DNA of 64,000 nt. Source: Caulobacter sp. X (GTDB lineage: Bacteria; Pseudomonadota; Alphaproteobacteria; Caulobacterales; Caulobacteraceae). Position numbers and translations under genes: made by a program. The stretch covers positions 1 through 64,000 of the forward strand of contig NZ_PEGF01000003.1 in the NCBI RefSeq assembly GCF_002742635.1, in the 5' to 3' direction. How positions within the stretch are numbered: position 1 is the first letter of the stretch; every line of letters starts with the position of its first letter. The notes under the pieces are model-generated. The model saw only the letters and a list, made by a program, of their open reading frames with translations, had not been told where the DNA came from and made no database searches. Shown piece by piece: positions 1-64,000 of the stretch.

Positions 1-49
1 GGAACACGGACTTAGCCGTGTCCATGCCGATACGCACTGGTGTAACCAT
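1..49 (-). CDS. IS110-family transposase, N-terminal 16 codons only (runs off the window)
   Basis: Reading the minus strand from the ATG at 49 gives MVTPVRIGMDTAKSVF, the start of the DEDD transposase/Piv family (IS110), whose first acidic residue lies in the GxDxAKxxF motif seen here. A purine-rich ribosome site (GAGGAG) lies a few bases upstream at about 55-60. The rest of the gene is outside the window. It marks the left side of the island as a mobile-element-rich zone. The call rests on a short motif. Confidence 0.6.
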   Translation of the reverse strand, partial: MVTPVRIGMDTAKSVF

Positions 50-132
50 GTTGCTCTCCTCTCGACTGGCTTGTTGACGCTAAGCGCCATCAAACCGTTG
101 GGATGAGAGGCCGTCCACACCAACACACCGAC

Positions 133-525
133 TCAGCCCTTCAACCAGAGTTCGACGACCCAGCAGTCACCGTCCGGCTCGAACCCGAGAAGCTGTTGGA
201 CTGCTGCATGTTCAACGGCCGGATGAGCGGCCCAGAAATCGCGGTCGGTTTTCCATTCGCCGGACAGGCGCATGTCAGCGGGCCGATCAGGTTGCTCGGT
301 CTCAGGCGCTTCCGGCCATTCCAGCTGAGCCAGAAAGATCCGAACGGCTTCCTGGTCGACGCCGGCGGGGGTGGCGTGCGCCTCGGCGATCAACGGATGC
401 TTTTGCCAGAACCAATCGGGCGCCCGCGTGCCCGTGGCGATGAGGGCCGCGCCGTCGGCGTAGAGACGTCTCATCTCGCCGGTCTCGGAATTGACGGTCA
501 TCCAGTGGACGGTCTCGGCGGACAT
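133..525 (-). CDS. hypothetical protein
   Basis: A 130-residue acidic, tryptophan-rich soluble protein with no signal peptide or membrane segment and no family I recognise. I chose the second ATG (525; MSAETVHWMTV) because GAGGAG lies about six bases before it; the reading frame is open up to an ATG at 546. It is the last of several small same-strand genes (1405 down to 133), which may be one transcription unit of island orphans. Confidence 0.5.
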   Translation of the reverse strand: MSAETVHWMTVNSETGEMRRLYADGAALIATGTRAPDWFWQKHPLIAEAHATPAGVDQEAVRIFLAQLEWPEAPETEQPDRPADMRLSGEWKTDRDFWAAHPAVEHAAVQQLLGFEPDGDCWVVELWLKG

Positions 526-570
526 GCGGATCTCCTCGAATGGCAAGCTAACGACGGTCTTGAACGGCGC

Positions 571-930
571 CTAGGGCAGGGGCGGGTACTTCAGGCGCCG
601 CGCGACGGCGTTGTAGGCTGCCTTGGCGCGCGCCATCTCCTCACGCTCCTGCTGCGCCTGGGCCGCGGCCTGGCGCTCGCGAAGCGCCCTTAGAGGCCTG
701 GCCGGACTGCCGTAGTGGAAGCCAACGCGGCCGCCGCAGCCCTCAACGCGGCAAGGGGCCGTCCGGTCGACGAGGCAATAGGTCGGCCCCTTCTGGCGTT
801 GGATCTCGAGGAGATCGACGTGGCCCCAGGCCTTGCACGCGCGGCACGACCAGATCACCCGCTCCTGGGCGTCGATCATACCCGCGACCGTCCACAGATG
901 AGTGTGAAGGTAAGCTGGATTTTTGCCCAT
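571..930 (-). CDS. hypothetical zinc-ribbon-like protein
   Basis: 119 residues. Two cysteine pairs (SCRAC near residue 30 and CRVEGC near residue 60) could bind one zinc ion. The C-terminal half is a charged, glutamine- and arginine-rich helix, probably coiled coil. It abuts the next upstream gene (stop at 931), so the two are probably co-transcribed. No function can be assigned. Confidence 0.5.
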   Translation of the reverse strand: MGKNPAYLHTHLWTVAGMIDAQERVIWSCRACKAWGHVDLLEIQRQKGPTYCLVDRTAPCRVEGCGGRVGFHYGSPARPLRALRERQAAAQAQQEREEMARAKAAYNAVARRLKYPPLP

Positions 931-1209
931 TCACCCGCCTCCACCGGCTGCGGCGGGCTTTTGCGACGGAAAGCAGGGCCTTGTCTCCCAGGCGACGGCG
1001 CCGCAGCGCTCGCAGCCCCGCCGGAAGGTGTGCGCAAGCGCGCGTATCCCGGTGTGTTCATCGCCGAGGCGTCGCGCGATCAGGCCGGCGATCACCGCCT
1101 CGAGGTCAAGCAGGGTCATCTGGGCGCAGCTGTTGCAGTGGAGCTGGATGCTGGCGCCATGCTGTCTGTAGTGGTCCAGGGGTACGCCTGGGTCAAAAGC
1201 TTCAGGCAT
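931..1209 (-). CDS. hypothetical small zinc-binding protein
   Basis: Starting at the ATG at 1209 (MPEAFDPGVPLDHY) this is a 92-residue protein with CNSC and CERC pairs about 40 residues apart, a likely single zinc site, and a glycine-rich tail. The frame is open to 1308 but the extra N-terminus is arginine-rich and looks like non-coding translation. It lies directly upstream of the similar cysteine-pair gene at 571-930. Function unknown. Confidence 0.45.
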   Translation of the reverse strand: MPEAFDPGVPLDHYRQHGASIQLHCNSCAQMTLLDLEAVIAGLIARRLGDEHTGIRALAHTFRRGCERCGAVAWETRPCFPSQKPAAAGGGG

Positions 1210-1405
1210 GGGCGAGCGCTCGCGCGCGCGGAAGAGCGCGTTTGGCCAGCATGGCGATGTCTCCGAATGTTCTTTTTCTGTTCTCATCGCGCGCCGTCGC
1301 GGAGTCAAGCGCGACAGTAGGGCGCAGCTGGGCGATCCCCGCCGACAAGGCTGTGGTGATCGCGTCCAAGCGGGCGCTATAACGCTGCCTCCGAAGGCTG
1401 CTCAA
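1202..1405 (-). CDS. possible small hypothetical protein
   Basis: A 67-residue arginine- and alanine-rich frame that overlaps the start of the next gene by 8 bases. No motif and no clear ribosome site. It may be real as the first gene of the small operon, or may simply be open because the DNA is GC-rich. Confidence 0.2.
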   Translation of the reverse strand: MSSLRRQRYSARLDAITTALSAGIAQLRPTVALDSATARDENRKRTFGDIAMLAKRALPRARALAHA

Positions 1406-1443
1406 GGGGGCCCGTCATTCGAACCGGCACGCAAGGAAACCCC

Positions 1444-2109
1444 CTGACGGCCGCCGACCGCGTGCTCGCGGTCGCCCAACTGCCGGCGACGGCGCGCGGC
1501 CTGGCCGATCGCCTGCAGGTCAGCCGCCAGGCCGTTGAGCGCATTCTGCGCGCGCTCGTAAGCGACGGGCGCCTGGTCAAAGGCCCTCGAGGACCGGGCG
1601 GACACATCTATCACCGGCCTGGCGCGCCGCCCGCTGAGACCGGTCCCGCCCCGGCCGCGCGCGCGCTCCTGGATCTGCTCGCGGCGGATCGCTTCACCCC
1701 GCTGAGCGAGCTGCTGCCCAGGCTGGGTGTCGCGAGGACCTATGCGTCGACCTTGGCCAACGAGCTTGCCGATCGAGGGCTGGTCGAGAAAATCCGCCGG
1801 TCAGGCAAGCCCTATCTCAGGCTCAAGGTCGACACCCCGGCGGCGGCGGAGCCCACCTATGTCATCGCAGAAGGCAGACGGGCCATCCTTGAGGCCTTGG
1901 GGGTCCACGGCGCCCTAAGCACCGCCGAGATCCGTCAGCAAACCGGCCAAGAACGCTGGGCCTCGGCGAAGGTGCCCCTCAAGGTCGAGATGCAGATCCT
2001 TCGAAAGCAGGCCCTGATCGAGGCGGTGGACGAGGACACCGGCCGCCCACGCTATCGCCTAACGGAAATGGGGCAGGGCGGCTTGGCGCAATTGGAGCGG
2101 CCGAGCTGA
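1444..2109 (+). CDS. winged-helix DNA-binding protein with two wHTH units
   Basis: About 221 residues if it starts at CTG 1444, which has AAGGA six bases upstream; the first conventional start is GTG 1462. The N-terminal unit (ATARGLADRLQVSRQAVERILRAL) and the middle unit (PLSELLPRLGVARTYASTLANELADRGLVEK) are both MarR/IclR-like helix-turn-helices with an arginine-rich wing. The C-terminal third (ALSTAEIRQQTG) may be another such fold. It is probably a local transcription regulator; the target is unknown. It faces away from the small-gene operon at 133-1405. Confidence 0.55.
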   Translation: MTAADRVLAVAQLPATARGLADRLQVSRQAVERILRALVSDGRLVKGPRGPGGHIYHRPGAPPAETGPAPAARALLDLLAADRFTPLSELLPRLGVARTYASTLANELADRGLVEKIRRSGKPYLRLKVDTPAAAEPTYVIAEGRRAILEALGVHGALSTAEIRQQTGQERWASAKVPLKVEMQILRKQALIEAVDEDTGRPRYRLTEMGQGGLAQLERPS

Positions 2110-2160
2110 GCGTCGTCCGGGCCGCTGGGCCTGTTCGCCTGGCTCAATGACACATCCTTG

Positions 2161-2745
2161 TCAGGATGGCCGCGCCGCGTTGTATTTTTCCGCGATGAGC
2201 CAGAACCAGTCTATGTCGAGGTCGGATAGTCTGGCTGTCTCGGTAATGGCGTCTTCCGCGCGGTTGAAGATCGCGTAGCAGGTCTCGAAGGGATCGTGGC
2301 GAGAACTGTAAGCAATGCCGTCGTATCGCGCCGGATGATCGTACAACGCTTTTGCCCAGTCTTGTGCGACGTCATAGGGTACGTCACCGTGAGTGACGGT
2401 GGCCGTCGCACCGAGAATTGCCAGGCCCGGCCCGTCCATATGCGCGAGCGTGAGCGGGCGCCCCACCTCTAGCTGGACATAGCCCTTGGACTGCACGAGC
2501 GCCATGTCGACCATCCGGCGCCCAGGCGTCCGGAGGAAGGTTTCGACAAATCCGCCGTCCGGGTGTTCAGCCGCGTACAGGGCCCCGAAGCTTGCGTCAG
2601 GCGCGTTGAACCGGCTTGTGGGACGGGTGTCGAAGAAGATCGGCTCAAAGGGCTTTGTGTAGAACCGGTGCAGGATCACGCCGCGCTCGAGCGTGATCAG
2701 CCTCGCAGTGCGTGAGGAAAGATCCGTCGGCGGTGGCGGCGTCAC
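2161..2745 (-). CDS. RES-domain toxin (NAD+-degrading)
   Basis: 194 residues. The family signature residues are visible: Arg27 (HRFY), Arg45 (SRFNAP), Tyr57 (ALYAAE), Glu68 (FVETFLR) and the serine in YDGIAYSS near 147. RES toxins act as NAD+ phosphorylases or glycohydrolases and stop growth when unopposed. Its start codon overlaps the stop of the upstream antitoxin gene by four bases, the usual antitoxin-first layout, which supports translational coupling. Confidence 0.85.
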   Translation of the reverse strand: MTPPPPTDLSSRTARLITLERGVILHRFYTKPFEPIFFDTRPTSRFNAPDASFGALYAAEHPDGGFVETFLRTPGRRMVDMALVQSKGYVQLEVGRPLTLAHMDGPGLAILGATATVTHGDVPYDVAQDWAKALYDHPARYDGIAYSSRHDPFETCYAIFNRAEDAITETARLSDLDIDWFWLIAEKYNAARPS

Positions 2746-3440
2746 GCGCTACGAACACCAGACTGCATGGCCGCCTGAACCACCTTCGAGATCTCGCCAC
2801 GCTTCAATAGGTCGGCGGGCTTGGCGTTCGACAGAAGGTCGTGCGGGTTGACCAGGAAATTGAGCACCGACCATGGACTGCTGAAGCCGAGCGCGGCCTG
2901 AACATCTTTCAGTCCACGCAACGGCGTGCCGTCATCACCAAACTGCACGACGGGGAAACGACGCTTCCCGCTGGGTCCCGGGACGGCAAGCAGCGATCCC
3001 TCGTTGACCTTCTTGTCGATGGCCTGGCGGCTCACGCCTCTCAGGAGCTTTCGGACGGTCTCGATATCGAACGCGCCGCCAGACTCCTTCAGGTCGAGTT
3101 CGGAAAACTCCACGCCCCGCAAAATGGCCCGCGCTTTTGGTCCCGGCTCGAAAGCTTCAGGCTTTAGCCGAGTTTTCGCTAACTTCCCGACCCGAATGGC
3201 TTCCGCTCGCGTGCCAGCAGTCGTGAAAATCCTGCTGCCAAACGCGCTCTTCCAAACCTTATATCCTTGGTGGCGCAGCTCTGTCTCGGCGTCTGCGGTC
3301 TTCGGAATAACCAGAAGTTCGGTCTGTGGCGGTAAGCTCGCCAACTTAGTAGGGGCCACGACAAACGCGTTGAATTGGCCGAACACGCCAGTGGTGGCGG
3401 CGCGCGAAACGCCTTTCGGACGAGGGGCGAGCTTGCTCAT
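2742..3440 (-). CDS. Xre/MbcA/ParS-type antitoxin of the RES toxin
   Basis: 232 residues. The C-terminal 60 residues (GLKDVQAALGFSSPWSVLNFLVNPHDLL...PADLLKRGE) match the toxin-binding domain (DUF2384-like) of antitoxins paired with RES proteins. The N-terminal part is longer than usual and contains a HTH-like stretch (IETVRKLLRGVSRQAIDKKVNEG near 125-147). It overlaps the toxin gene by four bases. Such antitoxins normally repress their own promoter; the region 3441-3532 is shared with a divergent gene. Confidence 0.75.
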   Translation of the reverse strand: MSKLAPRPKGVSRAATTGVFGQFNAFVVAPTKLASLPPQTELLVIPKTADAETELRHQGYKVWKSAFGSRIFTTAGTRAEAIRVGKLAKTRLKPEAFEPGPKARAILRGVEFSELDLKESGGAFDIETVRKLLRGVSRQAIDKKVNEGSLLAVPGPSGKRRFPVVQFGDDGTPLRGLKDVQAALGFSSPWSVLNFLVNPHDLLSNAKPADLLKRGEISKVVQAAMQSGVRSA

Positions 3441-3532
3441 TCGGCTAATATGGGCGCAACTGGCTACTTCGGCAACCCGATGCTCGTGTATGGCGAGCTT
3501 ACTGGTGATAAGACGTTTAGGACCAAGACGCC

Positions 3533-3865
3533 ATGACCGCCGAACAGAACACCGCCATCGTCGAAGCCGCCCGCCAGTTGCTTGCCCAGCTCGCCGCTGC
3601 GCGCATACCCGGCGTCACCGACGAGGGCGTTGAGATGCACGCGGTGGACCTTGGCGAGCGCATCGGGCAAATCGCGGGCCTGGCGCTGCTGGTTGGCGCG
3701 CCCACAGAGGGGTTCAATTCCTTTGGAATCCTGTACGGACTGGGCGTCGCGATCGGCCAATGGACAGCAGGCGAGGCCGATTATCAGCGGGACGTCATGC
3801 TAGATGAGATCAAGAGAGGGATTGTCCACGGCGCCAGTCACCCCTTGCGCGCCGGAGGCCTATAG
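3533..3865 (+). CDS. hypothetical protein
   Basis: 110 residues, acidic and probably mostly helical, with no signal peptide and no recognised motif. It is transcribed away from the RES/antitoxin pair. Start taken at the ATG at 3533 (MTAEQNTAIVEAARQLL), shortly after AGGACCAAG. Confidence 0.5.
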   Translation: MTAEQNTAIVEAARQLLAQLAAARIPGVTDEGVEMHAVDLGERIGQIAGLALLVGAPTEGFNSFGILYGLGVAIGQWTAGEADYQRDVMLDEIKRGIVHGASHPLRAGGL

Positions 3866-3965
3866 TCACTGCTTTGAATGCGCGGCAAGGTAGCGGAGAA
3901 ATAACGTTCGCCTAACCAAGGGCGCTTAAGCCTATGCTATCGGCCAACTCTAGCTGGTGCATCTA

Positions 3966-4451
3966 ATGACCCAACCTGTCGCCTTGTTGAACGCGCTACG
4001 AGCGGCGCCCTTGCGGTCAAAGCTGCAGCTTGCATCGCTGGCTATCAGCGCGACGGGCCTTCTCGTCATTCTTGGTTCCGGCGTGGCCTGGGCGATTTGG
4101 TCGCGGATCGGCGGGCCGGTCATGCTCTTCGACCCGCGGTTCGATCTTTGCCAGTCAATCGGGATGGCTGGGTTCGTGATGATGGCGCTCGGCGCCTGCG
4201 CCTTGGGCCTTGTTCACGGCGATTCCAGCTTTCGGTCTCGCCTTGGCCGTTACGGCGCGATCGCCTTTTGGGCGTCGCTTCTGGCCATGACTGCTCTGCC
4301 CCACATGTCGATTGCTGAGCTCACGACGTCCTTGGTCGGTAGAGTTTTGATTTTCGGGCTGGCCGTCGGTGTGCTGGCCAGCGCCGTGACGGTGGCTCTG
4401 GATCTCGCGGGCAAATTGTCGCCGAGCAGGCAACCTTCCGTCACGGACTAG
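3966..4451 (+). CDS. hypothetical membrane protein with four predicted helices
   Basis: About 161 residues. Hydrophobic stretches around residues 20-45, 65-85, 100-120 and 125-150 predict four inner-membrane helices, with short charged ends. No conserved functional residues are recognisable. I prefer the ATG at 3966 (MTQPVALLNALRA) over GTG 3957; neither has a strong ribosome site. It stands alone between two orphans. Confidence 0.5.
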   Translation: MTQPVALLNALRAAPLRSKLQLASLAISATGLLVILGSGVAWAIWSRIGGPVMLFDPRFDLCQSIGMAGFVMMALGACALGLVHGDSSFRSRLGRYGAIAFWASLLAMTALPHMSIAELTTSLVGRVLIFGLAVGVLASAVTVALDLAGKLSPSRQPSVTD

Positions 4452-4627
4452 CGGAGGGGGCCTCCGAAACTGGCGGGACAGCCAGTTCTGGACTTCGTCC
4501 AGCTCTCGGACCGCCCTCTCGACCTCGATCAAGGAGTCACGCAGCGCACATCTGAAATCGCCGAAGCGGGGCGACCTGAGAGGTGTCCAATCTGGCGAAC
4601 TCGACGTATCGTTGCCCGCCGACGTGA

Positions 4628-5842
4628 ATGGCGGCCATACGACATGGGTGCGGGATGATGGAAGCGGCCAGTGCAGGTTTGAGCGGTCCGCTTCGCGACG
4701 CCGTGCAAGATGTTGTTGCGCTCGTCCTGTATGTGATCGAGCGTAACCCCAGCGTTCACATAGACAGGCGTGCTCTGGGCGTCGTTACCGTCGCGGACTT
4801 GCTGGAGCAAGAGTGCCCGCCGGTGTCATATGGTTATCCAGACGATGGGGTTGGCGAGGTTAAACGGGCATTCCATCCGGCCCCTTCCAACGCCGGCCGC
4901 TTCACCGGAAAGGACGCGCTGCGGGAGCGTCTCACCGCTCCCCTTTTTGTCGGTGAGTATGCAATTTCCGACCTACAGACCGCCGATCGGGTTCACTATG
5001 CTCTGGTAGAGTTCGGTTCGACCAACATCCAGGATCTGTTCCGACGGCCGATATCGCCCAATGGTTGGCACCTCGATCCCGAACATCCTGATCAAAAGCC
5101 ATTCTGGGAGCCTGTCCGCCATGAGAGCGACGGCCGCCCGCAGCCCAGTCGCTTGTTCACTTCAGCGCTTCCGGTCGGCCAACTGGTCGTCAGCATAGCT
5201 GACGACGGCTCCGACGAGTGCGTGTCATTCCGCCTTGTCACCGCGACATTGAGTGGGGACACCGGCGTCATTTTTCGGGCTAGAGGGGAGATAGTACGTC
5301 CGTCCGAGCAACTGAGTGACGCTGCCATCCAGGACGCGTGCGAACTGATCAGCGATGAACTTGGAGCCCTCTGCTTCGCATTCCTCCGCGAACATCCTTT
5401 TGCGCGCACGTTCCGTTACGGCGCTGCGCTGTTCTTTCTGCAAGACTGGGAATCTTGCACGACACCCCACACAGCTAAGGTCGCGATCGCAGAGATGATC
5501 AGGTTGGTGAAAAGGTCCTATGTGACACTGTCGCAAGTGATCGTGGACGCGACGCCTCTGCCCTATGAGCGTCACCCTCCGATCGGTCTAGCAGAGATGC
5601 TTGGCGACGAATTTGTCATAGAGATCGCCATGCGACTGGCCGACTTGCCGTTCGGCGAGCAAGCGCCGGGCGTCGCTCTGATTCCAGCCTTGCCATCGCG
5701 TGAGCTGACGGATCAAACCGGTGACGGACGGGTCATGGCTATCATGGCTAATTCGGACCGCGACGATGATGCAATCCTGCCGGTGACGGCGGCGTTGCGA
5801 ATGGTTGGACGAACGATGGGACTTTCGATTGAAGATCGCTGA
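4628..5842 (+). CDS. hypothetical protein
   Basis: 404 residues, no signal peptide or membrane helix, and no domain that I recognise. Base composition looks lower in G+C than the catabolic genes further right, suggesting acquired DNA. Alternative starts are the adjacent ATGs at 4655 and 4658. It is followed by an inverted repeat and an integrase gene, so it may be cargo of a mobile segment. Confidence 0.5.
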   Translation: MAAIRHGCGMMEAASAGLSGPLRDAVQDVVALVLYVIERNPSVHIDRRALGVVTVADLLEQECPPVSYGYPDDGVGEVKRAFHPAPSNAGRFTGKDALRERLTAPLFVGEYAISDLQTADRVHYALVEFGSTNIQDLFRRPISPNGWHLDPEHPDQKPFWEPVRHESDGRPQPSRLFTSALPVGQLVVSIADDGSDECVSFRLVTATLSGDTGVIFRARGEIVRPSEQLSDAAIQDACELISDELGALCFAFLREHPFARTFRYGAALFFLQDWESCTTPHTAKVAIAEMIRLVKRSYVTLSQVIVDATPLPYERHPPIGLAEMLGDEFVIEIAMRLADLPFGEQAPGVALIPALPSRELTDQTGDGRVMAIMANSDRDDDAILPVTAALRMVGRTMGLSIEDR

Positions 5843-5854
5843 CTACGAAAGAAA

Positions 5855-5888
5855 ATAAGATAACGTAAGGATTATTATCGTATCTTAT
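5855..5888. repeat. 8-bp inverted repeat in front of the integrase gene
   Basis: ATAAGATA (5855-5862) and TATCTTAT (5881-5888) form an AT-rich inverted repeat in otherwise GC-rich DNA, ending 20 bases before the integrase ATG. It could be a recombinase core site, an operator or a weak hairpin terminator of the upstream gene; the sequence alone does not decide. Confidence 0.4.
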
Positions 5889-5908
5889 CGGTCCTTCGCG
5901 AGGGTCCG

Positions 5909-6862
5909 ATGAGCATCACCCCCATAGGCGCCAAGGCCCTGGCCAAGGCCGACGTCCTCCGCGACAAGGCCGACCGGCCCGCCACCGTACGGGCCTACGG
6001 CCGCGACGTCGACCGCTACGCCGCCTGGTGCGTTCGCGCCGGGCTCACCGCGTTTCCGGCGACGCCGGCGGTCGTGGGTGCCTATCTGGCGGCCCATGCC
6101 GGCGACTTCGCCCATCGCACCCTGGTGCGCTGGGTGGCCGGGATCGCCTGGCAGGCGCGCCGCGAGGGACAGGGCCTGGACACCAAGCACACCGCCATCC
6201 GCGACGTGCTGCGAGGGATCAACCAGGAACGGCCCGAAGGCGCGAGCGGTCGCCGCGCCGCGGCCGTCACGATCGACGAGCTGCGCCCTCTGGTGGACTC
6301 CTGCGGCCAGGACATGGCCGGGGTCCGCGACCGCGCCTTGCTGCTGATCGGGTTCGCTGGAGCCCTGCGCCGCTCGGAACTGGCGGGTCTGGACGTCGGC
6401 GACGTCCGCTGGACCAAGTCGGGCCTGGTCCTTGCGCTCGGCCGGTCCAAGGGCGATCCGGACGGCGAGGGCGTGGCGGTGGCCATCGCGGGCGGCCGTC
6501 ATCCGCAGACCTGTCCCGTGACGGCGCTGCGCGCCTGGCTGGACAAGGCTAAGATCTCGGCTGGGCCGGTCTTCCGCAAGGTGGCGCGGGGCGGTCACGT
6601 CCAGAAGGCTCGGCTCAGCGACGGCGGGGTCTGGCAGATCGTCACCCGGCGATGCCAAGCGGTCGGCCTGAAGGCGTCCAGCGGCGAGTATCTGAGCCCC
6701 CACAGCCTGCGGGCCGGGTTCGTGACCACGGCCTACGCCAACCAGATCCCCGACGAAGAGATAATGGATCAAACCCGCCACAAGAGCCTAACTACGATGC
6801 GTGGCTACGTGCGACGGGCCAAACTCAAAGGAGGCGGAGCGAGTGGCAAGGTCGGCTTGTAG
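5909..6862 (+). CDS. tyrosine recombinase / integrase
   Basis: 317 residues. An N-terminal SAM-like core-binding domain (about 20-110) is followed by the catalytic domain. The expected residues are present: Arg155 in GALRRSEL, His265 and Arg268 in HSLRAGF, His291 in RHKSLTTM and the nucleophile Tyr300 in GYVRR. It catalyses strand exchange at attachment sites. It ends 14 bases before the convergent CoiA-like gene. It may have brought in part of this island; no flanking direct repeat was identified. Confidence 0.85.
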   Translation: MSITPIGAKALAKADVLRDKADRPATVRAYGRDVDRYAAWCVRAGLTAFPATPAVVGAYLAAHAGDFAHRTLVRWVAGIAWQARREGQGLDTKHTAIRDVLRGINQERPEGASGRRAAAVTIDELRPLVDSCGQDMAGVRDRALLLIGFAGALRRSELAGLDVGDVRWTKSGLVLALGRSKGDPDGEGVAVAIAGGRHPQTCPVTALRAWLDKAKISAGPVFRKVARGGHVQKARLSDGGVWQIVTRRCQAVGLKASSGEYLSPHSLRAGFVTTAYANQIPDEEIMDQTRHKSLTTMRGYVRRAKLKGGGASGKVGL

Positions 6863-6875
6863 CCGCAACGGCGTC

Positions 6876-7907
6876 TCAATGGGCGGTTCTAGCCCGTTTG
6901 CGAAGCGACCCCATGTAGTCGAGCATCAACAAGGCCTCGACCAAGCTTTCGGTAAGCTGATTAAGGAAAATGGCGGACCAGGTCACATTCTGCTGCGGGT
7001 GAAGTCCCTTTGGCATTGGGCTAGTTAGCAACCAATGATGTGACGCAGCTGCTGAGGCGTCTGGTCCGTTTAGTACCGCTCTCATGTAATCCGAAATTGG
7101 CCCCGAGAAGCCGACCGACGCTCCGCGCTGAGCCATATCGCCTGTAACGAGGGACAGATCGACCCAAGCCGTGTTCAACGCCTTATCGAGCGCTTGGCGC
7201 CCGAGGGGTGTCGCGAAGGTCATCAACATGTCGGCCGCTGCGCGTTCCTGCTGTTCCCGCGAGAACGTTGTTTTCGGCGCGAAGGAAACCCGTTCCCAGC
7301 GCTCATAGACCGAGGCTGCGTGCTCGCGGGTAAGAGCAAGTAGGTTGCCGTCCTGCCGACGCAGCCAATCCGATATCGTCTGCGCCCACCAGCGAAACTC
7401 AGGAGTCCGGCGAAGCCGACGGAAAGCCGTCTCCCGAACGATGACGTCTTCCGGATTGCGGAACGGACATTCACGCAAGAGCACCGTCGTCTGCTCTAAG
7501 AAGTAGCGAAGCCTTTGGTCACGAGCAAAAGCGGTCTTGGCGTCGATGTCCGAAGCGGTGAAGTTGCGCACCCTCAACTCACATTCGGAGTGAAGGCTTT
7601 TACTCTCCTGGTAATGCGCAAAATAGTGCGTTTCGCTTCGGATCCGCTTGAATAATGGTTCTCGGCAATTCGGGCAGACGATTTGGAAATCTTCGCAATC
7701 GCCGTAGTCCAGCACATCCGCCAAGACTAATTCGCCTAGGATGTTGCTGTACCCGTGCTTCACGCCGAACGCCTTGGTGACCGTTGGCAGCATATGAAGC
7801 GGTTTGCCCAGTCCGGACAAGGGCGCACGCTGCAGGAGGCGATCGGAGAGCTGTGTGGCTGTCGGCGCTATCCCCCTGCTTTTGCTGCCCCTTGCAGGAG
7901 GGCTCAC
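6876..7907 (-). CDS. CoiA-like zinc-ribbon protein, possibly truncated at its 5' end
   Basis: Up to 343 residues. VCPNCREPLFKRI...HYFAHYQES...C (about 78-110) matches the CPxC...HFAH signature of CoiA-like proteins, which carry a zinc ribbon ahead of a nuclease-like region. The remaining 230 residues are mostly helical and unfamiliar. The GTG at 7907 lies inside the terminal repeat of the Tn3 element (7900-7956), so the transposon either provides the start or removed the true N-terminus; the first internal ATG is at 7793. Confidence 0.5.
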   Translation of the reverse strand: MSPPARGSKSRGIAPTATQLSDRLLQRAPLSGLGKPLHMLPTVTKAFGVKHGYSNILGELVLADVLDYGDCEDFQIVCPNCREPLFKRIRSETHYFAHYQESKSLHSECELRVRNFTASDIDAKTAFARDQRLRYFLEQTTVLLRECPFRNPEDVIVRETAFRRLRRTPEFRWWAQTISDWLRRQDGNLLALTREHAASVYERWERVSFAPKTTFSREQQERAAADMLMTFATPLGRQALDKALNTAWVDLSLVTGDMAQRGASVGFSGPISDYMRAVLNGPDASAAASHHWLLTSPMPKGLHPQQNVTWSAIFLNQLTESLVEALLMLDYMGSLRKRARTAH

Positions 7908-7956
7908 CTCAAGGTTTGTGCGCTAAAAGGCGCTTAGAAGCACGAACCAAGAACAT
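7900..7956. repeat. left terminal inverted repeat of the Tn3-family element
   Basis: Matches the reverse complement of 15310-15366 over 57 bases with two mismatches (positions 4 and 42 from the outer end). This is longer than the usual 38-bp Tn3 ends. The outer edge contains the GTG used by the neighbouring CoiA-like gene. Confidence 0.85.
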
Positions 7957-7959
7957 GAG

Positions 7960-8129
7960 CTAGCAGGCTGTTGAAATTCGATTTTTGCCCCCTGGTAAAG
8001 AGGCTGAAGTCACCAGGGCGAAATCAATAAGCCAATGTTTTCAATAGCCGGATTTGGCTACAGTTCGCGCTAAGCGAGCCAAATCGCGGAAATCGGCCTG
8101 TCGGAGCGACTTTTTCAACAGCCTGCTAG
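7960..8129. mobile_element. 170-bp MITE-like element with perfect 17-bp terminal inverted repeats
   Basis: CTAGCAGGCTGTTGAAA at 7960-7976 is repeated in inverse orientation at 8113-8129. The interior has no gene. The outermost CTAG at each end is itself palindromic and could be a duplicated 4-bp target, leaving CAGGCTGTTGAAA ends. The right end covers the tnpA stop codon (8126-8128). A non-autonomous element mobilised by an IS transposase in trans is the simplest reading. Confidence 0.55.
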
Positions 8130-11080
8130 GCGACTCGGTAGAGCCTGTCAGCAGGATCGTTCAGCGGCCTGAGCCCGCCTGCCGTGGCAGCGTCGGCCCA
8201 GAGGTAGTCGCCCGTCAGACCGACATGGGCCCAGCTCATCGGCGAGAGGTGGGCTAGAAGCTCATCGGGCGCGGCCACGCCCCTCTCCCGCAGATGCTCG
8301 ACGGCGCGCTGCATATATAATGTGTTCCAAAGCGCGATGGCGGCGATCACCAGGTTGAGGCCTGAAGCGCGGTGTTCCTGGTTCTGTAAAGTGCGATCGG
8401 CGATCCGCCCCTGCTTGTGGACGAACACCGCCTGGGCCAGCGCGTGGCGCGCCTCGCTCTTGTTGAGCCCGGCCTGACAGCGGCGGCGCAGTTCCGGGCT
8501 TTCCAGCCAGTCGAGCGTGAACAGCGTGCGCTCGATCCGGCCGACCTCGGCCAGGCCCATGTCGAGGCGATTTTGGCGTTTGAACGCCGATAGCTTCTTG
8601 AGCATCACCGACGGCGCGACCGATCCGGCTTTCAGCGACGCCGCCAGACGGACGATGTCCTCCCAATTTTCCTCGATGACATCGACCCGGATCGGACGGC
8701 CAAGGAGTGGTTCAAGGATCTTGTGGCGCGGCTTGGCTCCGATGATCGCCAAGCGGCGATCCTGCAGATCACGCAAGCGCGGTACGAACCGGTATCCGAG
8801 AAGGTGGCACAGGGCGAATACGTGGTCGGTCGCCCCGCCGGTGTCGGTGTAGTGCTCCCCGCCGCCACGACCAATCAGGCCGTCGAGCACATAGGGCGCC
8901 TCCGAGGAAGTGGCCGACAACACGCGGGTGTGGAACGAGCCGTGCATGTCCGACAGGTGGGTATAGATCCGCAAGCCAGGCTCAGGCCCGTACTTGGCGT
9001 TGACTTCACCCGCTCCGCCGCGTCGGCGGCCCGAGCGGAAGAATTGGCCGTCGGAAGACGAGGCCTGGCCATCGCCCCAGTGTCGGGCGAACGGCTGCGC
9101 GTGGTGGACCTCGATAATCCTAGCCAGCGCGGCCTTGTAGTTCTCTTCGCTCAGATACCAGCTCTGGGTCCAGGCGAGCTGAGCGTAGGTGACGCCTTGG
9201 CTGGCGTTGGCCATCCGCTCCAGACCAAGATTGGTGGCGTCGGCCAGGACCGCGGCGAGGATGCAGCTGGGATTGTCGTGGACCTTGCCCGACCTCAGCT
9301 CGCGGAACGTCGACGAGAAACCCGTCAGGGCGTCTATCTCTCTGAGCAACTCGGTGATCCGGACCCGGGGAAGCAGCGCGTCGATCGCCCGATCTAGCGA
9401 CCTGGCCTCGTCCGGCGCATTGGCCTTCACCGGCGTCACCGACAGCTCGTCGCCTTTCAGCGTCACGCCGACCAGGTCGCCCTTGGCTAGGCGCCGTGAG
9501 AAGCTGGCGAGCCGCTGATCCAGCAGGCTGGCGCGCTCAGCCAGATAGGTTCCCATCTCGGTATCGACGGGCAAGGTCTCGGCTTCGGCGGCGACTTCGT
9601 CCTTGGGCAGCAGGTAGTCGGCGAAGCGCTTGTAGGATCGCGAACCTTCGATCCACACGTCGCCAGAACGGAGCCGATCACGCAACGTCGCCATCAACGC
9701 CGTCTCGTAGAGCCGTCGGTTGATCGGGCCACCGATGGGCTTGACCAGGGCTTTCCAATGCTTGGAGACGAACGGCATAGGCGCGTCGTCGGGAATCTCG
9801 CGCCGGCCGGACCGGTTGAGGTCGCGGAGGAGTTCAAGGGCCTTCAGCAATGAGGCGCCGCCCGTGCCTGACCGGAAGCGTATGTGTTCCAGGAAGGTCG
9901 GAACAAACCGGCGCAGGGCGCCGTAGCGGTCGGCGGCGCTAACCAGTGGATCTTCCACCGCCAGCGCCGCCAGGGCCTCGATCTTCGGTCTGGCCTGAAT
10001 GACCTTCCACCATCCAACCTGGGCGTCGAGTGTGTCGAGCACGTCGCCGCCGTCGGCCCGGGCATGTTCGACCGCGCCGATCACGCCGCTGAACAACCGC
10101 ATGAGGTTGCTGACCTCGCGGCTGCTGGCCTGGTACTTGCGCTCGCGCCCCCGACGGCCCTTGGCGAACAGCGAGCCGACCATCTTGTCGAACATATCGA
10201 CCGCGGCGTCGCTCAGGCGGCTTTCGAGAAAGATCAGCTGCGCGACCACGGTCGCCCGGCGGCGACCCACGCCGTAACCGTTGAGCAGGAAGGCCGGCGC
10301 GACCGCTCCCTCTCGGACATACTGCTCGAAGCGCCGTTCGTGGATGGTCTCGGTGATCGCCGGATTGATACCGATGGCGCGAACGTAGGCCAGACGCTCG
10401 GTGATCCCCGCCATCGACGCGGCGCTCGGCGACTCCGGGATGTCGCGCAGCCAGGCCAGGGCCGATTTCTTGAGGTTGGCGTCATTGACCAACAGTTGGT
10501 CGATGCGGTCCAGTTGCGAGAGCGAGATCGGCGCCAGCAGATCCTCAGCCGCCTTGCGTCTTGCCTGGGAGCGGCCAGCCAGGCCGACGCGCTCCAAGGT
10601 GTCGGGAGACGGCAGGATGATCCGTCGCCGGCGCAGTTCTGCGATCAGGGCCTCCACGATGGCTCCGCCCTTGTCGGTGGCGACGGCCGCCGCGGCGGCG
10701 ATCGACACCGCCAAGCGAATATCGCCACGGACAAACAAGCGTATCCCTAGTCGCTCATGAAGCTGACCTGCGTGCTCGCTGCGTGTTTTTAGTCTTTTGG
10801 CATAGTCGCCTAGCGCTTCAGGTGAAACATGCACTTGGTCGGACAAAAAGCGCAGCACGATCGGGGGAACAACTTGACCAGGCAGCCACCCAAAACCTGG
10901 ATGGCGTAGCAGCGCCATTTGCACAGCGGAGCCCAGCTTGTTGGCTGGACGTTTACGCTCGTCGATCCACTTGAGATCGTCTGGCACCAGCGTGTAGCAG
11001 CGCGCCACCTCTCGGTCGGTGACCGGAGGCTCGAACAACCTTCGCCGTTCGTCACCCGTGAGCAAGCTTCGCCGCGCCAT
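8126..11080 (-). CDS. tnpA: Tn3-family transposase TnpA
   Basis: 984 residues, a normal full length for the family. The N-terminal half is the DNA-binding region (LLTGDERRRLFEPP..., DDLKWIDERKRPANKLG). The C-terminal half carries the DDE catalytic core, with acidic residues in ADATNLGLERMA, in TDTGGATDHVFAL and in the EEN segment, and ends with the conserved LIAAIALWNT-type region. It binds the terminal repeats and makes the cointegrate during replicative transposition. The stop codon sits inside the repeat of the adjacent MITE-like element, so the last residues could be altered. Confidence 0.95.
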   Translation of the reverse strand: MARRSLLTGDERRRLFEPPVTDREVARCYTLVPDDLKWIDERKRPANKLGSAVQMALLRHPGFGWLPGQVVPPIVLRFLSDQVHVSPEALGDYAKRLKTRSEHAGQLHERLGIRLFVRGDIRLAVSIAAAAAVATDKGGAIVEALIAELRRRRIILPSPDTLERVGLAGRSQARRKAAEDLLAPISLSQLDRIDQLLVNDANLKKSALAWLRDIPESPSAASMAGITERLAYVRAIGINPAITETIHERRFEQYVREGAVAPAFLLNGYGVGRRRATVVAQLIFLESRLSDAAVDMFDKMVGSLFAKGRRGRERKYQASSREVSNLMRLFSGVIGAVEHARADGGDVLDTLDAQVGWWKVIQARPKIEALAALAVEDPLVSAADRYGALRRFVPTFLEHIRFRSGTGGASLLKALELLRDLNRSGRREIPDDAPMPFVSKHWKALVKPIGGPINRRLYETALMATLRDRLRSGDVWIEGSRSYKRFADYLLPKDEVAAEAETLPVDTEMGTYLAERASLLDQRLASFSRRLAKGDLVGVTLKGDELSVTPVKANAPDEARSLDRAIDALLPRVRITELLREIDALTGFSSTFRELRSGKVHDNPSCILAAVLADATNLGLERMANASQGVTYAQLAWTQSWYLSEENYKAALARIIEVHHAQPFARHWGDGQASSSDGQFFRSGRRRGGAGEVNAKYGPEPGLRIYTHLSDMHGSFHTRVLSATSSEAPYVLDGLIGRGGGEHYTDTGGATDHVFALCHLLGYRFVPRLRDLQDRRLAIIGAKPRHKILEPLLGRPIRVDVIEENWEDIVRLAASLKAGSVAPSVMLKKLSAFKRQNRLDMGLAEVGRIERTLFTLDWLESPELRRRCQAGLNKSEARHALAQAVFVHKQGRIADRTLQNQEHRASGLNLVIAAIALWNTLYMQRAVEHLRERGVAAPDELLAHLSPMSWAHVGLTGDYLWADAATAGGLRPLNDPADRLYRVA

Positions 11081-11197
11081 GGGATGGTCCTGACCGCTTC
11101 TGCAGGTGGCTCATAATTCGCGAAAAATGAGACGCTGACTAGCCTCAACGATTTCAGCGGCTTGCGTGTCTCGAATTATAGTCTCAGAAATAGGCGC
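11081..11197. promoter_or_regulatory. res recombination site and divergent tnpA/tnpR promoters
   Basis: The 117 bases between the divergent transposase and resolvase genes are AT-richer than their surroundings. They contain inverted partial repeats around ATAATTCG (near 11114) and CGAATTAT (near 11171), as expected for resolvase subsites. Position between tnpA and tnpR is the standard place of res in Tn3-family elements. Exact subsites are not resolved here. Confidence 0.55.
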
Positions 11198-11752
11198 ATG
11201 ATTTACGGATATGCACGGGTTTCGACCGACGGTCAGAGCGTCGAGGCGCAGGTCGCCGAGTTGACGGCGGCCGGTTGTGAAAAGGTGTTCAGCGAGACGG
11301 CGTCGGGCGCCAAGACCGACCGCAGCCAGCTCAAGCGCGCCATCGCTTCGCTGGCGGCAGGCGACGTGCTGATGGTCACTCGGCTCGATCGCCTGGCGCG
11401 CTCGACACGCGATCTTCTCAACGTTCTGGCCGCTCTCACCGAGAAGGACGCGAAGTTCCGCTCAATTCGGGACACCTGGGCCGACACCACCACCCCGCAC
11501 GGCCGGTTGATGCTGACGGTGCTGGGCGGCTTGGCCGAGTTCGAGCGTGAATTGATCAGGTCGCGCACCAGCGAGGGCCGCGAACGCGCCAAGGCGCGCG
11601 GCGTCAAGCTTGGACGCCGCCACAGCCTGACCGTGGCGCAGCGCGCCTTCGTCGCCCAGCAGCGGGCCAATGGCGAAAGCGTGCGCCATCTGGCTCGGGT
11701 TCTGGGCGTCAGCAAGGCGACCATCGGTCGTATCCCGCCGTCCGAGGGATGA
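11198..11752 (+). CDS. tnpR: serine resolvase TnpR
   Basis: 184 residues from ATG 11198 (MIYGYARVSTDGQS), where the nucleophile is Ser9 of YARVS. TRLDRLARS and the GGLAEFERELIRSRTSEG helix follow, and a C-terminal HTH (VRHLARVLGVSKATIGRI) binds res. The frame is open 12 codons upstream, but the start chosen matches the family's N-terminus. It resolves Tn3 cointegrates at the adjacent res site. Confidence 0.93.
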   Translation: MIYGYARVSTDGQSVEAQVAELTAAGCEKVFSETASGAKTDRSQLKRAIASLAAGDVLMVTRLDRLARSTRDLLNVLAALTEKDAKFRSIRDTWADTTTPHGRLMLTVLGGLAEFERELIRSRTSEGRERAKARGVKLGRRHSLTVAQRAFVAQQRANGESVRHLARVLGVSKATIGRIPPSEG

Positions 11753-11789
11753 AGACACTTAGATGGTAGAGAATCGACAGGTTGGGCCG

Positions 11790-12215
11790 CTATGCTCTTG
11801 GCGCCGGCGCGCGGGGCTCGGCATAGAGGGTGTCGATCAGCGGACATCCTGGATCCTGCCCTGCGTCGCAAGCTCGGACGGAGTCAGCCAGGACCCGCTC
11901 CATCCGCTTGAGATCGGCGATCCGCGCTCGAACGTCCTTCAGATGAACGGCGGCCAAGTCGCGCACCTCTGCGCAGGTGGAGTGTCCGCCAGCCGCCAGG
12001 CCAAGCAGCGCTCGCACCTCATCGAGTGTGAAGCCGAGTTCGCGGGCGCGGCGCACAAATCCGAGCCGGACCACATCGCCTCCGCCGTAACTGCGGTAGC
12101 GGCCTCGCCGAGGCGGCGCGGGCATCAGGCCGATCCGCTCGTAGTAGCGGATCGTTTCGATGTTGCAGCCCGTGCGCCGGGACAGTTCGCCAATCGGGAT
12201 CGCGGTATCCGCCAT
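11790..12215 (-). CDS. merR: mercuric resistance regulator MerR
   Basis: 141 residues. An N-terminal winged helix (IPIGELSRRTGCNIETIRYYERIGL) is followed by the dimerisation helix and the mercury-binding loop. Cys81, Cys116 and Cys124 correspond to the three Hg(II) ligands of MerR. It represses and, with Hg(II), activates the divergent merC-T-P-A operon by untwisting its long-spacer promoter at 12243-12273. Confidence 0.95.
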   Translation of the reverse strand: MADTAIPIGELSRRTGCNIETIRYYERIGLMPAPPRRGRYRSYGGGDVVRLGFVRRARELGFTLDEVRALLGLAAGGHSTCAEVRDLAAVHLKDVRARIADLKRMERVLADSVRACDAGQDPGCPLIDTLYAEPRAPAPRA

Positions 12216-12242
12216 GCTGTTCTGCGCCTCTCAATTTTGGGC

Positions 12243-12273
12243 TTGAGTCTGTAGTCACTACAGATCGTATGTA
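12243..12273 (+). promoter_or_regulatory. mer operator/promoter with 19-bp spacer
   Basis: TTGAGT (-35, 12243-12248) and TATGTA (-10, 12268-12273) are 19 bases apart, the over-long spacing typical of MerR-controlled promoters. Between them lies the dyad TCTGTAG-TCA-CTACAGA, where MerR binds. It drives merC and the following genes. Confidence 0.85.
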
Positions 12274-12359
12274 GTGATCTTCAGCCCTCACGGGCAAGCT
12301 GCGGTCATGATCGCAGCGTCGCTCTGACGGTTCCACCGAAGTCGCCGAGGCCATTTGCG

Positions 12360-12785
12360 ATGCCCATCCAGAATCCCCTCACACGCGCGGCTGACAAGGC
12401 GGGCGTCATCGGCTCGATTGTCACCGCCATGGGGTGCGCGGCGTGCTTCCCGGCGCTCGCGAGTCTTGGCGCCGCGCTGGGCCTTGGTTTCCTGAGCCAG
12501 TACGAAGGAGTCTTCATCCGTTACCTCCTGCCGCTGTTCGCCGTGATCGCCCTCATCGCCAACACGGTCGGCGGGCTTCGCCATCGTCGGTGGGCGCGAA
12601 TGGCGCTGAGCGTCGTCGGGCCGACATTGGTGCTTGCGGCGGCTTTGCTCATGGCCACCCGCGGCTGGCCGACGGCGTGGCTCCTCTATCCCGGACTGAC
12701 CTTGATGGTGGTCGTGGCGATCTGGGATCTCGCCGCGCCGCCTCGCAATGCTCCCGCGCGCCCCCGCGAAGGGGTGGTTTCTTGA
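12360..12785 (+). CDS. merC: mercury transporter MerC
   Basis: 141 residues with four predicted inner-membrane helices. A vicinal cysteine motif (MGCAACFPALASLG) in the first helix is the MerC signature for Hg(II) uptake. It is the first gene after the mer promoter, ahead of merT, unlike the classical merT-P-C-A order. It passes Hg(II) into the cytoplasm for reduction by MerA. Confidence 0.85.
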   Translation: MPIQNPLTRAADKAGVIGSIVTAMGCAACFPALASLGAALGLGFLSQYEGVFIRYLLPLFAVIALIANTVGGLRHRRWARMALSVVGPTLVLAAALLMATRGWPTAWLLYPGLTLMVVVAIWDLAAPPRNAPARPREGVVS

Positions 12786-12819
12786 CGCCATGGCGAGGTT
12801 TATCGAAAGGAGATTCTCC

Positions 12820-13170
12820 GTGTCGGAATCCAAAAGCGGCCGCAGCGCGTTGGCGCTTGGCGGCTTGGCCGCCATTCTGGCCTCGACCTGTTGCCTCGGC
12901 CCACTCCTCTTGGTCGCCCTCGGATTCAGCGGGGCCTGGATCGGCAATCTGACCGTGCTGGAACCGTACCGTCCGTTGTTCATCGGCGCGGCGCTAGTCG
13001 CCATGGCCTTCGCCTATCGCCGAATCTTCCGCTCGGCCCGCGCCTGCGAGCCCGGCGAAGTCTGCGCCGTGCCCAAGGTCAGGACCACCTACAAAGTGAT
13101 CTTCTGGGCGGTCGCGGCGCTCGTCCTTGTCGCGCTGGCGTTCCCCTACGTCCTGCCCCTGTTCTACTGA
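12820..13170 (+). CDS. merT: mercuric transport protein MerT
   Basis: 116 residues from GTG 12820, which has AAGGAG seven bases upstream and gives the normal MerT length; upstream ATGs in frame (12748, 12790) would add a tail that overlaps merC. Three membrane helices. The first helix has the Cys pair STCCLGP and the cytoplasmic loop has CEPGEVC, the two sites that relay Hg(II) from MerP to MerA. Confidence 0.92.
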   Translation: MSESKSGRSALALGGLAAILASTCCLGPLLLVALGFSGAWIGNLTVLEPYRPLFIGAALVAMAFAYRRIFRSARACEPGEVCAVPKVRTTYKVIFWAVAALVLVALAFPYVLPLFY

Positions 13171-13182
13171 AAGGAAGCCCCC

Positions 13183-13461
13183 ATGAAGAAGCTCGTCTCC
13201 CTGATCGCCCTGATGGGCGCGCTCAACTCTCCCGCGTGGGCCGCGACGAAGACGGTCACCCTGACGGTGCCCGGCATGACCTGCGCGGCCTGCCCGATCA
13301 CCGTCAAGACAGCGCTTGCCAAGGTCGCCGGCGTCGAGAAAACCGAGGTCAGCTTCGAAAAGCGCGAGGCCGTCGTCACCTTCGATGACGCCAAGACGAC
13401 GGTCGCCGCCCTGACCAAGGCGACTGCGGGCGCGGGCTACCCGTCCACCGTGAAGCGCTGA
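13183..13461 (+). CDS. merP: periplasmic mercury-binding protein MerP
   Basis: 92 residues: a signal peptide ending near AWA-AT and one heavy-metal-associated domain with GMTCAACP, whose two cysteines bind Hg(II). It scavenges periplasmic mercury and hands it to MerT. It lies 12 bases after merT, preceded by AAGGAAG. Confidence 0.95.
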   Translation: MKKLVSLIALMGALNSPAWAATKTVTLTVPGMTCAACPITVKTALAKVAGVEKTEVSFEKREAVVTFDDAKTTVAALTKATAGAGYPSTVKR

Positions 13462-15162
<1,701 letters not shown>

Positions 15163-15309
15163 AGGTTCAGTTTGGGCGGCGAGCGGAGCGCGCACCTCAT
15201 GATGACGCCTAACCCTCCAGGCGAGAGACTGAAAGGTCTGCTTTCCGGCTAGCGAGCGCGCAGACGACCAGCCACGCGCCGACACGCGCGAACGCCGACT
15301 TCCGCACCA

Positions 15310-15366
15310 ATGTTCTTGGTTCGTACTTCTAAGCGCCTTTTAGCGCACAAACCTTGAGGTGAACCC
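15310..15366. repeat. right terminal inverted repeat of the Tn3-family element
   Basis: Mirror of 7900-7956 with two differences in 57 bases. The outer end is 24 bases from the stop codon of the HExxH gene that follows, so that gene is intact. The 147 bases between merA and this repeat hold no gene. Confidence 0.85.
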
Positions 15367-15390
15367 GTCCTCAACCCGATGCTGCGCCGT

Positions 15391-16761
15391 TCAGTCCGCC
15401 GCGTCGGTGATCCATGCGATTCCGTCCAAGGGGGCCAGAGCGCGGATCATTCGCTCGCGGTCCGCGCTCGCCGGCGTCAGCCAGCGCGACGCGGCCGCGC
15501 CAATCCGATCGTGTTCGAGCGCGATCGTAGCGGCGAGCAGGCCCCAGACCCTATCGAAGACAAGGGCCAAGCGGTCGATCTCGAACCCGACCATCGCGCC
15601 GACGCCAGGGTCGAGCGCGCTGATCAAGCCGATGACCTCGGCGCGTCGCACGCGAGGATGGGGATGATCGCGCCCGCCCAGGAAGGCGGCGGCTTTCAGT
15701 TGGGCAAGGTCGCTCGCCTGCTCCCGGGCGAAGAGCTCGGGGCTGACGATCTGGGTCAGCATGCGGTGGACGGTGTCGAGCGCCAGCAAGAAGGCGCCCG
15801 CGCCCGTCACGTTGCCCGGCAGGCTGTTGGTTCGCGATCCGTAGACGGCCACGCGGATCATCGCGTAGGCGTCGGCGTCGGACTCCTCGCGCTGGTGACG
15901 ATAGGTCTGTCGCAGCCGCTCGGGGTCGAGGGTCAACCCGGCGCGAAGGCAAGCCTCCGCGAGGGCGGCGGCCATGCGCTCGGCGTCGCGCTCAACCGAC
16001 TCGTGGTTGACCGCTGTGGGGTTGCCGCAGCCGACTTCCAGGTGCAGCGCCTCATGCCAGAGCACGAACGCGATGAACGATTGGAAAAGCGTGTCGGCAT
16101 AACGCTCGACCAGGCTGGATCCGGCCAGCCGCGGGGAGGGGAAGTCGACCTCGCCCTGGGTGATGTAGTCGATGAAGAGCTGGGCGATGTCGAAACACGG
16201 GCCCTCGTCGGCCGCGACGAAGGCCTCGACCTGCTGTTTGGTGCGCACGAGGATTGCGCCGTCGCGCTCGAAGAACAACAAAGGCGTGACGAGGGCGCAA
16301 AGCCGGCGGGCCAGCCGGACGAGGCCTTCCTCCACAACGATGGCGCCGCGGTCGCCGAGCGGCACGGCCATGGCGTTGAAGTCGCCGGTCGGGGCGGTGG
16401 CCAGGATCACGTCCCGCACGTAGTCCGACTGGAACGGCAGGTGCACGGCGGTGTAGCGCCAGACCAATTGCAGCCAGGCCTGCAGGGCTGGGTCCTGCAA
16501 CGGCGTGGCGGGGGTGATCGAGAACATTTCCTCGAGGCTGCCGACCAGCCCGTGATCGAGGGTGACGGACGGATCCAGTCCCCAGTCGAAGTCGAGATAG
16601 CCAGGCGCCGCATCGGCGAGGCGCCTGTAGGCCTGCCGGCGTTGTTCGAAGCGCTCGGCCAAGGCGCCTTCGTCGACGCCGATCCGCGCCCAGGCCCGGG
16701 CCTGGAGCCGGGCCACGATCTCGCGAAGGTCCAGAGGCGCGGCCTGAGCGCCGATCGGCAC
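15391..16761 (-). CDS. HExxH zinc-metallopeptidase-like protein (second of a tandem pair)
   Basis: 456 residues, no signal peptide. WHEALHLEVG at 235-244 gives the HExxH zinc motif (His236, Glu237, His240). Downstream EESDADAYAM (292-301) has the spacing of the gluzincin third ligand region. It is three bases after the related gene at 16765, so co-transcribed. Overall sequence is not that of M48 or ImmA/IrrE enzymes that I know. A cytoplasmic peptidase or peptide-modifying role is an inference. Confidence 0.6.
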   Translation of the reverse strand: MPIGAQAAPLDLREIVARLQARAWARIGVDEGALAERFEQRRQAYRRLADAAPGYLDFDWGLDPSVTLDHGLVGSLEEMFSITPATPLQDPALQAWLQLVWRYTAVHLPFQSDYVRDVILATAPTGDFNAMAVPLGDRGAIVVEEGLVRLARRLCALVTPLLFFERDGAILVRTKQQVEAFVAADEGPCFDIAQLFIDYITQGEVDFPSPRLAGSSLVERYADTLFQSFIAFVLWHEALHLEVGCGNPTAVNHESVERDAERMAAALAEACLRAGLTLDPERLRQTYRHQREESDADAYAMIRVAVYGSRTNSLPGNVTGAGAFLLALDTVHRMLTQIVSPELFAREQASDLAQLKAAAFLGGRDHPHPRVRRAEVIGLISALDPGVGAMVGFEIDRLALVFDRVWGLLAATIALEHDRIGAAASRWLTPASADRERMIRALAPLDGIAWITDAAD

Positions 16762-16764
16762 GGC

Positions 16765-18036
16765 TCAGAGCTCCGCGTAGGTCGGCCGGGGCGCGTCTCT
16801 ATAGACAGCCAGCGCCTCGTGGAAGCGCGGGTGCACGCCGGCGTGGCCCAGGCGCACGAGAGCGGGGAAGGCGTTCATGAACAGCTTGTCGAACATCAGG
16901 TCGATGGCGTTGGCGAACGTCGCCGCCGGCCCCTCATAGTCACCCTTGGCGAACCAGAAAAACAAGGCCGCCGCCCGGATCCCCGGCGCGGGATGGGCGT
17001 CCTGCTCGCTGCGCCAGGCGGCGACCTCGGCGTGGACGCGGGCCCAATCTGTGCCGTGAGCGACAGTGTAGAGCGTCCGTTCGATCAGTTCGAAACTCTT
17101 GAAGGCCAGATAGGCGCCCCAGAACCCCGTCAGCGCGTCGCCGCGTTCATCCAGGGCCGCGTCGCATGCGATCTGCAACCCGAAAGCATCAGCTTCCATC
17201 TCTTGGGCCTGGGCGCGTTCCAGCGCAGTGAGCTCGCCCATATCGGCGATGGCGTCGGGAACGGCGCCGACGAGATGGCCTTGTGCGTGATGGGCGAACT
17301 CATGGGCCATGACGAAGGTCTCGAAGCCGCCGCAGAGGACAAGCGCCAGCTCCAGGACCGGCCGGGTGACCACCCATGGCGGCAGGGTGCGCACCCAGCC
17401 CTGGCCGATATAGTTGTCGAGAACGGCGGCGAACCACTGCGCCGCCTTTGGCGCCAAGGAGACCGGATCGGCCGCGCGTTCGAAGTCGAGATCGGCGTGA
17501 TCCTCGGTGGCGCTGGCGGGCGTTATCAGGACGGTCGCCACCACCTTGCTCATCATGTAGGCGAACGACCGGATCTCGTCGTCGAACAGGATCGCGATCT
17601 CGCCTTGGTCGGCGCGGATGGCGCGTGCGTTGATCTGGCCCGTCGGCAGGGTGGCCAGCAAAGGGGGCTTGCCAAGCGTGCGGCCGCGGGAGCGGTTGAG
17701 GGCGTCGACACGGCCCCACAGGCGCCGCAGGCCCTCATAGGCCCACGGATCCTGTAAGGTCAGCGGCGATCGCGGCGGCGGCCCGGCCGCCGTGTCGTTG
17801 AACTGCCCGAGGAGATGTTGGGCGTCCGAGGGCAGCTCGACCCCGACGCGACCGTAGGCTTGCGCCAGGTCGTCCAGAAAGCCGGCCGTGCTGTCGACGT
17901 CCAGCTGGCGCATCAGCCAGGGCGCGTCGACATAGGCCGCCCGCTGCAGATCGTGGACGAGCGCGGCCAGGGAAGGGGCCTGGGCCCGGCGGCCGCGCAG
18001 GTTGATGACATTGCGCTCGCTTGAGCTTTCACCCAT
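16765..18036 (-). CDS. HExxH zinc-metallopeptidase-like protein (first of a tandem pair)
   Basis: 423 residues from ATG 18036, chosen because GGAGAG precedes it; the frame is open to 18108. AHEFAHHAQGH supplies HExxH (His245, Glu246, His249) and EMEADAFG 30-odd residues later supplies the probable third ligand, as in M48-like peptidases. It shares layout with the next gene but little sequence, so they are remote paralogues. No membrane segment. It follows a dioxygenase gene by about 106 bases on the same strand. Confidence 0.6.
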   Translation of the reverse strand: MGESSSERNVINLRGRRAQAPSLAALVHDLQRAAYVDAPWLMRQLDVDSTAGFLDDLAQAYGRVGVELPSDAQHLLGQFNDTAAGPPPRSPLTLQDPWAYEGLRRLWGRVDALNRSRGRTLGKPPLLATLPTGQINARAIRADQGEIAILFDDEIRSFAYMMSKVVATVLITPASATEDHADLDFERAADPVSLAPKAAQWFAAVLDNYIGQGWVRTLPPWVVTRPVLELALVLCGGFETFVMAHEFAHHAQGHLVGAVPDAIADMGELTALERAQAQEMEADAFGLQIACDAALDERGDALTGFWGAYLAFKSFELIERTLYTVAHGTDWARVHAEVAAWRSEQDAHPAPGIRAAALFFWFAKGDYEGPAATFANAIDLMFDKLFMNAFPALVRLGHAGVHPRFHEALAVYRDAPRPTYAEL

Positions 18037-18142
18037 CACCTGCTCTCCGCCGATGGTCATGGCCAAGGTCATCACGCAAAAGGCGTGGCGCCTAGGGTTT
18101 ACGGGCAAAGGCGGTCCGCAGTCGCGAACCGCCCTGCAGAGC

Positions 18143-19156
18143 TCACAAGGTCGGCTGGAACACCCGGCCGCTCAGTTCGCGCCAGGCGCCCAGGCGCCGC
18201 AGATCGCGGATCCAGAAGACGCGCTGGACCCACCGGATCGGCGCGCCGTCGGCCGTATAGCTCGGCTCGAAGGCGCCGCGTCCGTGACCCGCCACGCGGT
18301 TGTTGATCAGCAGCAGCATACCCGGCTGCAGGATCACCTCGCCGGCCACACTGTCCAGGGCGGCGTGGAAGCGGGTCAGGACGGCTCCGGCTTCCGCGTC
18401 CAGAGGCAGGGTCATGTCGCCGTAGAAGGCGAAGGCGAAGCTGAGATCCTCGTCCTCGCCCGCGACGATCGCGCAGACCTGGCGGCGGGTCTCGCCTTCA
18501 CCCAACCAACGCTTGGGCAAGGAGATCGAGTACCGAGCCTGGCGCAGAACGGCCTGGTCCTCGGGCGATAGGCGCTCGAAGGCGGCGCGCGCATCGGCCA
18601 CGCGGGTGGCCGGCGCGCCGCTGGGATCGGCGACGAGACCGATCAGCGCCAGGCCGTCGGCGCAAGGGTCGCCGGAGCAGCGACGCGCGGCCGCGGTCTC
18701 GATGTGGAGATCGAGCGGCTCGCGCGACCCCAAGCCGGTAAGGGCCGACCGATCCCGACGGCGCGGGCTGAGGTTGTTGATCAGGCCCCGTCCTTCGGGC
18801 GCGACGCCGTAGGGGGCGCCGACATGTCCCGCCGCGCCCAGCAGCAGGCCTTCACTGAGCCGGCTGGGCTTGCAGACCATTTCCTGATCGGTGTCCTCGG
18901 GGCCGTGGGTCAGGGTCGGATCGAACGGCAGGTTGGTGACAAGGACAGCCGCCGCGCCGCGGCCATCGGCCATGGCGGTCGTCGCGGCCAGCAGGGCCGG
19001 GGGCGCGAGGCGACGCCAGCGGTCCACGGCGTCGGACACGGCGGCGTCGACGGCGCTGATGGCGGTCGGCAACTGGAAATCAGCGAAGCCGTCCGCGAGG
19101 CGGATATGGGTCTGAGCGTCGAGGGCGTAGGTTTGGATGGAATGTTGGATGGACAT
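18143..19156 (-). CDS. clavaminate-synthase-like Fe(II)/2-oxoglutarate dioxygenase
   Basis: 337 residues from ATG 19156, with GGAG seven bases upstream. The metal triad is visible: His151 and Glu153 in LHIET and His291 in AGHGRGAF, followed by the 2-oxoglutarate arginine in IRWVQRVF. HxE rather than HxD is typical of the asparagine-oxygenase/VioC/clavaminate synthase group, which hydroxylate free or peptide-bound amino acids. Its place ahead of two HExxH genes suggests peptide or amino-acid tailoring; the substrate is unknown. Confidence 0.75.
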   Translation of the reverse strand: MSIQHSIQTYALDAQTHIRLADGFADFQLPTAISAVDAAVSDAVDRWRRLAPPALLAATTAMADGRGAAAVLVTNLPFDPTLTHGPEDTDQEMVCKPSRLSEGLLLGAAGHVGAPYGVAPEGRGLINNLSPRRRDRSALTGLGSREPLDLHIETAAARRCSGDPCADGLALIGLVADPSGAPATRVADARAAFERLSPEDQAVLRQARYSISLPKRWLGEGETRRQVCAIVAGEDEDLSFAFAFYGDMTLPLDAEAGAVLTRFHAALDSVAGEVILQPGMLLLINNRVAGHGRGAFEPSYTADGAPIRWVQRVFWIRDLRRLGAWRELSGRVFQPTL

Positions 19157-19285
19157 GGTCGTCTCCAGTTCAAGGAAAGCGACCGCCTCAATAGGATCAC
19201 GACAGGGAGCGTGGTCACGCCGATTCCCGAACCTGGTTCGGGAGCCCGGCCACGCGCGCGCGAGAAACAGGGGGACCGGTTGGGC

Positions 19286-20068
19286 GTGATCATCGAGGCC
19301 ATGCGCGAGAAGCTCGGGCTCCTGAGCCATCTTCGCGGCGTCACCGCCGAGGCGTTGGCCGAACGCCTCGATCGCAGCAAGCAGACGGTCTCAGGCTGGG
19401 CGAACGGCACGAGGACCTCAGCGCCGGGCGAGACGCCCGAGGCGATGCTTCAGCCTCTGGCTGAGGCGCTGGCCGACATTGTCGACGCCCTGACGATCGA
19501 CCAGGCCAGGGACCTTTGGCATGGTCCGCTCGACGCCTTCGAGCGGGCGATCCGCGATGCGGCGGATCCGCGCCTGGCCGACGTCCTGGCCAATGCGCCG
19601 CGCCGCAAGATGCTGACCTTCCGCAAGCTTGCCTCAGGCCAACGGCATTTGGTGCGATTCCGGCGCCAGGAGCCGGACTGGCCAGGATTGCGCGCCTCCG
19701 TCGGCGACTTTTTCGAACTGGACATCGACGGCCCCTTCGGCGGCTGGTTTATCCTCCTCATCAGCAGCCCCGTCGGACTGCATCTTGCCGAACCGATCGC
19801 GGGGCAGGGCGGGCGACTGGACAGCCGTGGTTTTGGCCGCGTGCCGGGCCCGGCCGGCAGCGCCGATTTCGGGCCGCCGGCCGGCCTGCATGAGTTCATT
19901 CTTCTCGCTGGAGAGGGGCCCGCCAGTTTCACGGTGGGGGACCGAAGCGACGAAGACGAGACGCCATTGGGTCAGTTCGAACAGGACCAGCTGGCGCGTG
20001 AACTCGTCACGCTGGCCCGCGGCCGCCCGTGGTCGAAGGATGCGATCCAGGTGATGGTCGAAGATTAG
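19286..20068 (+). CDS. HTH transcription regulator, divergent from the dioxygenase operon
   Basis: About 260 residues from GTG 19286 (AGGGGGA ten bases upstream; TTG 19280 and ATG 19301 are alternatives). An Xre-like helix-turn-helix (VTAEALAERLDRSKQTVSGWANGT) is followed by a long C-terminal region with glycine-rich beta structure and no known motif. The 129-base gap to the dioxygenase gene is a shared promoter region, so it is the likely regulator of the 19156-15391 operon. Confidence 0.6.
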   Translation: MIIEAMREKLGLLSHLRGVTAEALAERLDRSKQTVSGWANGTRTSAPGETPEAMLQPLAEALADIVDALTIDQARDLWHGPLDAFERAIRDAADPRLADVLANAPRRKMLTFRKLASGQRHLVRFRRQEPDWPGLRASVGDFFELDIDGPFGGWFILLISSPVGLHLAEPIAGQGGRLDSRGFGRVPGPAGSADFGPPAGLHEFILLAGEGPASFTVGDRSDEDETPLGQFEQDQLARELVTLARGRPWSKDAIQVMVED

Positions 20069-20184
20069 AGCCGCAAGGCCATGTCCCGGGCTGACCCGGA
20101 CGCCACGCTTTTTCGCGGACATTTCCGTGTGCGTGCGGCCCCGACTCAGGGCGTCTTGGGCGCGGGTCGGAGCGGCAGGCGGCG

Positions 20185-20571
20185 ATGGGCGAGAGACGAT
20201 CGGTCAAGGACCAAAACAATGCGTTCGCCAACGCCGCGGTCATCGCGATCGAGAGCGTAGCCCATCCCTTGACGACGACCGAGTTCGGCATCGACCAGGA
20301 GGTTTTGACCTTCAACACAAAGGCAGGCACGGTCACGCGCCGCGTCCCTGGGCCTAAAAGTCCGGCGCCGATCAGTCCTCAGTTCAAGTTGGTGTTCGTG
20401 TCAGTGCTGGTGATCACCGGCGTGACCGGCCTTTTCTTCCTCGCTTCGTCGATGATGTTGGGAGCCCATCCGACGCCGCTTCAGAGCGCGGCCCTGGAAT
20501 GGTCGAAGACCATCGCCCAGATGGGCGTGGGCGCGATCTTCGGGCTGCTCGGCGGCAAGGTCACTAAGTAG
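20185..20571 (+). CDS. small membrane protein
   Basis: 128 residues: a soluble N-terminal 65 residues, then two hydrophobic helices (FVSVLVITGVTGLFFLASSM and a glycine-rich QMGVGAIFGLLGG at the end). No family recognised. It precedes the HEPN-motif gene by 228 non-coding bases, so co-transcription is possible but not shown. Confidence 0.5.
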   Translation: MGERRSVKDQNNAFANAAVIAIESVAHPLTTTEFGIDQEVLTFNTKAGTVTRRVPGPKSPAPISPQFKLVFVSVLVITGVTGLFFLASSMMLGAHPTPLQSAALEWSKTIAQMGVGAIFGLLGGKVTK

Positions 20572-20798
20572 CCCATGGGCGCTGTCACCGCGCCGTAGGC
20601 CAGCCTGACGGTCCCCTGTCGCCAGCGGCTATGATCGCCGTCCGCGTGCGCCACAACCCAAACATGGTCCGCGTCCGCGTTCGGCGCCACAACCTTGGCC
20701 TTGCGGTGCGATCGCGCGGGGCGTGACCGAAATAGCCTTCAAGCTTGGCATTGCAAGCGCCACGCCGACGATCCACCTTCGGGGCAGGGGAGGGCCTG

Positions 20799-22034
20799 AT
20801 GACGTCGCCGAAGAGACCTTGCTGCCTTGACGTCCAGGCGTGGCGGACGCCAACGCGTGCAGAGCACTTGGCCTATGTCGGCAAGCTCAAGGACAAGACC
20901 TCATCGGAGAGCGCAGCGGGCGCCAAGGGCGATGCGCTCAGCGTCCGGCATCACCTGAGCACGCTGGACATGTATTGCTATCTCATGGCGCGCTTCGGAG
21001 CGCCCAACGGCATCCAAAGCTTCCTGCGCCGCGACGACAGCGACAATCTGGTCCACTGGGACTTCAACCTGAAGGCCGGCGCGGCGGACGTCTACATCAT
21101 AGCCACCTCGCGCGAGGTTCATTTCATGATCGCCGAGCCCATGGCCGACGCCGACTGGAAGGCCCTTATCCTCGCGCTGAAAGCGGATTTCGCCCGGGTC
21201 GGCCCGGAGAAGAAGACCATCCTGGACGGTCTTGAGAAGTGGTCTCTGTTTCCCAACAAATACGTGGCCATCGCCGGGCTATGCGCCGACCATCACGCCG
21301 TCATCACCGACGTCCTGGCCGGCGGTGACCCGTTTGAATTCGACGGCCGATCCGCCGTCGCAGCGCATCGGCCTGAAGACGATGAACCGGGCAAGACCCG
21401 CATGGTCGAGTCTCCCGACGCGGCGCTGTATGGCGCCTGTTTACAGCTGGCGCTCCTGACCCCGATCATGGCCGAGGCCTTCATCAACATGGTGATCCTG
21501 GTGCTGTGCCGTCCGGAGGTTCGGACCGACAAGCGCCGCTACGACGCGTTCATCCGCGAGCAGATCGACCTCAAGATCGCGGACCTCTCCTACAAATGCC
21601 GGGGTTTCGCCACAGCCGTCGACATGAAGTCCGACGTCGCCAAGGCCTTCAAGCGCGTCATGGACAAGCGCAACAATTCCATTCACGGCAACATCGATCC
21701 GGTCCGCGAAGGCATCGAAACCGTGTACTTCGACGGCAAGCGCCCGCTCTATCCCGAAGGCGGCGACCACATAGGCAAGTTCAAGGCCTCGCTGGCCAAA
21801 CACTACCGGCCGCTGGACGCCGTGGCGGACTACGAGGCCACCCACATGATGCTTGTGGAGATCATCGAGGCGCTGGAGCCGAACCTTCAACAGCAGCTCT
21901 GGACGATCCTGGGCGATGCCTATCCGGGTTACGACGAACGTCGTCAAAAGGTCGGCAAGCTGTTTCCCGACCACTATGTCGGCGGCTACCTGCAGGGAAT
22001 GCGCTATGACGACGACCTCGAGGTCGAATGGTGA
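20799..22034 (+). CDS. HEPN-motif protein of unknown function
   Basis: 411 residues from ATG 20799, preceded by GGGGAGGG; the frame is open to 20745. The C-terminal helical region contains RNNSIHGN, that is Arg291-x4-His296, the catalytic signature of HEPN ribonucleases, embedded in the usual context (FKRVMDKRNNSIHG). The N-terminal 200 residues are unfamiliar. A membrane-anchored partner gene starts 16 bases downstream. An RNase effector or a non-catalytic HEPN role are both possible. Confidence 0.55.
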   Translation: MTSPKRPCCLDVQAWRTPTRAEHLAYVGKLKDKTSSESAAGAKGDALSVRHHLSTLDMYCYLMARFGAPNGIQSFLRRDDSDNLVHWDFNLKAGAADVYIIATSREVHFMIAEPMADADWKALILALKADFARVGPEKKTILDGLEKWSLFPNKYVAIAGLCADHHAVITDVLAGGDPFEFDGRSAVAAHRPEDDEPGKTRMVESPDAALYGACLQLALLTPIMAEAFINMVILVLCRPEVRTDKRRYDAFIREQIDLKIADLSYKCRGFATAVDMKSDVAKAFKRVMDKRNNSIHGNIDPVREGIETVYFDGKRPLYPEGGDHIGKFKASLAKHYRPLDAVADYEATHMMLVEIIEALEPNLQQQLWTILGDAYPGYDERRQKVGKLFPDHYVGGYLQGMRYDDDLEVEW

Positions 22035-22049
22035 CGGGCCCGGCCTGAC

Positions 22050-23693
22050 GTGACGCTCGACGGTATCCTGACGGTTCTGGGCCTGCTGGCGGCGATCTAC
22101 GCGGTCATGTCGCCCGTGCAGCGCCTTCAGGCGCGCCTCGGCATGGCGGCGCAGCTGAGCTTGGCCACGCTCGCGTTCGGCGCAGCAATCTACTTGGAGT
22201 TCTTCGATTGGGCGGGACGGCCCTGCTGGCTGTCGGCCGATCTCTGTCGCCTGATCACGTTCCACGAGAACGGCATCAAGCCCAACCAGGTCGCGTTCCT
22301 CGTGCTGGTGGCTTGGATGCTGGGCGCCTTCGTTCTGCATCGCGTCTCGCGCCCTGGAACGGACGCGCTGCCGACGTTGCAGCGTCTGGTCGAGAAACTG
22401 CTCTACGAGCGACGGGAGGCCGAACTTGTCGACGCCATCGCGCCGTCCCTGCCGATGATCGGCCAGGTCGCTCGGCGGCGCCTGCGTCGGCAAAAGCTCG
22501 CCGACCAGTTCTGGATCTGGCGCAACCGCCACACGCCGCGGGGGCAAATGCGCGCGATGCTCACCGGTCAGCCGGACTTGCCCGACACCGGCTGGTCAGC
22601 ATGGCGGCGAGCCCTTCCCCTGGTCGGCTGGGCTGGTGTCTGGGCGCCGTCGATGAAATGGGCCGAGACAATCGGGCGCGACCTGACCCAGACGTTCTAC
22701 ACTTCGCCGGCGCTCCTGGACTTCACCGTGGCGCTGCGGCCCTATTTCGGGCTCGCGCTCTTGGAAATGGACGGTGTTCGGGTTGGCGACTACGCCGACC
22801 GGTTCCTGGGACGTCTGATCGCCACGCCGTCGAGCATCCTCTATGCGGAACTTGAGGAGAGCCAGGTTCTGACGGGCGTTCCTCAACGCTACCAAATCTC
22901 CGAGCGCGCGCGCCTGCTTCGCTACCTCTTCGACGATGTGACCCGCGCTCAACGGCTCGGCGCCTGGACCCCTGTCGGCAACCACGTCCTGGCGCTGCTT
23001 CAGCCGGAGACCGACCCGGTCTATCGGCTTGCCCTCAATCGTCCGGCCAACCGCTTCGAGGCCGACAGCTTGAAGGACCCTACCTGGGCGGCGCTTTCGT
23101 TTTTCGACATGATGGTGACCGAGGCGGTCTTCCAGGACGTCGCCGACACCATGTGGCTGGCCTACTGGCCCGACATCGTCAAAGGCCTCGTCCAGGCCCA
23201 CGATCAGTCGGCCGCGGAAGCCCGCCTCGATGAAGAGTTTTCGACCTTCGGCGCGCGGCTGCTCTACGAGATCTTCGAGACCTATGTGAAGTGGATCCGC
23301 CTGGCGCCGAGTCGGCCGGAGGGCTCGACGCACCACTACCTCGACGCTGCCCAGCTAGAAGAACCGACCAATAGCGTACCGCAGGCGGCGCTGCGCTGCA
23401 TGGCCATCAGTCTCAAGCACGTCGTCGACAGCCTCTTCCTCGACGCCGAGATCAAACAAAGCATCGTCGGCTACCTTGTGAGGCGGATCGGCGATCTCGG
23501 TTGGGGTGCGGGCGACCAGTATCTGAAGGACAATTTCGTCCAGGCCCTGGTTACGGGCGCCAGCCTGTCCAAGGCCGGCGGTTCGGCCTATCGGGCCGCG
23601 CTCCTTGACGTCGTCGCCGGTCTCGACCCGGAGGAACGGTATCGTGCCACCGTGGTAGTCGAAGCCCTGCGCGAACGCCAAGCAGGCGGATAG
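22050..23693 (+). CDS. membrane-anchored protein, partner of the HEPN-motif gene
   Basis: 547 residues from GTG 22050. Three hydrophobic helices lie in the first 110 residues (ILTVLGLLAAIYAVM, LSLATLAFGAAIYL, VAFLVLVAWMLGAFVL). About 430 cytoplasmic, mainly helical residues follow without a recognised domain. The 16-base spacing to the preceding gene indicates one operon. The pair reads as a soluble RNA-binding or RNA-cutting unit plus a membrane sensor or anchor; this is inference. Confidence 0.5.
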   Translation: MTLDGILTVLGLLAAIYAVMSPVQRLQARLGMAAQLSLATLAFGAAIYLEFFDWAGRPCWLSADLCRLITFHENGIKPNQVAFLVLVAWMLGAFVLHRVSRPGTDALPTLQRLVEKLLYERREAELVDAIAPSLPMIGQVARRRLRRQKLADQFWIWRNRHTPRGQMRAMLTGQPDLPDTGWSAWRRALPLVGWAGVWAPSMKWAETIGRDLTQTFYTSPALLDFTVALRPYFGLALLEMDGVRVGDYADRFLGRLIATPSSILYAELEESQVLTGVPQRYQISERARLLRYLFDDVTRAQRLGAWTPVGNHVLALLQPETDPVYRLALNRPANRFEADSLKDPTWAALSFFDMMVTEAVFQDVADTMWLAYWPDIVKGLVQAHDQSAAEARLDEEFSTFGARLLYEIFETYVKWIRLAPSRPEGSTHHYLDAAQLEEPTNSVPQAALRCMAISLKHVVDSLFLDAEIKQSIVGYLVRRIGDLGWGAGDQYLKDNFVQALVTGASLSKAGGSAYRAALLDVVAGLDPEERYRATVVVEALRERQAGG

Positions 23694-23733
23694 GCGAGAG
23701 GCGCCACGCGCTGGGTGACGTCGTTCGCCGAAT

Positions 23734-23752
23734 CCATCCACAGTTATCCACA
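23734..23752 (+). promoter_or_regulatory. DnaA boxes upstream of dnaB
   Basis: A perfect DnaA box TTATCCACA (23744-23752) follows a 7/9 match CCATCCACA (23734-23742), ten bases apart and so on the same helical face. They lie 30-48 bases before the dnaB start. DnaA control of this dnaB, or a small initiation region, are both possible. Confidence 0.55.
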
Positions 23753-23781
23753 CCTCGCTTTAGAGCGCCGTGAGGTCGTCG

Positions 23782-25299
23782 ATGACTAGTGCCGCGCGTG
23801 CCGTCGTTTTCGAACCGGATCCCGTATCCACGCCCACGATCAACGCGGCTCCCCACAACATGGAAGCCGAGCAGGCGCTGCTCGGGATCCTGCTCTACGA
23901 CAACGCCGCCTACGAACGGCTGACCGACAGCCTGCAGGGGCGCTGCTTCTACGAGCCCTTCCACCAGCGCCTGTTCCAGGCGGTCGAGACCCATGTCCGC
24001 AAGGGCCAGCTGGCCGAGCCGATCCTGCTGGCCGACGAGTTCAAGGCCGATCCGGCGTTCCAGGAGCTGGGCGGCCTGCGCTACATGGCCGACCTGGTCG
24101 ACCGCGCCCCGCCGGCGGCCAATGCCGGCGACTATGCCCGGGTGATCTTCGACCTGTCGTTGCGCCGCGAGTTGATCCGCATCGGCGGCGACATCGCCAC
24201 GGCGGCCCAAGGCGGCAACGAGGAAAAGCGCACCGCCCGCGACCAGATCGAGGCGGCCGAACAGCAGCTCTACAGCCTGGCCGAAAGCGGCGCGGCCTCG
24301 TCCGGCTTCGTGTCGTTCGGCGACGCCCTGCGCGGCGCGGTCGAGATGACCGCCGAGGCCTACAGCCGCGACGGCGGCATGTCGGGCGTCTCGACCGATC
24401 TGATGGACCTGGACCAGAAGATCGGCGGCCTGCACCCCTCCGACTTGATCGTCCTGGCCGGTCGTCCCTCGATGGGCAAGACGGCGCTGGCGACCAACAT
24501 CGCCTTCAACATCGCCAAGAAGTACGCCTACGAGATCCAGCCTGACGGCACCAAGAAGACCGTCCAGGGCGGGGTGGTGGCCTTCTACTCGCTGGAAATG
24601 AGCGCCGAGCAGCTGGCCCTGCGTATGCTGGCCGACGCCTCCGGCGTGTCGGGCGACAAGCTCCGCAAGGGCGAGATCGACGCTTCGGAGTTCGGCCGGG
24701 TCCGCGACGCGGCCATGGAGCTGCAGGAAGCGCCCCTCTTCATCGACGCCACCGGCGGCATCTCGATCGCCAAGCTGACCGCCCGCGCCCGTCGCCTGAA
24801 GCGCCAGGTGGGCCTTGATCTGGTCGTGGTCGACTACCTCCAGCTGGTCACCGGCTCCGACCTCGGCTCGAATGCCAATCGGGTCGCCGAGGTCAGCCAG
24901 ATCACCATGGGCCTCAAGGCACTCGCCAAGGAGTTGGCCTGTCCGGTCATCGCCCTGTCGCAGTTGTCGCGAGAAGTCGAAAAGCGACCAGACAAACGAC
25001 CCCAGCTCTCCGATCTTCGGGAGTCGGGCTCGATCGAGCAGGACGCTGACATGGTCTGGTTCGTTTATCGGGAGAGCTACTACGTCGGTCGCGCCGAACC
25101 GCGCGAGGGCACACCCGAACACCTGACCTGGCGCGACGAGATGGACCGCCTACAAGGCCTGGCCGAGGTGATCATCGCCAAGCAGCGTCACGGCCCTATC
25201 GGCACCGTGCGTCTGTCGTTCGATAGTGACACCACCCGCTTCGGCAACCTTGCCCGTGACCACCACTTCGCCCAGGGCCGACAGGGGCATGACGACTAG
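23782..25299 (+). CDS. dnaB: replicative DNA helicase DnaB
   Basis: 505 residues from ATG 23782 (GAGG six bases upstream; GTG 23770 is also in frame). The N-terminal DnaG-interacting domain begins at PHNMEAEQALLGILLYDN. The RecA-like ATPase domain has Walker A GRPSMGKT (227-234), Walker B VVVDYLQL, and the conserved LSQLSREVEKR...LRESGSIEQDAD. It unwinds DNA at the fork. Usual neighbours of chromosomal dnaB (rplI, alr, radA) are absent here, so it may be a second copy tied to a mobile or plasmid-derived segment. Confidence 0.92.
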   Translation: MTSAARAVVFEPDPVSTPTINAAPHNMEAEQALLGILLYDNAAYERLTDSLQGRCFYEPFHQRLFQAVETHVRKGQLAEPILLADEFKADPAFQELGGLRYMADLVDRAPPAANAGDYARVIFDLSLRRELIRIGGDIATAAQGGNEEKRTARDQIEAAEQQLYSLAESGAASSGFVSFGDALRGAVEMTAEAYSRDGGMSGVSTDLMDLDQKIGGLHPSDLIVLAGRPSMGKTALATNIAFNIAKKYAYEIQPDGTKKTVQGGVVAFYSLEMSAEQLALRMLADASGVSGDKLRKGEIDASEFGRVRDAAMELQEAPLFIDATGGISIAKLTARARRLKRQVGLDLVVVDYLQLVTGSDLGSNANRVAEVSQITMGLKALAKELACPVIALSQLSREVEKRPDKRPQLSDLRESGSIEQDADMVWFVYRESYYVGRAEPREGTPEHLTWRDEMDRLQGLAEVIIAKQRHGPIGTVRLSFDSDTTRFGNLARDHHFAQGRQGHDD

Positions 25300-25426
25300 G
25301 CCTAGCGCTTCGGCCGGAACGAGCGCGCCTCGTTCGCGTCGGGGAGCCTTTCAGCGCCCGCGTCCCGCAGAAGATTGACCAACCTGCTGAGTCCGCCTCA
25401 ACGTCGTTGCGAACATGGAGCCACCG

Positions 25427-25729
25427 ATGGCCGACGCGTCAGATTTCCTGCCGACCAGCTTCACCCCCGTCGAGGAAGAGGTATTCGGGAAGGCCTACTG
25501 CAAGACGTGCGACCGCAAGCACTTTGACGATGCTCGCGCCTGGGCCCACCAGCATGTACGTGAGACTGGCCACGCTGTGGAGCTTCATTTCGGCTACGAC
25601 GTCCGCGACGAGCACTGGATGGCCAGGCTGCCCTATGAACGCCTGGCCGAGCTGGAGAAGCTGGTCGCCGATCCGCAGTCGGCGCGCGCGCTAGCCAGCA
25701 AACTTCTGAAGGGGGACGACGAGGGCTAG
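25427..25729 (+). CDS. small zinc-finger-like hypothetical protein
   Basis: 100 residues from ATG 25427 (GGAG six bases upstream; ATG 25415 also in frame). CKTCDRKHFDDARAWAHQHVRETGHAVELHF resembles a C2H2-like zinc knuckle followed by a helix. No further domain. It lies 127 bases after dnaB on the same strand. Confidence 0.5.
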   Translation: MADASDFLPTSFTPVEEEVFGKAYCKTCDRKHFDDARAWAHQHVRETGHAVELHFGYDVRDEHWMARLPYERLAELEKLVADPQSARALASKLLKGDDEG

Positions 25730-25773
25730 ACCATCGCCCTGGCCGCTTCCCCGAAATTCCGCCGCCGAAGCGC

Positions 25774-26137
25774 CTACCAGTCCCGACGCTCGGCGGACTG
25801 GTCTTCCCGGACCGCGTTGGCCTCATAATAGGCGGCCACGCGCTCCAAAACTCTGCCCATGCGGGGAAAACGGTGACCCACCTTTCTCGCCTCGTCACGG
25901 TAGCGTTGGACCAGAACCCGCTCCTGGGCGCCGTGGCGGCTCTTCTACGCCGCTCTCTGGATCAGGTCGTAAGACAAGCTTCAGAAGGCGCATGAAGAAG
26001 TCAGGCTCCGTCGCCATGGCCTTCTTGAGGCGACAGCGCGGTCTGTCGGACCAATTGGTCGACGGAGATGGCTTGGCCCTCTTGGAACCTGTGCCCCGCG
26101 AGCCCGATCGCAGGCAACGCCCGGCCCGACGCCACAA
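25774..26137 (-). pseudogene. decayed hypothetical gene with stop and frameshift
   Basis: On the minus strand NWSDRPRCRLKKAMATEPDFFMRLLKL continues in one frame to about 25960. A different frame then reads SYDLIQRAA, a stop codon, and KSRHGAQERVLVQRY...AAYYEANAVREDQ to a stop at 25774. The two halves fit as one protein broken by at least one indel and one nonsense codon. The family is not recognised. The 135 bases to the next gene are AT-richer and may hold its promoter. Confidence 0.4.
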
Positions 26138-26272
26138 TTTTCAGACAGCAATCGCCCGCGCGCCCAAAAACCACTTGCATGGTTTACGAGCGAAAGGCCA
26201 AGCTTAAACCCTGCCGAGTAGTGAGTGCGAGTTTGTCAGTCACGGGCCCGCGGGCCTAGCAATCGGTGAACA

Positions 26273-28165
26273 ATGCCCGGACCTTTGCTGCAGGCCCACG
26301 TCGACTACCTTGCCGACTTACTGGCGACTGACCGTTTAGTTTTGTTCGTTGGCGCGGGCATCTCCCGCCAAGCGATCCCCAAGAAGAACATCGACCCCAC
26401 CGACCAGATGCCGCTCTGGAAGGATCTGGCGGAGAAAGTCGCCCGTGAAACCGGCGAGGACATGTCTGCGTATAATGGCAACATCCTGGACCTGTTCGAC
26501 GCCATCAAGGCGAACCAGTCGCGGATGACACTCGAGGAGGCCGTGCGCCGCGCCATCCCCGAAAACGACTTTGATCCGTCACCAGCGCATCTCGAGCTCG
26601 CAAAGCTTCCCTGGCATACCGTTTACACGACCAATTACGACAACCTTCTATCCCGGGTGTTGGGCGAGAAGACAGTTGTAGACACCGATCAGAAGTATGA
26701 GTGGATGGCGCGGGAAGACGGGAGTCGCCCACGCCTTATCCACCTCCACGGAACATTGGACAATCTTGGAACGCTGACCGGCTCTGACTACTCTCTTTGG
26801 CCGGAGAAGAACCCGCTCGGCTATGCGAACCTAAAGAACGTCGCGCTGAACAAGACCATCCTCTTCGCCGGCTATTCATTCTCCGATCCACACCTGATGT
26901 CAGGCCTCCTGCCTTGGATCCGGACAGCGATGACCGGCCGAGGAAAGCGCCACTATGCGTGGATGTGGCGGATCAATGCCGAACAGCGGACGTTGCTCGA
27001 CAAGCGCGACGAAATCACAGCCCTTCCGATCGAAAACGACGAGGACTGGGTCAGAGCCTTCGCCCAGCTCGGCGAGGCGCTGAAACGGCGCCAGGCCATT
27101 TCGCCACCTCGGCGGAAGGAAGCGCCTCGCCCGAACGGCGCACCGACGCCCTCGTTCGATCGCGCGATCGTCAACGGCTACAAGCTCTATTTCCACCGCA
27201 CTCGTCGCCAGATGACAGTGAAGCGCCTCAGCCAGCTGACAGGGATCGACGCACGCGAAATCAACAATCTCGAACAAGTGAAAACAAAGGTCTCCGCATC
27301 GGCGAAGTGCTTTGGGTCAATACAGCGGGAAAATCTTGCTCGGCTTGAACACGCGCTGGAATGTATTGGGGAACTCGAATTTGGCCGTCCCGACGATTTT
27401 CTTGCGACCTACATTTTATACTACACGGTGAACCGGGGCGTAGTGAAGGCCTCCAGTACGACGAAGCCGCTGGACTTCAAGCCCCAAACCAAGGCGGTCG
27501 TTTTCGACTTTGGAGGCACCCTTGCCCTCTCCAGCAGCGAGCTTAGCACTTGGGAGCGCATCTGGGCTTCGGTGGGCTATCAGATAGAGGATGCCGCCGA
27601 GCTGCACCGTCAGTTTCTTGCAAAAAAGATCACTCACCAAGAGTGGTGCAATCTGACCTGCACAAAGCTACGCGAGCGAAATTTCGGCCGCAAAGAAATG
27701 AAGTCGATTATCGGCGATATATATCCTGTCGCCGGACTTCCTGAAACAATCAAGACTCTGCACGACGCCGGCATCGCCCTATATGTCGTATCAGGCTCCA
27801 TTAAGGAGATCATCTCCAACGTCATTGGAGACGCAACCTATAAGCTGTTCAGCGAGGTCAAGGCCAATGAGTTCATTTACGACGACACGGGCGTCATAAA
27901 GGAAATTCGTGGCCATCAGTTCGACTTCGAGGGCAAGGCGCATTTCATCACCAGGGTGATCGAGGAGCAGCGGTGCGCACCGCTGGAAGTCCTGTTCGTG
28001 GGCAATTCCCTAAACGATAGCTGGGCAAGCCGGTCAGGCGCGCGGACACTGTGCGTGAATCCCAGCAATGTCGATCACAGCAACACGCTTATCTGGACGG
28101 ACTATATCAAAAAGATGGTCGACCTGTCGGAGATCATGCGGTTCGTGAACGGCAAGGCCGCGTAG
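26273..28165 (+). CDS. SIR2 - helix-turn-helix - HAD phosphatase fusion protein
   Basis: 630 residues, cytoplasmic. Residues 15-270 are a SIR2-like NAD domain: VGAGIS (26-31), PLWKDLAEKV, VYTTNYDNL (117-125), LIHLHG (155-160) and FAGYSFSDPHL, the form found in defence NADases. Residues 303-345 resemble an HTH (MTVKRLSQLTGIDAREINNLEQ). Residues 408-600 are a HAD fold: nucleophile Asp412 in FDFGGTLA, VVSGS (505-509), Lys555 and GNSLND (577-582). The general-acid Asp of motif I is Gly414, so the chemistry may differ from ordinary phosphatases. Composition looks less GC-rich than its neighbours. The standalone position suggests a one-gene system; defence is an inference. Confidence 0.75.
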   Translation: MPGPLLQAHVDYLADLLATDRLVLFVGAGISRQAIPKKNIDPTDQMPLWKDLAEKVARETGEDMSAYNGNILDLFDAIKANQSRMTLEEAVRRAIPENDFDPSPAHLELAKLPWHTVYTTNYDNLLSRVLGEKTVVDTDQKYEWMAREDGSRPRLIHLHGTLDNLGTLTGSDYSLWPEKNPLGYANLKNVALNKTILFAGYSFSDPHLMSGLLPWIRTAMTGRGKRHYAWMWRINAEQRTLLDKRDEITALPIENDEDWVRAFAQLGEALKRRQAISPPRRKEAPRPNGAPTPSFDRAIVNGYKLYFHRTRRQMTVKRLSQLTGIDAREINNLEQVKTKVSASAKCFGSIQRENLARLEHALECIGELEFGRPDDFLATYILYYTVNRGVVKASSTTKPLDFKPQTKAVVFDFGGTLALSSSELSTWERIWASVGYQIEDAAELHRQFLAKKITHQEWCNLTCTKLRERNFGRKEMKSIIGDIYPVAGLPETIKTLHDAGIALYVVSGSIKEIISNVIGDATYKLFSEVKANEFIYDDTGVIKEIRGHQFDFEGKAHFITRVIEEQRCAPLEVLFVGNSLNDSWASRSGARTLCVNPSNVDHSNTLIWTDYIKKMVDLSEIMRFVNGKAA

Positions 28166-28354
28166 CGTAATTCAAGAACCGACGGCCGACCCGAGCGTAT
28201 TGCCCCTCGAAGGCCAGTACGTATTATTTCCGATAATGTTTATTAGACGCAAAATACGTGTAGTCGCCATTTAGTAATGTCACCGGCGTGCCTGTTAGAA
28301 ATGGCACCCTCCCGCATTTTGCGAGGGAGGCCCTCCAAAGTGGCGTTGCACTTC

Positions 28355-28807
28355 ATGAGCGACAAGGAGCTTAGCCGAGTCGAGATCCTGCGCGATCTGA
28401 CGGCCGGACGGCTGACGGTTTCGGCGGCCAGCGAGCTGATGGGCCTGGAGCGCCGCCAGGTGCTGCGGTTGTCGAAGGCCTGCCAGGAGCAAGGCGCGAC
28501 GGCCCTCATCTCCAAGAAGCGCGGCCGGGCCAGCAACCGGCAGACGCCCACGGCGATCAAGGGCCAGGCCCTGGAGCTGATCAAGGCGCGCTACACGGAT
28601 TTCGGTCCGACGCTGGCCGCCGAGAAGCTGCGCGAGGTCCACGGCATCGTCGTCGGCCGCGAGACGCTGCGGCTGTGGATGCTCGACGCCGGCCTCTGGG
28701 CGGATCGCGTGAAGCGCCGCGGCCAGGTTTACCAGCCGCGCTATCGGCGCGAGTGCGTCGGCGAGCTGGTCCAAGTCGACGGCTCTGAGCACTGGTGGTT
28801 CGAGGAT
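28355..28807 (+). pseudogene. ISNCY-type transposase, truncated
   Basis: From ATG 28355 (MSDKELSRVEILRDLTAGRL) the frame reads the family's double HTH region and stops being homologous after VDGSEHWWFED at about 28805, where an IS21-like end has cut it. The catalytic domain beyond the first aspartate region is missing. The left end, with GAGGG-type repeats around 28309-28335, is still present upstream. Confidence 0.65.
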
Positions 28808-28930
28808 CTCCACCACCAACATCCCGATCTCGACCGCCCGGTTGAACCAAGCCGCCGTGCCTAAACCATCGGAATGAGGGGTCCCTTTTAGGCCCCTATC
28901 ACCCCGCTAAGGGGGTCCTTCTTCCACGCC
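28808..28930 (-). mobile_element. remnant of an IS21-family end with the first codons of istA
   Basis: On the minus strand an ATG at 28822 starts MLVVE, the usual first residues of IstA, and is cut off at the junction with the ISNCY transposase. The 100 bases upstream of that ATG carry the repeated GGGGTCC/AAGGG(G)TCC blocks (near 28878 and 28911) typical of IS21 left ends. Only this end remains. Confidence 0.45.
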
Positions 28931-28991
28931 GCTGCACAATTGAAACGATCTAACTCCATCTAGAAAGCGACCCTGCCAGGTTGACATGTCA

Positions 28992-29003
28992 ATTGTCGAC
29001 GAT
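28992..29003. promoter_or_regulatory. candidate GntR operator upstream of the GH86 gene
   Basis: ATTGTCGACGAT, one mismatch from the ATTGTC(G/A)ACAAT core shared by six sites in the locus. It lies about 270 bases before the GH86 start. The 410-base gap 28865-29275 is AT-rich and otherwise shows no gene; its last 20 bases hold the GH86 ribosome site. Confidence 0.5.
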
Positions 29004-29275
29004 CAACCTGCGACAAAGTGGCAGTTCTCTCCAGCGAAGATTCGGAGGGGCGGTCAGGTCAATAGTCGCCTTGCACGCATTGGCTGCTGCGCAGCCAATA
29101 TTGTCCTTCAGCCTAATCAAAAATTGCAACCGCATCTTCGTTCGCTAAAATATATTCACAATAGAATAAAATGGAAATTATAGACTAACATTCGCAAGTT
29201 GCACAACTTGGCGTTGGCAACAATGTTTGCTTAGGTTGGTTTCTCGAACTCAAATATTTTTGCTGGAGAACAAAT

Positions 29276-31507
29276 ATGGACATGAAAAAATATCCTAGCT
29301 TAGTGAAATGCTTGACGACCTCAGCTTTCGCGCTTCACATTTCATTTGTCAGCGAAGCAGCGTTCGCGCAGGCGGCTACGCCTGCCAGCGTTCAGTTGAA
29401 TTTAGATATGAGCCGCTCCGTCGGCGGCGTGAATACCTTATCGCGCGAGAAATACATCAACGTGCACGCAATCAATTCCGATCTTGATTGGTGGGGCGGC
29501 AACGGTCAAAGTCTAAATCAGCCCAATTTGATAGACGACTACCTGACCGATTTCGTCAAAGGAAATGACGTCTACTTCGGACGCGACAGTGGCGGGATCG
29601 GCTATGAAGTGAGCATCACGCCGCAATCTGCCACTCCGGGATATGCCGATCTCGCCTGGATGGTCAACACTCCCGCCACTCCCGCCACTCCCGCGGGCGC
29701 GAAGTCTCCTGCGAACAACTATAAGAATTACGGTTACCAGACGGCCGCGCATAAGGCCATTGTCGAAAGCAATGAGTTCGAGAAGCGCATGAACTCGTGG
29801 ATCTTGACCATGATCCCCGAGAAATTCTATCCTGTTGGAGGCAAGGTTACCGGCGCAAAGTGTACAACCACCGGATCATGGTCGTTCTCGACCGGAGATT
29901 CCGCCACTGAACCCTACGGCACGGCCACCGGGAAGTTCGCCGGCAAATATCTGGCGAATTACTTCATCGGAGGTTCCATCACCAACCCAAGCACTGGCCA
30001 TCCGCGGCCAACATTTGTCGAAGGTGTTAACGAGCCGATCTACAACCTTGTAGACATTGCCGTTCCAAATACAGGCTCTACCTTCGGCGATTGCGCAAAG
30101 AAGGCGACGTACGACGATATCTTCAAGTACCACACCAACGTGCGGGCTGAAATCAACGCTCTCAACTCGGGAACCAAGACGGTAAAATTCGGGGGATATA
30201 CGCCCGCGTTCCCGGATCTGGAGGAATTCGAGAAATATCCGGCAGACCGTACGAGCGGCAGCACGGCCGTCTTTGCGAAATGGAATGCGCGCGATGCGCT
30301 CTGGATGAGCAACCATGCCAAGAATATGGATTTCCTGTCCCTGCACATCTACGACTTCGACGGTATCAAGTTTGACGGCGTCACCACCCGCCGGATCAAT
30401 CACAAGGGCAACAACATCGAGGCGATCCTCGACACTTACGACAGTGCCCAGCTGTTCGCGTCGGGCGTGCTCAAACCTATTGTGATTTCTGAATTTGGCG
30501 GCCGCCTGCATACTGCGGAAGGAAGCGCATGGACCCCCCAGCGCGACTGGTCGTACATCAAGGCCATGAACTCATTGATGATCCAGTTCATGCAGCGCCC
30601 CGATCGAATCGCGAAGGCTGTCCCGTTCGTCCCGCTGAAGGCGGAATGGGGCCGCGTTAGTCCGACGATCCCTTACCAATGGAGACTGTTCCGTCAGGAG
30701 AAGGAGGACGGAGTCAGCACGAGTTCGAAGTGGACCTACACCGAGCTCGTGAAGTTCTATAAGCAGTGGAACGGTGTGAACGGTACCCGACTGGATACCT
30801 ACGCCAACGATCAGGATATCCAGACAGACGCCTATTACGACAGCGCCAACAAGACTGTCTGGCTAATCCTCAATAACCTGGAAGAGAACGGTAAGACATT
30901 GAATCTTGCGACGGCCGGCCTCAATACCGGAAACGCAGTTTCGACCGTTGAAGTCCGTCATCTATACCCGAACACAACAACCGGCGTGCCGGTTCTTGAC
31001 GTGTATAGCAATGCGACGATCCCCGCCAGCATCGGCATTGGCGCGGAAAGCACGATTATCATGAAGATAGTTTATAACAATACCCTCTCGATTTCAAACA
31101 GCAACTCCGAGACCAAATACTATGCAACCGTGAACGGCATCACGAGCGCGCTAAAAGCGATCGCCGCCAACACTGCGATGACGTTCAACATCAACAACGT
31201 AACGACCGGGGCTAACGGCGAGGCCGTATTGCGCGTGTCCGTTGGGAGGCCGATTACCGCATCGCTGCAACCGATTGTAACCCTCAACGGAACCGCGGTG
31301 ACCGTGCCGACGGACTATCGCGGTTACGATCAAAACCGGAATGGTTCTGGCCGGTTCCGCTTCTTCGGAACGCTGGAAATCCCGGTCGCGCGGTCATTGA
31401 TCCAGCAGAACAACACCATCGTGGTGACATTTCCGGACGCCGGTGGATCAGTCAGCGCGGTTGCGTTGCAGAACCGCATCACCACCCGGGCCTTGTCGCG
31501 GCCCTGA
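29276..31507 (+). CDS. GH86-like beta-agarase / porphyranase, secreted
   Basis: 743 residues with an N-terminal signal peptide ending near AFAQA (about 32). The catalytic (beta/alpha)8 region shows the acid/base Glu253 in VEGVNEP, the family motif SLHIYDFDG (355-363) and the nucleophile Glu406 in VISEFGGR. The C-terminal 200 residues are beta-sandwich-like. GH86 enzymes cut beta-1,4 bonds inside agarose or porphyran. Start chosen at ATG 29276 with GGAG upstream. Composition is less GC-rich than the main catabolic genes, so it may have been acquired separately. A 9-bp repeat (ACTCCCGCC, three times near 29668-29694) encodes TPATPATPA. Confidence 0.75.
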   Translation: MDMKKYPSLVKCLTTSAFALHISFVSEAAFAQAATPASVQLNLDMSRSVGGVNTLSREKYINVHAINSDLDWWGGNGQSLNQPNLIDDYLTDFVKGNDVYFGRDSGGIGYEVSITPQSATPGYADLAWMVNTPATPATPAGAKSPANNYKNYGYQTAAHKAIVESNEFEKRMNSWILTMIPEKFYPVGGKVTGAKCTTTGSWSFSTGDSATEPYGTATGKFAGKYLANYFIGGSITNPSTGHPRPTFVEGVNEPIYNLVDIAVPNTGSTFGDCAKKATYDDIFKYHTNVRAEINALNSGTKTVKFGGYTPAFPDLEEFEKYPADRTSGSTAVFAKWNARDALWMSNHAKNMDFLSLHIYDFDGIKFDGVTTRRINHKGNNIEAILDTYDSAQLFASGVLKPIVISEFGGRLHTAEGSAWTPQRDWSYIKAMNSLMIQFMQRPDRIAKAVPFVPLKAEWGRVSPTIPYQWRLFRQEKEDGVSTSSKWTYTELVKFYKQWNGVNGTRLDTYANDQDIQTDAYYDSANKTVWLILNNLEENGKTLNLATAGLNTGNAVSTVEVRHLYPNTTTGVPVLDVYSNATIPASIGIGAESTIIMKIVYNNTLSISNSNSETKYYATVNGITSALKAIAANTAMTFNINNVTTGANGEAVLRVSVGRPITASLQPIVTLNGTAVTVPTDYRGYDQNRNGSGRFRFFGTLEIPVARSLIQQNNTIVVTFPDAGGSVSAVALQNRITTRALSRP

Positions 31508-31523
31508 CGAGGACGCTTTGCAC

Positions 31524-31554
31524 CCGCCGCTTGCTTGCATAGAGCAGGCGGCGG
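31524..31554 (+). terminator. hairpin after the GH86 gene
   Basis: An 11-bp stem (CCGCCGCTTGC / GCAGGCGGCGG, one G-U pair) with a nine-base loop, 17 bases after the GH86 stop codon. There is no clear T-run, so termination strength is uncertain. Confidence 0.45.
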
Positions 31555-31704
31555 ATTGCAAAACCCTCGCACTTGCGCCTTGTTGGGATTGTCGGGATAG
31601 GAGCCATGCTGTCCGGCACAGAACTGCTTCGGAATGGTCATTTCCTTAAGGCGAACACGTTGTTTGCAGCGCTGACGCGCCCGCAGATGTTTGCCGGGGT
31701 TACC

Positions 31705-31800
31705 TCATTCTTCGTCGCCCCCATCCGCAATTATGCATTTTTTGAGCAGGCGGTTCTCAAGTGTGAGATCGGCCACGCAGTCCAGAGCAGCCTCGCATAC
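31705..31800 (-). pseudogene. IS3-family OrfA C-terminal fragment
   Basis: The minus strand reads VADLTLENRLLKKCIIADGGDEE and then a stop, which is the usual C-terminus of an IS3-group OrfA. The upstream part and orfB are missing. The region 31555-31704 shows no other gene. Confidence 0.4.
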
Positions 31801-31825
31801 GAATTTAGCTAGCTCTGGATCGTAG

Positions 31826-32042
31826 ATTCCCGAGGCCATCTCGATGCTCAAGCGCAACAACTGCGGCAAGGCCCTGGCCATAGCCCGCGAGGCCCGCAAC
31901 ATCCACGGCGGCGACGGCATCTCGGGCGAGTATCACGTGATGCGCCACGCCGCGAGCCTGGAGACCGTCAACACCTACGAAGGCGCGCACGACGTCCACG
32001 CCCTGATCCTGGGCCGAGCGATCACCGGGCTCAACGCGTTCA
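31826..32042 (+). pseudogene. gcdH: 3' fragment of glutaryl-CoA dehydrogenase
   Basis: [72 protein letters not shown] is split here as [11 protein letters not shown]..., [11 protein letters not shown] and [18 protein letters not shown]: the acyl-CoA dehydrogenase C-terminus of GcdH. Only about 70 codons remain, preceded by a stop at 31823. The rest was lost at the junction with the IS3 remnant, so this is an IS-linked deletion scar. Confidence 0.7.
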
Positions 32043-32826
32043 GACGCCTTCCGAAAGGAAGGCGATCAGCGCCGTCTCGCCCTCCGAGACGACGTCCCGC
32101 CGACGTCGCATGAGGACGATATCGGTCTTCCAGGCGTCGCCGCCCAGGTCGCGGCGGGTAAACCCTGCCAGCGGCGCACGATAGCCAGCGGCAGGACGCA
32201 CAAAAGGTCCTGCCGCGAGATCGTCGACAGGGCATAGAGGATCGAGGCAGTGACGGTGTCGATCGTCGGCGCCGCCACGCGCTCGGCCCGGAAGCGCGCG
32301 AAGATGGCAGCCTCCAGCGGCACCGATCTTGGCCCAGTCAACCAGCGTCCGCCGGCGAGATCCTTCAGACGGCCCGCGCCCTCCAGGAGCGGATGCCCTG
32401 CCCGCCCAGCCACCACCCAGGTCTCCTGACCGATCACCTGGGCCAGGATCAACGCGTCGGGTGCCTCGATCGACGAGGCCACCGCCAGGTCGATCCGGCC
32501 CGCCAGCAGCGCCTGGGTGAACGACAGTTCCGGCCCCTCAGCCACTTCGATCCGCAGATTGGCGTTGGCCGCCTGGAACTCCGCCACCCGCCGCCCCACT
32601 CCCCCACCGAGGTGCTGGGGCTGAGCCCCACCACCACGGACGCGGGCCCTCGCCCCAGCAGAGCTTCGATGTCGCGCCGCAGCCGCCCGTCCTCGGCGAT
32701 AATCGTTCACGCGCTCTCCAGAAGCCGAGCACTGATACGAGTGGCAACGATGCCCTTGGGCGTCCACTCGCCCAACCAACCTCGCTTCGCGCTTTCTTGC
32801 GGCCTCGAGCGGTTTTCCTGTCATTT
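32040..32826 (-). pseudogene. LysR-family regulator, degraded
   Basis: The effector domain is recognisable (RIEVAEGPELSFTQALLAG, DLAVASSIEAPDALILAQVIG, ISRQDLLCVLPLAIVRRW). An in-frame TGA follows RLLESA near 32709, a frameshift lies in VVVGLSPSTSVG near 32600, and another near 32170 separates the last 40 codons ([19 protein letters not shown]). No intact N-terminal HTH remains. Its 3' end overlaps the gcdH fragment tail to tail, as expected for an old gcdH-lysR neighbourhood. Confidence 0.65.
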
Positions 32827-32829
32827 CGC

Positions 32830-32860
32830 AAAAAAATGCCCGGCGTCGACGACGCCGGGC
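32830..32860 (-). terminator. rho-independent terminator of the GH50 gene
   Basis: A perfect 10-bp stem (GCCCGGCGTC / GACGCCGGGC, loop GAC) is followed on the minus strand by seven Ts. It lies about 100 bases after the GH50 stop codon. Confidence 0.8.
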
Positions 32861-32962
32861 TTGCGCAGTAAGGGAGGAGAAGCGCGCAGTAAATTAGTCA
32901 GACAGACAAAACCTCAATTGCCGACCAGCTGCCAAAAGCATCAAAAACATCACTAATTCAAT

Positions 32963-35248
32963 TTACTTCGTCTTTCCATATCGACGTGAATAAAGCGTAT
33001 AATTAAATCTCTTGGCAGCGTCACGCATTTCTGGATACGGTATATCTGTGTTGGTAACCCAGCCGACATTGTAATTCTCACCGTCATAGGCGCGACCAGT
33101 CACATTGTCGTCGATATATTGAAACCAGTGAGCTCCAACCATCATCGGATTGGCGAGCACCGAGTTCATGTAGATCTCGTACATGCGGCCGCGGTCTTTC
33201 TGATCAACCGCCAGCACGAGACCAGGGTTGTAAAGCCCGGTGTCCGTTGCGCTCCCGATATGGAACTCGCCCACGATCGTTGGCCGATCAAGCTTATTGA
33301 GAAAGCCCCAAGACTCCGGGTGAAGCTCTTCACGGTAGATATTATAACTTAGAACGTCCGAATACTTTACTGCGGCCTGCGTGACTTCGCTTGGCATGCC
33401 CCATTCAGCCATTCTGACGCCCATATAGAGCTGATTTGGCAGGACTCTCCGGATCTCCTCGCGGACCGTTCGGAAGTAGGTGTCAGCATAGTCTGCGAAA
33501 AGCCACGACAGGTCCGGCTGCGCCGCCTCCGGAGCGGCGACTCTGACCCCTGCGTCAAACTCGTCCCAGGAGCCGAAGCTCGTCTTCCAAGCCGCATTCA
33601 ACGCGGCGATCGACTTGTACTTGCCCCGGAGCATGCGCGAGAACGCGGCCTTGGCCGGGCTGTCAGAGGTGGATTTCGACAGCGCATCGAGCACCGCACC
33701 ATATTGATGGGCGACGCTGTCGGTCAGGCCCCAGCTCTTCTCGTTGTCGATGAACACGCCTACGCACCACGGACTGCTCTTCACCTCACGGCCAACCTGC
33801 TCGATGGTCAGCCGAGCGCGACGCTTGAACTCGGGGTCATAGACGTCGGGCAGCGGCGCCCAATAGTCATTGCCCGACGACAGGGTCTTGTACTTGCCGA
33901 TGATCCAGCCGTTGGCGAAGTACGGCATCTGCTGGTTGTCATAGTACATCGGATCGATCCAGTTGCCGAACGAGGTCATGCCCCAGTCCTTCATCCGATC
34001 GAGCGTCACTTGCCGCCAGGTTTGCATGTAGCCGGCACCGTAGCGCCGCTGCAGATTGGCCTTGTAGAAGCTGTAGACTTCGCCGTGCTCGACGGCGCCC
34101 TGGTGCAGCGTCCGCCGATAGCCGTAGGCCTCACCGAGCGGCTCCTCATAGGTCGGCAGCCACTGAAACATGTTGCGCCGCAGGGTCGACGACAGGAACC
34201 GGGTTCCCACCGATGCGGCCGGCACCGGCACGATGTCGCGCGAGTCTTCCGGGGTCAGCTCTTCCGGATCGATCTTGCGCACAGCGGGATCGCCGAAGTC
34301 ATAGCCGGTGATGGTCTCAAGGTTGGCCATCCGCACATTGGCGATACCGCTAGAGAAGAATAGGTAGCCCTCCGGATCGACCAGCCACCACTTGCCATTG
34401 ACCTTCTCGGTCCGGAAGAAGCCGGTCGCCTTCAGCTTCGGCCCCGCCGCCCAGCCGCCAAAACGCGACCGCTCCGGCGCCCCCTTGGAGGCGGCGAGTT
34501 CGGCCAGTTCCATCTTGGCCGCCTTCTTTAGTTCGGCGTCCGAGTGGATCTTGACCGGATATTCTTCCTTGGCCGCCTGCCCCCAACGGTCGACGATCTC
34601 GGTCAGAAAGAAGGGATCGGCCGGCGGGCTCTGACGAACCCGGACGTTGTCGATGTAGAGCGTCCGTGGCGCGGTCAGCGCCTCGGTTTCGAACGAAATG
34701 CTCTTGATCTGAGCCATGTTGGCCGCACGATCGCCATTCCGCCAAAAGAGCTTTTGATCCTTACTTTGCCAGCCTGGAGGATTCTCACGGAGCCCGGTGA
34801 TAACGTTGCCCTCATAGCCCGTCAGCGGCGCGTAGAACGTCACGGACGCCCCTGCTGCGATCACGCCGGTACGGCGCTGCCCTCGGCCCGAAGCGTCCGT
34901 CAGGGTGAAGAAGAACTGGGTCGAAACTGAACCGGGATTATAGATGTCGAAGGCGAGATTGACATCTCCGCGACCGGTCAGGTCCCAGGGCGTGGCCGGT
35001 GTGAGCGTCAGCGTGTTTTCAACCTTGGGGCCGTAGGTGACTTGGAGAGATTGCCGCCCCTCCGAAGCGTGCACTGCGACCATCTTGGCGTCGGCGTTCC
35101 GCCCCGTGATCTTCACTGCCCCGACGCCCTCGAAACCTTCGAGCACAGTCGCGCCACCGGCGCTAACCTGAGCGAGCACTGGGCTCGCCGAAACCAGCGC
35201 CAAGGCAGAAAGTCCCATCAACAGCGCCATTCGAGTCCGCCGAGCCAT
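32963..35248 (-). CDS. GH50 beta-agarase, secreted
   Basis: 761 residues from ATG 35248, which has GGGAGG six bases upstream; the frame is open to 35311. A signal peptide ends near ASPVLAQ. A carbohydrate-binding-like beta-sandwich (about 30-200) precedes the catalytic barrel. Family hallmarks are KWWLVDPEGYLFFSSGI, VFIDNEKSWG (acid/base Glu) and TIVGEFHIGS (nucleophile Glu). GH50 enzymes release neoagarobiose from agarose or neoagaro-oligosaccharides, complementing the GH86 enzyme. An ATTGTCGACATT operator candidate lies 80 bases upstream. Confidence 0.85.
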   Translation of the reverse strand: MARRTRMALLMGLSALALVSASPVLAQVSAGGATVLEGFEGVGAVKITGRNADAKMVAVHASEGRQSLQVTYGPKVENTLTLTPATPWDLTGRGDVNLAFDIYNPGSVSTQFFFTLTDASGRGQRRTGVIAAGASVTFYAPLTGYEGNVITGLRENPPGWQSKDQKLFWRNGDRAANMAQIKSISFETEALTAPRTLYIDNVRVRQSPPADPFFLTEIVDRWGQAAKEEYPVKIHSDAELKKAAKMELAELAASKGAPERSRFGGWAAGPKLKATGFFRTEKVNGKWWLVDPEGYLFFSSGIANVRMANLETITGYDFGDPAVRKIDPEELTPEDSRDIVPVPAASVGTRFLSSTLRRNMFQWLPTYEEPLGEAYGYRRTLHQGAVEHGEVYSFYKANLQRRYGAGYMQTWRQVTLDRMKDWGMTSFGNWIDPMYYDNQQMPYFANGWIIGKYKTLSSGNDYWAPLPDVYDPEFKRRARLTIEQVGREVKSSPWCVGVFIDNEKSWGLTDSVAHQYGAVLDALSKSTSDSPAKAAFSRMLRGKYKSIAALNAAWKTSFGSWDEFDAGVRVAAPEAAQPDLSWLFADYADTYFRTVREEIRRVLPNQLYMGVRMAEWGMPSEVTQAAVKYSDVLSYNIYREELHPESWGFLNKLDRPTIVGEFHIGSATDTGLYNPGLVLAVDQKDRGRMYEIYMNSVLANPMMVGAHWFQYIDDNVTGRAYDGENYNVGWVTNTDIPYPEMRDAAKRFNYTLYSRRYGKTK

Positions 35249-35324
35249 CTTCAACCTCCCAACCGTTTTGTTAGCGGCGTCACGCGTCGCTTTAACCCCC
35301 TTCTGGCCCAACCACTATTTATTG

Positions 35325-36581
35325 TCAATTGTCGACATTCTTTGCTAGGCCGCTGATTTCAAACTTCGGCGCGAGCCACTGCACCGCGATGAACGCCGCC
35401 AGATAGGCAACCGAGGCCCCCCAAAAGACTATCTCGAACGATCCCGTCTCCTGCAGGATCCGCCCTACAACCAGAGCCATGATCATGCCCCCAACAGCCC
35501 CGACAGTACCGCCAAAGCCAGCCACCGAGGCGGCTTGGCGGCTTGGGAACATATCCGAGACCATTGTCAGCGCATTGGCCGACCATGCCTGGTGAGCTGC
35601 CACGGCGAGACTGATCAGCAGCACGGCGGGCCACAAGCCTTCGACCCTTGGAACGATGGCGGCCGGCGCAGCAAGGCAGGCGCACACCAGCATCGTCGTC
35701 TTTCGTGATCGGTTGGGGCTCCATCCAACATCGATCAGCTTCGATGACGCCCAGCCACCAACAATGCTGCCCAAGTCCGCCAGGATGTATACCGTCAGCA
35801 AGGGCGGGCCGAACTGATTGATTTGGAGGCCGTGTTGTTTGTGAAGAAAGTCAGGCAGCCAGAATAGGTAAAACCACCACACCGGGTCGGTGAGAAACTT
35901 CGCGACCGCATAGGCCAGAGCCCGCCGATTGAAGAGCAGTAGGCGGCTGGCAGCCCCTCGCCCCGCAACAGCCGCCGAACCGCTATCCCTTTTCCCTGAC
36001 CCTGTCTCGCGCAGCCACAGGATCAACCAGATCAGCCCCGGAACGCCGGCGATGACGAAGGCCCAACGCCAACTTAGCCTGGCCAGAACGATGACAACGA
36101 AGATCGGTGCGATCATCGCGCCAAGGTTCGACCCGGCATTGAATAGTCCGGTGGCGAAGGCGCGCTGGCGCTGAGGAAAATATTCCGCAACCGTCTTGAC
36201 GGCGGCCGGGTAATTGCCCGCCTCGCTCAGGCCCAACGCGAAACGCGCGCCCATGAAACCGCCGGCGGTGCTGACCAAGGCATGGGCCATGATCGCGACG
36301 CTCCACGCCAGCGTTGATACGGCATAACCGATGCGGGCACCCACCCTGTCGAGCAACCAGCCCGCCGAGGTCAGGCCGATCGCATAGGCGGCCTGGAAGC
36401 CAAAAACCACGTTTCCAAAATCTTGTTCCGACCAACCGATGTCATGGTCGAGTACGGGCTTGAGCACGCCCAGCAGCTGTCGGTCGAAATAATTGATGGT
36501 GGTCGCGCAGAACAGCAGGGCGCAGATGCGCCATCGCCTTGGATGCACGCTCTCCCCGTCTGATCGAGCATCTGGCCTCAT
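35325..36581 (-). CDS. MFS transporter, hexuronate/sugar-acid type
   Basis: 418 residues from ATG 36581 (GGAGG seven bases upstream; the frame is open to 36623). Twelve predicted helices. INYFDRQLLGVLKP, GARFALGLSEAGNYPAAVKTVAEYFP and the DRVGAR loop place it in the anion:cation symporter (ExuT/GudP-like) group, which import uronates and aldonates with protons. It is divergent from the aldehyde dehydrogenase gene across a shared operator at 36653-36671. Confidence 0.8.
   Translation of the reverse strand: MRPDARSDGESVHPRRWRICALLFCATTINYFDRQLLGVLKPVLDHDIGWSEQDFGNVVFGFQAAYAIGLTSAGWLLDRVGARIGYAVSTLAWSVAIMAHALVSTAGGFMGARFALGLSEAGNYPAAVKTVAEYFPQRQRAFATGLFNAGSNLGAMIAPIFVVIVLARLSWRWAFVIAGVPGLIWLILWLRETGSGKRDSGSAAVAGRGAASRLLLFNRRALAYAVAKFLTDPVWWFYLFWLPDFLHKQHGLQINQFGPPLLTVYILADLGSIVGGWASSKLIDVGWSPNRSRKTTMLVCACLAAPAAIVPRVEGLWPAVLLISLAVAAHQAWSANALTMVSDMFPSRQAASVAGFGGTVGAVGGMIMALVVGRILQETGSFEIVFWGASVAYLAAFIAVQWLAPKFEISGLAKNVDN
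35328..35339. promoter_or_regulatory. candidate GntR operator for the GH50 gene
   Basis: ATTGTCGACATT, 80 bases before the GH50 start, just inside the end region of the MFS gene. An extra ATTGTC half-site lies at 35321-35326. Member of the six-site set described in the findings. Confidence 0.6.
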
Positions 36582-36652
36582 CGGCACGCCTCCGGCTAGC
36601 CTAATAAGCTTCGGGCGGCTCAAAGGCCTTGAGCCGCCTGAGATCGACCTAT

Positions 36653-36671
36653 ATTGTCGACACTCGACAAT
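36653..36671. promoter_or_regulatory. candidate GntR operator between MFS and aldehyde dehydrogenase genes
   Basis: ATTGTCGACACTCGACAAT is a perfect 19-bp palindrome (8-bp arms, CAC centre) containing the shared ATTGTCGAC core. It lies 72 bases before the MFS start and 55 bases before the dehydrogenase start, so it can control both. Confidence 0.7.
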
Positions 36672-36725
36672 GCGTCAACCGCGCCGTTAAAGCGCGCAGA
36701 ACGCTTATTTGGGGATCGGAGACCA

Positions 36726-38164
36726 ATGCAGTCCTATCAATGCTTCATCGACGGAGAATGGGTGGACGGCGGCAAGGACGGCGGCTGGATCGAGGTCGCC
36801 AATCCCGCTTCTGGCCAGGTGTGGGCGCGCGTCCCGGCGGGACGGCCGGATGACTGCGACGAGGCCCTGGCCGCGGCCGAGCGCGCCGGTCACGCTTGGC
36901 GCGCCCTGACCCCGATGCAGCGCGCGGACTATCTCGAGGCGATCAATGTCCGACTCGAAGCCCAGAAGGAGCACTTCGCCCGGCTCCTGGTCCTCGAGCA
37001 GGGCAAGACCTATCGCGAAGCGCTTGGCGAGGTGGCCGACACGATCGGCTACATGCGCTATGCGGCCCAGTCGGCGCGCTGGCTGCGGGGCGACATTCTG
37101 CCCGCGGACACTCCCGGCGAGCGCCTGATGACGTTCAAGGTGCCGTTCGGCGTCTGCGTCGCGATCTGCGCCTACAACTATCCCCTCGCCCTGATCGGGC
37201 GGAAACTCGGCCCCGCCCTGGTCACGGGCAATACGGTGGTCATCAAGCCGCACGAGGCGACGCCGGTCACCGCCAGCGAGTTCTGCAAGCTGGTGGAAGA
37301 CGCCGGCGTGCCGAAGGGGGTGATCAACATGGTCACCGGCGATGGCGCGAACGTCGGGGCCAAGCTGGTCTCCGACAAGCGGACGCGCGTGATCTCTCTG
37401 ACGGGCAGCATCGCCGCCGGTCAGCGCGTCGCGCGCCTGGCGGCGGACAATCTCGCCAATCTCGTGCTGGAACTTGGCGGCAAGGCCCCCTTCATCGTCC
37501 TGGCCGACGCCGACATTGACGCCGCTGTCGAGGCCGCCGCCGTCGCCCGGTTCGCCAACGGCGGCCAGGTCTGCATCTGCAACGAGATGGCCTTCATCGA
37601 TCGTCGGGTGGCCAATGAGTTCACCGACAAGCTGCTGAAACGCGTCGCCAAGATCTCGCTCGGCGACCCTATGAACAATCCGGACATGGGCCCGATCACG
37701 ACTCCGCAAGCCCGGGACCGCATCGCCAACCTCGTCTCGACCGCCAAGGCCGCCGGCGCCGAGGTGCTGATGGGCGGCCGTCCCGCCGCCCCCGCAGGCC
37801 TGGACGGCGGCTATTGGTTCGAGCCGACCGTGATCACCGGCAGCGATGCGTCGACGCCGCTGATCCGCGACGAGATCTTCGGCCCCGTCTTGCCCCTGCT
37901 GACGATCGACGGGATCGACGAAGCCATCGCCCTGACCAACCAGCGCGACGATGGTCTTTCGGCCTATCTCTGGACTCGGGACAACAGCACGATCAACCAC
38001 GCTATCGACAGGCTCGAGACTGGCACGGTCTTCGTCAACAAGGGCATCACCGGCTCGTTCCACGGCTACCACAACGGCCACAAGCTCAGCGGCGTCGGCG
38101 GGAAGACGGTCCCTACGGTCTCGAGAACTACATGCAGAAGCGCAGCGTCTACATGGCCTATTGA
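36726..38164 (+). CDS. AldA-type aldehyde dehydrogenase, likely 3,6-anhydro-L-galactose dehydrogenase; frameshifted near its end
   Basis: About 479 residues once repaired. The family core is intact: NAD(P) site ITSLTGSIAAGQRV-type segment, catalytic Glu in LELGGKAP and catalytic Cys in GGQVCICNE. It would oxidise the aldehyde of 3,6-anhydro-L-galactose to the acid. At 38099-38103 a base is missing from a G-run: the frame jumps from KLSGVGG to EDGPYGLENYMQKRSVYMAY, which ends at the TGA at 38162-38164. Without repair the frame runs on to 38204. The start has GGAG upstream and the operator at 36653 precedes it. Confidence 0.75.
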
Positions 38165-39047
38165 TGTCGTCGAGCCCGCGCCCAGACCATTTCCTTGCCA
38201 TTGACTGGGGCACCACGAACCGCCGGATCTTCGAGATCGCCAACGGGGTCGGGGTGTCCGAACAGCGTGACGAGCAGGGCGTCCGTGCTCTCGAAAGCCG
38301 GACAGTACGACCAAGCGCTTGCGTCTACCGCCGCGCGGTTTGGCCAGTTGCCGATCCTGATGGCCGGCATTGATCGGTTCGACCCGCGGCCATGGTCGAT
38401 GCCGGCTACTGTCCTACGCCCTGCGCTGGGCGACTGGCCGCACGTCTGGTTCCAGGTGGCGGAGAACGCCTGGATCGTGCCTGGCGCCAGCCACAGCGAC
38501 ACCGCCCCATGGCGACGTCATCATGCGCGGGGAAGAGGTGCAGTTCCTGGCGCGATGCGGGTCGGGGCATTACCTCCAAACGCCCTGCTCTGCCAGCCCG
38601 GCACCCACTGCCAAATGGGCGCAACTGGTCGACGACGCCATCGCGTCCTTCGAGACGGCGATGACGGGAGAAATGTTCGATCTGTTGCGCACCCACGCGC
38701 TGATTGCCCCCCAACTGCAGGGAGAGATCAAGCCTGGCTCGGCCTTTCGCGAAGGCGTGGCGGCGGCGCGGGGCGGAGACCTACTGGGGGGCCTGTTCGG
38801 CGTTCGTGCGGACGCGCTCCTCAAACGTCGACCGGCGAACCAGATGGCGTCGTACGCCAGCGGCCTGCTGATCGGCGCCGACTGCGTGGCCCACGCAACG
38901 CACACCGTCGTCACCGTCCTGGCCGACAACCGGCTCGGCCCGCTCTATGCCACCGCCCTCGACGAACTCGGCATTACGTCAAGAAATATCGACAGCCAGG
39001 CGGCCTTTGTCGCCGGCATCGTCGCCATACGGGAACTGAGCCGTTGA
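38164..39047 (+). pseudogene. dgoK: 2-keto-3-deoxygalactonate kinase, several frameshifts
   Basis: The ATG overlaps the dehydrogenase stop (TGATG). FLAIDWGTTNRRIFEI is the kinase phosphate loop. The protein then hops between frames: KAGQYDQAL...LMAG, MIGSTRG, WSMPATVLRPALGDWPHVW...IVPGASHSDTAPW, GDVIMRGEEVQFL, GAMRVGALPPNALLCQPGTH, and KWAQLVDDA onward intact to the stop. At least six indels lie between 38280 and 38625, yet every segment is well conserved. Sequence error or very recent damage is more likely than old decay. It would phosphorylate 2-keto-3-deoxy-D-galactonate for the next gene product. Confidence 0.8.
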
Positions 39048-39670
39048 CACCTCAAGACACCGAACATCTCGCCGCCCACCCGCTGGTGGCGATCCTACGT
39101 GGCGTGCGCCCCACTGAGGTGGTCGACATCGGGCGCGAGGTGATTGCCGCGGGAATCCGGACCCTCGAAGTGCCGTTGAATTCTCCCGAGCCCTTCGACA
39201 GCATTAGGTTGCTGGTGGCCGAGTTCGGCGACGAGGCCCTGATCGGCGCAGGGACCGTGCTGACCGCCCATGATGTGCAACGAACGCTTGAGGCGGGCGG
39301 CCGGCTCCTGGTCAGCCCAAATACCGATCCAGGCGTGATCACCTACGGATCGAGCGCCGGCGCGGTATGCCTTCCGGGTTTCGAGACGGCCAGCGAAGCC
39401 TTTACAGCGCTCGCGGCGGGGGCGATCGGTTTGAAGCTCTTTCCGGCAGAGGCCAAAACCCCGGCGTATCTGAAGGCGCTAAAGGCGGTTCTTCCCGCCG
39501 ATACGCCAGTGTTTCCAGTCGGAGGCATCTCGCCGGAGACCATGCCAGCTTGGCGCGAGGCCGGTGCGGCGGGCTTTGGCCTCGGATCTGGCTTGTACAA
39601 GCCCGGCATGGGTGCGCGGGAAGTGGGCGACAAGGCGCGCGCCTATGTCGCGGCCTTTCGCGACATCTAG
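39044..39670 (+). CDS. dgoA: 2-dehydro-3-deoxy-6-phosphogalactonate aldolase
   Basis: 208 residues from TTG 39044, overlapping the dgoK stop (TTGA). The KDPG/KDPGal aldolase fold is clear: LVAILRGVRP with the catalytic-site Arg and nearby Glu (TLEVPLNSP), IGAGTV, VSPNTDP, and the Schiff-base Lys in GLKLFPAEA. It splits the phosphorylated acid into pyruvate and glyceraldehyde 3-phosphate. Position after dgoK is the classical galactonate pathway order. Confidence 0.9.
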   Translation: MTPQDTEHLAAHPLVAILRGVRPTEVVDIGREVIAAGIRTLEVPLNSPEPFDSIRLLVAEFGDEALIGAGTVLTAHDVQRTLEAGGRLLVSPNTDPGVITYGSSAGAVCLPGFETASEAFTALAAGAIGLKLFPAEAKTPAYLKALKAVLPADTPVFPVGGISPETMPAWREAGAAGFGLGSGLYKPGMGAREVGDKARAYVAAFRDI

Positions 39671-39678
39671 TAGAGCCG

Positions 39679-40554
39679 ATGGAGAAGATCAGCTTCGAGG
39701 ATTATTCCGCACTCATTCTTCCGGACCTGGGCGGAGCCTTGGGCTGCCTTCATTGGCGAGGCATCGCACTCACTCAAGCCTATGACGCTTCGCGACTAGG
39801 CAGGGGCGATCCGGCGCGGGTGGGCATGTTTCCGATGACGCCGTTTGCTGGGCGGATTGAGAACGCACGGTTTGAATGGCGCGACGGCCTCCACCAAGTC
39901 AGTCGGCCGCCCGGCGAACCTCATGGCCTTCACGGAGATGGCTGGCTAAGCACTTGGGCCGTCATAGGACAAACTCGCGAAACGATAGAGCTTGAACACT
40001 GCGGCGACTGTGGCGCGCTGGCTTATCGCGCGACCCTCTTCTATGGGCTCGACGCCGAAGGGCTGAAAGTGAGCCTGACCCTTCGTAGTGACGCCCGCCA
40101 TCCGCTGCCGTTTGGACTGGGCTTCCACCCCTGGTTTGCCCGTCGTCCTGGCGCGCGCGTTTGCTTTCAGGCTCAGCGCTTTTGGCTTGAGGCTCCCGGC
40201 GGTTTTCCCTCCACCTCAATCAGCCTGCCGCAGGAACTCGACTTCGCACAGGGCGCGCCCATACCTAGCACATGGCGCAATAACGTTTACGAGGGCTGGC
40301 ACCGTCGCTTGGCGATCACTTATCCCGATTTGAACCTCAAAATCTCGATGCAGGCATCGGCTAATCTCAACTGGCTCATGGTCTATGCCAATCCCGAGCT
40401 TGACTACATCTGCTTCGAACCCCAGTCACACCGGCCGGCGGCGCATAACTCGCCGGGTCGGGGCCCCCGGTATGGTCTTATGGAACTCATGCCTGGCGAA
40501 ACTCTCACCGGGGAGGTTCACATCTCCGCGCATAGCCTGTTGGCGACCCACTAG
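39679..40554 (+). CDS. aldose 1-epimerase (galactose mutarotase-like)
   Basis: 291 residues from ATG 39679, nine bases after dgoA. GalM-family features: NARFEWRDGLHQ (substrate Arg/Asn region), GEPHGLHGDGW with the catalytic histidine, GLGFHPWF with the second histidine, and a late Glu (ELMPGETLTG). It interconverts alpha and beta sugar anomers, useful for D-galactose released from agarose. It ends tail to tail with the sapC-like gene (4-base overlap). Confidence 0.8.
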   Translation: MEKISFEDYSALILPDLGGALGCLHWRGIALTQAYDASRLGRGDPARVGMFPMTPFAGRIENARFEWRDGLHQVSRPPGEPHGLHGDGWLSTWAVIGQTRETIELEHCGDCGALAYRATLFYGLDAEGLKVSLTLRSDARHPLPFGLGFHPWFARRPGARVCFQAQRFWLEAPGGFPSTSISLPQELDFAQGAPIPSTWRNNVYEGWHRRLAITYPDLNLKISMQASANLNWLMVYANPELDYICFEPQSHRPAAHNSPGRGPRYGLMELMPGETLTGEVHISAHSLLATH

Positions 40555-41228
40555 ATCAGCCTCTCGAGATTGATCATCGAGATCGCCAGAAGGTGGATGG
40601 CGAATAGATAGCCCTGTCGGCTCAACGCCTCCAGCGCTGGACCGGGAAGCGCGGCCAGGGCCTTGGTGTCGATCGCGTACCATCCCTCAAGGGTCGGTGC
40701 CTCATCGCCTTTCCCAAGGGCGATCTTGGCAGGCGCCATGAGCCGGTGGTCGCAGATCGCCCGGATAAGATCGCGCGTGACCGCCACGCCAGCCATCATC
40801 TCTGACAGGGCCGCCTGCGCTGACCGCACGCCGGCGCTCGGCTGACCGCCGGCGTCGAACAGCGCCTCGCCCTCGGCCGCGGCGACCCGTGGATTGGCCA
40901 GGTCGATCGTCAGGGCGGCCTGGCCGTCACGCATCGCCAGGCCGAACGGTCCGCGCCGAACGTCGAGCGGGACGTAGCGTCCCAGCCAGGCGCCGTCGGG
41001 CCCGACCATGCGGTTCTCGCCCGGGCGCAGGCCAAGCAGGGCGAACATGCCGAACTGCCCGGTCTGTCCGTCCTTGATGAAGCATATCGGCGCCTCGACC
41101 GCGACGCGGTCGAGTTCTTTCGCCACGACGGCGACCATGCACAGCTGGCCCGGGCTCGAGACCTGCAGCGACGGGGACAGTCTCAAGGCCCCGTGGGTCC
41201 TGGGGTCGAGCACAGCGACATGGGTCAA
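40551..41228 (-). CDS. SapC-family protein
   Basis: 225 residues from TTG 41228, with GGAG six bases upstream; an ATG at 41273 is also in frame but would overlap the halogenase gene. It matches the SapC family (ICFIKDGQTGQFGMFALLGL, GRYVPLDVRRGPFGLA), named from a Campylobacter S-layer locus but in Caulobacterales found beside TonB receptors and tryptophan-halogenase-like genes. Biochemical function is unknown; context suggests a role in envelope uptake of saccharides. Confidence 0.8.
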   Translation of the reverse strand: MTHVAVLDPRTHGALRLSPSLQVSSPGQLCMVAVVAKELDRVAVEAPICFIKDGQTGQFGMFALLGLRPGENRMVGPDGAWLGRYVPLDVRRGPFGLAMRDGQAALTIDLANPRVAAAEGEALFDAGGQPSAGVRSAQAALSEMMAGVAVTRDLIRAICDHRLMAPAKIALGKGDEAPTLEGWYAIDTKALAALPGPALEALSRQGYLFAIHLLAISMINLERLI

Positions 41229-41253
41229 GGGACACTCCGTCAAACGGCCGGCA

Positions 41254-42807
41254 TCAGATGGCCGCCAGGCCATAGCGGGAAATCTTGGCGAGCAGGTCGC
41301 GGTTTGCGTCGAGCGCGCCGACGAGGGCTTCGGTCTCGTCCCGCACCTTGTCCATCAGCTTCTGGGCGCGCAGGGTCTCATCAGCCGAAAGGCCGCGCGG
41401 GCTCGGCTCGGTCTGAAAGCCCATCCCATAGAGAATGTACTGGTAGCTCGCGGCGGGAAACACCTCGACGGCCCGGTCGAAATCATCATGCCAGGGCGGC
41501 TGGTGGCGATAGAGACGAAGCGCCTCGCTGAGGCTTTCGGGGATGGTGTCGGTCGCCCGGTTGTCGATCCAGAACGCGTCGTCCTCTCGCCGGCTGAGGA
41601 TGTAGTGCAGCTTGAGGAAGTCGATGATCCGCTCCCAGCGATAGCGGAAGGTGTTGTTGAACCGCCGCGCCACGACCTCCATGGCGCTCCTCGTCGTTGG
41701 CATCTGCTCGCCGATGAACTGGGCCGCGATCTCGATCAGCAGGATGGCGGAGGCTTCGAGCGGTTCCAGGAACCCCGCAGCCAACCCGACCCCCACGCAG
41801 TTGCGGACCCAGAACTGTTCGCGGTGGCCCGGTTCGATCCGGATCGTGCGGGACGACAGCTGACGCGGGTCGGCGCCGAGACCCTGAACATAGGCGTGCA
41901 AGCGCTCTTCCGCCTGCTCGTCGCTGCAGTGCGCGCTGGAATAGACCATGCCGGTGCCGCGTCGCGACTGAAGTCCGATGTCCCAAATCCAGCCGGCGGG
42001 CTGAGCCGTGGAGATGGTGTGCGAGGCGATCGGGCTTTGCGGCTCGGCATAGGGCGCCTGCATGGCCAGAGCGCGGTCGATGAACAGCGTGTCCTTGCAG
42101 CTCTTGAAAGGAACCTGGAAATGGCCGCCCAGAAGCACCGAGCGCATGCCCGTGCAGTCGACGAAAAGGTCGGCGTCGATGCGGCCGGCCTGCTGTGTTT
42201 CGATGGCCGCGATGTCGCCGTTCTCGGCGGGGATGACCTGGGTGACATCGGCCAGGACGTGCCGCACGCCCAACTGGTCGACGCAGTGGCGCCTGAGGAA
42301 GTCGGCGAATTTTCCCGCGTCCAGATGGTAAGCGTAGTTGGCGGTGGCCTCGAACTCGGCCGAGGTGATCTTCTTGGGCGCGAGGCCGTTCTCGCAAAGC
42401 GCTTCTTGCGGACAGACGGCGCGGGAAAACGAGAGGTCGGCGTTCGATTGAAGCCAGTGGGGAACGAGATTGGTCTCGAAATACCCCTTCGGAAGCACCA
42501 GCGGGTGATAGTAGAAATCGTCGGGTTCGCCGGTGACCCACCGGGCGAACTTCGCCCCTTGTTTGAACGAGGCGTCGCACTCCCGAATAAAATCGGCTTC
42601 CTTGATCCCCATCCGCTTGAGGGTCCGGCGCATGGTGGGCCAAGTGCCCTCCCCCACGCCGATGATCGGAACATTCGGGGACTCGACGAGCGCTACTTCA
42701 AGCGGTCGTGCGTCCTTGCCGCGCGACATCGCCGCCAACGTGCCGGCTGTAAGCCACCCGGCCGTTCCGCCGCCAACCACCAAAACCCGTTGGATCGCGC
42801 GGTCCAT
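41254..42807 (-). CDS. tryptophan-halogenase-like flavoprotein of a TonB-linked locus
   Basis: 517 residues from ATG 42807 (AAGGGAG upstream). The FAD motif GGGTAGWLTAG opens the protein, and GEGTWPTMR and PAGWIWDIGLQSR (in place of the strict WxWxIP motif) follow. Members with this variation sit next to TonB receptors in Caulobacter, Xanthomonas and sphingomonads, and their substrate is unknown. Here it lies between the agar-type receptor and SapC. A true indole halogenase role is unlikely. Confidence 0.75.
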   Translation of the reverse strand: MDRAIQRVLVVGGGTAGWLTAGTLAAMSRGKDARPLEVALVESPNVPIIGVGEGTWPTMRRTLKRMGIKEADFIRECDASFKQGAKFARWVTGEPDDFYYHPLVLPKGYFETNLVPHWLQSNADLSFSRAVCPQEALCENGLAPKKITSAEFEATANYAYHLDAGKFADFLRRHCVDQLGVRHVLADVTQVIPAENGDIAAIETQQAGRIDADLFVDCTGMRSVLLGGHFQVPFKSCKDTLFIDRALAMQAPYAEPQSPIASHTISTAQPAGWIWDIGLQSRRGTGMVYSSAHCSDEQAEERLHAYVQGLGADPRQLSSRTIRIEPGHREQFWVRNCVGVGLAAGFLEPLEASAILLIEIAAQFIGEQMPTTRSAMEVVARRFNNTFRYRWERIIDFLKLHYILSRREDDAFWIDNRATDTIPESLSEALRLYRHQPPWHDDFDRAVEVFPAASYQYILYGMGFQTEPSPRGLSADETLRAQKLMDKVRDETEALVGALDANRDLLAKISRYGLAAI

Positions 42808-42832
42808 GATTGCTCCCTTAAAGCGCCAGGCT

Positions 42833-42870
42833 AGGAAAAAATAGGGGGTCAATCCACCAGGATTGACCCC
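42833..42870 (-). terminator. rho-independent terminator of the TonB receptor gene
   Basis: A perfect 11-bp stem (GGGGTCAATCC / GGATTGACCCC, loop ACCA at 42856-42859) followed on the minus strand by TATTTTTT. It separates the receptor from the halogenase-like gene, which therefore probably has its own start or relies on read-through. Confidence 0.85.
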
Positions 42871-42910
42871 GCTTAGGCGCGCAAGATTTTCGCTTCCAGC
42901 GCTATCCCAC

Positions 42911-45712
42911 CTAGAACTTCATCCGCACACCGACGGCATAGCGGGCGCCGAACTGCTCAGCGTCCAGAACCTGTTCCTTGAAACGGCCATAACGCCGCGT
43001 GTTTGCGTTGGTAAGGTTCAACCCTTCGGCAAACACGGTCATGCTATTGTTGATGTCATAGCTGGCGCTGGCGTCCAACTGACCGTAGGCCGCAACATTG
43101 GTTGGCTCAGCACCCAGGCCCAACAGGAACTTGTCGCGCCAGTTGTAGGCCAATCGCGCCTGCAGGCCGTTCTTCTCGTAGAAGCCGACAATGTTATAGG
43201 AGTTGCTGAGGCCCGTAAGCGCCAGCACCTGACTAAAGTCATATGGATCCAGCTTCAGGTTACCATCCACAAGCGTGCCGTTCAGGATGACGCCGAAGCC
43301 CGTCTCACCGAACGTATGCTGGAGGGTGGCTTCTAGGCCTTGGACCGACGCGGACTTCAGGTTCCCGACCGTGTTGACCTGCCAAGTGATGATCGGGTCG
43401 CTGGCTTGCGACAAGCAAGCTGGGTTAGGCGTGGCCGACAGGTCCGGGCAACCTGGGCGCGGATTGACGCTCGGATCGCGCAGCGGATTGCCATTCTTGT
43501 CAAGCACCGGCTTGTTCAGGCTGGTCGCGCCGATGAAGTTCGAGACCCATTTCTTGAAGACGCCCACCGAGACGTAGCTCGAGGGTTTGTAGTAGTATTC
43601 AGCCGAGAAATCGATGTTGTTTGACGTATAGGGCAGCAGGTTCGGGTTGCCCTGCGAGACGATGAACGGCCCGCCCGGGCGTGAGTTGAGGAACGACGTC
43701 TTGGGGAACATCGCGGAAAGACTGCTGCGAGCGATCGTCTTGCTATAGGCCGCGCGAGCAACAAGCTTATCTGTGACGTCCATACGGAAGTCCACGTTGG
43801 GCAAGAACTCGGTGTAGCCGCCCTTCAGCGTTTGAGACGTCGGGGTGGTGTCACGAATGACCTGGAGTTCTTGGGGGTGGCGGTAGTTCAAAGCCACGAT
43901 ACCGTTCGCAATGGAATAGGACTGAACGTCCGTCCGCTCGTAACGCAGACCAGCGTTGATCTTGACCGGCATGTCGTTGAAGTCGGTAGCGATATCGAAC
44001 GAGACGTAGCCAGACCAAGTCTTCTCACCGACGCCGTCCATCGCCGGCGGATCCAGAGCATACTGGTTGTTAGCTTTGACCAAATCGACAAACTGCGTAG
44101 CGCTGTAAATCGGAATCTGAGAGAAGAGTTGAGAGGCCCCCGGGAAACTGCTCAGGGCGTTGCCCCGAGGCTCGTACCCATAGGCCAGCCCCTTGAGGGG
44201 CACGTTGACGAAGCGGAAGGTCGACAGCGTTAGCGTATCGACCTTGTAGTCTGTAAAGCTACCACCGAAGTTGATGGCTTTGAGCGCCCCGTCGCTCTTC
44301 CAATGGCCGGATAGTTGAACCTGATTGATCCGGTTCTTCACCTCGTAACCGCGGACTTGGTAGAGGTCGGACACGATGTTGGAAAAGTCGTAACCGCTGC
44401 CAGGAATGGTGGTGTCGTCAAACGCGGCGGTCGGAAGCTTTCCGCTGAACGTGCCGCGGATGTAGTCGATACTGCCGGCCGGGTTACGCAGATCAGCCAG
44501 GACCTCTGCGGCCTGCCCGTTCTTAGTGTCGGGATTCGAGTGCGAGGTCGAGGAATGAGCGTCGAGCTCAAAGCTCAGACGATCCGACGCGTCCCACTTG
44601 ATGTTGCCACCAAAGGAATCGTTGCTGGTATCATTCAGGAACTTCCAAGACCAGAAGTTCAACTCGTCCGTCAGGGTGGTGACATCGACCAATGTCCCGT
44701 TCGCGTCAGCCTTGCCCGCGTCGGGCGCATCGAACCAAAAGCTCATTCGATGCATGTCGGTTTTTTCTTTGTAACGCGACATGGTGTAGTCGGCTGTCAG
44801 CGTCAATCCGTTGACCGGCTCGGCCTGCAGGACCACCTGACCATTGATCCGCTTGCGGTTGGAATCCCAGGTATCGAGATCAACCGTCCAAGGCGTCCAA
44901 AATGCTTTGGTAGGATTTTTCGACGCATCGATGGCGCTGAGGTTCAGCGCGGGATTGTTGCGATCCCCACGGTTGCGGACCCAACCCTGGGTCCCGGCCC
45001 TATCCTTGCGAGAGTTACGCTCCGAGTAGGAGCCATTGACCAGGATGCCAAAACGATCATCTGCGAAGGTCGTGCTCAGCAGGCCAGCCACTTCGGGGGT
45101 AACCTTGGCGCCCTTCTCTGTGCTTGAATCGTACTGCGCTTTGGCGCTCGCTACAGCCCGGAAACCCGGCCGATCCAGCGGCCGCGGGCTACGGACATTG
45201 ATCGTCGCGCCAAGACCACCCGAGGTTAGGTCCGCACGGCCGGTCTTATAGACCTCCACCGCAGAGACGCTTTCTGAGGCCAAATCCCGGAAATTGAAAC
45301 TACGCCCAATGCCTTCGGAAATCAGCGAGGTGGAATTTGGCATCTGGCGCCCATTGAGAGTCACCAGATTAAAGCCAGGCCCGAAACCGCGGACGGTAAC
45401 GCCATTGCCTTCGTTGTTCGACCGGTCGATGGAAACGCCGGAAATGCGTTGCAGCGATTCGGCAAGGTTCGCGTCAGGAAACTTACCGATGTCCTCAGCG
45501 GAAATGGCGTCCACCACGCCGCTGGCGGTGCGCTTCACGGTCATCGAGTCGTTGAGCGATTTACGGATACCGGTGACGACGATCTCGCCGACCATGTCCG
45601 ATTCTGCGGCCGTGGGCTCGGTGGTTTGCGCCATCGCAGGCGCAGCCAAAAGCGAACCGGCGACGACCATCGCTCCGACGGACGCGCGATACCAAAGCAT
45701 GGATTTTTCCAT
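42911..45712 (-). CDS. TonB-dependent outer-membrane receptor for agar oligosaccharides
   Basis: 933 residues from ATG 45712, preceded by GGGGAGG; the frame is open to 45814. Signal peptide to about APAMAQ. TonB box region IVVTGIRKSLNDS, plug domain (IGKFPDANLAESLQRISGVSIDR, VRGFGPGFNLVTLNGRQMP), then a 22-strand barrel ending in an aromatic residue (VGVRMKF). The Caulobacter-type receptor family imports carbohydrates. An operator candidate lies 85 bases upstream and the neighbours are agar genes, so neoagaro-oligosaccharides are the likely ligand. Confidence 0.88.
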   Translation of the reverse strand: MEKSMLWYRASVGAMVVAGSLLAAPAMAQTTEPTAAESDMVGEIVVTGIRKSLNDSMTVKRTASGVVDAISAEDIGKFPDANLAESLQRISGVSIDRSNNEGNGVTVRGFGPGFNLVTLNGRQMPNSTSLISEGIGRSFNFRDLASESVSAVEVYKTGRADLTSGGLGATINVRSPRPLDRPGFRAVASAKAQYDSSTEKGAKVTPEVAGLLSTTFADDRFGILVNGSYSERNSRKDRAGTQGWVRNRGDRNNPALNLSAIDASKNPTKAFWTPWTVDLDTWDSNRKRINGQVVLQAEPVNGLTLTADYTMSRYKEKTDMHRMSFWFDAPDAGKADANGTLVDVTTLTDELNFWSWKFLNDTSNDSFGGNIKWDASDRLSFELDAHSSTSHSNPDTKNGQAAEVLADLRNPAGSIDYIRGTFSGKLPTAAFDDTTIPGSGYDFSNIVSDLYQVRGYEVKNRINQVQLSGHWKSDGALKAINFGGSFTDYKVDTLTLSTFRFVNVPLKGLAYGYEPRGNALSSFPGASQLFSQIPIYSATQFVDLVKANNQYALDPPAMDGVGEKTWSGYVSFDIATDFNDMPVKINAGLRYERTDVQSYSIANGIVALNYRHPQELQVIRDTTPTSQTLKGGYTEFLPNVDFRMDVTDKLVARAAYSKTIARSSLSAMFPKTSFLNSRPGGPFIVSQGNPNLLPYTSNNIDFSAEYYYKPSSYVSVGVFKKWVSNFIGATSLNKPVLDKNGNPLRDPSVNPRPGCPDLSATPNPACLSQASDPIITWQVNTVGNLKSASVQGLEATLQHTFGETGFGVILNGTLVDGNLKLDPYDFSQVLALTGLSNSYNIVGFYEKNGLQARLAYNWRDKFLLGLGAEPTNVAAYGQLDASASYDINNSMTVFAEGLNLTNANTRRYGRFKEQVLDAEQFGARYAVGVRMKF

Positions 45713-45796
45713 TGTTTCCTCCCCTGCGACCTGAGACCGCAGAGGCGGCCCTTGGTGCGTTCTTATCTTGGATATCCTATGCGACCCATCCGGTCG

Positions 45797-45808
45797 ATTG
45801 TCAACAAT
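45797..45808. promoter_or_regulatory. candidate GntR operator for the TonB receptor
   Basis: ATTGTCAACAAT, followed at once by GGACATTGT, a further half-site. It is 85 bases before the receptor start. One of the two best matches to the core. Confidence 0.65.
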
Positions 45809-45815
45809 GGACATT

Positions 45816-46042
45816 GTTAATCATATCGCACGACAATTCTTCAGCGGCGGTAGGATCCCATGGGTCTATCTCTTGCAAGCTCGCCAGAACCGGCGCCCGT
45901 CGCTCGACGACGCGTCGCCAAGGGGCTGACGACGGACAATTTTTCGACGAGGGCGACCTGATCCGCGAGCGCCTGATGAACGCGGAGGTCATCCGGTCCT
46001 CGCGCTCGCGGCGCCCCTCAGTTGTTGGCGCCGCGTAGATCC
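45816..46042. other. gap with no gene seen
   Basis: About 230 bases between the receptor promoter and the stop of the SDR gene. A short frame reading FFDEGDLIRERLMNAEVIRSS (to a stop at 46038) may be a relic of a coding region, but no start or family is evident. Confidence 0.3.
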
Positions 46043-46792
46043 CTAGTACGTCGAGCGCCCGCCGGTCATGTCGAACACCGCTGCGGTTGAAAACGCGGCG
46101 CGGTCCGAGGCGAGAAACGCGATCATCTCGGCGACCTCTTCGGCGGTACCCGGTCGGCCCATGGGGATCTTGGCCAGCATGTAGCCCAGCTGCTCTTCTG
46201 ACACGTCCGCCAGCATCTCGGTCTGGATGACCGCCGGGGTGACGACGTTACAGGTGATGTTGGATCGGGCTAGCTCTTTGCCCAGAGATTTGGTCAGGGC
46301 GATCACGCCCGCCTTCGATGCCGAATAGGCCGAGGCGTTGGGATTGCCTTCCTTCCCCGCCACGGAGGCGAGGTTGACGATCCGGCCGTAGCCCGCCCGG
46401 CGCATATGGGGGACGGCGGCGCGGCAGCAGTGGAAGATCCCGCCCAGATTGACCGCCATCACCTTATGCCAGACCTCGATCGGGAAATCCTCGACCAGCG
46501 CATTGACGCCGGCAATCCCGGCGCAATTGATCAGAATGTGCACGCCGCCGCCGGCCTGAGCCGCCTCGGCCATCGCCTGTTCGACCGCGGCGTAGTCCGC
46601 GATGTCGACGACCGCGACCGCCGCACCCTCGCCCAGACGGGCCTGCGCGGATTCGAGGGCCTCGGCGTTGACGTCCCACAGGGTGACCGTGCCGCCCGCC
46701 GCAAGCAGGCGCTGGGCAGCGGCGAACCCCATGCCTCGGGCGCCGCCGGTGATCACCGCATGTTTGCCGGAGAATTCGCGATCCGCGCTCAT
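46043..46792 (-). CDS. short-chain dehydrogenase, possibly 2-keto-3-deoxy-sugar-acid 4-dehydrogenase
   Basis: 249 residues. NAD site TGGARGMGFAAA, NCAGIAG, catalytic Ser in NLASVAG and YSASK. Its start overlaps the stop of the upstream FAH-family hydrolase by four bases. SDR plus FAH hydrolase is the known pair that oxidises 2-keto-3-deoxy-L-fuconate (or related acid) and cleaves the diketo product, so this pairing suggests that role. The precise sugar is inferred only. Confidence 0.75.
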   Translation of the reverse strand: MSADREFSGKHAVITGGARGMGFAAAQRLLAAGGTVTLWDVNAEALESAQARLGEGAAVAVVDIADYAAVEQAMAEAAQAGGGVHILINCAGIAGVNALVEDFPIEVWHKVMAVNLGGIFHCCRAAVPHMRRAGYGRIVNLASVAGKEGNPNASAYSASKAGVIALTKSLGKELARSNITCNVVTPAVIQTEMLADVSEEQLGYMLAKIPMGRPGTAEEVAEMIAFLASDRAAFSTAAVFDMTGGRSTY

Positions 46793-47634
46793 AGCGAGGT
46801 CACCTTCTGTCGCTGCTGGCCCAATCCTTCGATGCCCAGGGTCACCGTCTCGCCGGCCTTCAGCCAGCGTTGCGGCGACATGCCCGCGCCGACGCCAGGC
46901 GGCGTGCCGGTGCAGATCAAGTCGCCCGGCTCAAGCCGGCAGAACTCGCTCATATAGGAGACGATGGTCAGCGGATCGAAGATCATGGTCGAGGTCGAAC
47001 CGGTCTGCATCCGCTCCCCGTCGACATCCAGCCACATCGACAGATCGCCGGCGTCGACCTCGTCGGCGGTAACCAGCCAGGGGCCGACCGGGCAGAAGTT
47101 CGGGAAGCTCTTGCCCTTCACCCACTGCCCCTCGCGCTCCATCTGCCAGGCGCGCTCGGAGACGTCGTTGACCACGACATATCCAAAGATGCAGTCCGCC
47201 GCCTGGTCCCGGCTGATCCGCAGAGCGGGCTTGCCGATGACGATGCCCAGCTCGACTTCCCAGTCGAGCTTGGTCATTTCGGGGCTGCGCAGGATGGGGT
47301 CGTACGGACCGCAGAACGTCCCGCTCGACTTGTTGAACAGGATCGGCTCTTTGGGCACCGGCAAACCGGCCTCGGCGGCGTGATCCGAGTAGTTGAGACC
47401 GACGCACCAGATGTTCTTGGGCTGGGCTATGGGCGGCGCCGTTCGAACCTTCGCCGCGTCGAACACGGGAAGGCTCGCCAGGTCCGCGCCCGTCACGGCG
47501 TCGGCCAAGGCCCCGCCAAGCGTCGCCGGGCCGATGTCGCCGACCAAGCCGGAGATGTCTCGGAGCGCGCCGTCCGCATCCAGGACGCAGGGGGTCTTGG
47601 GGCCGCCTTGCTCGCCAAACCGCATGAACTTCAT
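46789..47634 (-). CDS. fumarylacetoacetate-hydrolase-family protein, likely diketo-deoxy-sugar-acid hydrolase
   Basis: 281 residues from ATG 47634 (GGGGGAAG upstream, four-base overlap with the enolase stop). FAH fold motifs: CVGLNYSDHAAEAG with the catalytic His, and metal ligands in WEVELGIVIGK (two Glu) and FGYVVVNDVSER (Asp). CTGTPPGVGAG follows. Such enzymes hydrolyse C-C bonds of 1,3-diketones such as 2,4-diketo-3-deoxy-L-fuconate. It lies between the SDR and the divergent enolase in one operon. Confidence 0.8.
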   Translation of the reverse strand: MKFMRFGEQGGPKTPCVLDADGALRDISGLVGDIGPATLGGALADAVTGADLASLPVFDAAKVRTAPPIAQPKNIWCVGLNYSDHAAEAGLPVPKEPILFNKSSGTFCGPYDPILRSPEMTKLDWEVELGIVIGKPALRISRDQAADCIFGYVVVNDVSERAWQMEREGQWVKGKSFPNFCPVGPWLVTADEVDAGDLSMWLDVDGERMQTGSTSTMIFDPLTIVSYMSEFCRLEPGDLICTGTPPGVGAGMSPQRWLKAGETVTLGIEGLGQQRQKVTSL

Positions 47635-48935
47635 TGCTTCTTCCCCCACCAGGTGTTCGCCAGGGCCCGACCGCCGACAAAGCCGCCCATGCCGGGCGCG
47701 CTCTGCATGCGCAGGCATTCATTCCATTTGGCCATGCGCTCGGAGCGCGTGAACGAGCCCACCTTCAGCTGCGCGGCGTCCAACCCCGCGGCCAGGTGAC
47801 TGATCGAGACGTCTTCGGTCTCGCCCGAGCGCGCCGAGACGATCGCGCCAAAGCCATGACGACCGGCGGCCGCGAACGCCTCCGCAGCCTCGCTCACCGT
47901 TCCAGCCTGGTTGACCTTGATCAGGACGGCGTTGCACGCGCCATCCGCCGCGGCCTGGTCGACCAGCGCGGCGTTCGTCACCAGATAGTCGTCGCCAATG
48001 ATCTGCACCCGGTCACCAAAGGCCTGGGTGAAGGCGATCATCCCGTTGCGGTCGTCCTCGGCGAGCGGATCTTCGATCGACGCGATAGGATACCGGTCGA
48101 GCCAACCTTCCAGCATCGCCGCCATGTCATCGGACCCGAGCGCCCGCCCCTCCAGGGCCAGCACATAGCGCCCATCAACGAAGAACTCCGAGGCCGCGAT
48201 GTCGAGCGAGATCACCACCCGATCGCCGGGGGTTTCGCCAGCGCCTTCGATGGCGCGCATCAGGCAGTCGAGCGCTTCCTCGTTGGACGTGAAGTTCGGC
48301 CACCAGCCCCCTTCGTCGGCGACGCCCGCAAGGCCACCGCGCTCCTCCATCACCTTGCCGGCGGCCCAATAGATCCGAGACGTGATCTCCATCACCTCTT
48401 CGAAGGCACGCGCACCAGGGACCATGACCATGAAGTCCTGGATGTCGACCCGACGCCCCGCATGGGCCCCGCCACCGAAGATCTGGATCTCCGGAAGCGG
48501 CAGGCTGGGACGGCGCCCATAGAGATCTGCGACACGCCGCCACAACGGCGTCCCGGCGGCGGCGGCCGAGGCGTGCAGGACGGCGAGCGAGGTCGCGACC
48601 ATCGCATTTCCGCCGAGCTTGCTCTTGTTGGCCGTGCCGTCGAGCGCGCACAGCGCCGCGTCGATGTCCCGCTGATCGCAAGCGTCCCGTCCGCTCAGCG
48701 CCGCAGCGATCGGCCCGTTCACATTCTCGACCGCGTGGCTGACATCGAGTCCGGCCAATCGCTCGCCACCGTCTCGCAGGTCGATCGCCTCGCGACGGCC
48801 GCGCGAGGCCCCGGCCGGTGCGATGGCCCGCCCCTGCGCTCCGCCCGCAAGCGTCACCTCGACTTCCACGGTCGGACGACCGCGGGAATCCCAGATGCGC
48901 CGGCCAACGATTTTCTCGATTGCGGCCTTGCTCAA
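47631..48935 (-). CDS. divergent enolase paralogue
   Basis: 434 residues. Enolase landmarks are kept: RIWDSRGRPTVEVEV, the His of GGGAHAG, VADEGGWWPN, IEDPLAEDDRNG, the base Lys in VLIKVNQAGT and a late Lys in AQLKVGSFTRSERMAKWN. Differences are PAGASRGRREA for the GASTG loop and SARSGE for the substrate-binding SHRSGE. The phosphate-binding environment is therefore altered. Overlaps of four bases on both sides tie it to the kinase and hydrolase genes. Probably not the main glycolytic enolase; it may act on another 2-phospho-acid. Confidence 0.8.
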   Translation of the reverse strand: MSKAAIEKIVGRRIWDSRGRPTVEVEVTLAGGAQGRAIAPAGASRGRREAIDLRDGGERLAGLDVSHAVENVNGPIAAALSGRDACDQRDIDAALCALDGTANKSKLGGNAMVATSLAVLHASAAAAGTPLWRRVADLYGRRPSLPLPEIQIFGGGAHAGRRVDIQDFMVMVPGARAFEEVMEITSRIYWAAGKVMEERGGLAGVADEGGWWPNFTSNEEALDCLMRAIEGAGETPGDRVVISLDIAASEFFVDGRYVLALEGRALGSDDMAAMLEGWLDRYPIASIEDPLAEDDRNGMIAFTQAFGDRVQIIGDDYLVTNAALVDQAAADGACNAVLIKVNQAGTVSEAAEAFAAAGRHGFGAIVSARSGETEDVSISHLAAGLDAAQLKVGSFTRSERMAKWNECLRMQSAPGMGGFVGGRALANTWWGKKQ

Positions 48936-49936
48936 TGCAGGTCCCCTTCAAATGCGGTCAAGATTGCGCCAACAGTCTCGGGCGGCCCGGCGATGAGCGG
49001 CACGGCCAGGCTCCGGACGGCCTGTCGTTGGACCTCATCCAGGTATTCGACCGGCGATTTGCCATCGATGCGGGCGAGTAGGAGCATGGGGAGAAGACGC
49101 GCGAGCCGCACCTCGAAGGCGCTTTGATCCTCCCACGTCAGCGCCTGGCCATATTCGTCCAGAAAGTGGCGAACAGCATCCAGCAAGGCGCGCGCGCGTG
49201 CCGGCGCACGGATGGCCTTGAGCAAGAAGTGGTTCAGGCAAAAGGCGACGTCGAACACGGGGTCGCCCATCGTCGCGCACTCGGCGTCGAGCAAGACCGG
49301 GCGAGCGCCGACAAACAGGATGTTCTTGGGACTGACATCGCCATGGACCAGGACCGTCCGGGCGAGCGCCAGGTCCTGCGCCATGCGACCGATCGGCTCC
49401 GTCAGTTTCGGGTAGACGACGATCAAGCTACGCAGATAGGGCTCGATCCGCAGCGCTTCGAAGTCCTCCTGGTTGGCGAACTTTGTCGCCAGCCCCTCCT
49501 CCGCTGACGAGCGGGCATGGATCATTCCGATCAGTCGAGCGAGGCCTCGAACGTCAGCCTCCCTGGGCCGATTGGCCAACAGATCCGTTTTCCAATTCCG
49601 CAGGTCGGGAGCATCCAGGAGCTCCATGGCAAACCCGCCAAGTGCGGCGCTGCGCCCGAAGAGCTTGGGGACATTGTCCGGCGCGAAGGCCGCAACGAAC
49701 TCGAGCCAGCGATACTCGGCAGCGTTGCGATGCACCGGCGCCTTCCAGTCAGCTGAGACCCGAAGCTGTTCCAGAGCGAACTTGACACAGTAGCGGCCAT
49801 GGTCGGTGTCGACCCGCAGGACGTCGGAGGAAACTCCCCCCGTCAGCGGGCGCACGCTGATCGACGCACCTGGCCGCGTTAGACCCAGCTCGCCCATCAA
49901 ACGATGACAACGGTCAAATAGCTCAGGCTCAACCAT
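48932..49936 (-). CDS. APH/MtnK-type small-molecule kinase
   Basis: 334 residues from ATG 49936 (TTG 49945 also in frame). Kinase-like fold: VLRVDTDHGRYCVKFA (ATP lysine), catalytic loop VLVHGDVSPKNILF and metal site VLLDAECATMGDP. Its fold is shared by methylthioribose, homoserine and aminoglycoside kinases. Four-base overlap with the enolase gene makes a metabolic kinase for a sugar acid far more likely than antibiotic resistance. It is the first gene of the operon behind the LacI-type operator. Confidence 0.7.
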   Translation of the reverse strand: MVEPELFDRCHRLMGELGLTRPGASISVRPLTGGVSSDVLRVDTDHGRYCVKFALEQLRVSADWKAPVHRNAAEYRWLEFVAAFAPDNVPKLFGRSAALGGFAMELLDAPDLRNWKTDLLANRPREADVRGLARLIGMIHARSSAEEGLATKFANQEDFEALRIEPYLRSLIVVYPKLTEPIGRMAQDLALARTVLVHGDVSPKNILFVGARPVLLDAECATMGDPVFDVAFCLNHFLLKAIRAPARARALLDAVRHFLDEYGQALTWEDQSAFEVRLARLLPMLLLARIDGKSPVEYLDEVQRQAVRSLAVPLIAGPPETVGAILTAFEGDLH

Positions 49937-49946
49937 GAAAACCAAT

Positions 49947-49964
49947 ATTGTTCACGTGAACAAT
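49947..49964. promoter_or_regulatory. LacI-family operator
   Basis: ATTGTTCACGTGAACAAT is a perfect 18-bp palindrome with a central CG, the typical LacI/GalR operator form. It lies 11 bases from the kinase start and 65 bases before lacI, so the LacI protein probably represses both. Confidence 0.8.
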
Positions 49965-50028
49965 GGCGCTATTGCACGAATAGCCGTATTGTCGCAAGAG
50001 AAATCATGCGTGCCTGAGAACCCAGATC

Positions 50029-51039
50029 GTGCCAGCCAAGGTCACCCTCAAAACCCTAGCGCGCGAGCTTGGGATGTCACACATGACCGTCTCTCGGGCG
50101 CTCAACGACCACCCCAATGTCAGCGCGAACGTGCGCGAACGGGTGCTCAAGCTTGCGACCGAAGCCGGCTATGTTCAGTCGGCTTCCGCCAAGTCGCTGC
50201 GCGGCCTGAAGTCCGGCGCCGTCGGCCTGCTGCTGCCTAATATCGTCAATGAGTTCTATGCCCAGTTCGCCCAGGCGTTCGGCGACCTTTGCGCCCAGCA
50301 GCGGCTCAACCTGGTCATCCATCTGACCGGCGAGGACGAAGATAGAGAAAGGCAGGCGCTGACCCAGCTTCGGGGCCTGCACGCCGATACGGCGATCATC
50401 GTGCCCACGGTCCGCGGTCACTATGGCCTGGCCGGCCCGATCGGCTCGGGCATGCGCTTGCTGTTTCTGACAAGAACGCCGTCCGACGCCCCGCCGGCCG
50501 CCGCCGTCGAGATCGACGATCAAGGCGCCATCGCACAGGCGGTGTCCCACCTCGCGAACGCGGGACATCAGGAGATCGCCTTCATCGGCCCGACGACGGC
50601 GCTGTCGACGGGTCGTAGCCGTCATGACGCTTTCCTTCGGGCCATGCACGCCGCTTCTCTCGCTACGCCGCCTGAGAGGGTCATCGCCGGCCCGCCGGTC
50701 TACGGCCACGGTCGCGACGCCGTCAGGACGCTGCTCGCCAGCCAGGCTCGTCCTACGGCGATCCTTTGCGGCGGTGTTGAAATCACCCGCGGCGCCATCG
50801 AGCAGCTGCTGGAGGCCAACATCGCGCTCGGCGACGATCTCGCCTTCGTGGGCTACGGGGACCCGACGATCTACAGCTGGCTGTGCGGCGGCGTCTCGTC
50901 CATCGCCCTGCCCATCGACGCGCTGGCGCGCTCGGCTTTCGATCTGGCGACCGCCGTCAGCCCGCCGCCGGCCCAGCGCATGACCCACGACGCTCGACTG
51001 GTCGTTCGCCGGTCCTCCCGGGCGATCAATCGCCCTTAG
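50029..51039 (+). CDS. LacI-family transcription regulator
   Basis: 336 residues from GTG 50029. N-terminal HTH and hinge (VTLKTLARELGMSHMTVSRALNDHPNVSANVRERV, hinge near 45-60) and a periplasmic-binding-protein-like sensor (GLLLPNIVNEFYAQFAQ). It is divergent from the kinase-enolase-hydrolase-SDR operon and faces the palindrome at 49947. A sugar or sugar acid of that pathway is the likely inducer. Confidence 0.9.
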   Translation: MPAKVTLKTLARELGMSHMTVSRALNDHPNVSANVRERVLKLATEAGYVQSASAKSLRGLKSGAVGLLLPNIVNEFYAQFAQAFGDLCAQQRLNLVIHLTGEDEDRERQALTQLRGLHADTAIIVPTVRGHYGLAGPIGSGMRLLFLTRTPSDAPPAAAVEIDDQGAIAQAVSHLANAGHQEIAFIGPTTALSTGRSRHDAFLRAMHAASLATPPERVIAGPPVYGHGRDAVRTLLASQARPTAILCGGVEITRGAIEQLLEANIALGDDLAFVGYGDPTIYSWLCGGVSSIALPIDALARSAFDLATAVSPPPAQRMTHDARLVVRRSSRAINRP

Positions 51040-51048
51040 ACGACCAGG

Positions 51049-51068
51049 GCACGGGTCCAGACCCGTGC
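51049..51068. terminator. hairpin between convergent lacI and gntR genes
   Basis: GCACGGGT and ACCCGTGC form an 8-bp stem with a four-base loop in the 34 bases between the two convergent stop codons. No T-run on either side, so only a possible bidirectional terminator. Confidence 0.4.
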
Positions 51069-51073
51069 GCCGG

Positions 51074-51682
51074 CTATCGGACGTTGGCCTGCAACGCTGC
51101 GATCGCCGCATCCTCGTCGCCCGCCAGGATGGCGTTGTAGATCGCCTCATGTTCAGCGATCGACTCTTCGGGCGTGGTGATGCGCTGATAGTTCATGCGC
51201 ATCCGCATGATCACCGGCTGCCAGAGGTTCACGAGGTCCTCACCGCCGCCCGCGCGGACAATCGAGCGGTGACAGGCGATGTCGGCCTTGGTCACCTCGG
51301 CGAAATTGCCAGATTGGAAGCTCTGAGCCAGATCGGCCAGGGCGCGCTTGAAGCTTTTCTCCAGTTCTTCGCCGGGTCTCTTGATGGCTTGTCGAACCGC
51401 GAACGTCTCGATCGACAGTCGGAGTTTGATCAACAGCGCCTGCACGTCCGGCGGGGCGACATCAGCGACGGAGGTGCCCTTGTTGGCGCGCAGGACGAGC
51501 AGCCCCTCCTTGGACAGCTCGAAGAGGACGTCCCGTATACGTCCGCGCGAGACGCCAAATCGTTCGGCGAGCTCGATCTCTGTGAGCTTCTGATTAGGAG
51601 CGAGCTCGCCGGAAATGATCTCGGAGCGAAGACGCTCGGCGATCTGCTCCTTGACTGCCAAAACGGTCGTTTGCTGCATCAC
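51074..51682 (-). CDS. GntR-family regulator, FCD subgroup; likely regulator of the agar locus
   Basis: 202 residues. Winged helix (VKEQIAERLRSEIISGELAPNQKL...ELAERFGVSRGRIRDVLFELSKEGLL) followed by the all-helical FCD ligand domain with metal/ligand residues in ADIACHRSIV and EHEAIYNAI. It is the last gene of the transporter-SDR-dehydratase-MFS operon (one base after the MFS gene). FCD regulators bind short palindromes of the ATTGT..ACAAT kind, matching the six sites in this locus. Target assignment is inference. Confidence 0.85.
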   Translation of the reverse strand: MMQQTTVLAVKEQIAERLRSEIISGELAPNQKLTEIELAERFGVSRGRIRDVLFELSKEGLLVLRANKGTSVADVAPPDVQALLIKLRLSIETFAVRQAIKRPGEELEKSFKRALADLAQSFQSGNFAEVTKADIACHRSIVRAGGGEDLVNLWQPVIMRMRMNYQRITTPEESIAEHEAIYNAILAGDEDAAIAALQANVR

Positions 51683-51683
51683 T

Positions 51684-52985
51684 TCAGTCCAATTCTTTCG
51701 CCGACTCGGTCCGCTCGTCCAAGGGTCCGACCCAGAATGTATAGGCAGCCAAGCCGATTAGGGTAACCGCTGTCACGTAAATCAGCGCTCCGGAAAAGTC
51801 CTGCGCCCTGACCAGAACACCGATCACCGTGGGCGTTACGGCAGCCGACAGGCCTCCGACCAGGTTGAAAACCCCGCCCACGAGCCCGAGCTGGTCACGC
51901 GGCGCGAGCAACGAGACGAAGATCCAGGTGATCGATGCCATGCCATTGCCGAAGAAGGCAATGGACATCAGCACCAGCGCCACGTCGTTCGACTTCGCCC
52001 ACAGCGCCCCCAGGATAAGGCACGAGAGGAGAATGCCCGTAATGACGGGCCCCTTGCGTGCGATCCCGGCGCCGACGCCCCGGCGCACAAGCCAGTCAGA
52101 GATGGCGCCGGACAGCAGCACCCCGGCCAGGGCGCAGAGGAACGGAACGCCGGCCATGAACCCGACCTTGTCGAAGGCGATCCCGCGCGCCTGGACCAGA
52201 TAGGTCGGAAACCAAGTCAGGAAGAAGATGCTGACGGTTCCGATGCAGAACTGGCCCAGATAGACGCCCCGCATCCGCCGATTGGCGAAGGCGGACCAGA
52301 TCTCCTTCAACGAAGGCAGGAGGGCCTTGCGTCTCGAGCCGCCCCAGTCGACGGCGGCGCCCGAGGCCCGTAAGGCCTCAAGCTCCGTCCGACTGACGCG
52401 CGTATCCGCCTGCGGGTCGCGGTAGATGGCGAACCAAACGCCGGCCCAGGCCAATCCTAGTAGACCGCAAGCGTAGAATAGGCAGCGCCAGCCGAAGTGG
52501 GCCTGAAACGCGACAAGCACCGGCGCCAGTACAGCGAGGCCAAGAAATTGCCCGGAGGTGTAGAACCCGATCGCGCCCGCCCGCTCCCGTGTCGAGAACC
52601 AGCTCGTCACCACCCGATTGTTGATCGGATAGGACGGCGCTTCAAACGCGCCGATCAGCACGCGGCAGACCAGCAGCAACAAGACCGAACCGGCCAGGCC
52701 CTGCAACATGGTGACGAGGGACCAGAGACCGAGCAGCACCGGATAGAGGATGCGCGGCGCGATCCGGTCCGCCAAGATTCCGCCGGGGATTTGGCACAGG
52801 GAATAGGACCAGGCGAAGGCCGAGAACACCAACCCCATCTGCACGCTGGACAGCCCAAGACTGCGCGTCAGATCGATCGCCGCGATGGCGATGTTCGTCC
52901 GGTCGAGATAGTTGATCACGACCGTGACGAAGAGGGCCAGCAGCATGACGAACCGCTGCGACGGCAGGACGCTGCGCCCTACCAA
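51684..52985 (-). CDS. MFS transporter, galactonate/glucarate type
   Basis: 433 residues, twelve predicted helices. NYLDRTNIAIAAIDL, CQIPGGILADRIAPR and GAFEAPSYPINNRVVTSWF mark the anion:cation symporter family that includes DgoT and GudP. It overlaps the DgoD-like dehydratase gene by seven bases, so import of the aldonic acid and its dehydration are co-expressed. Confidence 0.82.
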   Translation of the reverse strand: MVGRSVLPSQRFVMLLALFVTVVINYLDRTNIAIAAIDLTRSLGLSSVQMGLVFSAFAWSYSLCQIPGGILADRIAPRILYPVLLGLWSLVTMLQGLAGSVLLLLVCRVLIGAFEAPSYPINNRVVTSWFSTRERAGAIGFYTSGQFLGLAVLAPVLVAFQAHFGWRCLFYACGLLGLAWAGVWFAIYRDPQADTRVSRTELEALRASGAAVDWGGSRRKALLPSLKEIWSAFANRRMRGVYLGQFCIGTVSIFFLTWFPTYLVQARGIAFDKVGFMAGVPFLCALAGVLLSGAISDWLVRRGVGAGIARKGPVITGILLSCLILGALWAKSNDVALVLMSIAFFGNGMASITWIFVSLLAPRDQLGLVGGVFNLVGGLSAAVTPTVIGVLVRAQDFSGALIYVTAVTLIGLAAYTFWVGPLDERTESAKELD

Positions 52986-54127
52986 TTGGTGTAAGACCCA
53001 TCAGGCTTGTAGCGCCTTGGCGGTTCCCAATACGCAAAATGGGCTGCGGCGACCGCGTCTTCGTCCACCGTCAGGCCAAGGCCCGGCGCTTGCGGAACGG
53101 CGAATGACGCGCCGTCCAGCTGCGGCCTGTCCGGGAACATCCGGTCGTAGTCCGTCATGTCCAGGCCGTAGGGGTCGACTTCCTGCCAGGCCAGGTTCGG
53201 CGCCGCCGCCGACATGTGGATGGTCGCCATCGTGCAGATCGGCCCCAGCGGATCGTGCGGCATGAGGTCGATATAATGCGCCTCGGCCATGGCGGCGATC
53301 TTCATGGCCTCGGTGAACCCGCCGACATTGCAGATGTCCACCCGGGCGAAATTGGTTAGCCCGCCTTCGATGTACGGCAGGAAATCCCACTTGCTGGCGA
53401 ACTCCTCGCCGATCGCGAAGGGCACGGCTGTCATGTCGCGAAGCGTACGATAGGCCCCCGGACATTGCTGCCGAATGGGCTCCTCCAGAAAGTCGAGGGT
53501 GCCCGACGGCATCCGCTGACAAAAGCTGGCGGCCTCGGCGACCTGCAGTCGGTGATGGAAGTCGATGCCCAGGGTGACCGCGGAGCCGAGCTCCTGTCGC
53601 GCCTCGACCAGCGCGCCCGCCGCTTGGGCGATCGCCTGCCGGGGATCATAGATATGCCCGCTGGGCTTGGCCTCGCCGACCGTGGCGCGAATGCAGTCCC
53701 AGCCCCGCGACTTGAGCGCGACCATGTCGGCAATCATCGCCTCGCCGTGCGCCGCCGTGCTGGTGATGAAGCACGGGATCCGGTCGCGCTGGGCGCCGCC
53801 CAGCAGACGATGGATCGGTACACCCAACGCCTTGCCGGCGATATCCCACAGGGCGATATCGATCGCGGAGATCGCCGCGGTGATGGTGCGGCCGCCTTCG
53901 AAATACTGCCCGCGGTACATCTCCTGCCATAGGGCGCCGATATTCCGGGCGTCCTTGCCGATCAGGAACTCGCGGAAGTGTCCTACCATCGCGGCGACCG
54001 CCTGCTCCCGGCTCGACAATCCCGATTCCCCCCAACCGAAGAGCCCTTCGTCCGTCTCGACCTTTACCAGACAGAGATTTCGGTGCCCGGCCCAGACGGG
54101 ATAAGCGGTTACAGCGGTGATTTTCAT
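52979..54127 (-). CDS. DgoD-like galactonate dehydratase (enolase superfamily)
   Basis: 382 residues, the length of DgoD. Metal ligands Asp189, Glu215 and Glu241 and catalytic His191 and His291 keep the exact spacing I recall for E. coli DgoD (183, 209, 235; 185, 285). DIALWDIAGKALG and MPHDPLGPICT also match. It would dehydrate D-galactonate (or a close aldonate) to the 2-keto-3-deoxy acid, the substrate for dgoK/dgoA. Co-transcribed with transporters and the GntR regulator. Confidence 0.75.
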   Translation of the reverse strand: MKITAVTAYPVWAGHRNLCLVKVETDEGLFGWGESGLSSREQAVAAMVGHFREFLIGKDARNIGALWQEMYRGQYFEGGRTITAAISAIDIALWDIAGKALGVPIHRLLGGAQRDRIPCFITSTAAHGEAMIADMVALKSRGWDCIRATVGEAKPSGHIYDPRQAIAQAAGALVEARQELGSAVTLGIDFHHRLQVAEAASFCQRMPSGTLDFLEEPIRQQCPGAYRTLRDMTAVPFAIGEEFASKWDFLPYIEGGLTNFARVDICNVGGFTEAMKIAAMAEAHYIDLMPHDPLGPICTMATIHMSAAAPNLAWQEVDPYGLDMTDYDRMFPDRPQLDGASFAVPQAPGLGLTVDEDAVAAAHFAYWEPPRRYKPDGSYTNW

Positions 54128-54146
54128 GCGAACTGCCTTCCGAGCG

Positions 54147-54923
54147 CTATTTCAGGTCATCGTCGCGGCACAGCTGCGCAGCCATGCCGTGGTCGGCCAG
54201 AAGCTCGGCTCCCGTCATCGCACTGGCGCGTTCTGACACCAAAAAAGCCGCGATGGCCCCGATTTCCTCGATCGTCGCGAACCCGCCGTCGGCGTGCATG
54301 GCGTTGAAGCCGGTCTCCAGGCTCGGCGAGCGGTCGATCACACCTTGCACCGCCTCGGTGCGCGTCAAGCCAGGACTTAGCGTGTTGGCGCGGATGCCGC
54401 GCTTGCCCAGGCTCCAGGCCATCGCCCGGGTCATGGCCGAAATGGCGCCCTTGGTCGCCGCATACATTTCATAGCCGGCGACGCTGGAGGTCCCGTGGTT
54501 GGACGAGACGTTCACGATCGCCGCGCCGCGCGGCATGACCGGCGCAAGCCACTGGGTGAGCAGGAACATCGACCGGACGTTCGTATTCCAGAGCCTGTCG
54601 GCGTCCGCGATCGAGAACTCGAGGAAATCACCTTCGATGGTGACACCGGCGTTGTTGATCAAGCCGTCCACGGTCGTCAGATGGTCCTTGGCGGCCTCGG
54701 CGAAGGCCTTCAGGCTTTCGATCGAGGAGATGTCGCAGGGCATGAAGGTCACGTCATGGCCTTGGGCGCGCAGCGCCTGCGCCCGGTCCTCGCCATTGCT
54801 GCGCTGGCAGAACACCACCCGCGCGCCCGCCGCGCAGCAGGCCTGGACTATGCCCCATCCGATGCCCGCGCCGCCGCCAGTGACGACGATCGACTTACCG
54901 TTCAGAAATTTGTCTTGCATCAT
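54147..54923 (-). CDS. short-chain dehydrogenase
   Basis: 258 residues: TGGGAGIGWGIVQ, NNAGVTIEG, VNVSSNHG with catalytic Ser, and YAATKGA. An NAD(P) oxidoreductase of the sugar/sugar-acid type by context; oxidation of D-galactose or of a deoxy acid are both possible. Four bases after the sugar porter gene and 19 bases before the dehydratase gene. Confidence 0.75.
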   Translation of the reverse strand: MMQDKFLNGKSIVVTGGGAGIGWGIVQACCAAGARVVFCQRSNGEDRAQALRAQGHDVTFMPCDISSIESLKAFAEAAKDHLTTVDGLINNAGVTIEGDFLEFSIADADRLWNTNVRSMFLLTQWLAPVMPRGAAIVNVSSNHGTSSVAGYEMYAATKGAISAMTRAMAWSLGKRGIRANTLSPGLTRTEAVQGVIDRSPSLETGFNAMHADGGFATIEEIGAIAAFLVSERASAMTGAELLADHGMAAQLCRDDDLK

Positions 54924-54926
54924 GAC

Positions 54927-56546
54927 TTAACGCCTCCACGCGCTGAGTTCGCGCGCGACCTCTTCGATGGTTTTGCCGCGGGTCTCGGGCAGCATTTTCC
55001 AGAGCACCAGCAAGCCGGCGACAACGAACGCCGCGTAGACGCCAAACACCGACGCGGCGCCAAAGCTGATCAGTTGCCAGGGGAACAGCTGCTGCACGGC
55101 GTAGTTCACCAGACTGGTCGCAAGCGCGCAGGTCGGGATGGCCACGCCCCGCACGGCGGTCGGAAAGATCTCCGACAGAATCACCCACATGATCGGCCCG
55201 ATGGAAAACTGGAACGCCGTGACGAAGGCGGCGATGCCGATCAGCACCAGCGGGATGTTCAGCGAGGTGGCCGCCTTCAGCAGTTCGGCTTCATTGGCCT
55301 GGGCGACCTCGGCCCCCAACGTGTTCGCCAGTTCGCGCTTCAGCACGACATCGCTCGGGAAGGACTTGCCGACCAGGGGCTGCAGGGCCGCGCGGTCGAT
55401 CGAGGCCGGCAGTTCGGCGACGCGTTCGGCCGGCAGTTGATAGGTCGCGGTGGCGAACGCCAAAGAACAGGCGATCAGGCTCGCGGCCGCGACGCTCAGG
55501 CCGCCCAGCAGAATGGTGCGACGCCCCACCCGATCGATGAAGACCAGCGCCAGGGACGTGGCGATGATGCTGAAAACGCCGTTCACGACGGGCACCAGGA
55601 ACGAGGCGTCGGCGCCGACGCCCGCCTGTTCGACCACGTAGGGCGCATAGAACATGATCGCGTTGATGCCGGTCGCCGGCTGGATGGCGGCGATAATGAA
55701 CCCGATCACGGCCGCCTTGCGGATGCTGGGCGAGAACATTTCTCGAAGCTTCTGCAGTGTGCCGGCCTCGCCCTCGGTCGTTTCCGAGCGAATGGTCTGA
55801 TCGATCTCGGTAAGCGCCTGCTCGACCTCGCCCGGTCCGATCAATCCACTCATGACCGTGCGGGCTTCTTCGACGCGCCCTTTGAGCATCAGCCAGCGCG
55901 GGCTCTCGGGGACACGCATCAGGAAGAGCACCCAAAGGATCGACGGCGGGATCTGAACCCCCAGCATCCACTGCCACGTGTACTGGGCCATCCCGGTGCT
56001 GACCGCGATCGGACTTCCGTCGGTGACCCAACCCTGAATGAAGTAGTTGGCCAGATAGGCCACGAAGAGGCCGACGACGATGTTCAGCTGGTTGACGGCC
56101 ACGAGCAGGCCGCGTCGGGCCGGCGGGGCGATTTCGCCGACATACATCGAGGACACCGAGAGCGAGGCGAACGCCAATCCGCCCAGGAAGCGCGCGGCGA
56201 CCAACTGGGCGATGTTCTGCGAGACGACGGCCAGCAGCACCGAAAGTAGATAGAGCCAGCCGATGATCAGCAAGGTCCTGCGCCGACCCAAACGGTCGCA
56301 GACCGTTCCGGTCACGAGCAACGCCAGCACCACGCCCAGCGCCGGCGAACTGACCGCATAGCCGAAGCCGATGGCGTCGGTATGCAGTTTCTCGATGATG
56401 TAGGCCTTGGTGCCGGAGATCAGAGCGGCGTCCAGGCCGAACACGAAGCCGCCGAAACACACCATGATCGCCAGGATCAGGGCCCGTCGATTGGTTTGGA
56501 CTTGGCTCACCGCCCCCGAAGGGGTGCTGACTACGGGACCGGCCAT
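54927..56546 (-). CDS. MFS sugar porter (hexose:H+ symporter family)
   Basis: 539 residues, twelve helices with long soluble loops. Signature motifs: GFVFGLDAALISG, DRLGRRRTLL, PESPRWLM, the helix-7 region QPATGINAIMFYAP, DRVGRRTILLGG and PETRGKTIEEV. It imports a hexose, probably D-galactose or anhydrogalactose. First gene of the operon that ends with gntR; a candidate operator lies about 165 bases upstream. Confidence 0.9.
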   Translation of the reverse strand: MAGPVVSTPSGAVSQVQTNRRALILAIMVCFGGFVFGLDAALISGTKAYIIEKLHTDAIGFGYAVSSPALGVVLALLVTGTVCDRLGRRRTLLIIGWLYLLSVLLAVVSQNIAQLVAARFLGGLAFASLSVSSMYVGEIAPPARRGLLVAVNQLNIVVGLFVAYLANYFIQGWVTDGSPIAVSTGMAQYTWQWMLGVQIPPSILWVLFLMRVPESPRWLMLKGRVEEARTVMSGLIGPGEVEQALTEIDQTIRSETTEGEAGTLQKLREMFSPSIRKAAVIGFIIAAIQPATGINAIMFYAPYVVEQAGVGADASFLVPVVNGVFSIIATSLALVFIDRVGRRTILLGGLSVAAASLIACSLAFATATYQLPAERVAELPASIDRAALQPLVGKSFPSDVVLKRELANTLGAEVAQANEAELLKAATSLNIPLVLIGIAAFVTAFQFSIGPIMWVILSEIFPTAVRGVAIPTCALATSLVNYAVQQLFPWQLISFGAASVFGVYAAFVVAGLLVLWKMLPETRGKTIEEVARELSAWRR

Positions 56547-56710
56547 CAGTGGAACTTCCGAATATGGGATTGGAACAGCCGCTGTTGGCCGTACGAAAGC
56601 GGATGGAAAACGACAACCGCGCCATTTAGGGGGTGTCCGGACAACAGCGTCTGACTCATCTATCCTCCCGGGCGGCGCCGGCTTCCTCGTCTAGCGCTCG
56701 CCGCGCGTCA

Positions 56711-56722
56711 ATTGTCAACAAT
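56711..56722. promoter_or_regulatory. candidate GntR operator for the sugar porter operon
   Basis: ATTGTCAACAAT, identical to the site before the TonB receptor, in the 190-base gap between the sugar porter start and the lactonase stop. Rest of the gap shows nothing else. Confidence 0.6.
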
Positions 56723-56735
56723 TCCGAGTGACGCC

Positions 56736-57788
56736 CTAGAGACCCTTCACTTGGGTCTCCACGCGAAGGAGCACGTCATGGGCGGTGATGAACAGGGTTG
56801 AGCCCTGCTCGCCGAAACAACAGTTGCCGGTCGCCTTTCCGGTGACGATGCGCCCCAGCGCCTTGCCCTCGGGATCGATGATGGCCACGCCGCCGGGCGC
56901 GGTGGCGAAAAGCACGCCTTCGGTCGTGACCTTCAGGCCGTCCGGCATGCCGGGGCTGCCGTCCGCCTGGAAGACGCGCATGTCGAACCAGACGCCCGCG
57001 TCACGCCGCCACTCCCCGCTTTGGCTCGAATACCGAACGATCCGCGGCGCCTCGCTGTCGGACGTCGAGACGTACAGATGCTCGCCGTCGGGGGACAGTG
57101 CGACGCCGTTCGGAAAGGCCAGGGTCCCGTCCACCAGGGCGACGCGCCCGTCCGGACTCCGGCGATAGACGCCGTTGACGCTCCGCTTCTGCGACGGCGC
57201 GTACTTGCCTTCGATCAGCCCGGTCGGCGGATCCGAAAAATAGACGGTCCCGTCCGCAGCGCGGACCAGGTCGTTGGGACTGTTGAACGGATCGGCGTTG
57301 GGTCCCCGCACGAACGGCGCGGCCTGGCCCGTGGTCAGGTCGTAGAGGAGGATCGAGCGACTGTCCTGGTCGCACATCAGGACCTTGTCGTCGGGGCGCA
57401 AATAGAGAAGGCCGTTTGTGCCCGGCATGACGAACGCCGGCGCGCCGCCGAACCCGCCGGGTGATCTCAGCACGCCCAGTCCGGCCTCGCGGCTCCACAT
57501 CCGGACCAGATTGGCCGGGATGTCCGAAAAATAGAGACGGCCGCGCTTGCTGTCCCAAGTGGGCCCTTCGCTCCACGAGAAACCGCCGCCGAGGCGTTCG
57601 ATCTTCGTGTCTACGGGCAGGATTTTGTCGAGTGCGGCCGAGAAGCGATCGACGCGAAACGCCTCGGAGGGGCCTGCAGTCTGCTCGGCGTGAGGCCGCC
57701 CAGCCGCGCCGGCGGACGCCAACAGCGCACCGGCGGCCAACACGGCGCGACGCGAAACACACGCCTCCCAGCGATCTTCCGTCGCCAT
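56736..57788 (-). CDS. SMP-30/gluconolactonase-like lactonase, exported
   Basis: 350 residues from ATG 57788 (GGAGG upstream; the frame is open to 57845). A twin-arginine-like signal ([18 protein letters not shown]) indicates periplasmic location. Six-bladed propeller features: [11 protein letters not shown] (metal Glu), [20 protein letters not shown] (Asn/Asp), [17 protein letters not shown] and [12 protein letters not shown]. It would hydrolyse a sugar lactone such as galactonolactone. Divergent from the cycloisomerase gene with a shared operator. Confidence 0.8.
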
Positions 57789-57827
57789 AAGCTGCCTCCC
57801 CACTCTAACGCGACAAGCCTTGACACG

Positions 57828-57846
57828 ATTGTCAACATTCGACAAT
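57828..57846. promoter_or_regulatory. candidate GntR operator between lactonase and cycloisomerase genes
   Basis: ATTGTCAACATTCGACAAT: the ATTGTCAACATT core plus a GACAAT half-site, the same 19-bp layout as 36653-36671. It lies 40 bases before the lactonase start and 28 bases before the cycloisomerase start. Confidence 0.7.
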
Positions 57847-57873
57847 CAAAAAGGAGGCAGTGGTGAAAGTGTC

Positions 57874-58998
57874 ATGGGGTCCAACGAAAAAATGGTGCAG
57901 TCGGGAAATCGCTCGATCATGCTCGTCGCCCCCGCGCTTTACCGCGTGCCGCTGAGCGAGGCGCTGACCGACGCCGGCCACGGGCTTCACACCCATTTCG
58001 AACTGGTCACGTGCCGCATCGCCAGCGCCGACGGCGTCGAGGGTGTCGGCTACACCTACACCGGCGGCCGCGGCGGAAGCGCCATCGTCGCGCTGATCCG
58101 CGATGCGATCGCGCCGCTGCTGATCGGGCGGGACGCCAACGACATCGAGGAACTGTGGCGCTGGCAGCTGCGCGCGCTCCACTATCTGGGCATGGGCGGC
58201 GTGGTCGGCTTCGCCGTCGGCGCGGTCGACATCGCGCTCTGGGACCTAAAGTGCAAGCGCGAGAACACCCCCCTGTGGCGCGCCGCGGGCGGTCAGACCG
58301 ATCGTGTGGGCTGCTACCGCGGCCTGATCGATCTTGGCTATTCCGACGAACACCTGCTGGACGTCGTCGCCCGGGAGATGAGCAGCGGCCATACCGGCAT
58401 CAAGCTCAAGGTGGGGCGAACCGAAATCGCCCGCGACGTGGCGCGGGTGAAGGCGGTCCGGGCGCTGATCGGGCCCGACAAGGCGCTGATGGCCGACGCC
58501 AACTATTCCTGGGACGCCCAGAGCGCTATCGAGTTCGGGCGCGGCGTCGCCGACTGCGATCTGACCTGGTTCGAAGAGCCGGTCGCGCATGACGATCTGG
58601 ACGCCTATGCCGAAGTCTCAGAGGCGATCGATATTCCGCTCGCTTCCGGCGAGAACTGGCGCACGGTGCCCGAGTTCGAGAACGCCGTCGCACGGGCGAA
58701 GATCGGCTATCTGCAGCCCGACGCCTCGAACCTCGGCGGCATCACGCCTTGGCTGAAAGTAGCCGAACTGGCCCGCAAGGCGAAGCTGCCGGTGGCCTCG
58801 CACGGCATGCACGAGTTGCACGTGTCGCTGATGGCGGCCCAGCCGAACGCGGCGCTTCTCGAAGTCCATTCCTTCCCGATCGACGCCTACACCACAACCC
58901 CCCTGCAGGTCGTGGACGGCGTGGCTACAGCGCCTTCGACGCCGGGCATCGGGGTCACTTTCGACCACAGTTTGTTGGCGGCCCACCGCGTCGCCTGA
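57874..58998 (+). CDS. 3,6-anhydro-L-galactonate cycloisomerase (enolase superfamily)
   Basis: 374 residues from ATG 57874; the ribosome site AAGGAGG is 16 bases away, so the true start could differ slightly. [11 protein letters not shown] and [12 protein letters not shown] near the N-terminus resemble the Vibrio cycloisomerase that opens anhydrogalactonate. The barrel has the KxK pair (Lys177, Lys179), metal ligands Asp208, Glu234 and Glu260, and His310 in [10 protein letters not shown]. It converts 3,6-anhydro-L-galactonate to 2-keto-3-deoxy-L-galactonate. The next two genes supply the following steps. Confidence 0.8.
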
Positions 58999-59011
58999 AG
59001 CGAGAACAGCC

Positions 59012-60031
59012 ATGAAAAGCGCAATCTATGTCGGACAGGGCCGGTTTGAGATCGGTCCTGGTGATCGTCTGCGGCCTGGTCCCGGTGAAGTCACGCTCGA
59101 GGTCGGCTATGTCGGCCTGTGCGGCACCGATCTGCACGTCTATCACGGGAACATGGACCATCGCGTCTGTCCGCCCGGCGTGATCGGCCATGAAATGTCC
59201 GGCGTGATCACCGATCTGGGCGACAACGTCGACGGCTTCGCCAAGGGCGACCAGGTCGTCGTTCGGCCGCTCGACTATTGCGGCGACTGCCCCGCCTGCC
59301 ACGCCGGCCATTCGCATGTCTGCCACAAGCTCAAATTCATGGGCATCGACTCGTCGGGCGCGCTGCAGTCGTTCTGGACGGTGAAGGCCCGCACCCTGCA
59401 CAAGCTGCCGGCGTCGATCGACCTGCGTCGCGGCGCCCTCGTCGAGCCGCTGGCGGTCGCTTGCCACGATGTGGCCCGGGCGCGAGTGCAGGCCGGCGAA
59501 CGCGTCGTCGTGCTGGGCGGCGGCCCGATCGGTCAGTTGATCGCGTTGGTCGCCAAGGCGCGCGGCGCCGAGGTTCTGATCTCCGAACCGACCGCCGTGC
59601 GCCGTCAATACGCGGCCGACGCGGGCTTTGCCGCCTTCGATCCGACCACCGGCGACCTGGCCGCGCATGTGACCGAATGGACCGAGGGCAAGGGCGCGGA
59701 CGTGGTGTTCGAGGTTGCGGGCGTTCAGGCCACGGTGACAGCCATGACCGACATCGCCGCGACGCGCGGCCGGATCTGCATGGTCGCGATCCACTCCAGC
59801 AAGCCGCAGGTCGACCTCTTCAGGTTCTTCTGGCGCGAATTGGAGCTGGTCGGCGCGCGCGTCTATGAAGCCGTCGACTTCGACGCAGCCATCGAGTTGA
59901 TCGCCAGCGGCGCGGTCGACGTCGACGCCCTGATCACCTCGGTGCGCCCGATCGACGAAATCCAAAAGGCCTTCGAGGCCATGGACAGCGCCGACCCCGG
60001 CATGAAAACCCTGTTGGAGTGCAGCCATTGA
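59012..60031 (+). CDS. Zn-dependent dehydrogenase, likely 2-keto-3-deoxy-L-galactonate 5-dehydrogenase
   Basis: 339 residues. MDR alcohol dehydrogenase: catalytic zinc in GLCGTDLHVYHG and GHEMSG, structural zinc cysteines in DYCGDCPACHAGHSHVC, and NAD site VVLGGGPIGQLIA. It starts 13 bases after the cycloisomerase gene and overlaps the kduD-like gene, so the three encode consecutive steps: ring opening, oxidation at C5, reduction to 2-keto-3-deoxy-gluconate. Substrate is inferred from this order. Confidence 0.78.
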   Translation: MKSAIYVGQGRFEIGPGDRLRPGPGEVTLEVGYVGLCGTDLHVYHGNMDHRVCPPGVIGHEMSGVITDLGDNVDGFAKGDQVVVRPLDYCGDCPACHAGHSHVCHKLKFMGIDSSGALQSFWTVKARTLHKLPASIDLRRGALVEPLAVACHDVARARVQAGERVVVLGGGPIGQLIALVAKARGAEVLISEPTAVRRQYAADAGFAAFDPTTGDLAAHVTEWTEGKGADVVFEVAGVQATVTAMTDIAATRGRICMVAIHSSKPQVDLFRFFWRELELVGARVYEAVDFDAAIELIASGAVDVDALITSVRPIDEIQKAFEAMDSADPGMKTLLECSH

Positions 60032-60795
60032 GCGACAAGATGTTCGACCTGACCGGTAAGGTGGCGCTCGTCACGGGCTGTCGCCGTGGAATCGGCATGG
60101 CGATGGCCGTGGCGCTGGCCGAGGCCGGCGCCGACATCATCGGCGTCTCCGCCTCGCTGGATCCGGCCACCGACGAGGTCGCCAAGGCAATCAAGGCGGC
60201 CGGGCGCGCATTCGCCGGATACAAATGCGATTTCGCCGATCGCGCCGCGTTCGATGAGACGCTGGCGACCATCCTGCTGGACCATCCGCGGATCGACATC
60301 CTGGTCAACAACGCCGGCACGATCATGCGCGCCCCGGCGGCCGAGCATCCCGACGACCTCTGGGACACGGTCATCGAGGTGAACCTCAGCGCCCAGTTCC
60401 GGCTGACCCGCGAGGTCGGTAAGCGGATGATCGCTCAGGGCGGCGGCAAGGTGATCTTCACCGCCTCGCTGCTGTCCTACCAGGGCGGGATCAATGTTCC
60501 GGGCTATGCGGCCAGCAAGGGCGGCGTCCACCAGCTGACCATGGCCTTCGCCAACGAGTGGGCGGCCAAGGGCGTCAACGTCAACGCCATCGCGCCTGGC
60601 TATATCTCGACCGACAACACCGAGGCCCTGCGCGCCGACAAGGCGCGGGCGGACTCGATCCTGGCCCGTATCCCGGCCGGCCGCTGGGGCGAGCCCGACG
60701 ACTTCAAGGGCCCGGTCGTGTTCCTGGCCTCGCCGGCGTCGAACTATATGCATGGCGCGACACTGTTGATCGACGGCGGCTGGATGGGGCGCTGA
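60028..60795 (+). CDS. kduD: KduD-like SDR, 2,5-diketo-3-deoxy acid reductase
   Basis: 255 residues from TTG 60028, which overlaps the previous stop (TTGA) and has GGAG eight bases upstream; GTG 60019 is also in frame. Strong KduD resemblance: FDLTGKVALVTGCRRGIGMAMA, NNAGTIMRAPAAEHPDD, TASLLSYQGGINVPGYAASKGGV. KduD reduces 2,5-diketo-3-deoxygluconate to 2-keto-3-deoxygluconate, the last step that joins the anhydrogalactose route to the Entner-Doudoroff pathway. Confidence 0.85.
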   Translation: MSDKMFDLTGKVALVTGCRRGIGMAMAVALAEAGADIIGVSASLDPATDEVAKAIKAAGRAFAGYKCDFADRAAFDETLATILLDHPRIDILVNNAGTIMRAPAAEHPDDLWDTVIEVNLSAQFRLTREVGKRMIAQGGGKVIFTASLLSYQGGINVPGYAASKGGVHQLTMAFANEWAAKGVNVNAIAPGYISTDNTEALRADKARADSILARIPAGRWGEPDDFKGPVVFLASPASNYMHGATLLIDGGWMGR

Positions 60796-60797
60796 TC

Positions 60798-61187
60798 ATG
60801 GATCTCGCGCTCTACACGATCGAGGACGGCGCGGACCAAGCGCCGCGCGTCACGCAGTCCGCCTTGCCGCCCCTGGAGGTCATCGCCGATCTCCATGTAT
60901 TCTACGCCCCCTTGCTCTCGATCGAGAGCAAGGGGGTCACCCTGGCGCGCGGACGCGTTGAACCCGGCGTCGAGGTTCCGCCTCATGCCGCCGGGTCGCG
61001 CTACATCGCCTTGGTGGTGTCGGGGACCGGCCTGCTGACGCTGATGCGCGCCACGGTCGATGTCCCCGAAACGTCTCTGGCCTACCAGCCGGGGACGTTG
61101 ATCGACTTCCCGCCCAACGCCCGCCACGGATGGATCAATACCGGGCCCGAGCCGCTCGAGTGGATCGGCCTGGATCTCGGCGCCTGA
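60798..61187 (+). CDS. small cupin protein
   Basis: 129 residues from ATG 60798, two bases after kduD. Single cupin barrel: GRVEPGVEVPPHAAGSRYIALVVSGTG (metal His) and a second motif FPPNARHGWINTG. KduI-like isomerase, sugar-acid sensor or anomer-mutase roles are possible for a cupin here; no specific residues decide. It ends a four-gene plus-strand operon starting at 57874. Confidence 0.65.
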   Translation: MDLALYTIEDGADQAPRVTQSALPPLEVIADLHVFYAPLLSIESKGVTLARGRVEPGVEVPPHAAGSRYIALVVSGTGLLTLMRATVDVPETSLAYQPGTLIDFPPNARHGWINTGPEPLEWIGLDLGA

Positions 61188-61197
61188 TCGGCAAGGT

Positions 61198-62217
61198 TCA
61201 GATCGAGAACTGAACCTTGCCACCGGCCTGGCCCGACGTGGCCAGGGCGAACGCTTCACGGGCCTCTTCCAGCGGGAAGGTCCGGCCGATCAGCAACGAA
61301 AAATCGAACTGACCCGAAGCGATGATCGCCATCGCTTCGCGGAATTCGCGATTGAACTGGAACGCGCCGATGATGCTGAGCTCCTTCAGCATGATCAGGT
61401 TCAGATCGACCCCATTGGCGCCCGGCTGCAGCGTCGAGACGACCGCGACCGCACCGCCCTTGCGCGCCGCCTTCATGGCCAGGTTGAACGCCGGGATGGC
61501 GCCCGTGGCCTCGACCACGCAGTCATAGCGCAGGGTCGGAACCGGCTCGGAATCGCCACCGATGAGATAGCCGGTCCGGGCGCCGAGCTTGACGGCCTTC
61601 TCGACCAGTTCGGGCTTCATGTCGGCGCAGTCGACTGTGGCGCCCTTGGCCAAGGCCCCGATCGCGGCCAGCAGGCCCATCGGCCCACAGCCCATGACCA
61701 GCACCTGGCTGCCCGGGCCGACCTCGGCCAGATTGACCGCGTGGAGCGAACAGGCCAGCGGCTCGGTGAAAGCCAGCTCGGCCGGCGTGACCCCCTCGGG
61801 GGCCGGGTGGCAGCAGGCGGCCGGGAAGGCGAAGACTTCCTGGAAGAAACCGTCGATATGCGGCACCGTCAAAGCCGAGCCCGGGAATTTCTTGTCGGTG
61901 CAGAGGTTCTCCTGACCCGACTGGCAGTATTCGCAGCGACCGCAGCCGATGATCGGATTGACCGCCACCAGCGCCCCCTCGGGTAGGTCGCTGCCGTTGG
62001 GATCCAGGACATAAGCGCAAGCCTCGTGACCCAGAGAGACGGGGTTTTGCAGCGGAAAGCCTGCGTTCCCGAAATGCTTGAAATAGTGCATGTCGGTTCC
62101 ACAGATCCCGGCCCGCGCCAGGTGCAGACGCACCCACCCCTCGGGTAGCGGTCCGGCGGGGTTGGCCTCGCCAACCTCGATCTGGCCGGGGGCAACAAGC
62201 TTGGTCGCAACGGGCAT
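61198..62217 (-). CDS. Zn-dependent sugar/polyol dehydrogenase
   Basis: 339 residues from ATG 62217 (AGGAAGG upstream). MDR family: GICGTDMHYFKHFG, GHEACAYV, structural cysteines in GCGRCEYCQSGQENLC, VMGCGPMGLLAAIG nucleotide site. Closest in style to L-idonate/L-galactonate 5-dehydrogenases. Its C-terminal end faces the cupin gene. It is the third gene of a minus-strand operon (solute-binding protein, SDR, dehydrogenase), so an imported sugar or its acid is the likely substrate. Confidence 0.75.
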   Translation of the reverse strand: MPVATKLVAPGQIEVGEANPAGPLPEGWVRLHLARAGICGTDMHYFKHFGNAGFPLQNPVSLGHEACAYVLDPNGSDLPEGALVAVNPIIGCGRCEYCQSGQENLCTDKKFPGSALTVPHIDGFFQEVFAFPAACCHPAPEGVTPAELAFTEPLACSLHAVNLAEVGPGSQVLVMGCGPMGLLAAIGALAKGATVDCADMKPELVEKAVKLGARTGYLIGGDSEPVPTLRYDCVVEATGAIPAFNLAMKAARKGGAVAVVSTLQPGANGVDLNLIMLKELSIIGAFQFNREFREAMAIIASGQFDFSLLIGRTFPLEEAREAFALATSGQAGGKVQFSI

Positions 62218-62228
62218 GGCGGGCCTTC

Positions 62229-62963
62229 CTAAAAGCCGATGGAGAAGCCGGCGTCGACCGGAAGGGCCACGCCGTTGATGTAGGCCGAGCGCTCGCCGGC
62301 CAGGAACAGGCACGCCTGCGCCACGTCCTGGGCCGTGCCGAACTTTCCAGTCGGGATCCGGCCCTCGATCTTGCGGCGACGGTCGGGATCCTTGGCCAGC
62401 ACGGCGCGGGTCATGTCGGTTTCGATGAAGCCGGGGCACACCGCGTTGCAGCGCATGCCGAACGCCGCGGCGTCGACTGCGACACTGCGCGTCAAGCCGA
62501 CCACGGCGGTCTTGGTCGTGACATAGGCGGCGGCGCTGGGCAGGGCGATCAAGCCGGCCATCGACGAGATGTTGACGATGGCGCCCCCGCCGACGTCCTT
62601 GCGAAGGCGGATGAAGGCGGCGCTCAGACCGAACATCGCTTTCAGGTTCAGATTAACCACCGCGTCGAACTCATCGGGAGCGACCTCCCAGGCCGGCTTC
62701 TTCAGGTGGCGGCCGGCATTGTTGATCAGCACGTCCGGCGCGCCGAACACGCCAGTCGCGCGCGCCATTACCTCGTCGGCGTCGGCCGTGGCCAGATCCG
62801 CCTCGCAGAACCTGGCGGCGTCGCCGAACTGGCTCCCAAGCGTCTCAAAGTCGCCGAGCGTACGGCCCACCACCACGACGCGATAGCCGTCCTCGAGGAA
62901 CAGTTGGGACTGCGCCAGCCCCAAGCCCTTGTTGCCGCCGGTGATCAAAGCAATCTTGGTCAT
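62229..62963 (-). CDS. short-chain dehydrogenase (gluconate 5-dehydrogenase-like)
   Basis: 244 residues from ATG 62963, overlapping the upstream stop by four bases. TGGNKGLGLAQSQ, NNAGRHLKKPAWEVAPDEFD, NISSMAGL and YVTTKTA. Resembles IdnO/KduD-like reductases of 5-keto sugar acids. Paired with the Zn dehydrogenase that follows, it could swap the configuration at C5 of an aldonate, as idonate IdnD/IdnO do. Confidence 0.75.
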   Translation of the reverse strand: MTKIALITGGNKGLGLAQSQLFLEDGYRVVVVGRTLGDFETLGSQFGDAARFCEADLATADADEVMARATGVFGAPDVLINNAGRHLKKPAWEVAPDEFDAVVNLNLKAMFGLSAAFIRLRKDVGGGAIVNISSMAGLIALPSAAAYVTTKTAVVGLTRSVAVDAAAFGMRCNAVCPGFIETDMTRAVLAKDPDRRRKIEGRIPTGKFGTAQDVAQACLFLAGERSAYINGVALPVDAGFSIGF

Positions 62964-64000
62964 GCGCGCCCTGCCTGGCGATGGTGTTGGTAAAGCGCGT
63001 CGAGCGTGTCTGCGAACGTCGACGTCGGGATGTCTTTCAGGAAGAAGTTCGGCATCAGTTCGCAGACATCGTCGACAAAGCCGAGGAACCACTCGTCTCT
63101 CGGACGGGTCCAGGCCGCGTCGATCGTCGCGCGCCCGCCTGCAAAAAAGCCCGTCGCCTCGCCCCTCGCCTGGGCGGCGTCCCACGCCCCCGTTGCGGCG
63201 GGCTGACCGTTATTGGCCAGGTAGGCTCCGGCCTGGACGCCGACCGAGGCCAGCCAGGCCGCATGGGTGATGGCGGCGTCGCGGTGGGCGCTCGACGCCG
63301 AGACCGCGATCCCCGCGCCGCCGAGGATACCGGCGCGCTGGCCGACGCCGGCAAACACCGGCAAGTCGGCGTATTCGAGCAGCCGGGTGCGAAAGCCTTC
63401 CCGGGCGTAGTTGACATAGCCAAACAGGCACGGCGACTGGTCGAATTCAGCCTGATCCGACGACAGGATTTCGAGCACGTGGATCGGATTCCAGTCGACC
63501 GCCTCCGCCGGCCCAAGCCTGAACATCGCCTTCAGGACCGCCAGTCCCCGCTCGGTGACGCCACGCTCGATAAAGGCCGCGCCGTCCGAAGGCACAGGCG
63601 CGCCCAGGCTGGCGGCGAAGGTCAGCAGGGCGTCAAAGGCGTCGACCGGCTTCAGGGGCGTGACGGCGCGAAACCGCTTTGCGTCCTCGCCCAGCAGGTC
63701 GTCCCAGGTGCGGATCAACGGCGTCGGCGAACCCGCGCGGCGGGCGTACATCTGGCACGCCGCGTCGATGGCGTAGGCGTAGCGCTGGCCTTCCCAGACA
63801 TAGCTCTCGGCCGAAGCGCCGACCGTGGGCTCAAGCCGCGGCTCGGGGTCGGGCAAGGCGGTGACCGAGCCGTCACGGGCCAACTGGCCGACGTGTGGGT
63901 GGTCGATGACGATCAGGTCGAAGGTCTCGGCTAGGCGCGCGATGGGAACATCGGCGAAGGCCTGCAGCGAGCGCTTCTCCCAGGTGACCTTGACCCCGGT
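62960..64000 (-). CDS. ABC sugar-binding protein, family 1 (N-terminus outside the window)
   Basis: The frame stays open to the window edge, so at least 346 residues are present and the start lies beyond 64000. TGVKVTWEKRSLQAF at the edge, FDLIVIDHPHVGQLA, VWEGQRYAYAIDAACQMYARR and ERGVTERGLAVLKAMFRL are typical of extracellular solute-binding proteins of sugar ABC importers. The signal peptide is not visible. Its stop overlaps the SDR start (ATGA). Permease genes presumably lie further right or are elsewhere. Confidence 0.75.
   Translation of the reverse strand, partial: TGVKVTWEKRSLQAFADVPIARLAETFDLIVIDHPHVGQLARDGSVTALPDPEPRLEPTVGASAESYVWEGQRYAYAIDAACQMYARRAGSPTPLIRTWDDLLGEDAKRFRAVTPLKPVDAFDALLTFAASLGAPVPSDGAAFIERGVTERGLAVLKAMFRLGPAEAVDWNPIHVLEILSSDQAEFDQSPCLFGYVNYAREGFRTRLLEYADLPVFAGVGQRAGILGGAGIAVSASSAHRDAAITHAAWLASVGVQAGAYLANNGQPAATGAWDAAQARGEATGFFAGGRATIDAAWTRPRDEWFLGFVDDVCELMPNFFLKDIPTSTFADTLDALYQHHRQAGRA

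Follow-up and report, generated by a model that had tools for sequence, protein, structure and literature searches.

Within a 64,000-nucleotide stretch of a Caulobacter sp. X contig (hereafter the window) we identified a complete gene on the forward strand (26273..28165) whose 630-residue product joins a SIR2 domain of the defence type to a putative helix-turn-helix (HTH) and a HAD domain. Our favoured reading, held with a little less than even confidence, is that of a one-gene, NAD+-depleting abortive-infection protein, in which the HTH-HAD half would switch the SIR2 domain and the HAD part would sense a phosphorylated ligand. The ORF runs from an ATG through 630 codons to its stop without an internal stop, a run whose chance, calculated from the gene's own base composition, is ~7e-11. 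All motifs named in the original prediction were found in the translation, and its picture of one 630-residue chain bearing both SIR2 and HAD signatures holds: VGAGIS, TTNYD and HLHG start at residues 26, 119 (with N121) and 157 (with H159), and DFGGT, VVSGS and GNSLND at residues 412, 505 and 577, with the lysine at K555. Using a codon-bias model trained on seven other ORFs of the window, we obtained positive values in the gene frame and negative values in both other forward frames for residues 1-275, 276-400 and 401-630, the in-frame signal being weakest in the middle segment (276-400). As this bias persists in frame through all three parts, plain misassembly of the fusion was rejected. The GC content of the same parts was 59, 56.5 and 54 %, whilst upstream values were higher (67 % in dnaB, 66 % in ORF 22050 and 62 % in ORF 20745) and a porphyranase-like ORF downstream was also low (55 %). 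With codon bias in frame and lower GC across all parts, the sequence looks like one acquired gene, and the ORF is a single real coding unit.

The N-terminal part (residues 1-277; 26273..27103) was delimited as a defence NADase-type SIR2 domain by Pfam SIR2_2, an AlphaFold (AF2) model and VIA-align. SIR2_2 matched residues 116-243 (E 4.9e-20, 72.5 bits against a cut-off of 24.5), the top PADLOC profiles were Dsr2 (E 1.3e-30) and ThsA (E 1.3e-22), and sequence matches in the PDB were to ThsA, KomC and DSR2. The AF2 model, built with 15 relatives, was good across residues 11-270, save 133-150, and the fold search made with it covers residues 1-277 alone, being uninformative on the HAD part. It superimposed on ThsA 8bto with a Z of 23.5 (rmsd 2.8 over 247 residues), on DSR2 8wyc with 22.6 and on KomC 9v0g with 21.7; overall, Z was about 19-24 to ThsA, DSR2 and KomC, and about 14 to the lower-scoring Sir2 homologues 1m2j and 1ici. 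Rows less than 1 Z apart are tied, and we therefore claim no single nearest relative. N121 and H159 were identical in 19/19 relatives of a first alignment, restricted to loci with a SIR2 domain at E <1e-8 (the weaker loci L010-L016 being left out), and in 15/15 of a second (A5); G29 was invariant in both. On the strength of family and modelled fold, the SIR2 part is assigned to the defence NADase group of ThsA, DSR2 and KomC, as had originally been proposed, and is predicted to hydrolyse NAD+. Two positions depart from the relatives, namely S127 (codon 26651-26653), which is Glu in 19/19, and H157 (codon 26741-26743), which is Lys in 18/19 and His in one, and for this reason the NADase may be altered. 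For residue 127 only the 19-relative alignment counts, since the rows of A5 were picked by a pattern fixing E or S.

The neighbours of SIR2 relatives support this assignment. Among 76 ORFs lying on the same strand as such a relative and no more than 150 bp from it (loci L032-L160), 12 matched ThsB_TIR and seven TIR_2 (possibly overlapping sets), four matched Methylase_S, four phage integrase and three N6_N4_Mtase, with single matches to AbiEii, Fic and Cas5. These matches link the SIR2 type to defence, in line with the earlier proposal, and argue against a housekeeping role for it. No HAD family was present among the 25 of 43 neighbour families listed, which makes the pairing of SIR2 with HAD unusual. 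Within the window, PADLOC returned one weak Lit-like match only for ten ORFs (2.1-25.8 kb, all upstream), Pfam found no TIR or HAM1 type in twenty ORFs up to 35.3 kb, and no clear defence gene or defence island was seen among the ORFs scanned to that point. The lack of an island among these ORFs would suit a metabolic or regulatory NAD enzyme without a defence role. We nevertheless regard such an enzyme as very improbable, since the SIR2 subgroup is of the defence type, as are some of the genes next to its relatives, and since no protein match at E 1e-12 occurs in any of the other 74 genomes belonging to the genus.

Beyond the SIR2 domain, a linker that is proline/arginine-rich in translation and without a Pfam match (residues 278-301; 27104..27175) leads into a possible HTH of the XRE/Cro type (residues about 302-342; 27176..27298). 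HTH_19 matched here with an E of 0.015 in the whole protein and of 0.0041 when residues 281-406 were searched alone, HTH_26, HTH_25 and HTH_31 matched the same site, and the PADLOC RmrA profile touches residues 301-340 (E 0.0015). The initial description of the middle segment as HTH-like is less well supported than that of the SIR2 and HAD parts, as the four models agree on one site and all lie below the Pfam cut-off; a putative XRE-type HTH at residues ~302-342 is plausible. Such a domain, on a contig stretch bearing IS, Tn3 and integrase genes and a RES-domain ORF, might belong to a toxin with a built-in antitoxin, whose HTH would repress its own promoter, whose HTH-HAD half would block the SIR2 domain and whose gene would stabilize the element that carries it. 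Operator and promoter scans upstream of the gene yielded nothing above chance level, with no convincing palindrome or promoter, the HTH is below threshold, and the HAD domain would be left unexplained; we hold this alternative to be unlikely.

The C-terminal domain (residues 407-588; 27491..28036) was recognized by Pfam, by TIGR01491 and by alignment as a HAD domain resembling HAD-IB. Three Pfam models lay above their cut-offs, PF00702 (Hydrolase; residues 407-585, E 2.7e-10), PF12710 (residues 409-582, E 3.2e-9) and PF13419; the profile check recommended with the original prediction thereby recovered both the SIR2 and the HAD domain above cut-off. TIGR01491 of NCBIfam scored 40.5 bits (E 2.3e-10), below its cut-off of 151.9, and the phosphoserine phosphatase 1f5s matched the HAD part with an E of 4.9e-5, the closest enzymes by sequence thus appearing to be of the phosphoserine-phosphatase-like HAD-IB group. 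We aligned the domain with 1f5s, a haloarchaeal HAD-IB protein, with which it has a cap-region 'QEWC' in common, and an Acinetobacter HAD. All three share D412, K555 and D582 with the domain and have Ser or Thr opposite S507, whilst the second motif-I Asp, present in 3/3, is Gly414 here. As such, the domain bears the marks of the HAD superfamily (profiles above cut-off, D412, S507, K555 and D582) and lacks that of the DxD class, in which the second motif-I Asp is the general acid/base; a HAD fold with Asp412 kept and Gly414 in place of the acid is what had been described at the outset. In motif IV, Asn578 replaces the first Asp; this is no sign of inactivity, as another phosphoserine phosphatase, 5it4, likewise has Asn at this position. 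For residues 281-630, AlphaFold run on the single sequence gave a poor model (mean pLDDT 33.8).

Some active HADs do without the Asp at +2. Moreover, motif mutants of the CARF-HAD effector BbChp keep most of their toxicity, according to an excerpt of PMC12715507, and on both counts Gly414 is no proof of lost activity. An active phosphatase could serve as a second effector, acting on a nucleotide or on phosphorylated ADP-ribose and so blocking the rebuilding of NAD+ by phages, or could deepen nucleotide loss, and the retained nucleophile, motif II Ser, Lys and last motif IV Asp would accord with this. So would several precedents in excerpts of the literature: CARF-HAD effectors dephosphorylate ATP and dATP (PMC12715507), the defence system DS-9 includes a predicted HAD phosphatase gene (PMC13092281), NARP1 works through ADPR-PP (PMC12774641), and some phages have a sirtuin gene adjoining a HAD phosphatase gene (PMC9503650, a review), the last being the nearest published arrangement among the sources consulted. 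The 2026 study cited for DS-9 (PMC13092281) states that it is still unknown what the HAD phosphatase domain does in defence. With the general acid/base Asp replaced by Gly414, and with nearest families that are phosphoserine-phosphatase-like and have no tie to ADPR-PP, we judge catalysis by the HAD part to be rather unlikely.

A search for full-length homologues, advised as a check on the fusion, returned none in the genome, plasmid, phage and viral-contig collections searched. With the full-length query, 18/199 family-level genomes matched at E 1e-3, where the only long match was the gene itself and the others were SIR2-only, HAD-only or HTH-only pieces; 13/398 phylum-level genomes matched at E 1e-10, all but the source genome (12) in the SIR2 part; and 1/75 genomes of the genus matched at E 1e-12, this being the source genome, with none in the other 74. 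Residues 285-630, searched at E 1e-3, matched 2/385 genomes of the class, the second match being weak and judged unrelated, and 0/369 in the class of genome G802, 0/249 in the order of G701 and 0/249 in the order of G813. These last three sets exclude the source genome and hence have no positive control, those of G701 and G813 hold largely the same genomes, so that their counts are not additive, and the family, phylum, genus, class and order sets overlap. Of 72,556 plasmid records, 104 matched the full query, none over 80 % of its length, and the 30 of these that were listed were all SIR2-side; residues 285-630 gave five weak HAD-side plasmid matches at E up to 1. Among 50,697 phage records there were two SIR2-side matches and none to the HTH-HAD half.

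Scans with single sequences over genome contigs and viral contigs, and HAD-led scans of viral contigs, confirmed no relative, and a 20-base pattern search found no match. A TTN[YWF]D-type pattern scan of genome contigs gave at least 586 stretches and at least 307 relatives, of which the best 80 were kept, and 49 loci came from viral contigs. Applied to all frames of 158 loci (two query copies aside), phmmer detected neither a SIR2-HTH-HAD protein nor a close relative of the C-terminal half; 110 of 137 SIR2 frames were 400-599 or 900-1,399 aa long, some being clipped by locus ends. Five fusion candidates were read by eye and dropped: L019 sits in a chemotaxis-receptor-like ORF, L014 proved to be a distinct HTH regulator that ends in a cupin-like tail, and the SIR2 proteins of L008, L015 and L025 have different C-termini. 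Searches with the HTH-HAD half brought up HADs and unrelated proteins as weak matches, and no close relative that stands alone. Rarity of the fusion in the collections searched is supported by these results, whilst 'unique' would go beyond their limited sampling. Among the papers listed from open journals with the wordings used, none showed a SIR2-HAD fusion, in keeping with the earlier remark that no such described system was known to its author.

Such rarity bears on the possibility that a KomC-like stand-alone SIR2 gene and an unrelated HTH-HAD gene were recently joined by chance, without joint function. Stand-alone SIR2 proteins of domain length exist (KomC of 264 aa; a 268-aa ORF in the same genome), a second copy of the fusion was not found, and SIR2 positions 127 and 157 are changed, all as such an event might leave them. 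The frame is nevertheless free of stops, codon bias is kept and lower GC is common to all parts, and no close stand-alone relative of the HTH-HAD half was found either, leaving a functionless fusion distinctly unlikely.

The gene is followed after ~110 bp by an apparently truncated, 195-aa ISNCY-like transposase ORF (28277..28864, + strand), identified by Pfam HTH_29, HTH_32 and HTH_28 and by an overlapping DNA match with a transposase annotated as ISNCY; to this extent, the notion that the gene stands alone among IS remnants is borne out. This ORF and one of 104 aa at 25415 are the nearest of ≥100 aa. Further upstream lies a second DnaB helicase gene (23770-25299, + strand), 93 % identical to the chromosomal dnaB, and in two other genomes of the genus (G138 and G194) an additional dnaB copy precedes a match to the 104-aa ORF. 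When 20.7-29.3 kb was compared with 60 other genomes of the genus, matches fell mainly in dnaB and IS-like stretches; the 104-aa ORF was matched in two of the 60 genomes and the SIR2 gene in none of them by this DNA search (four candidates scored per genome). The contig also carries Tn3 transposase and resolvase genes, a MerA-like gene, an integrase gene and a RES-domain gene, as well as a weak ParA-like match at C3:154585, and by its predicted gene content fits an accessory replicon. A horizontally moving gene would fit both the foreign composition and the lack of an E 1e-12 match elsewhere in the genus (74 other genomes).

Several other loci were recorded. On the reverse strand, a RES-domain ORF (2161-3440; Pfam E 4e-18) overlaps a 232-aa partner without a Pfam match, the two forming a candidate RES-type toxin-antitoxin pair; RES toxins consume NAD+. 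Also on that strand, 15391-18108 holds two tandem ORFs of ~450 aa, alike by eye and without a Pfam match at E 0.001, one of which has a weak Lit-protease match (E 0.0013). The segment 8126-15162, with a Tn3 transposase, a resolvase and a MerA-like reductase with an HMA domain, is possibly a mercury transposon, and porphyranase-like and agarase-like genes at 29276-35311 suggest the use of algal polysaccharides. Elsewhere in the genome, contig C1 has a stand-alone SIR2_2 ORF of 268 aa (Pfam E 9.2e-26) whose start is overlapped by a 185-aa ORF that is HAM1-like by eye, the two (near 2111.1-2112.5 kb, L002:932-2292) being likely a KomB-KomC (Kongming-type) pair.

In the one-gene abortive-infection protein that we tentatively favour, the SIR2 domain would cleave NAD+ once released, an activity expected from its family, fold and catalytic residues, and the HTH-HAD half would hold it off and act as a switch. 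By analogy with KomB-KomC, the HAD part would bind, more than turn over, a phosphorylated small molecule made or altered in phage infection; binding is preferred over turnover because the nucleophile Asp, motif II Ser and Lys are kept and the general acid/base Asp is lost. The HTH, the weakest step, would probably provide autoregulation, DNA binding or dimerization. A narrower version, in which the protein would be an all-in-one KomB-KomC counterpart, based on an unrelated metabolite-binding fold, with a catalytically crippled HAD sensing a phosphorylated infection metabolite and directly switching the fused SIR2 NADase, seems to us possible and somewhat doubtful, and in a conceivable variant the HAD part would strip off the phosphates that phages use to remake NAD+ from ADP-ribose. 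The changes at S127 and H157, the lack of a defence gene in the ORFs scanned and the unusual pairing with HAD count against the favoured reading. Phage defence systems repeatedly employ SIR2 NADases as executioners, and these differ mainly in what triggers them. If the reading is correct, the SIR2-joined HAD would be a new type of switch, or else an additional enzyme working on the metabolite pool that SIR2 acts on, and the protein would offer a simple system, of one gene, in which to test metabolite sensing.

Of known systems, Kongming provides the model for the proposed control of a SIR2 domain by a metabolite-binding partner fold: dITP binds KomB and thereby activates the SIR2 protein KomC (excerpt of PMC12948488), whose SIR2 fold is in common with that described here (Z 19-22). 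KomC, however, is a separate protein of 264-278 aa, whereas the SIR2 domain in the window is fused to HTH and HAD parts, and Kongming has a HAM1-type KomB neighbour, whereas the ORFs at 25415 and 28277 are not HAM1-like. ThsA 8bto is the top-scoring structural match, tied with other ThsA and some DSR2 structures, and ThsA too combines an N-terminal SIR2 domain with a C-terminal control region. Type I ThsA has a SLOG sensor and works with ThsB (excerpt of PMC12948488); for residues 281-630, a half without a usable model, Pfam gives HAD and not SLOG, and the ThsA profile matches the SIR2 end only. In Thoeris, moreover, the TIR protein ThsB lies beside ThsA, whereas no TIR match was found in the ORFs scanned here, the nearest two included. 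DSR2, which is triggered by a phage tail tube protein (excerpt of PMC11263360), gives the SIR2 part its top match in both PADLOC and NCBIfam, yet its profiles span 1,215-1,222 positions and NF041819 scored 99.1 bits against a cut-off of 1400, matching only across positions 5-220 of 1215. Membership of Thoeris, DSR2 or Kongming as such was consequently rejected, given the missing TIR neighbour, a profile score far below cut-off and a fusion without HAM1, respectively. On the HAD side, the phosphoserine phosphatase/HAD-IB enzymes (TIGR01491, 1f5s) are alike in HAD core, aligned cap region, Asp, Ser and Lys, and differ in that the protein described here has Gly414 for the second Asp, Asn578 in motif IV and a fusion to SIR2-HTH. 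No CARF match was obtained in Pfam, PADLOC and NCBIfam scans at E up to 1. The CARF-HAD effectors (Chp) of type III-A CRISPR systems likewise place a HAD domain in a defence protein (excerpt of PMC12715507), with the difference that Chp pairs a CARF sensor with a HAD effector, whereas in the present protein the likely effector is the SIR2 domain.
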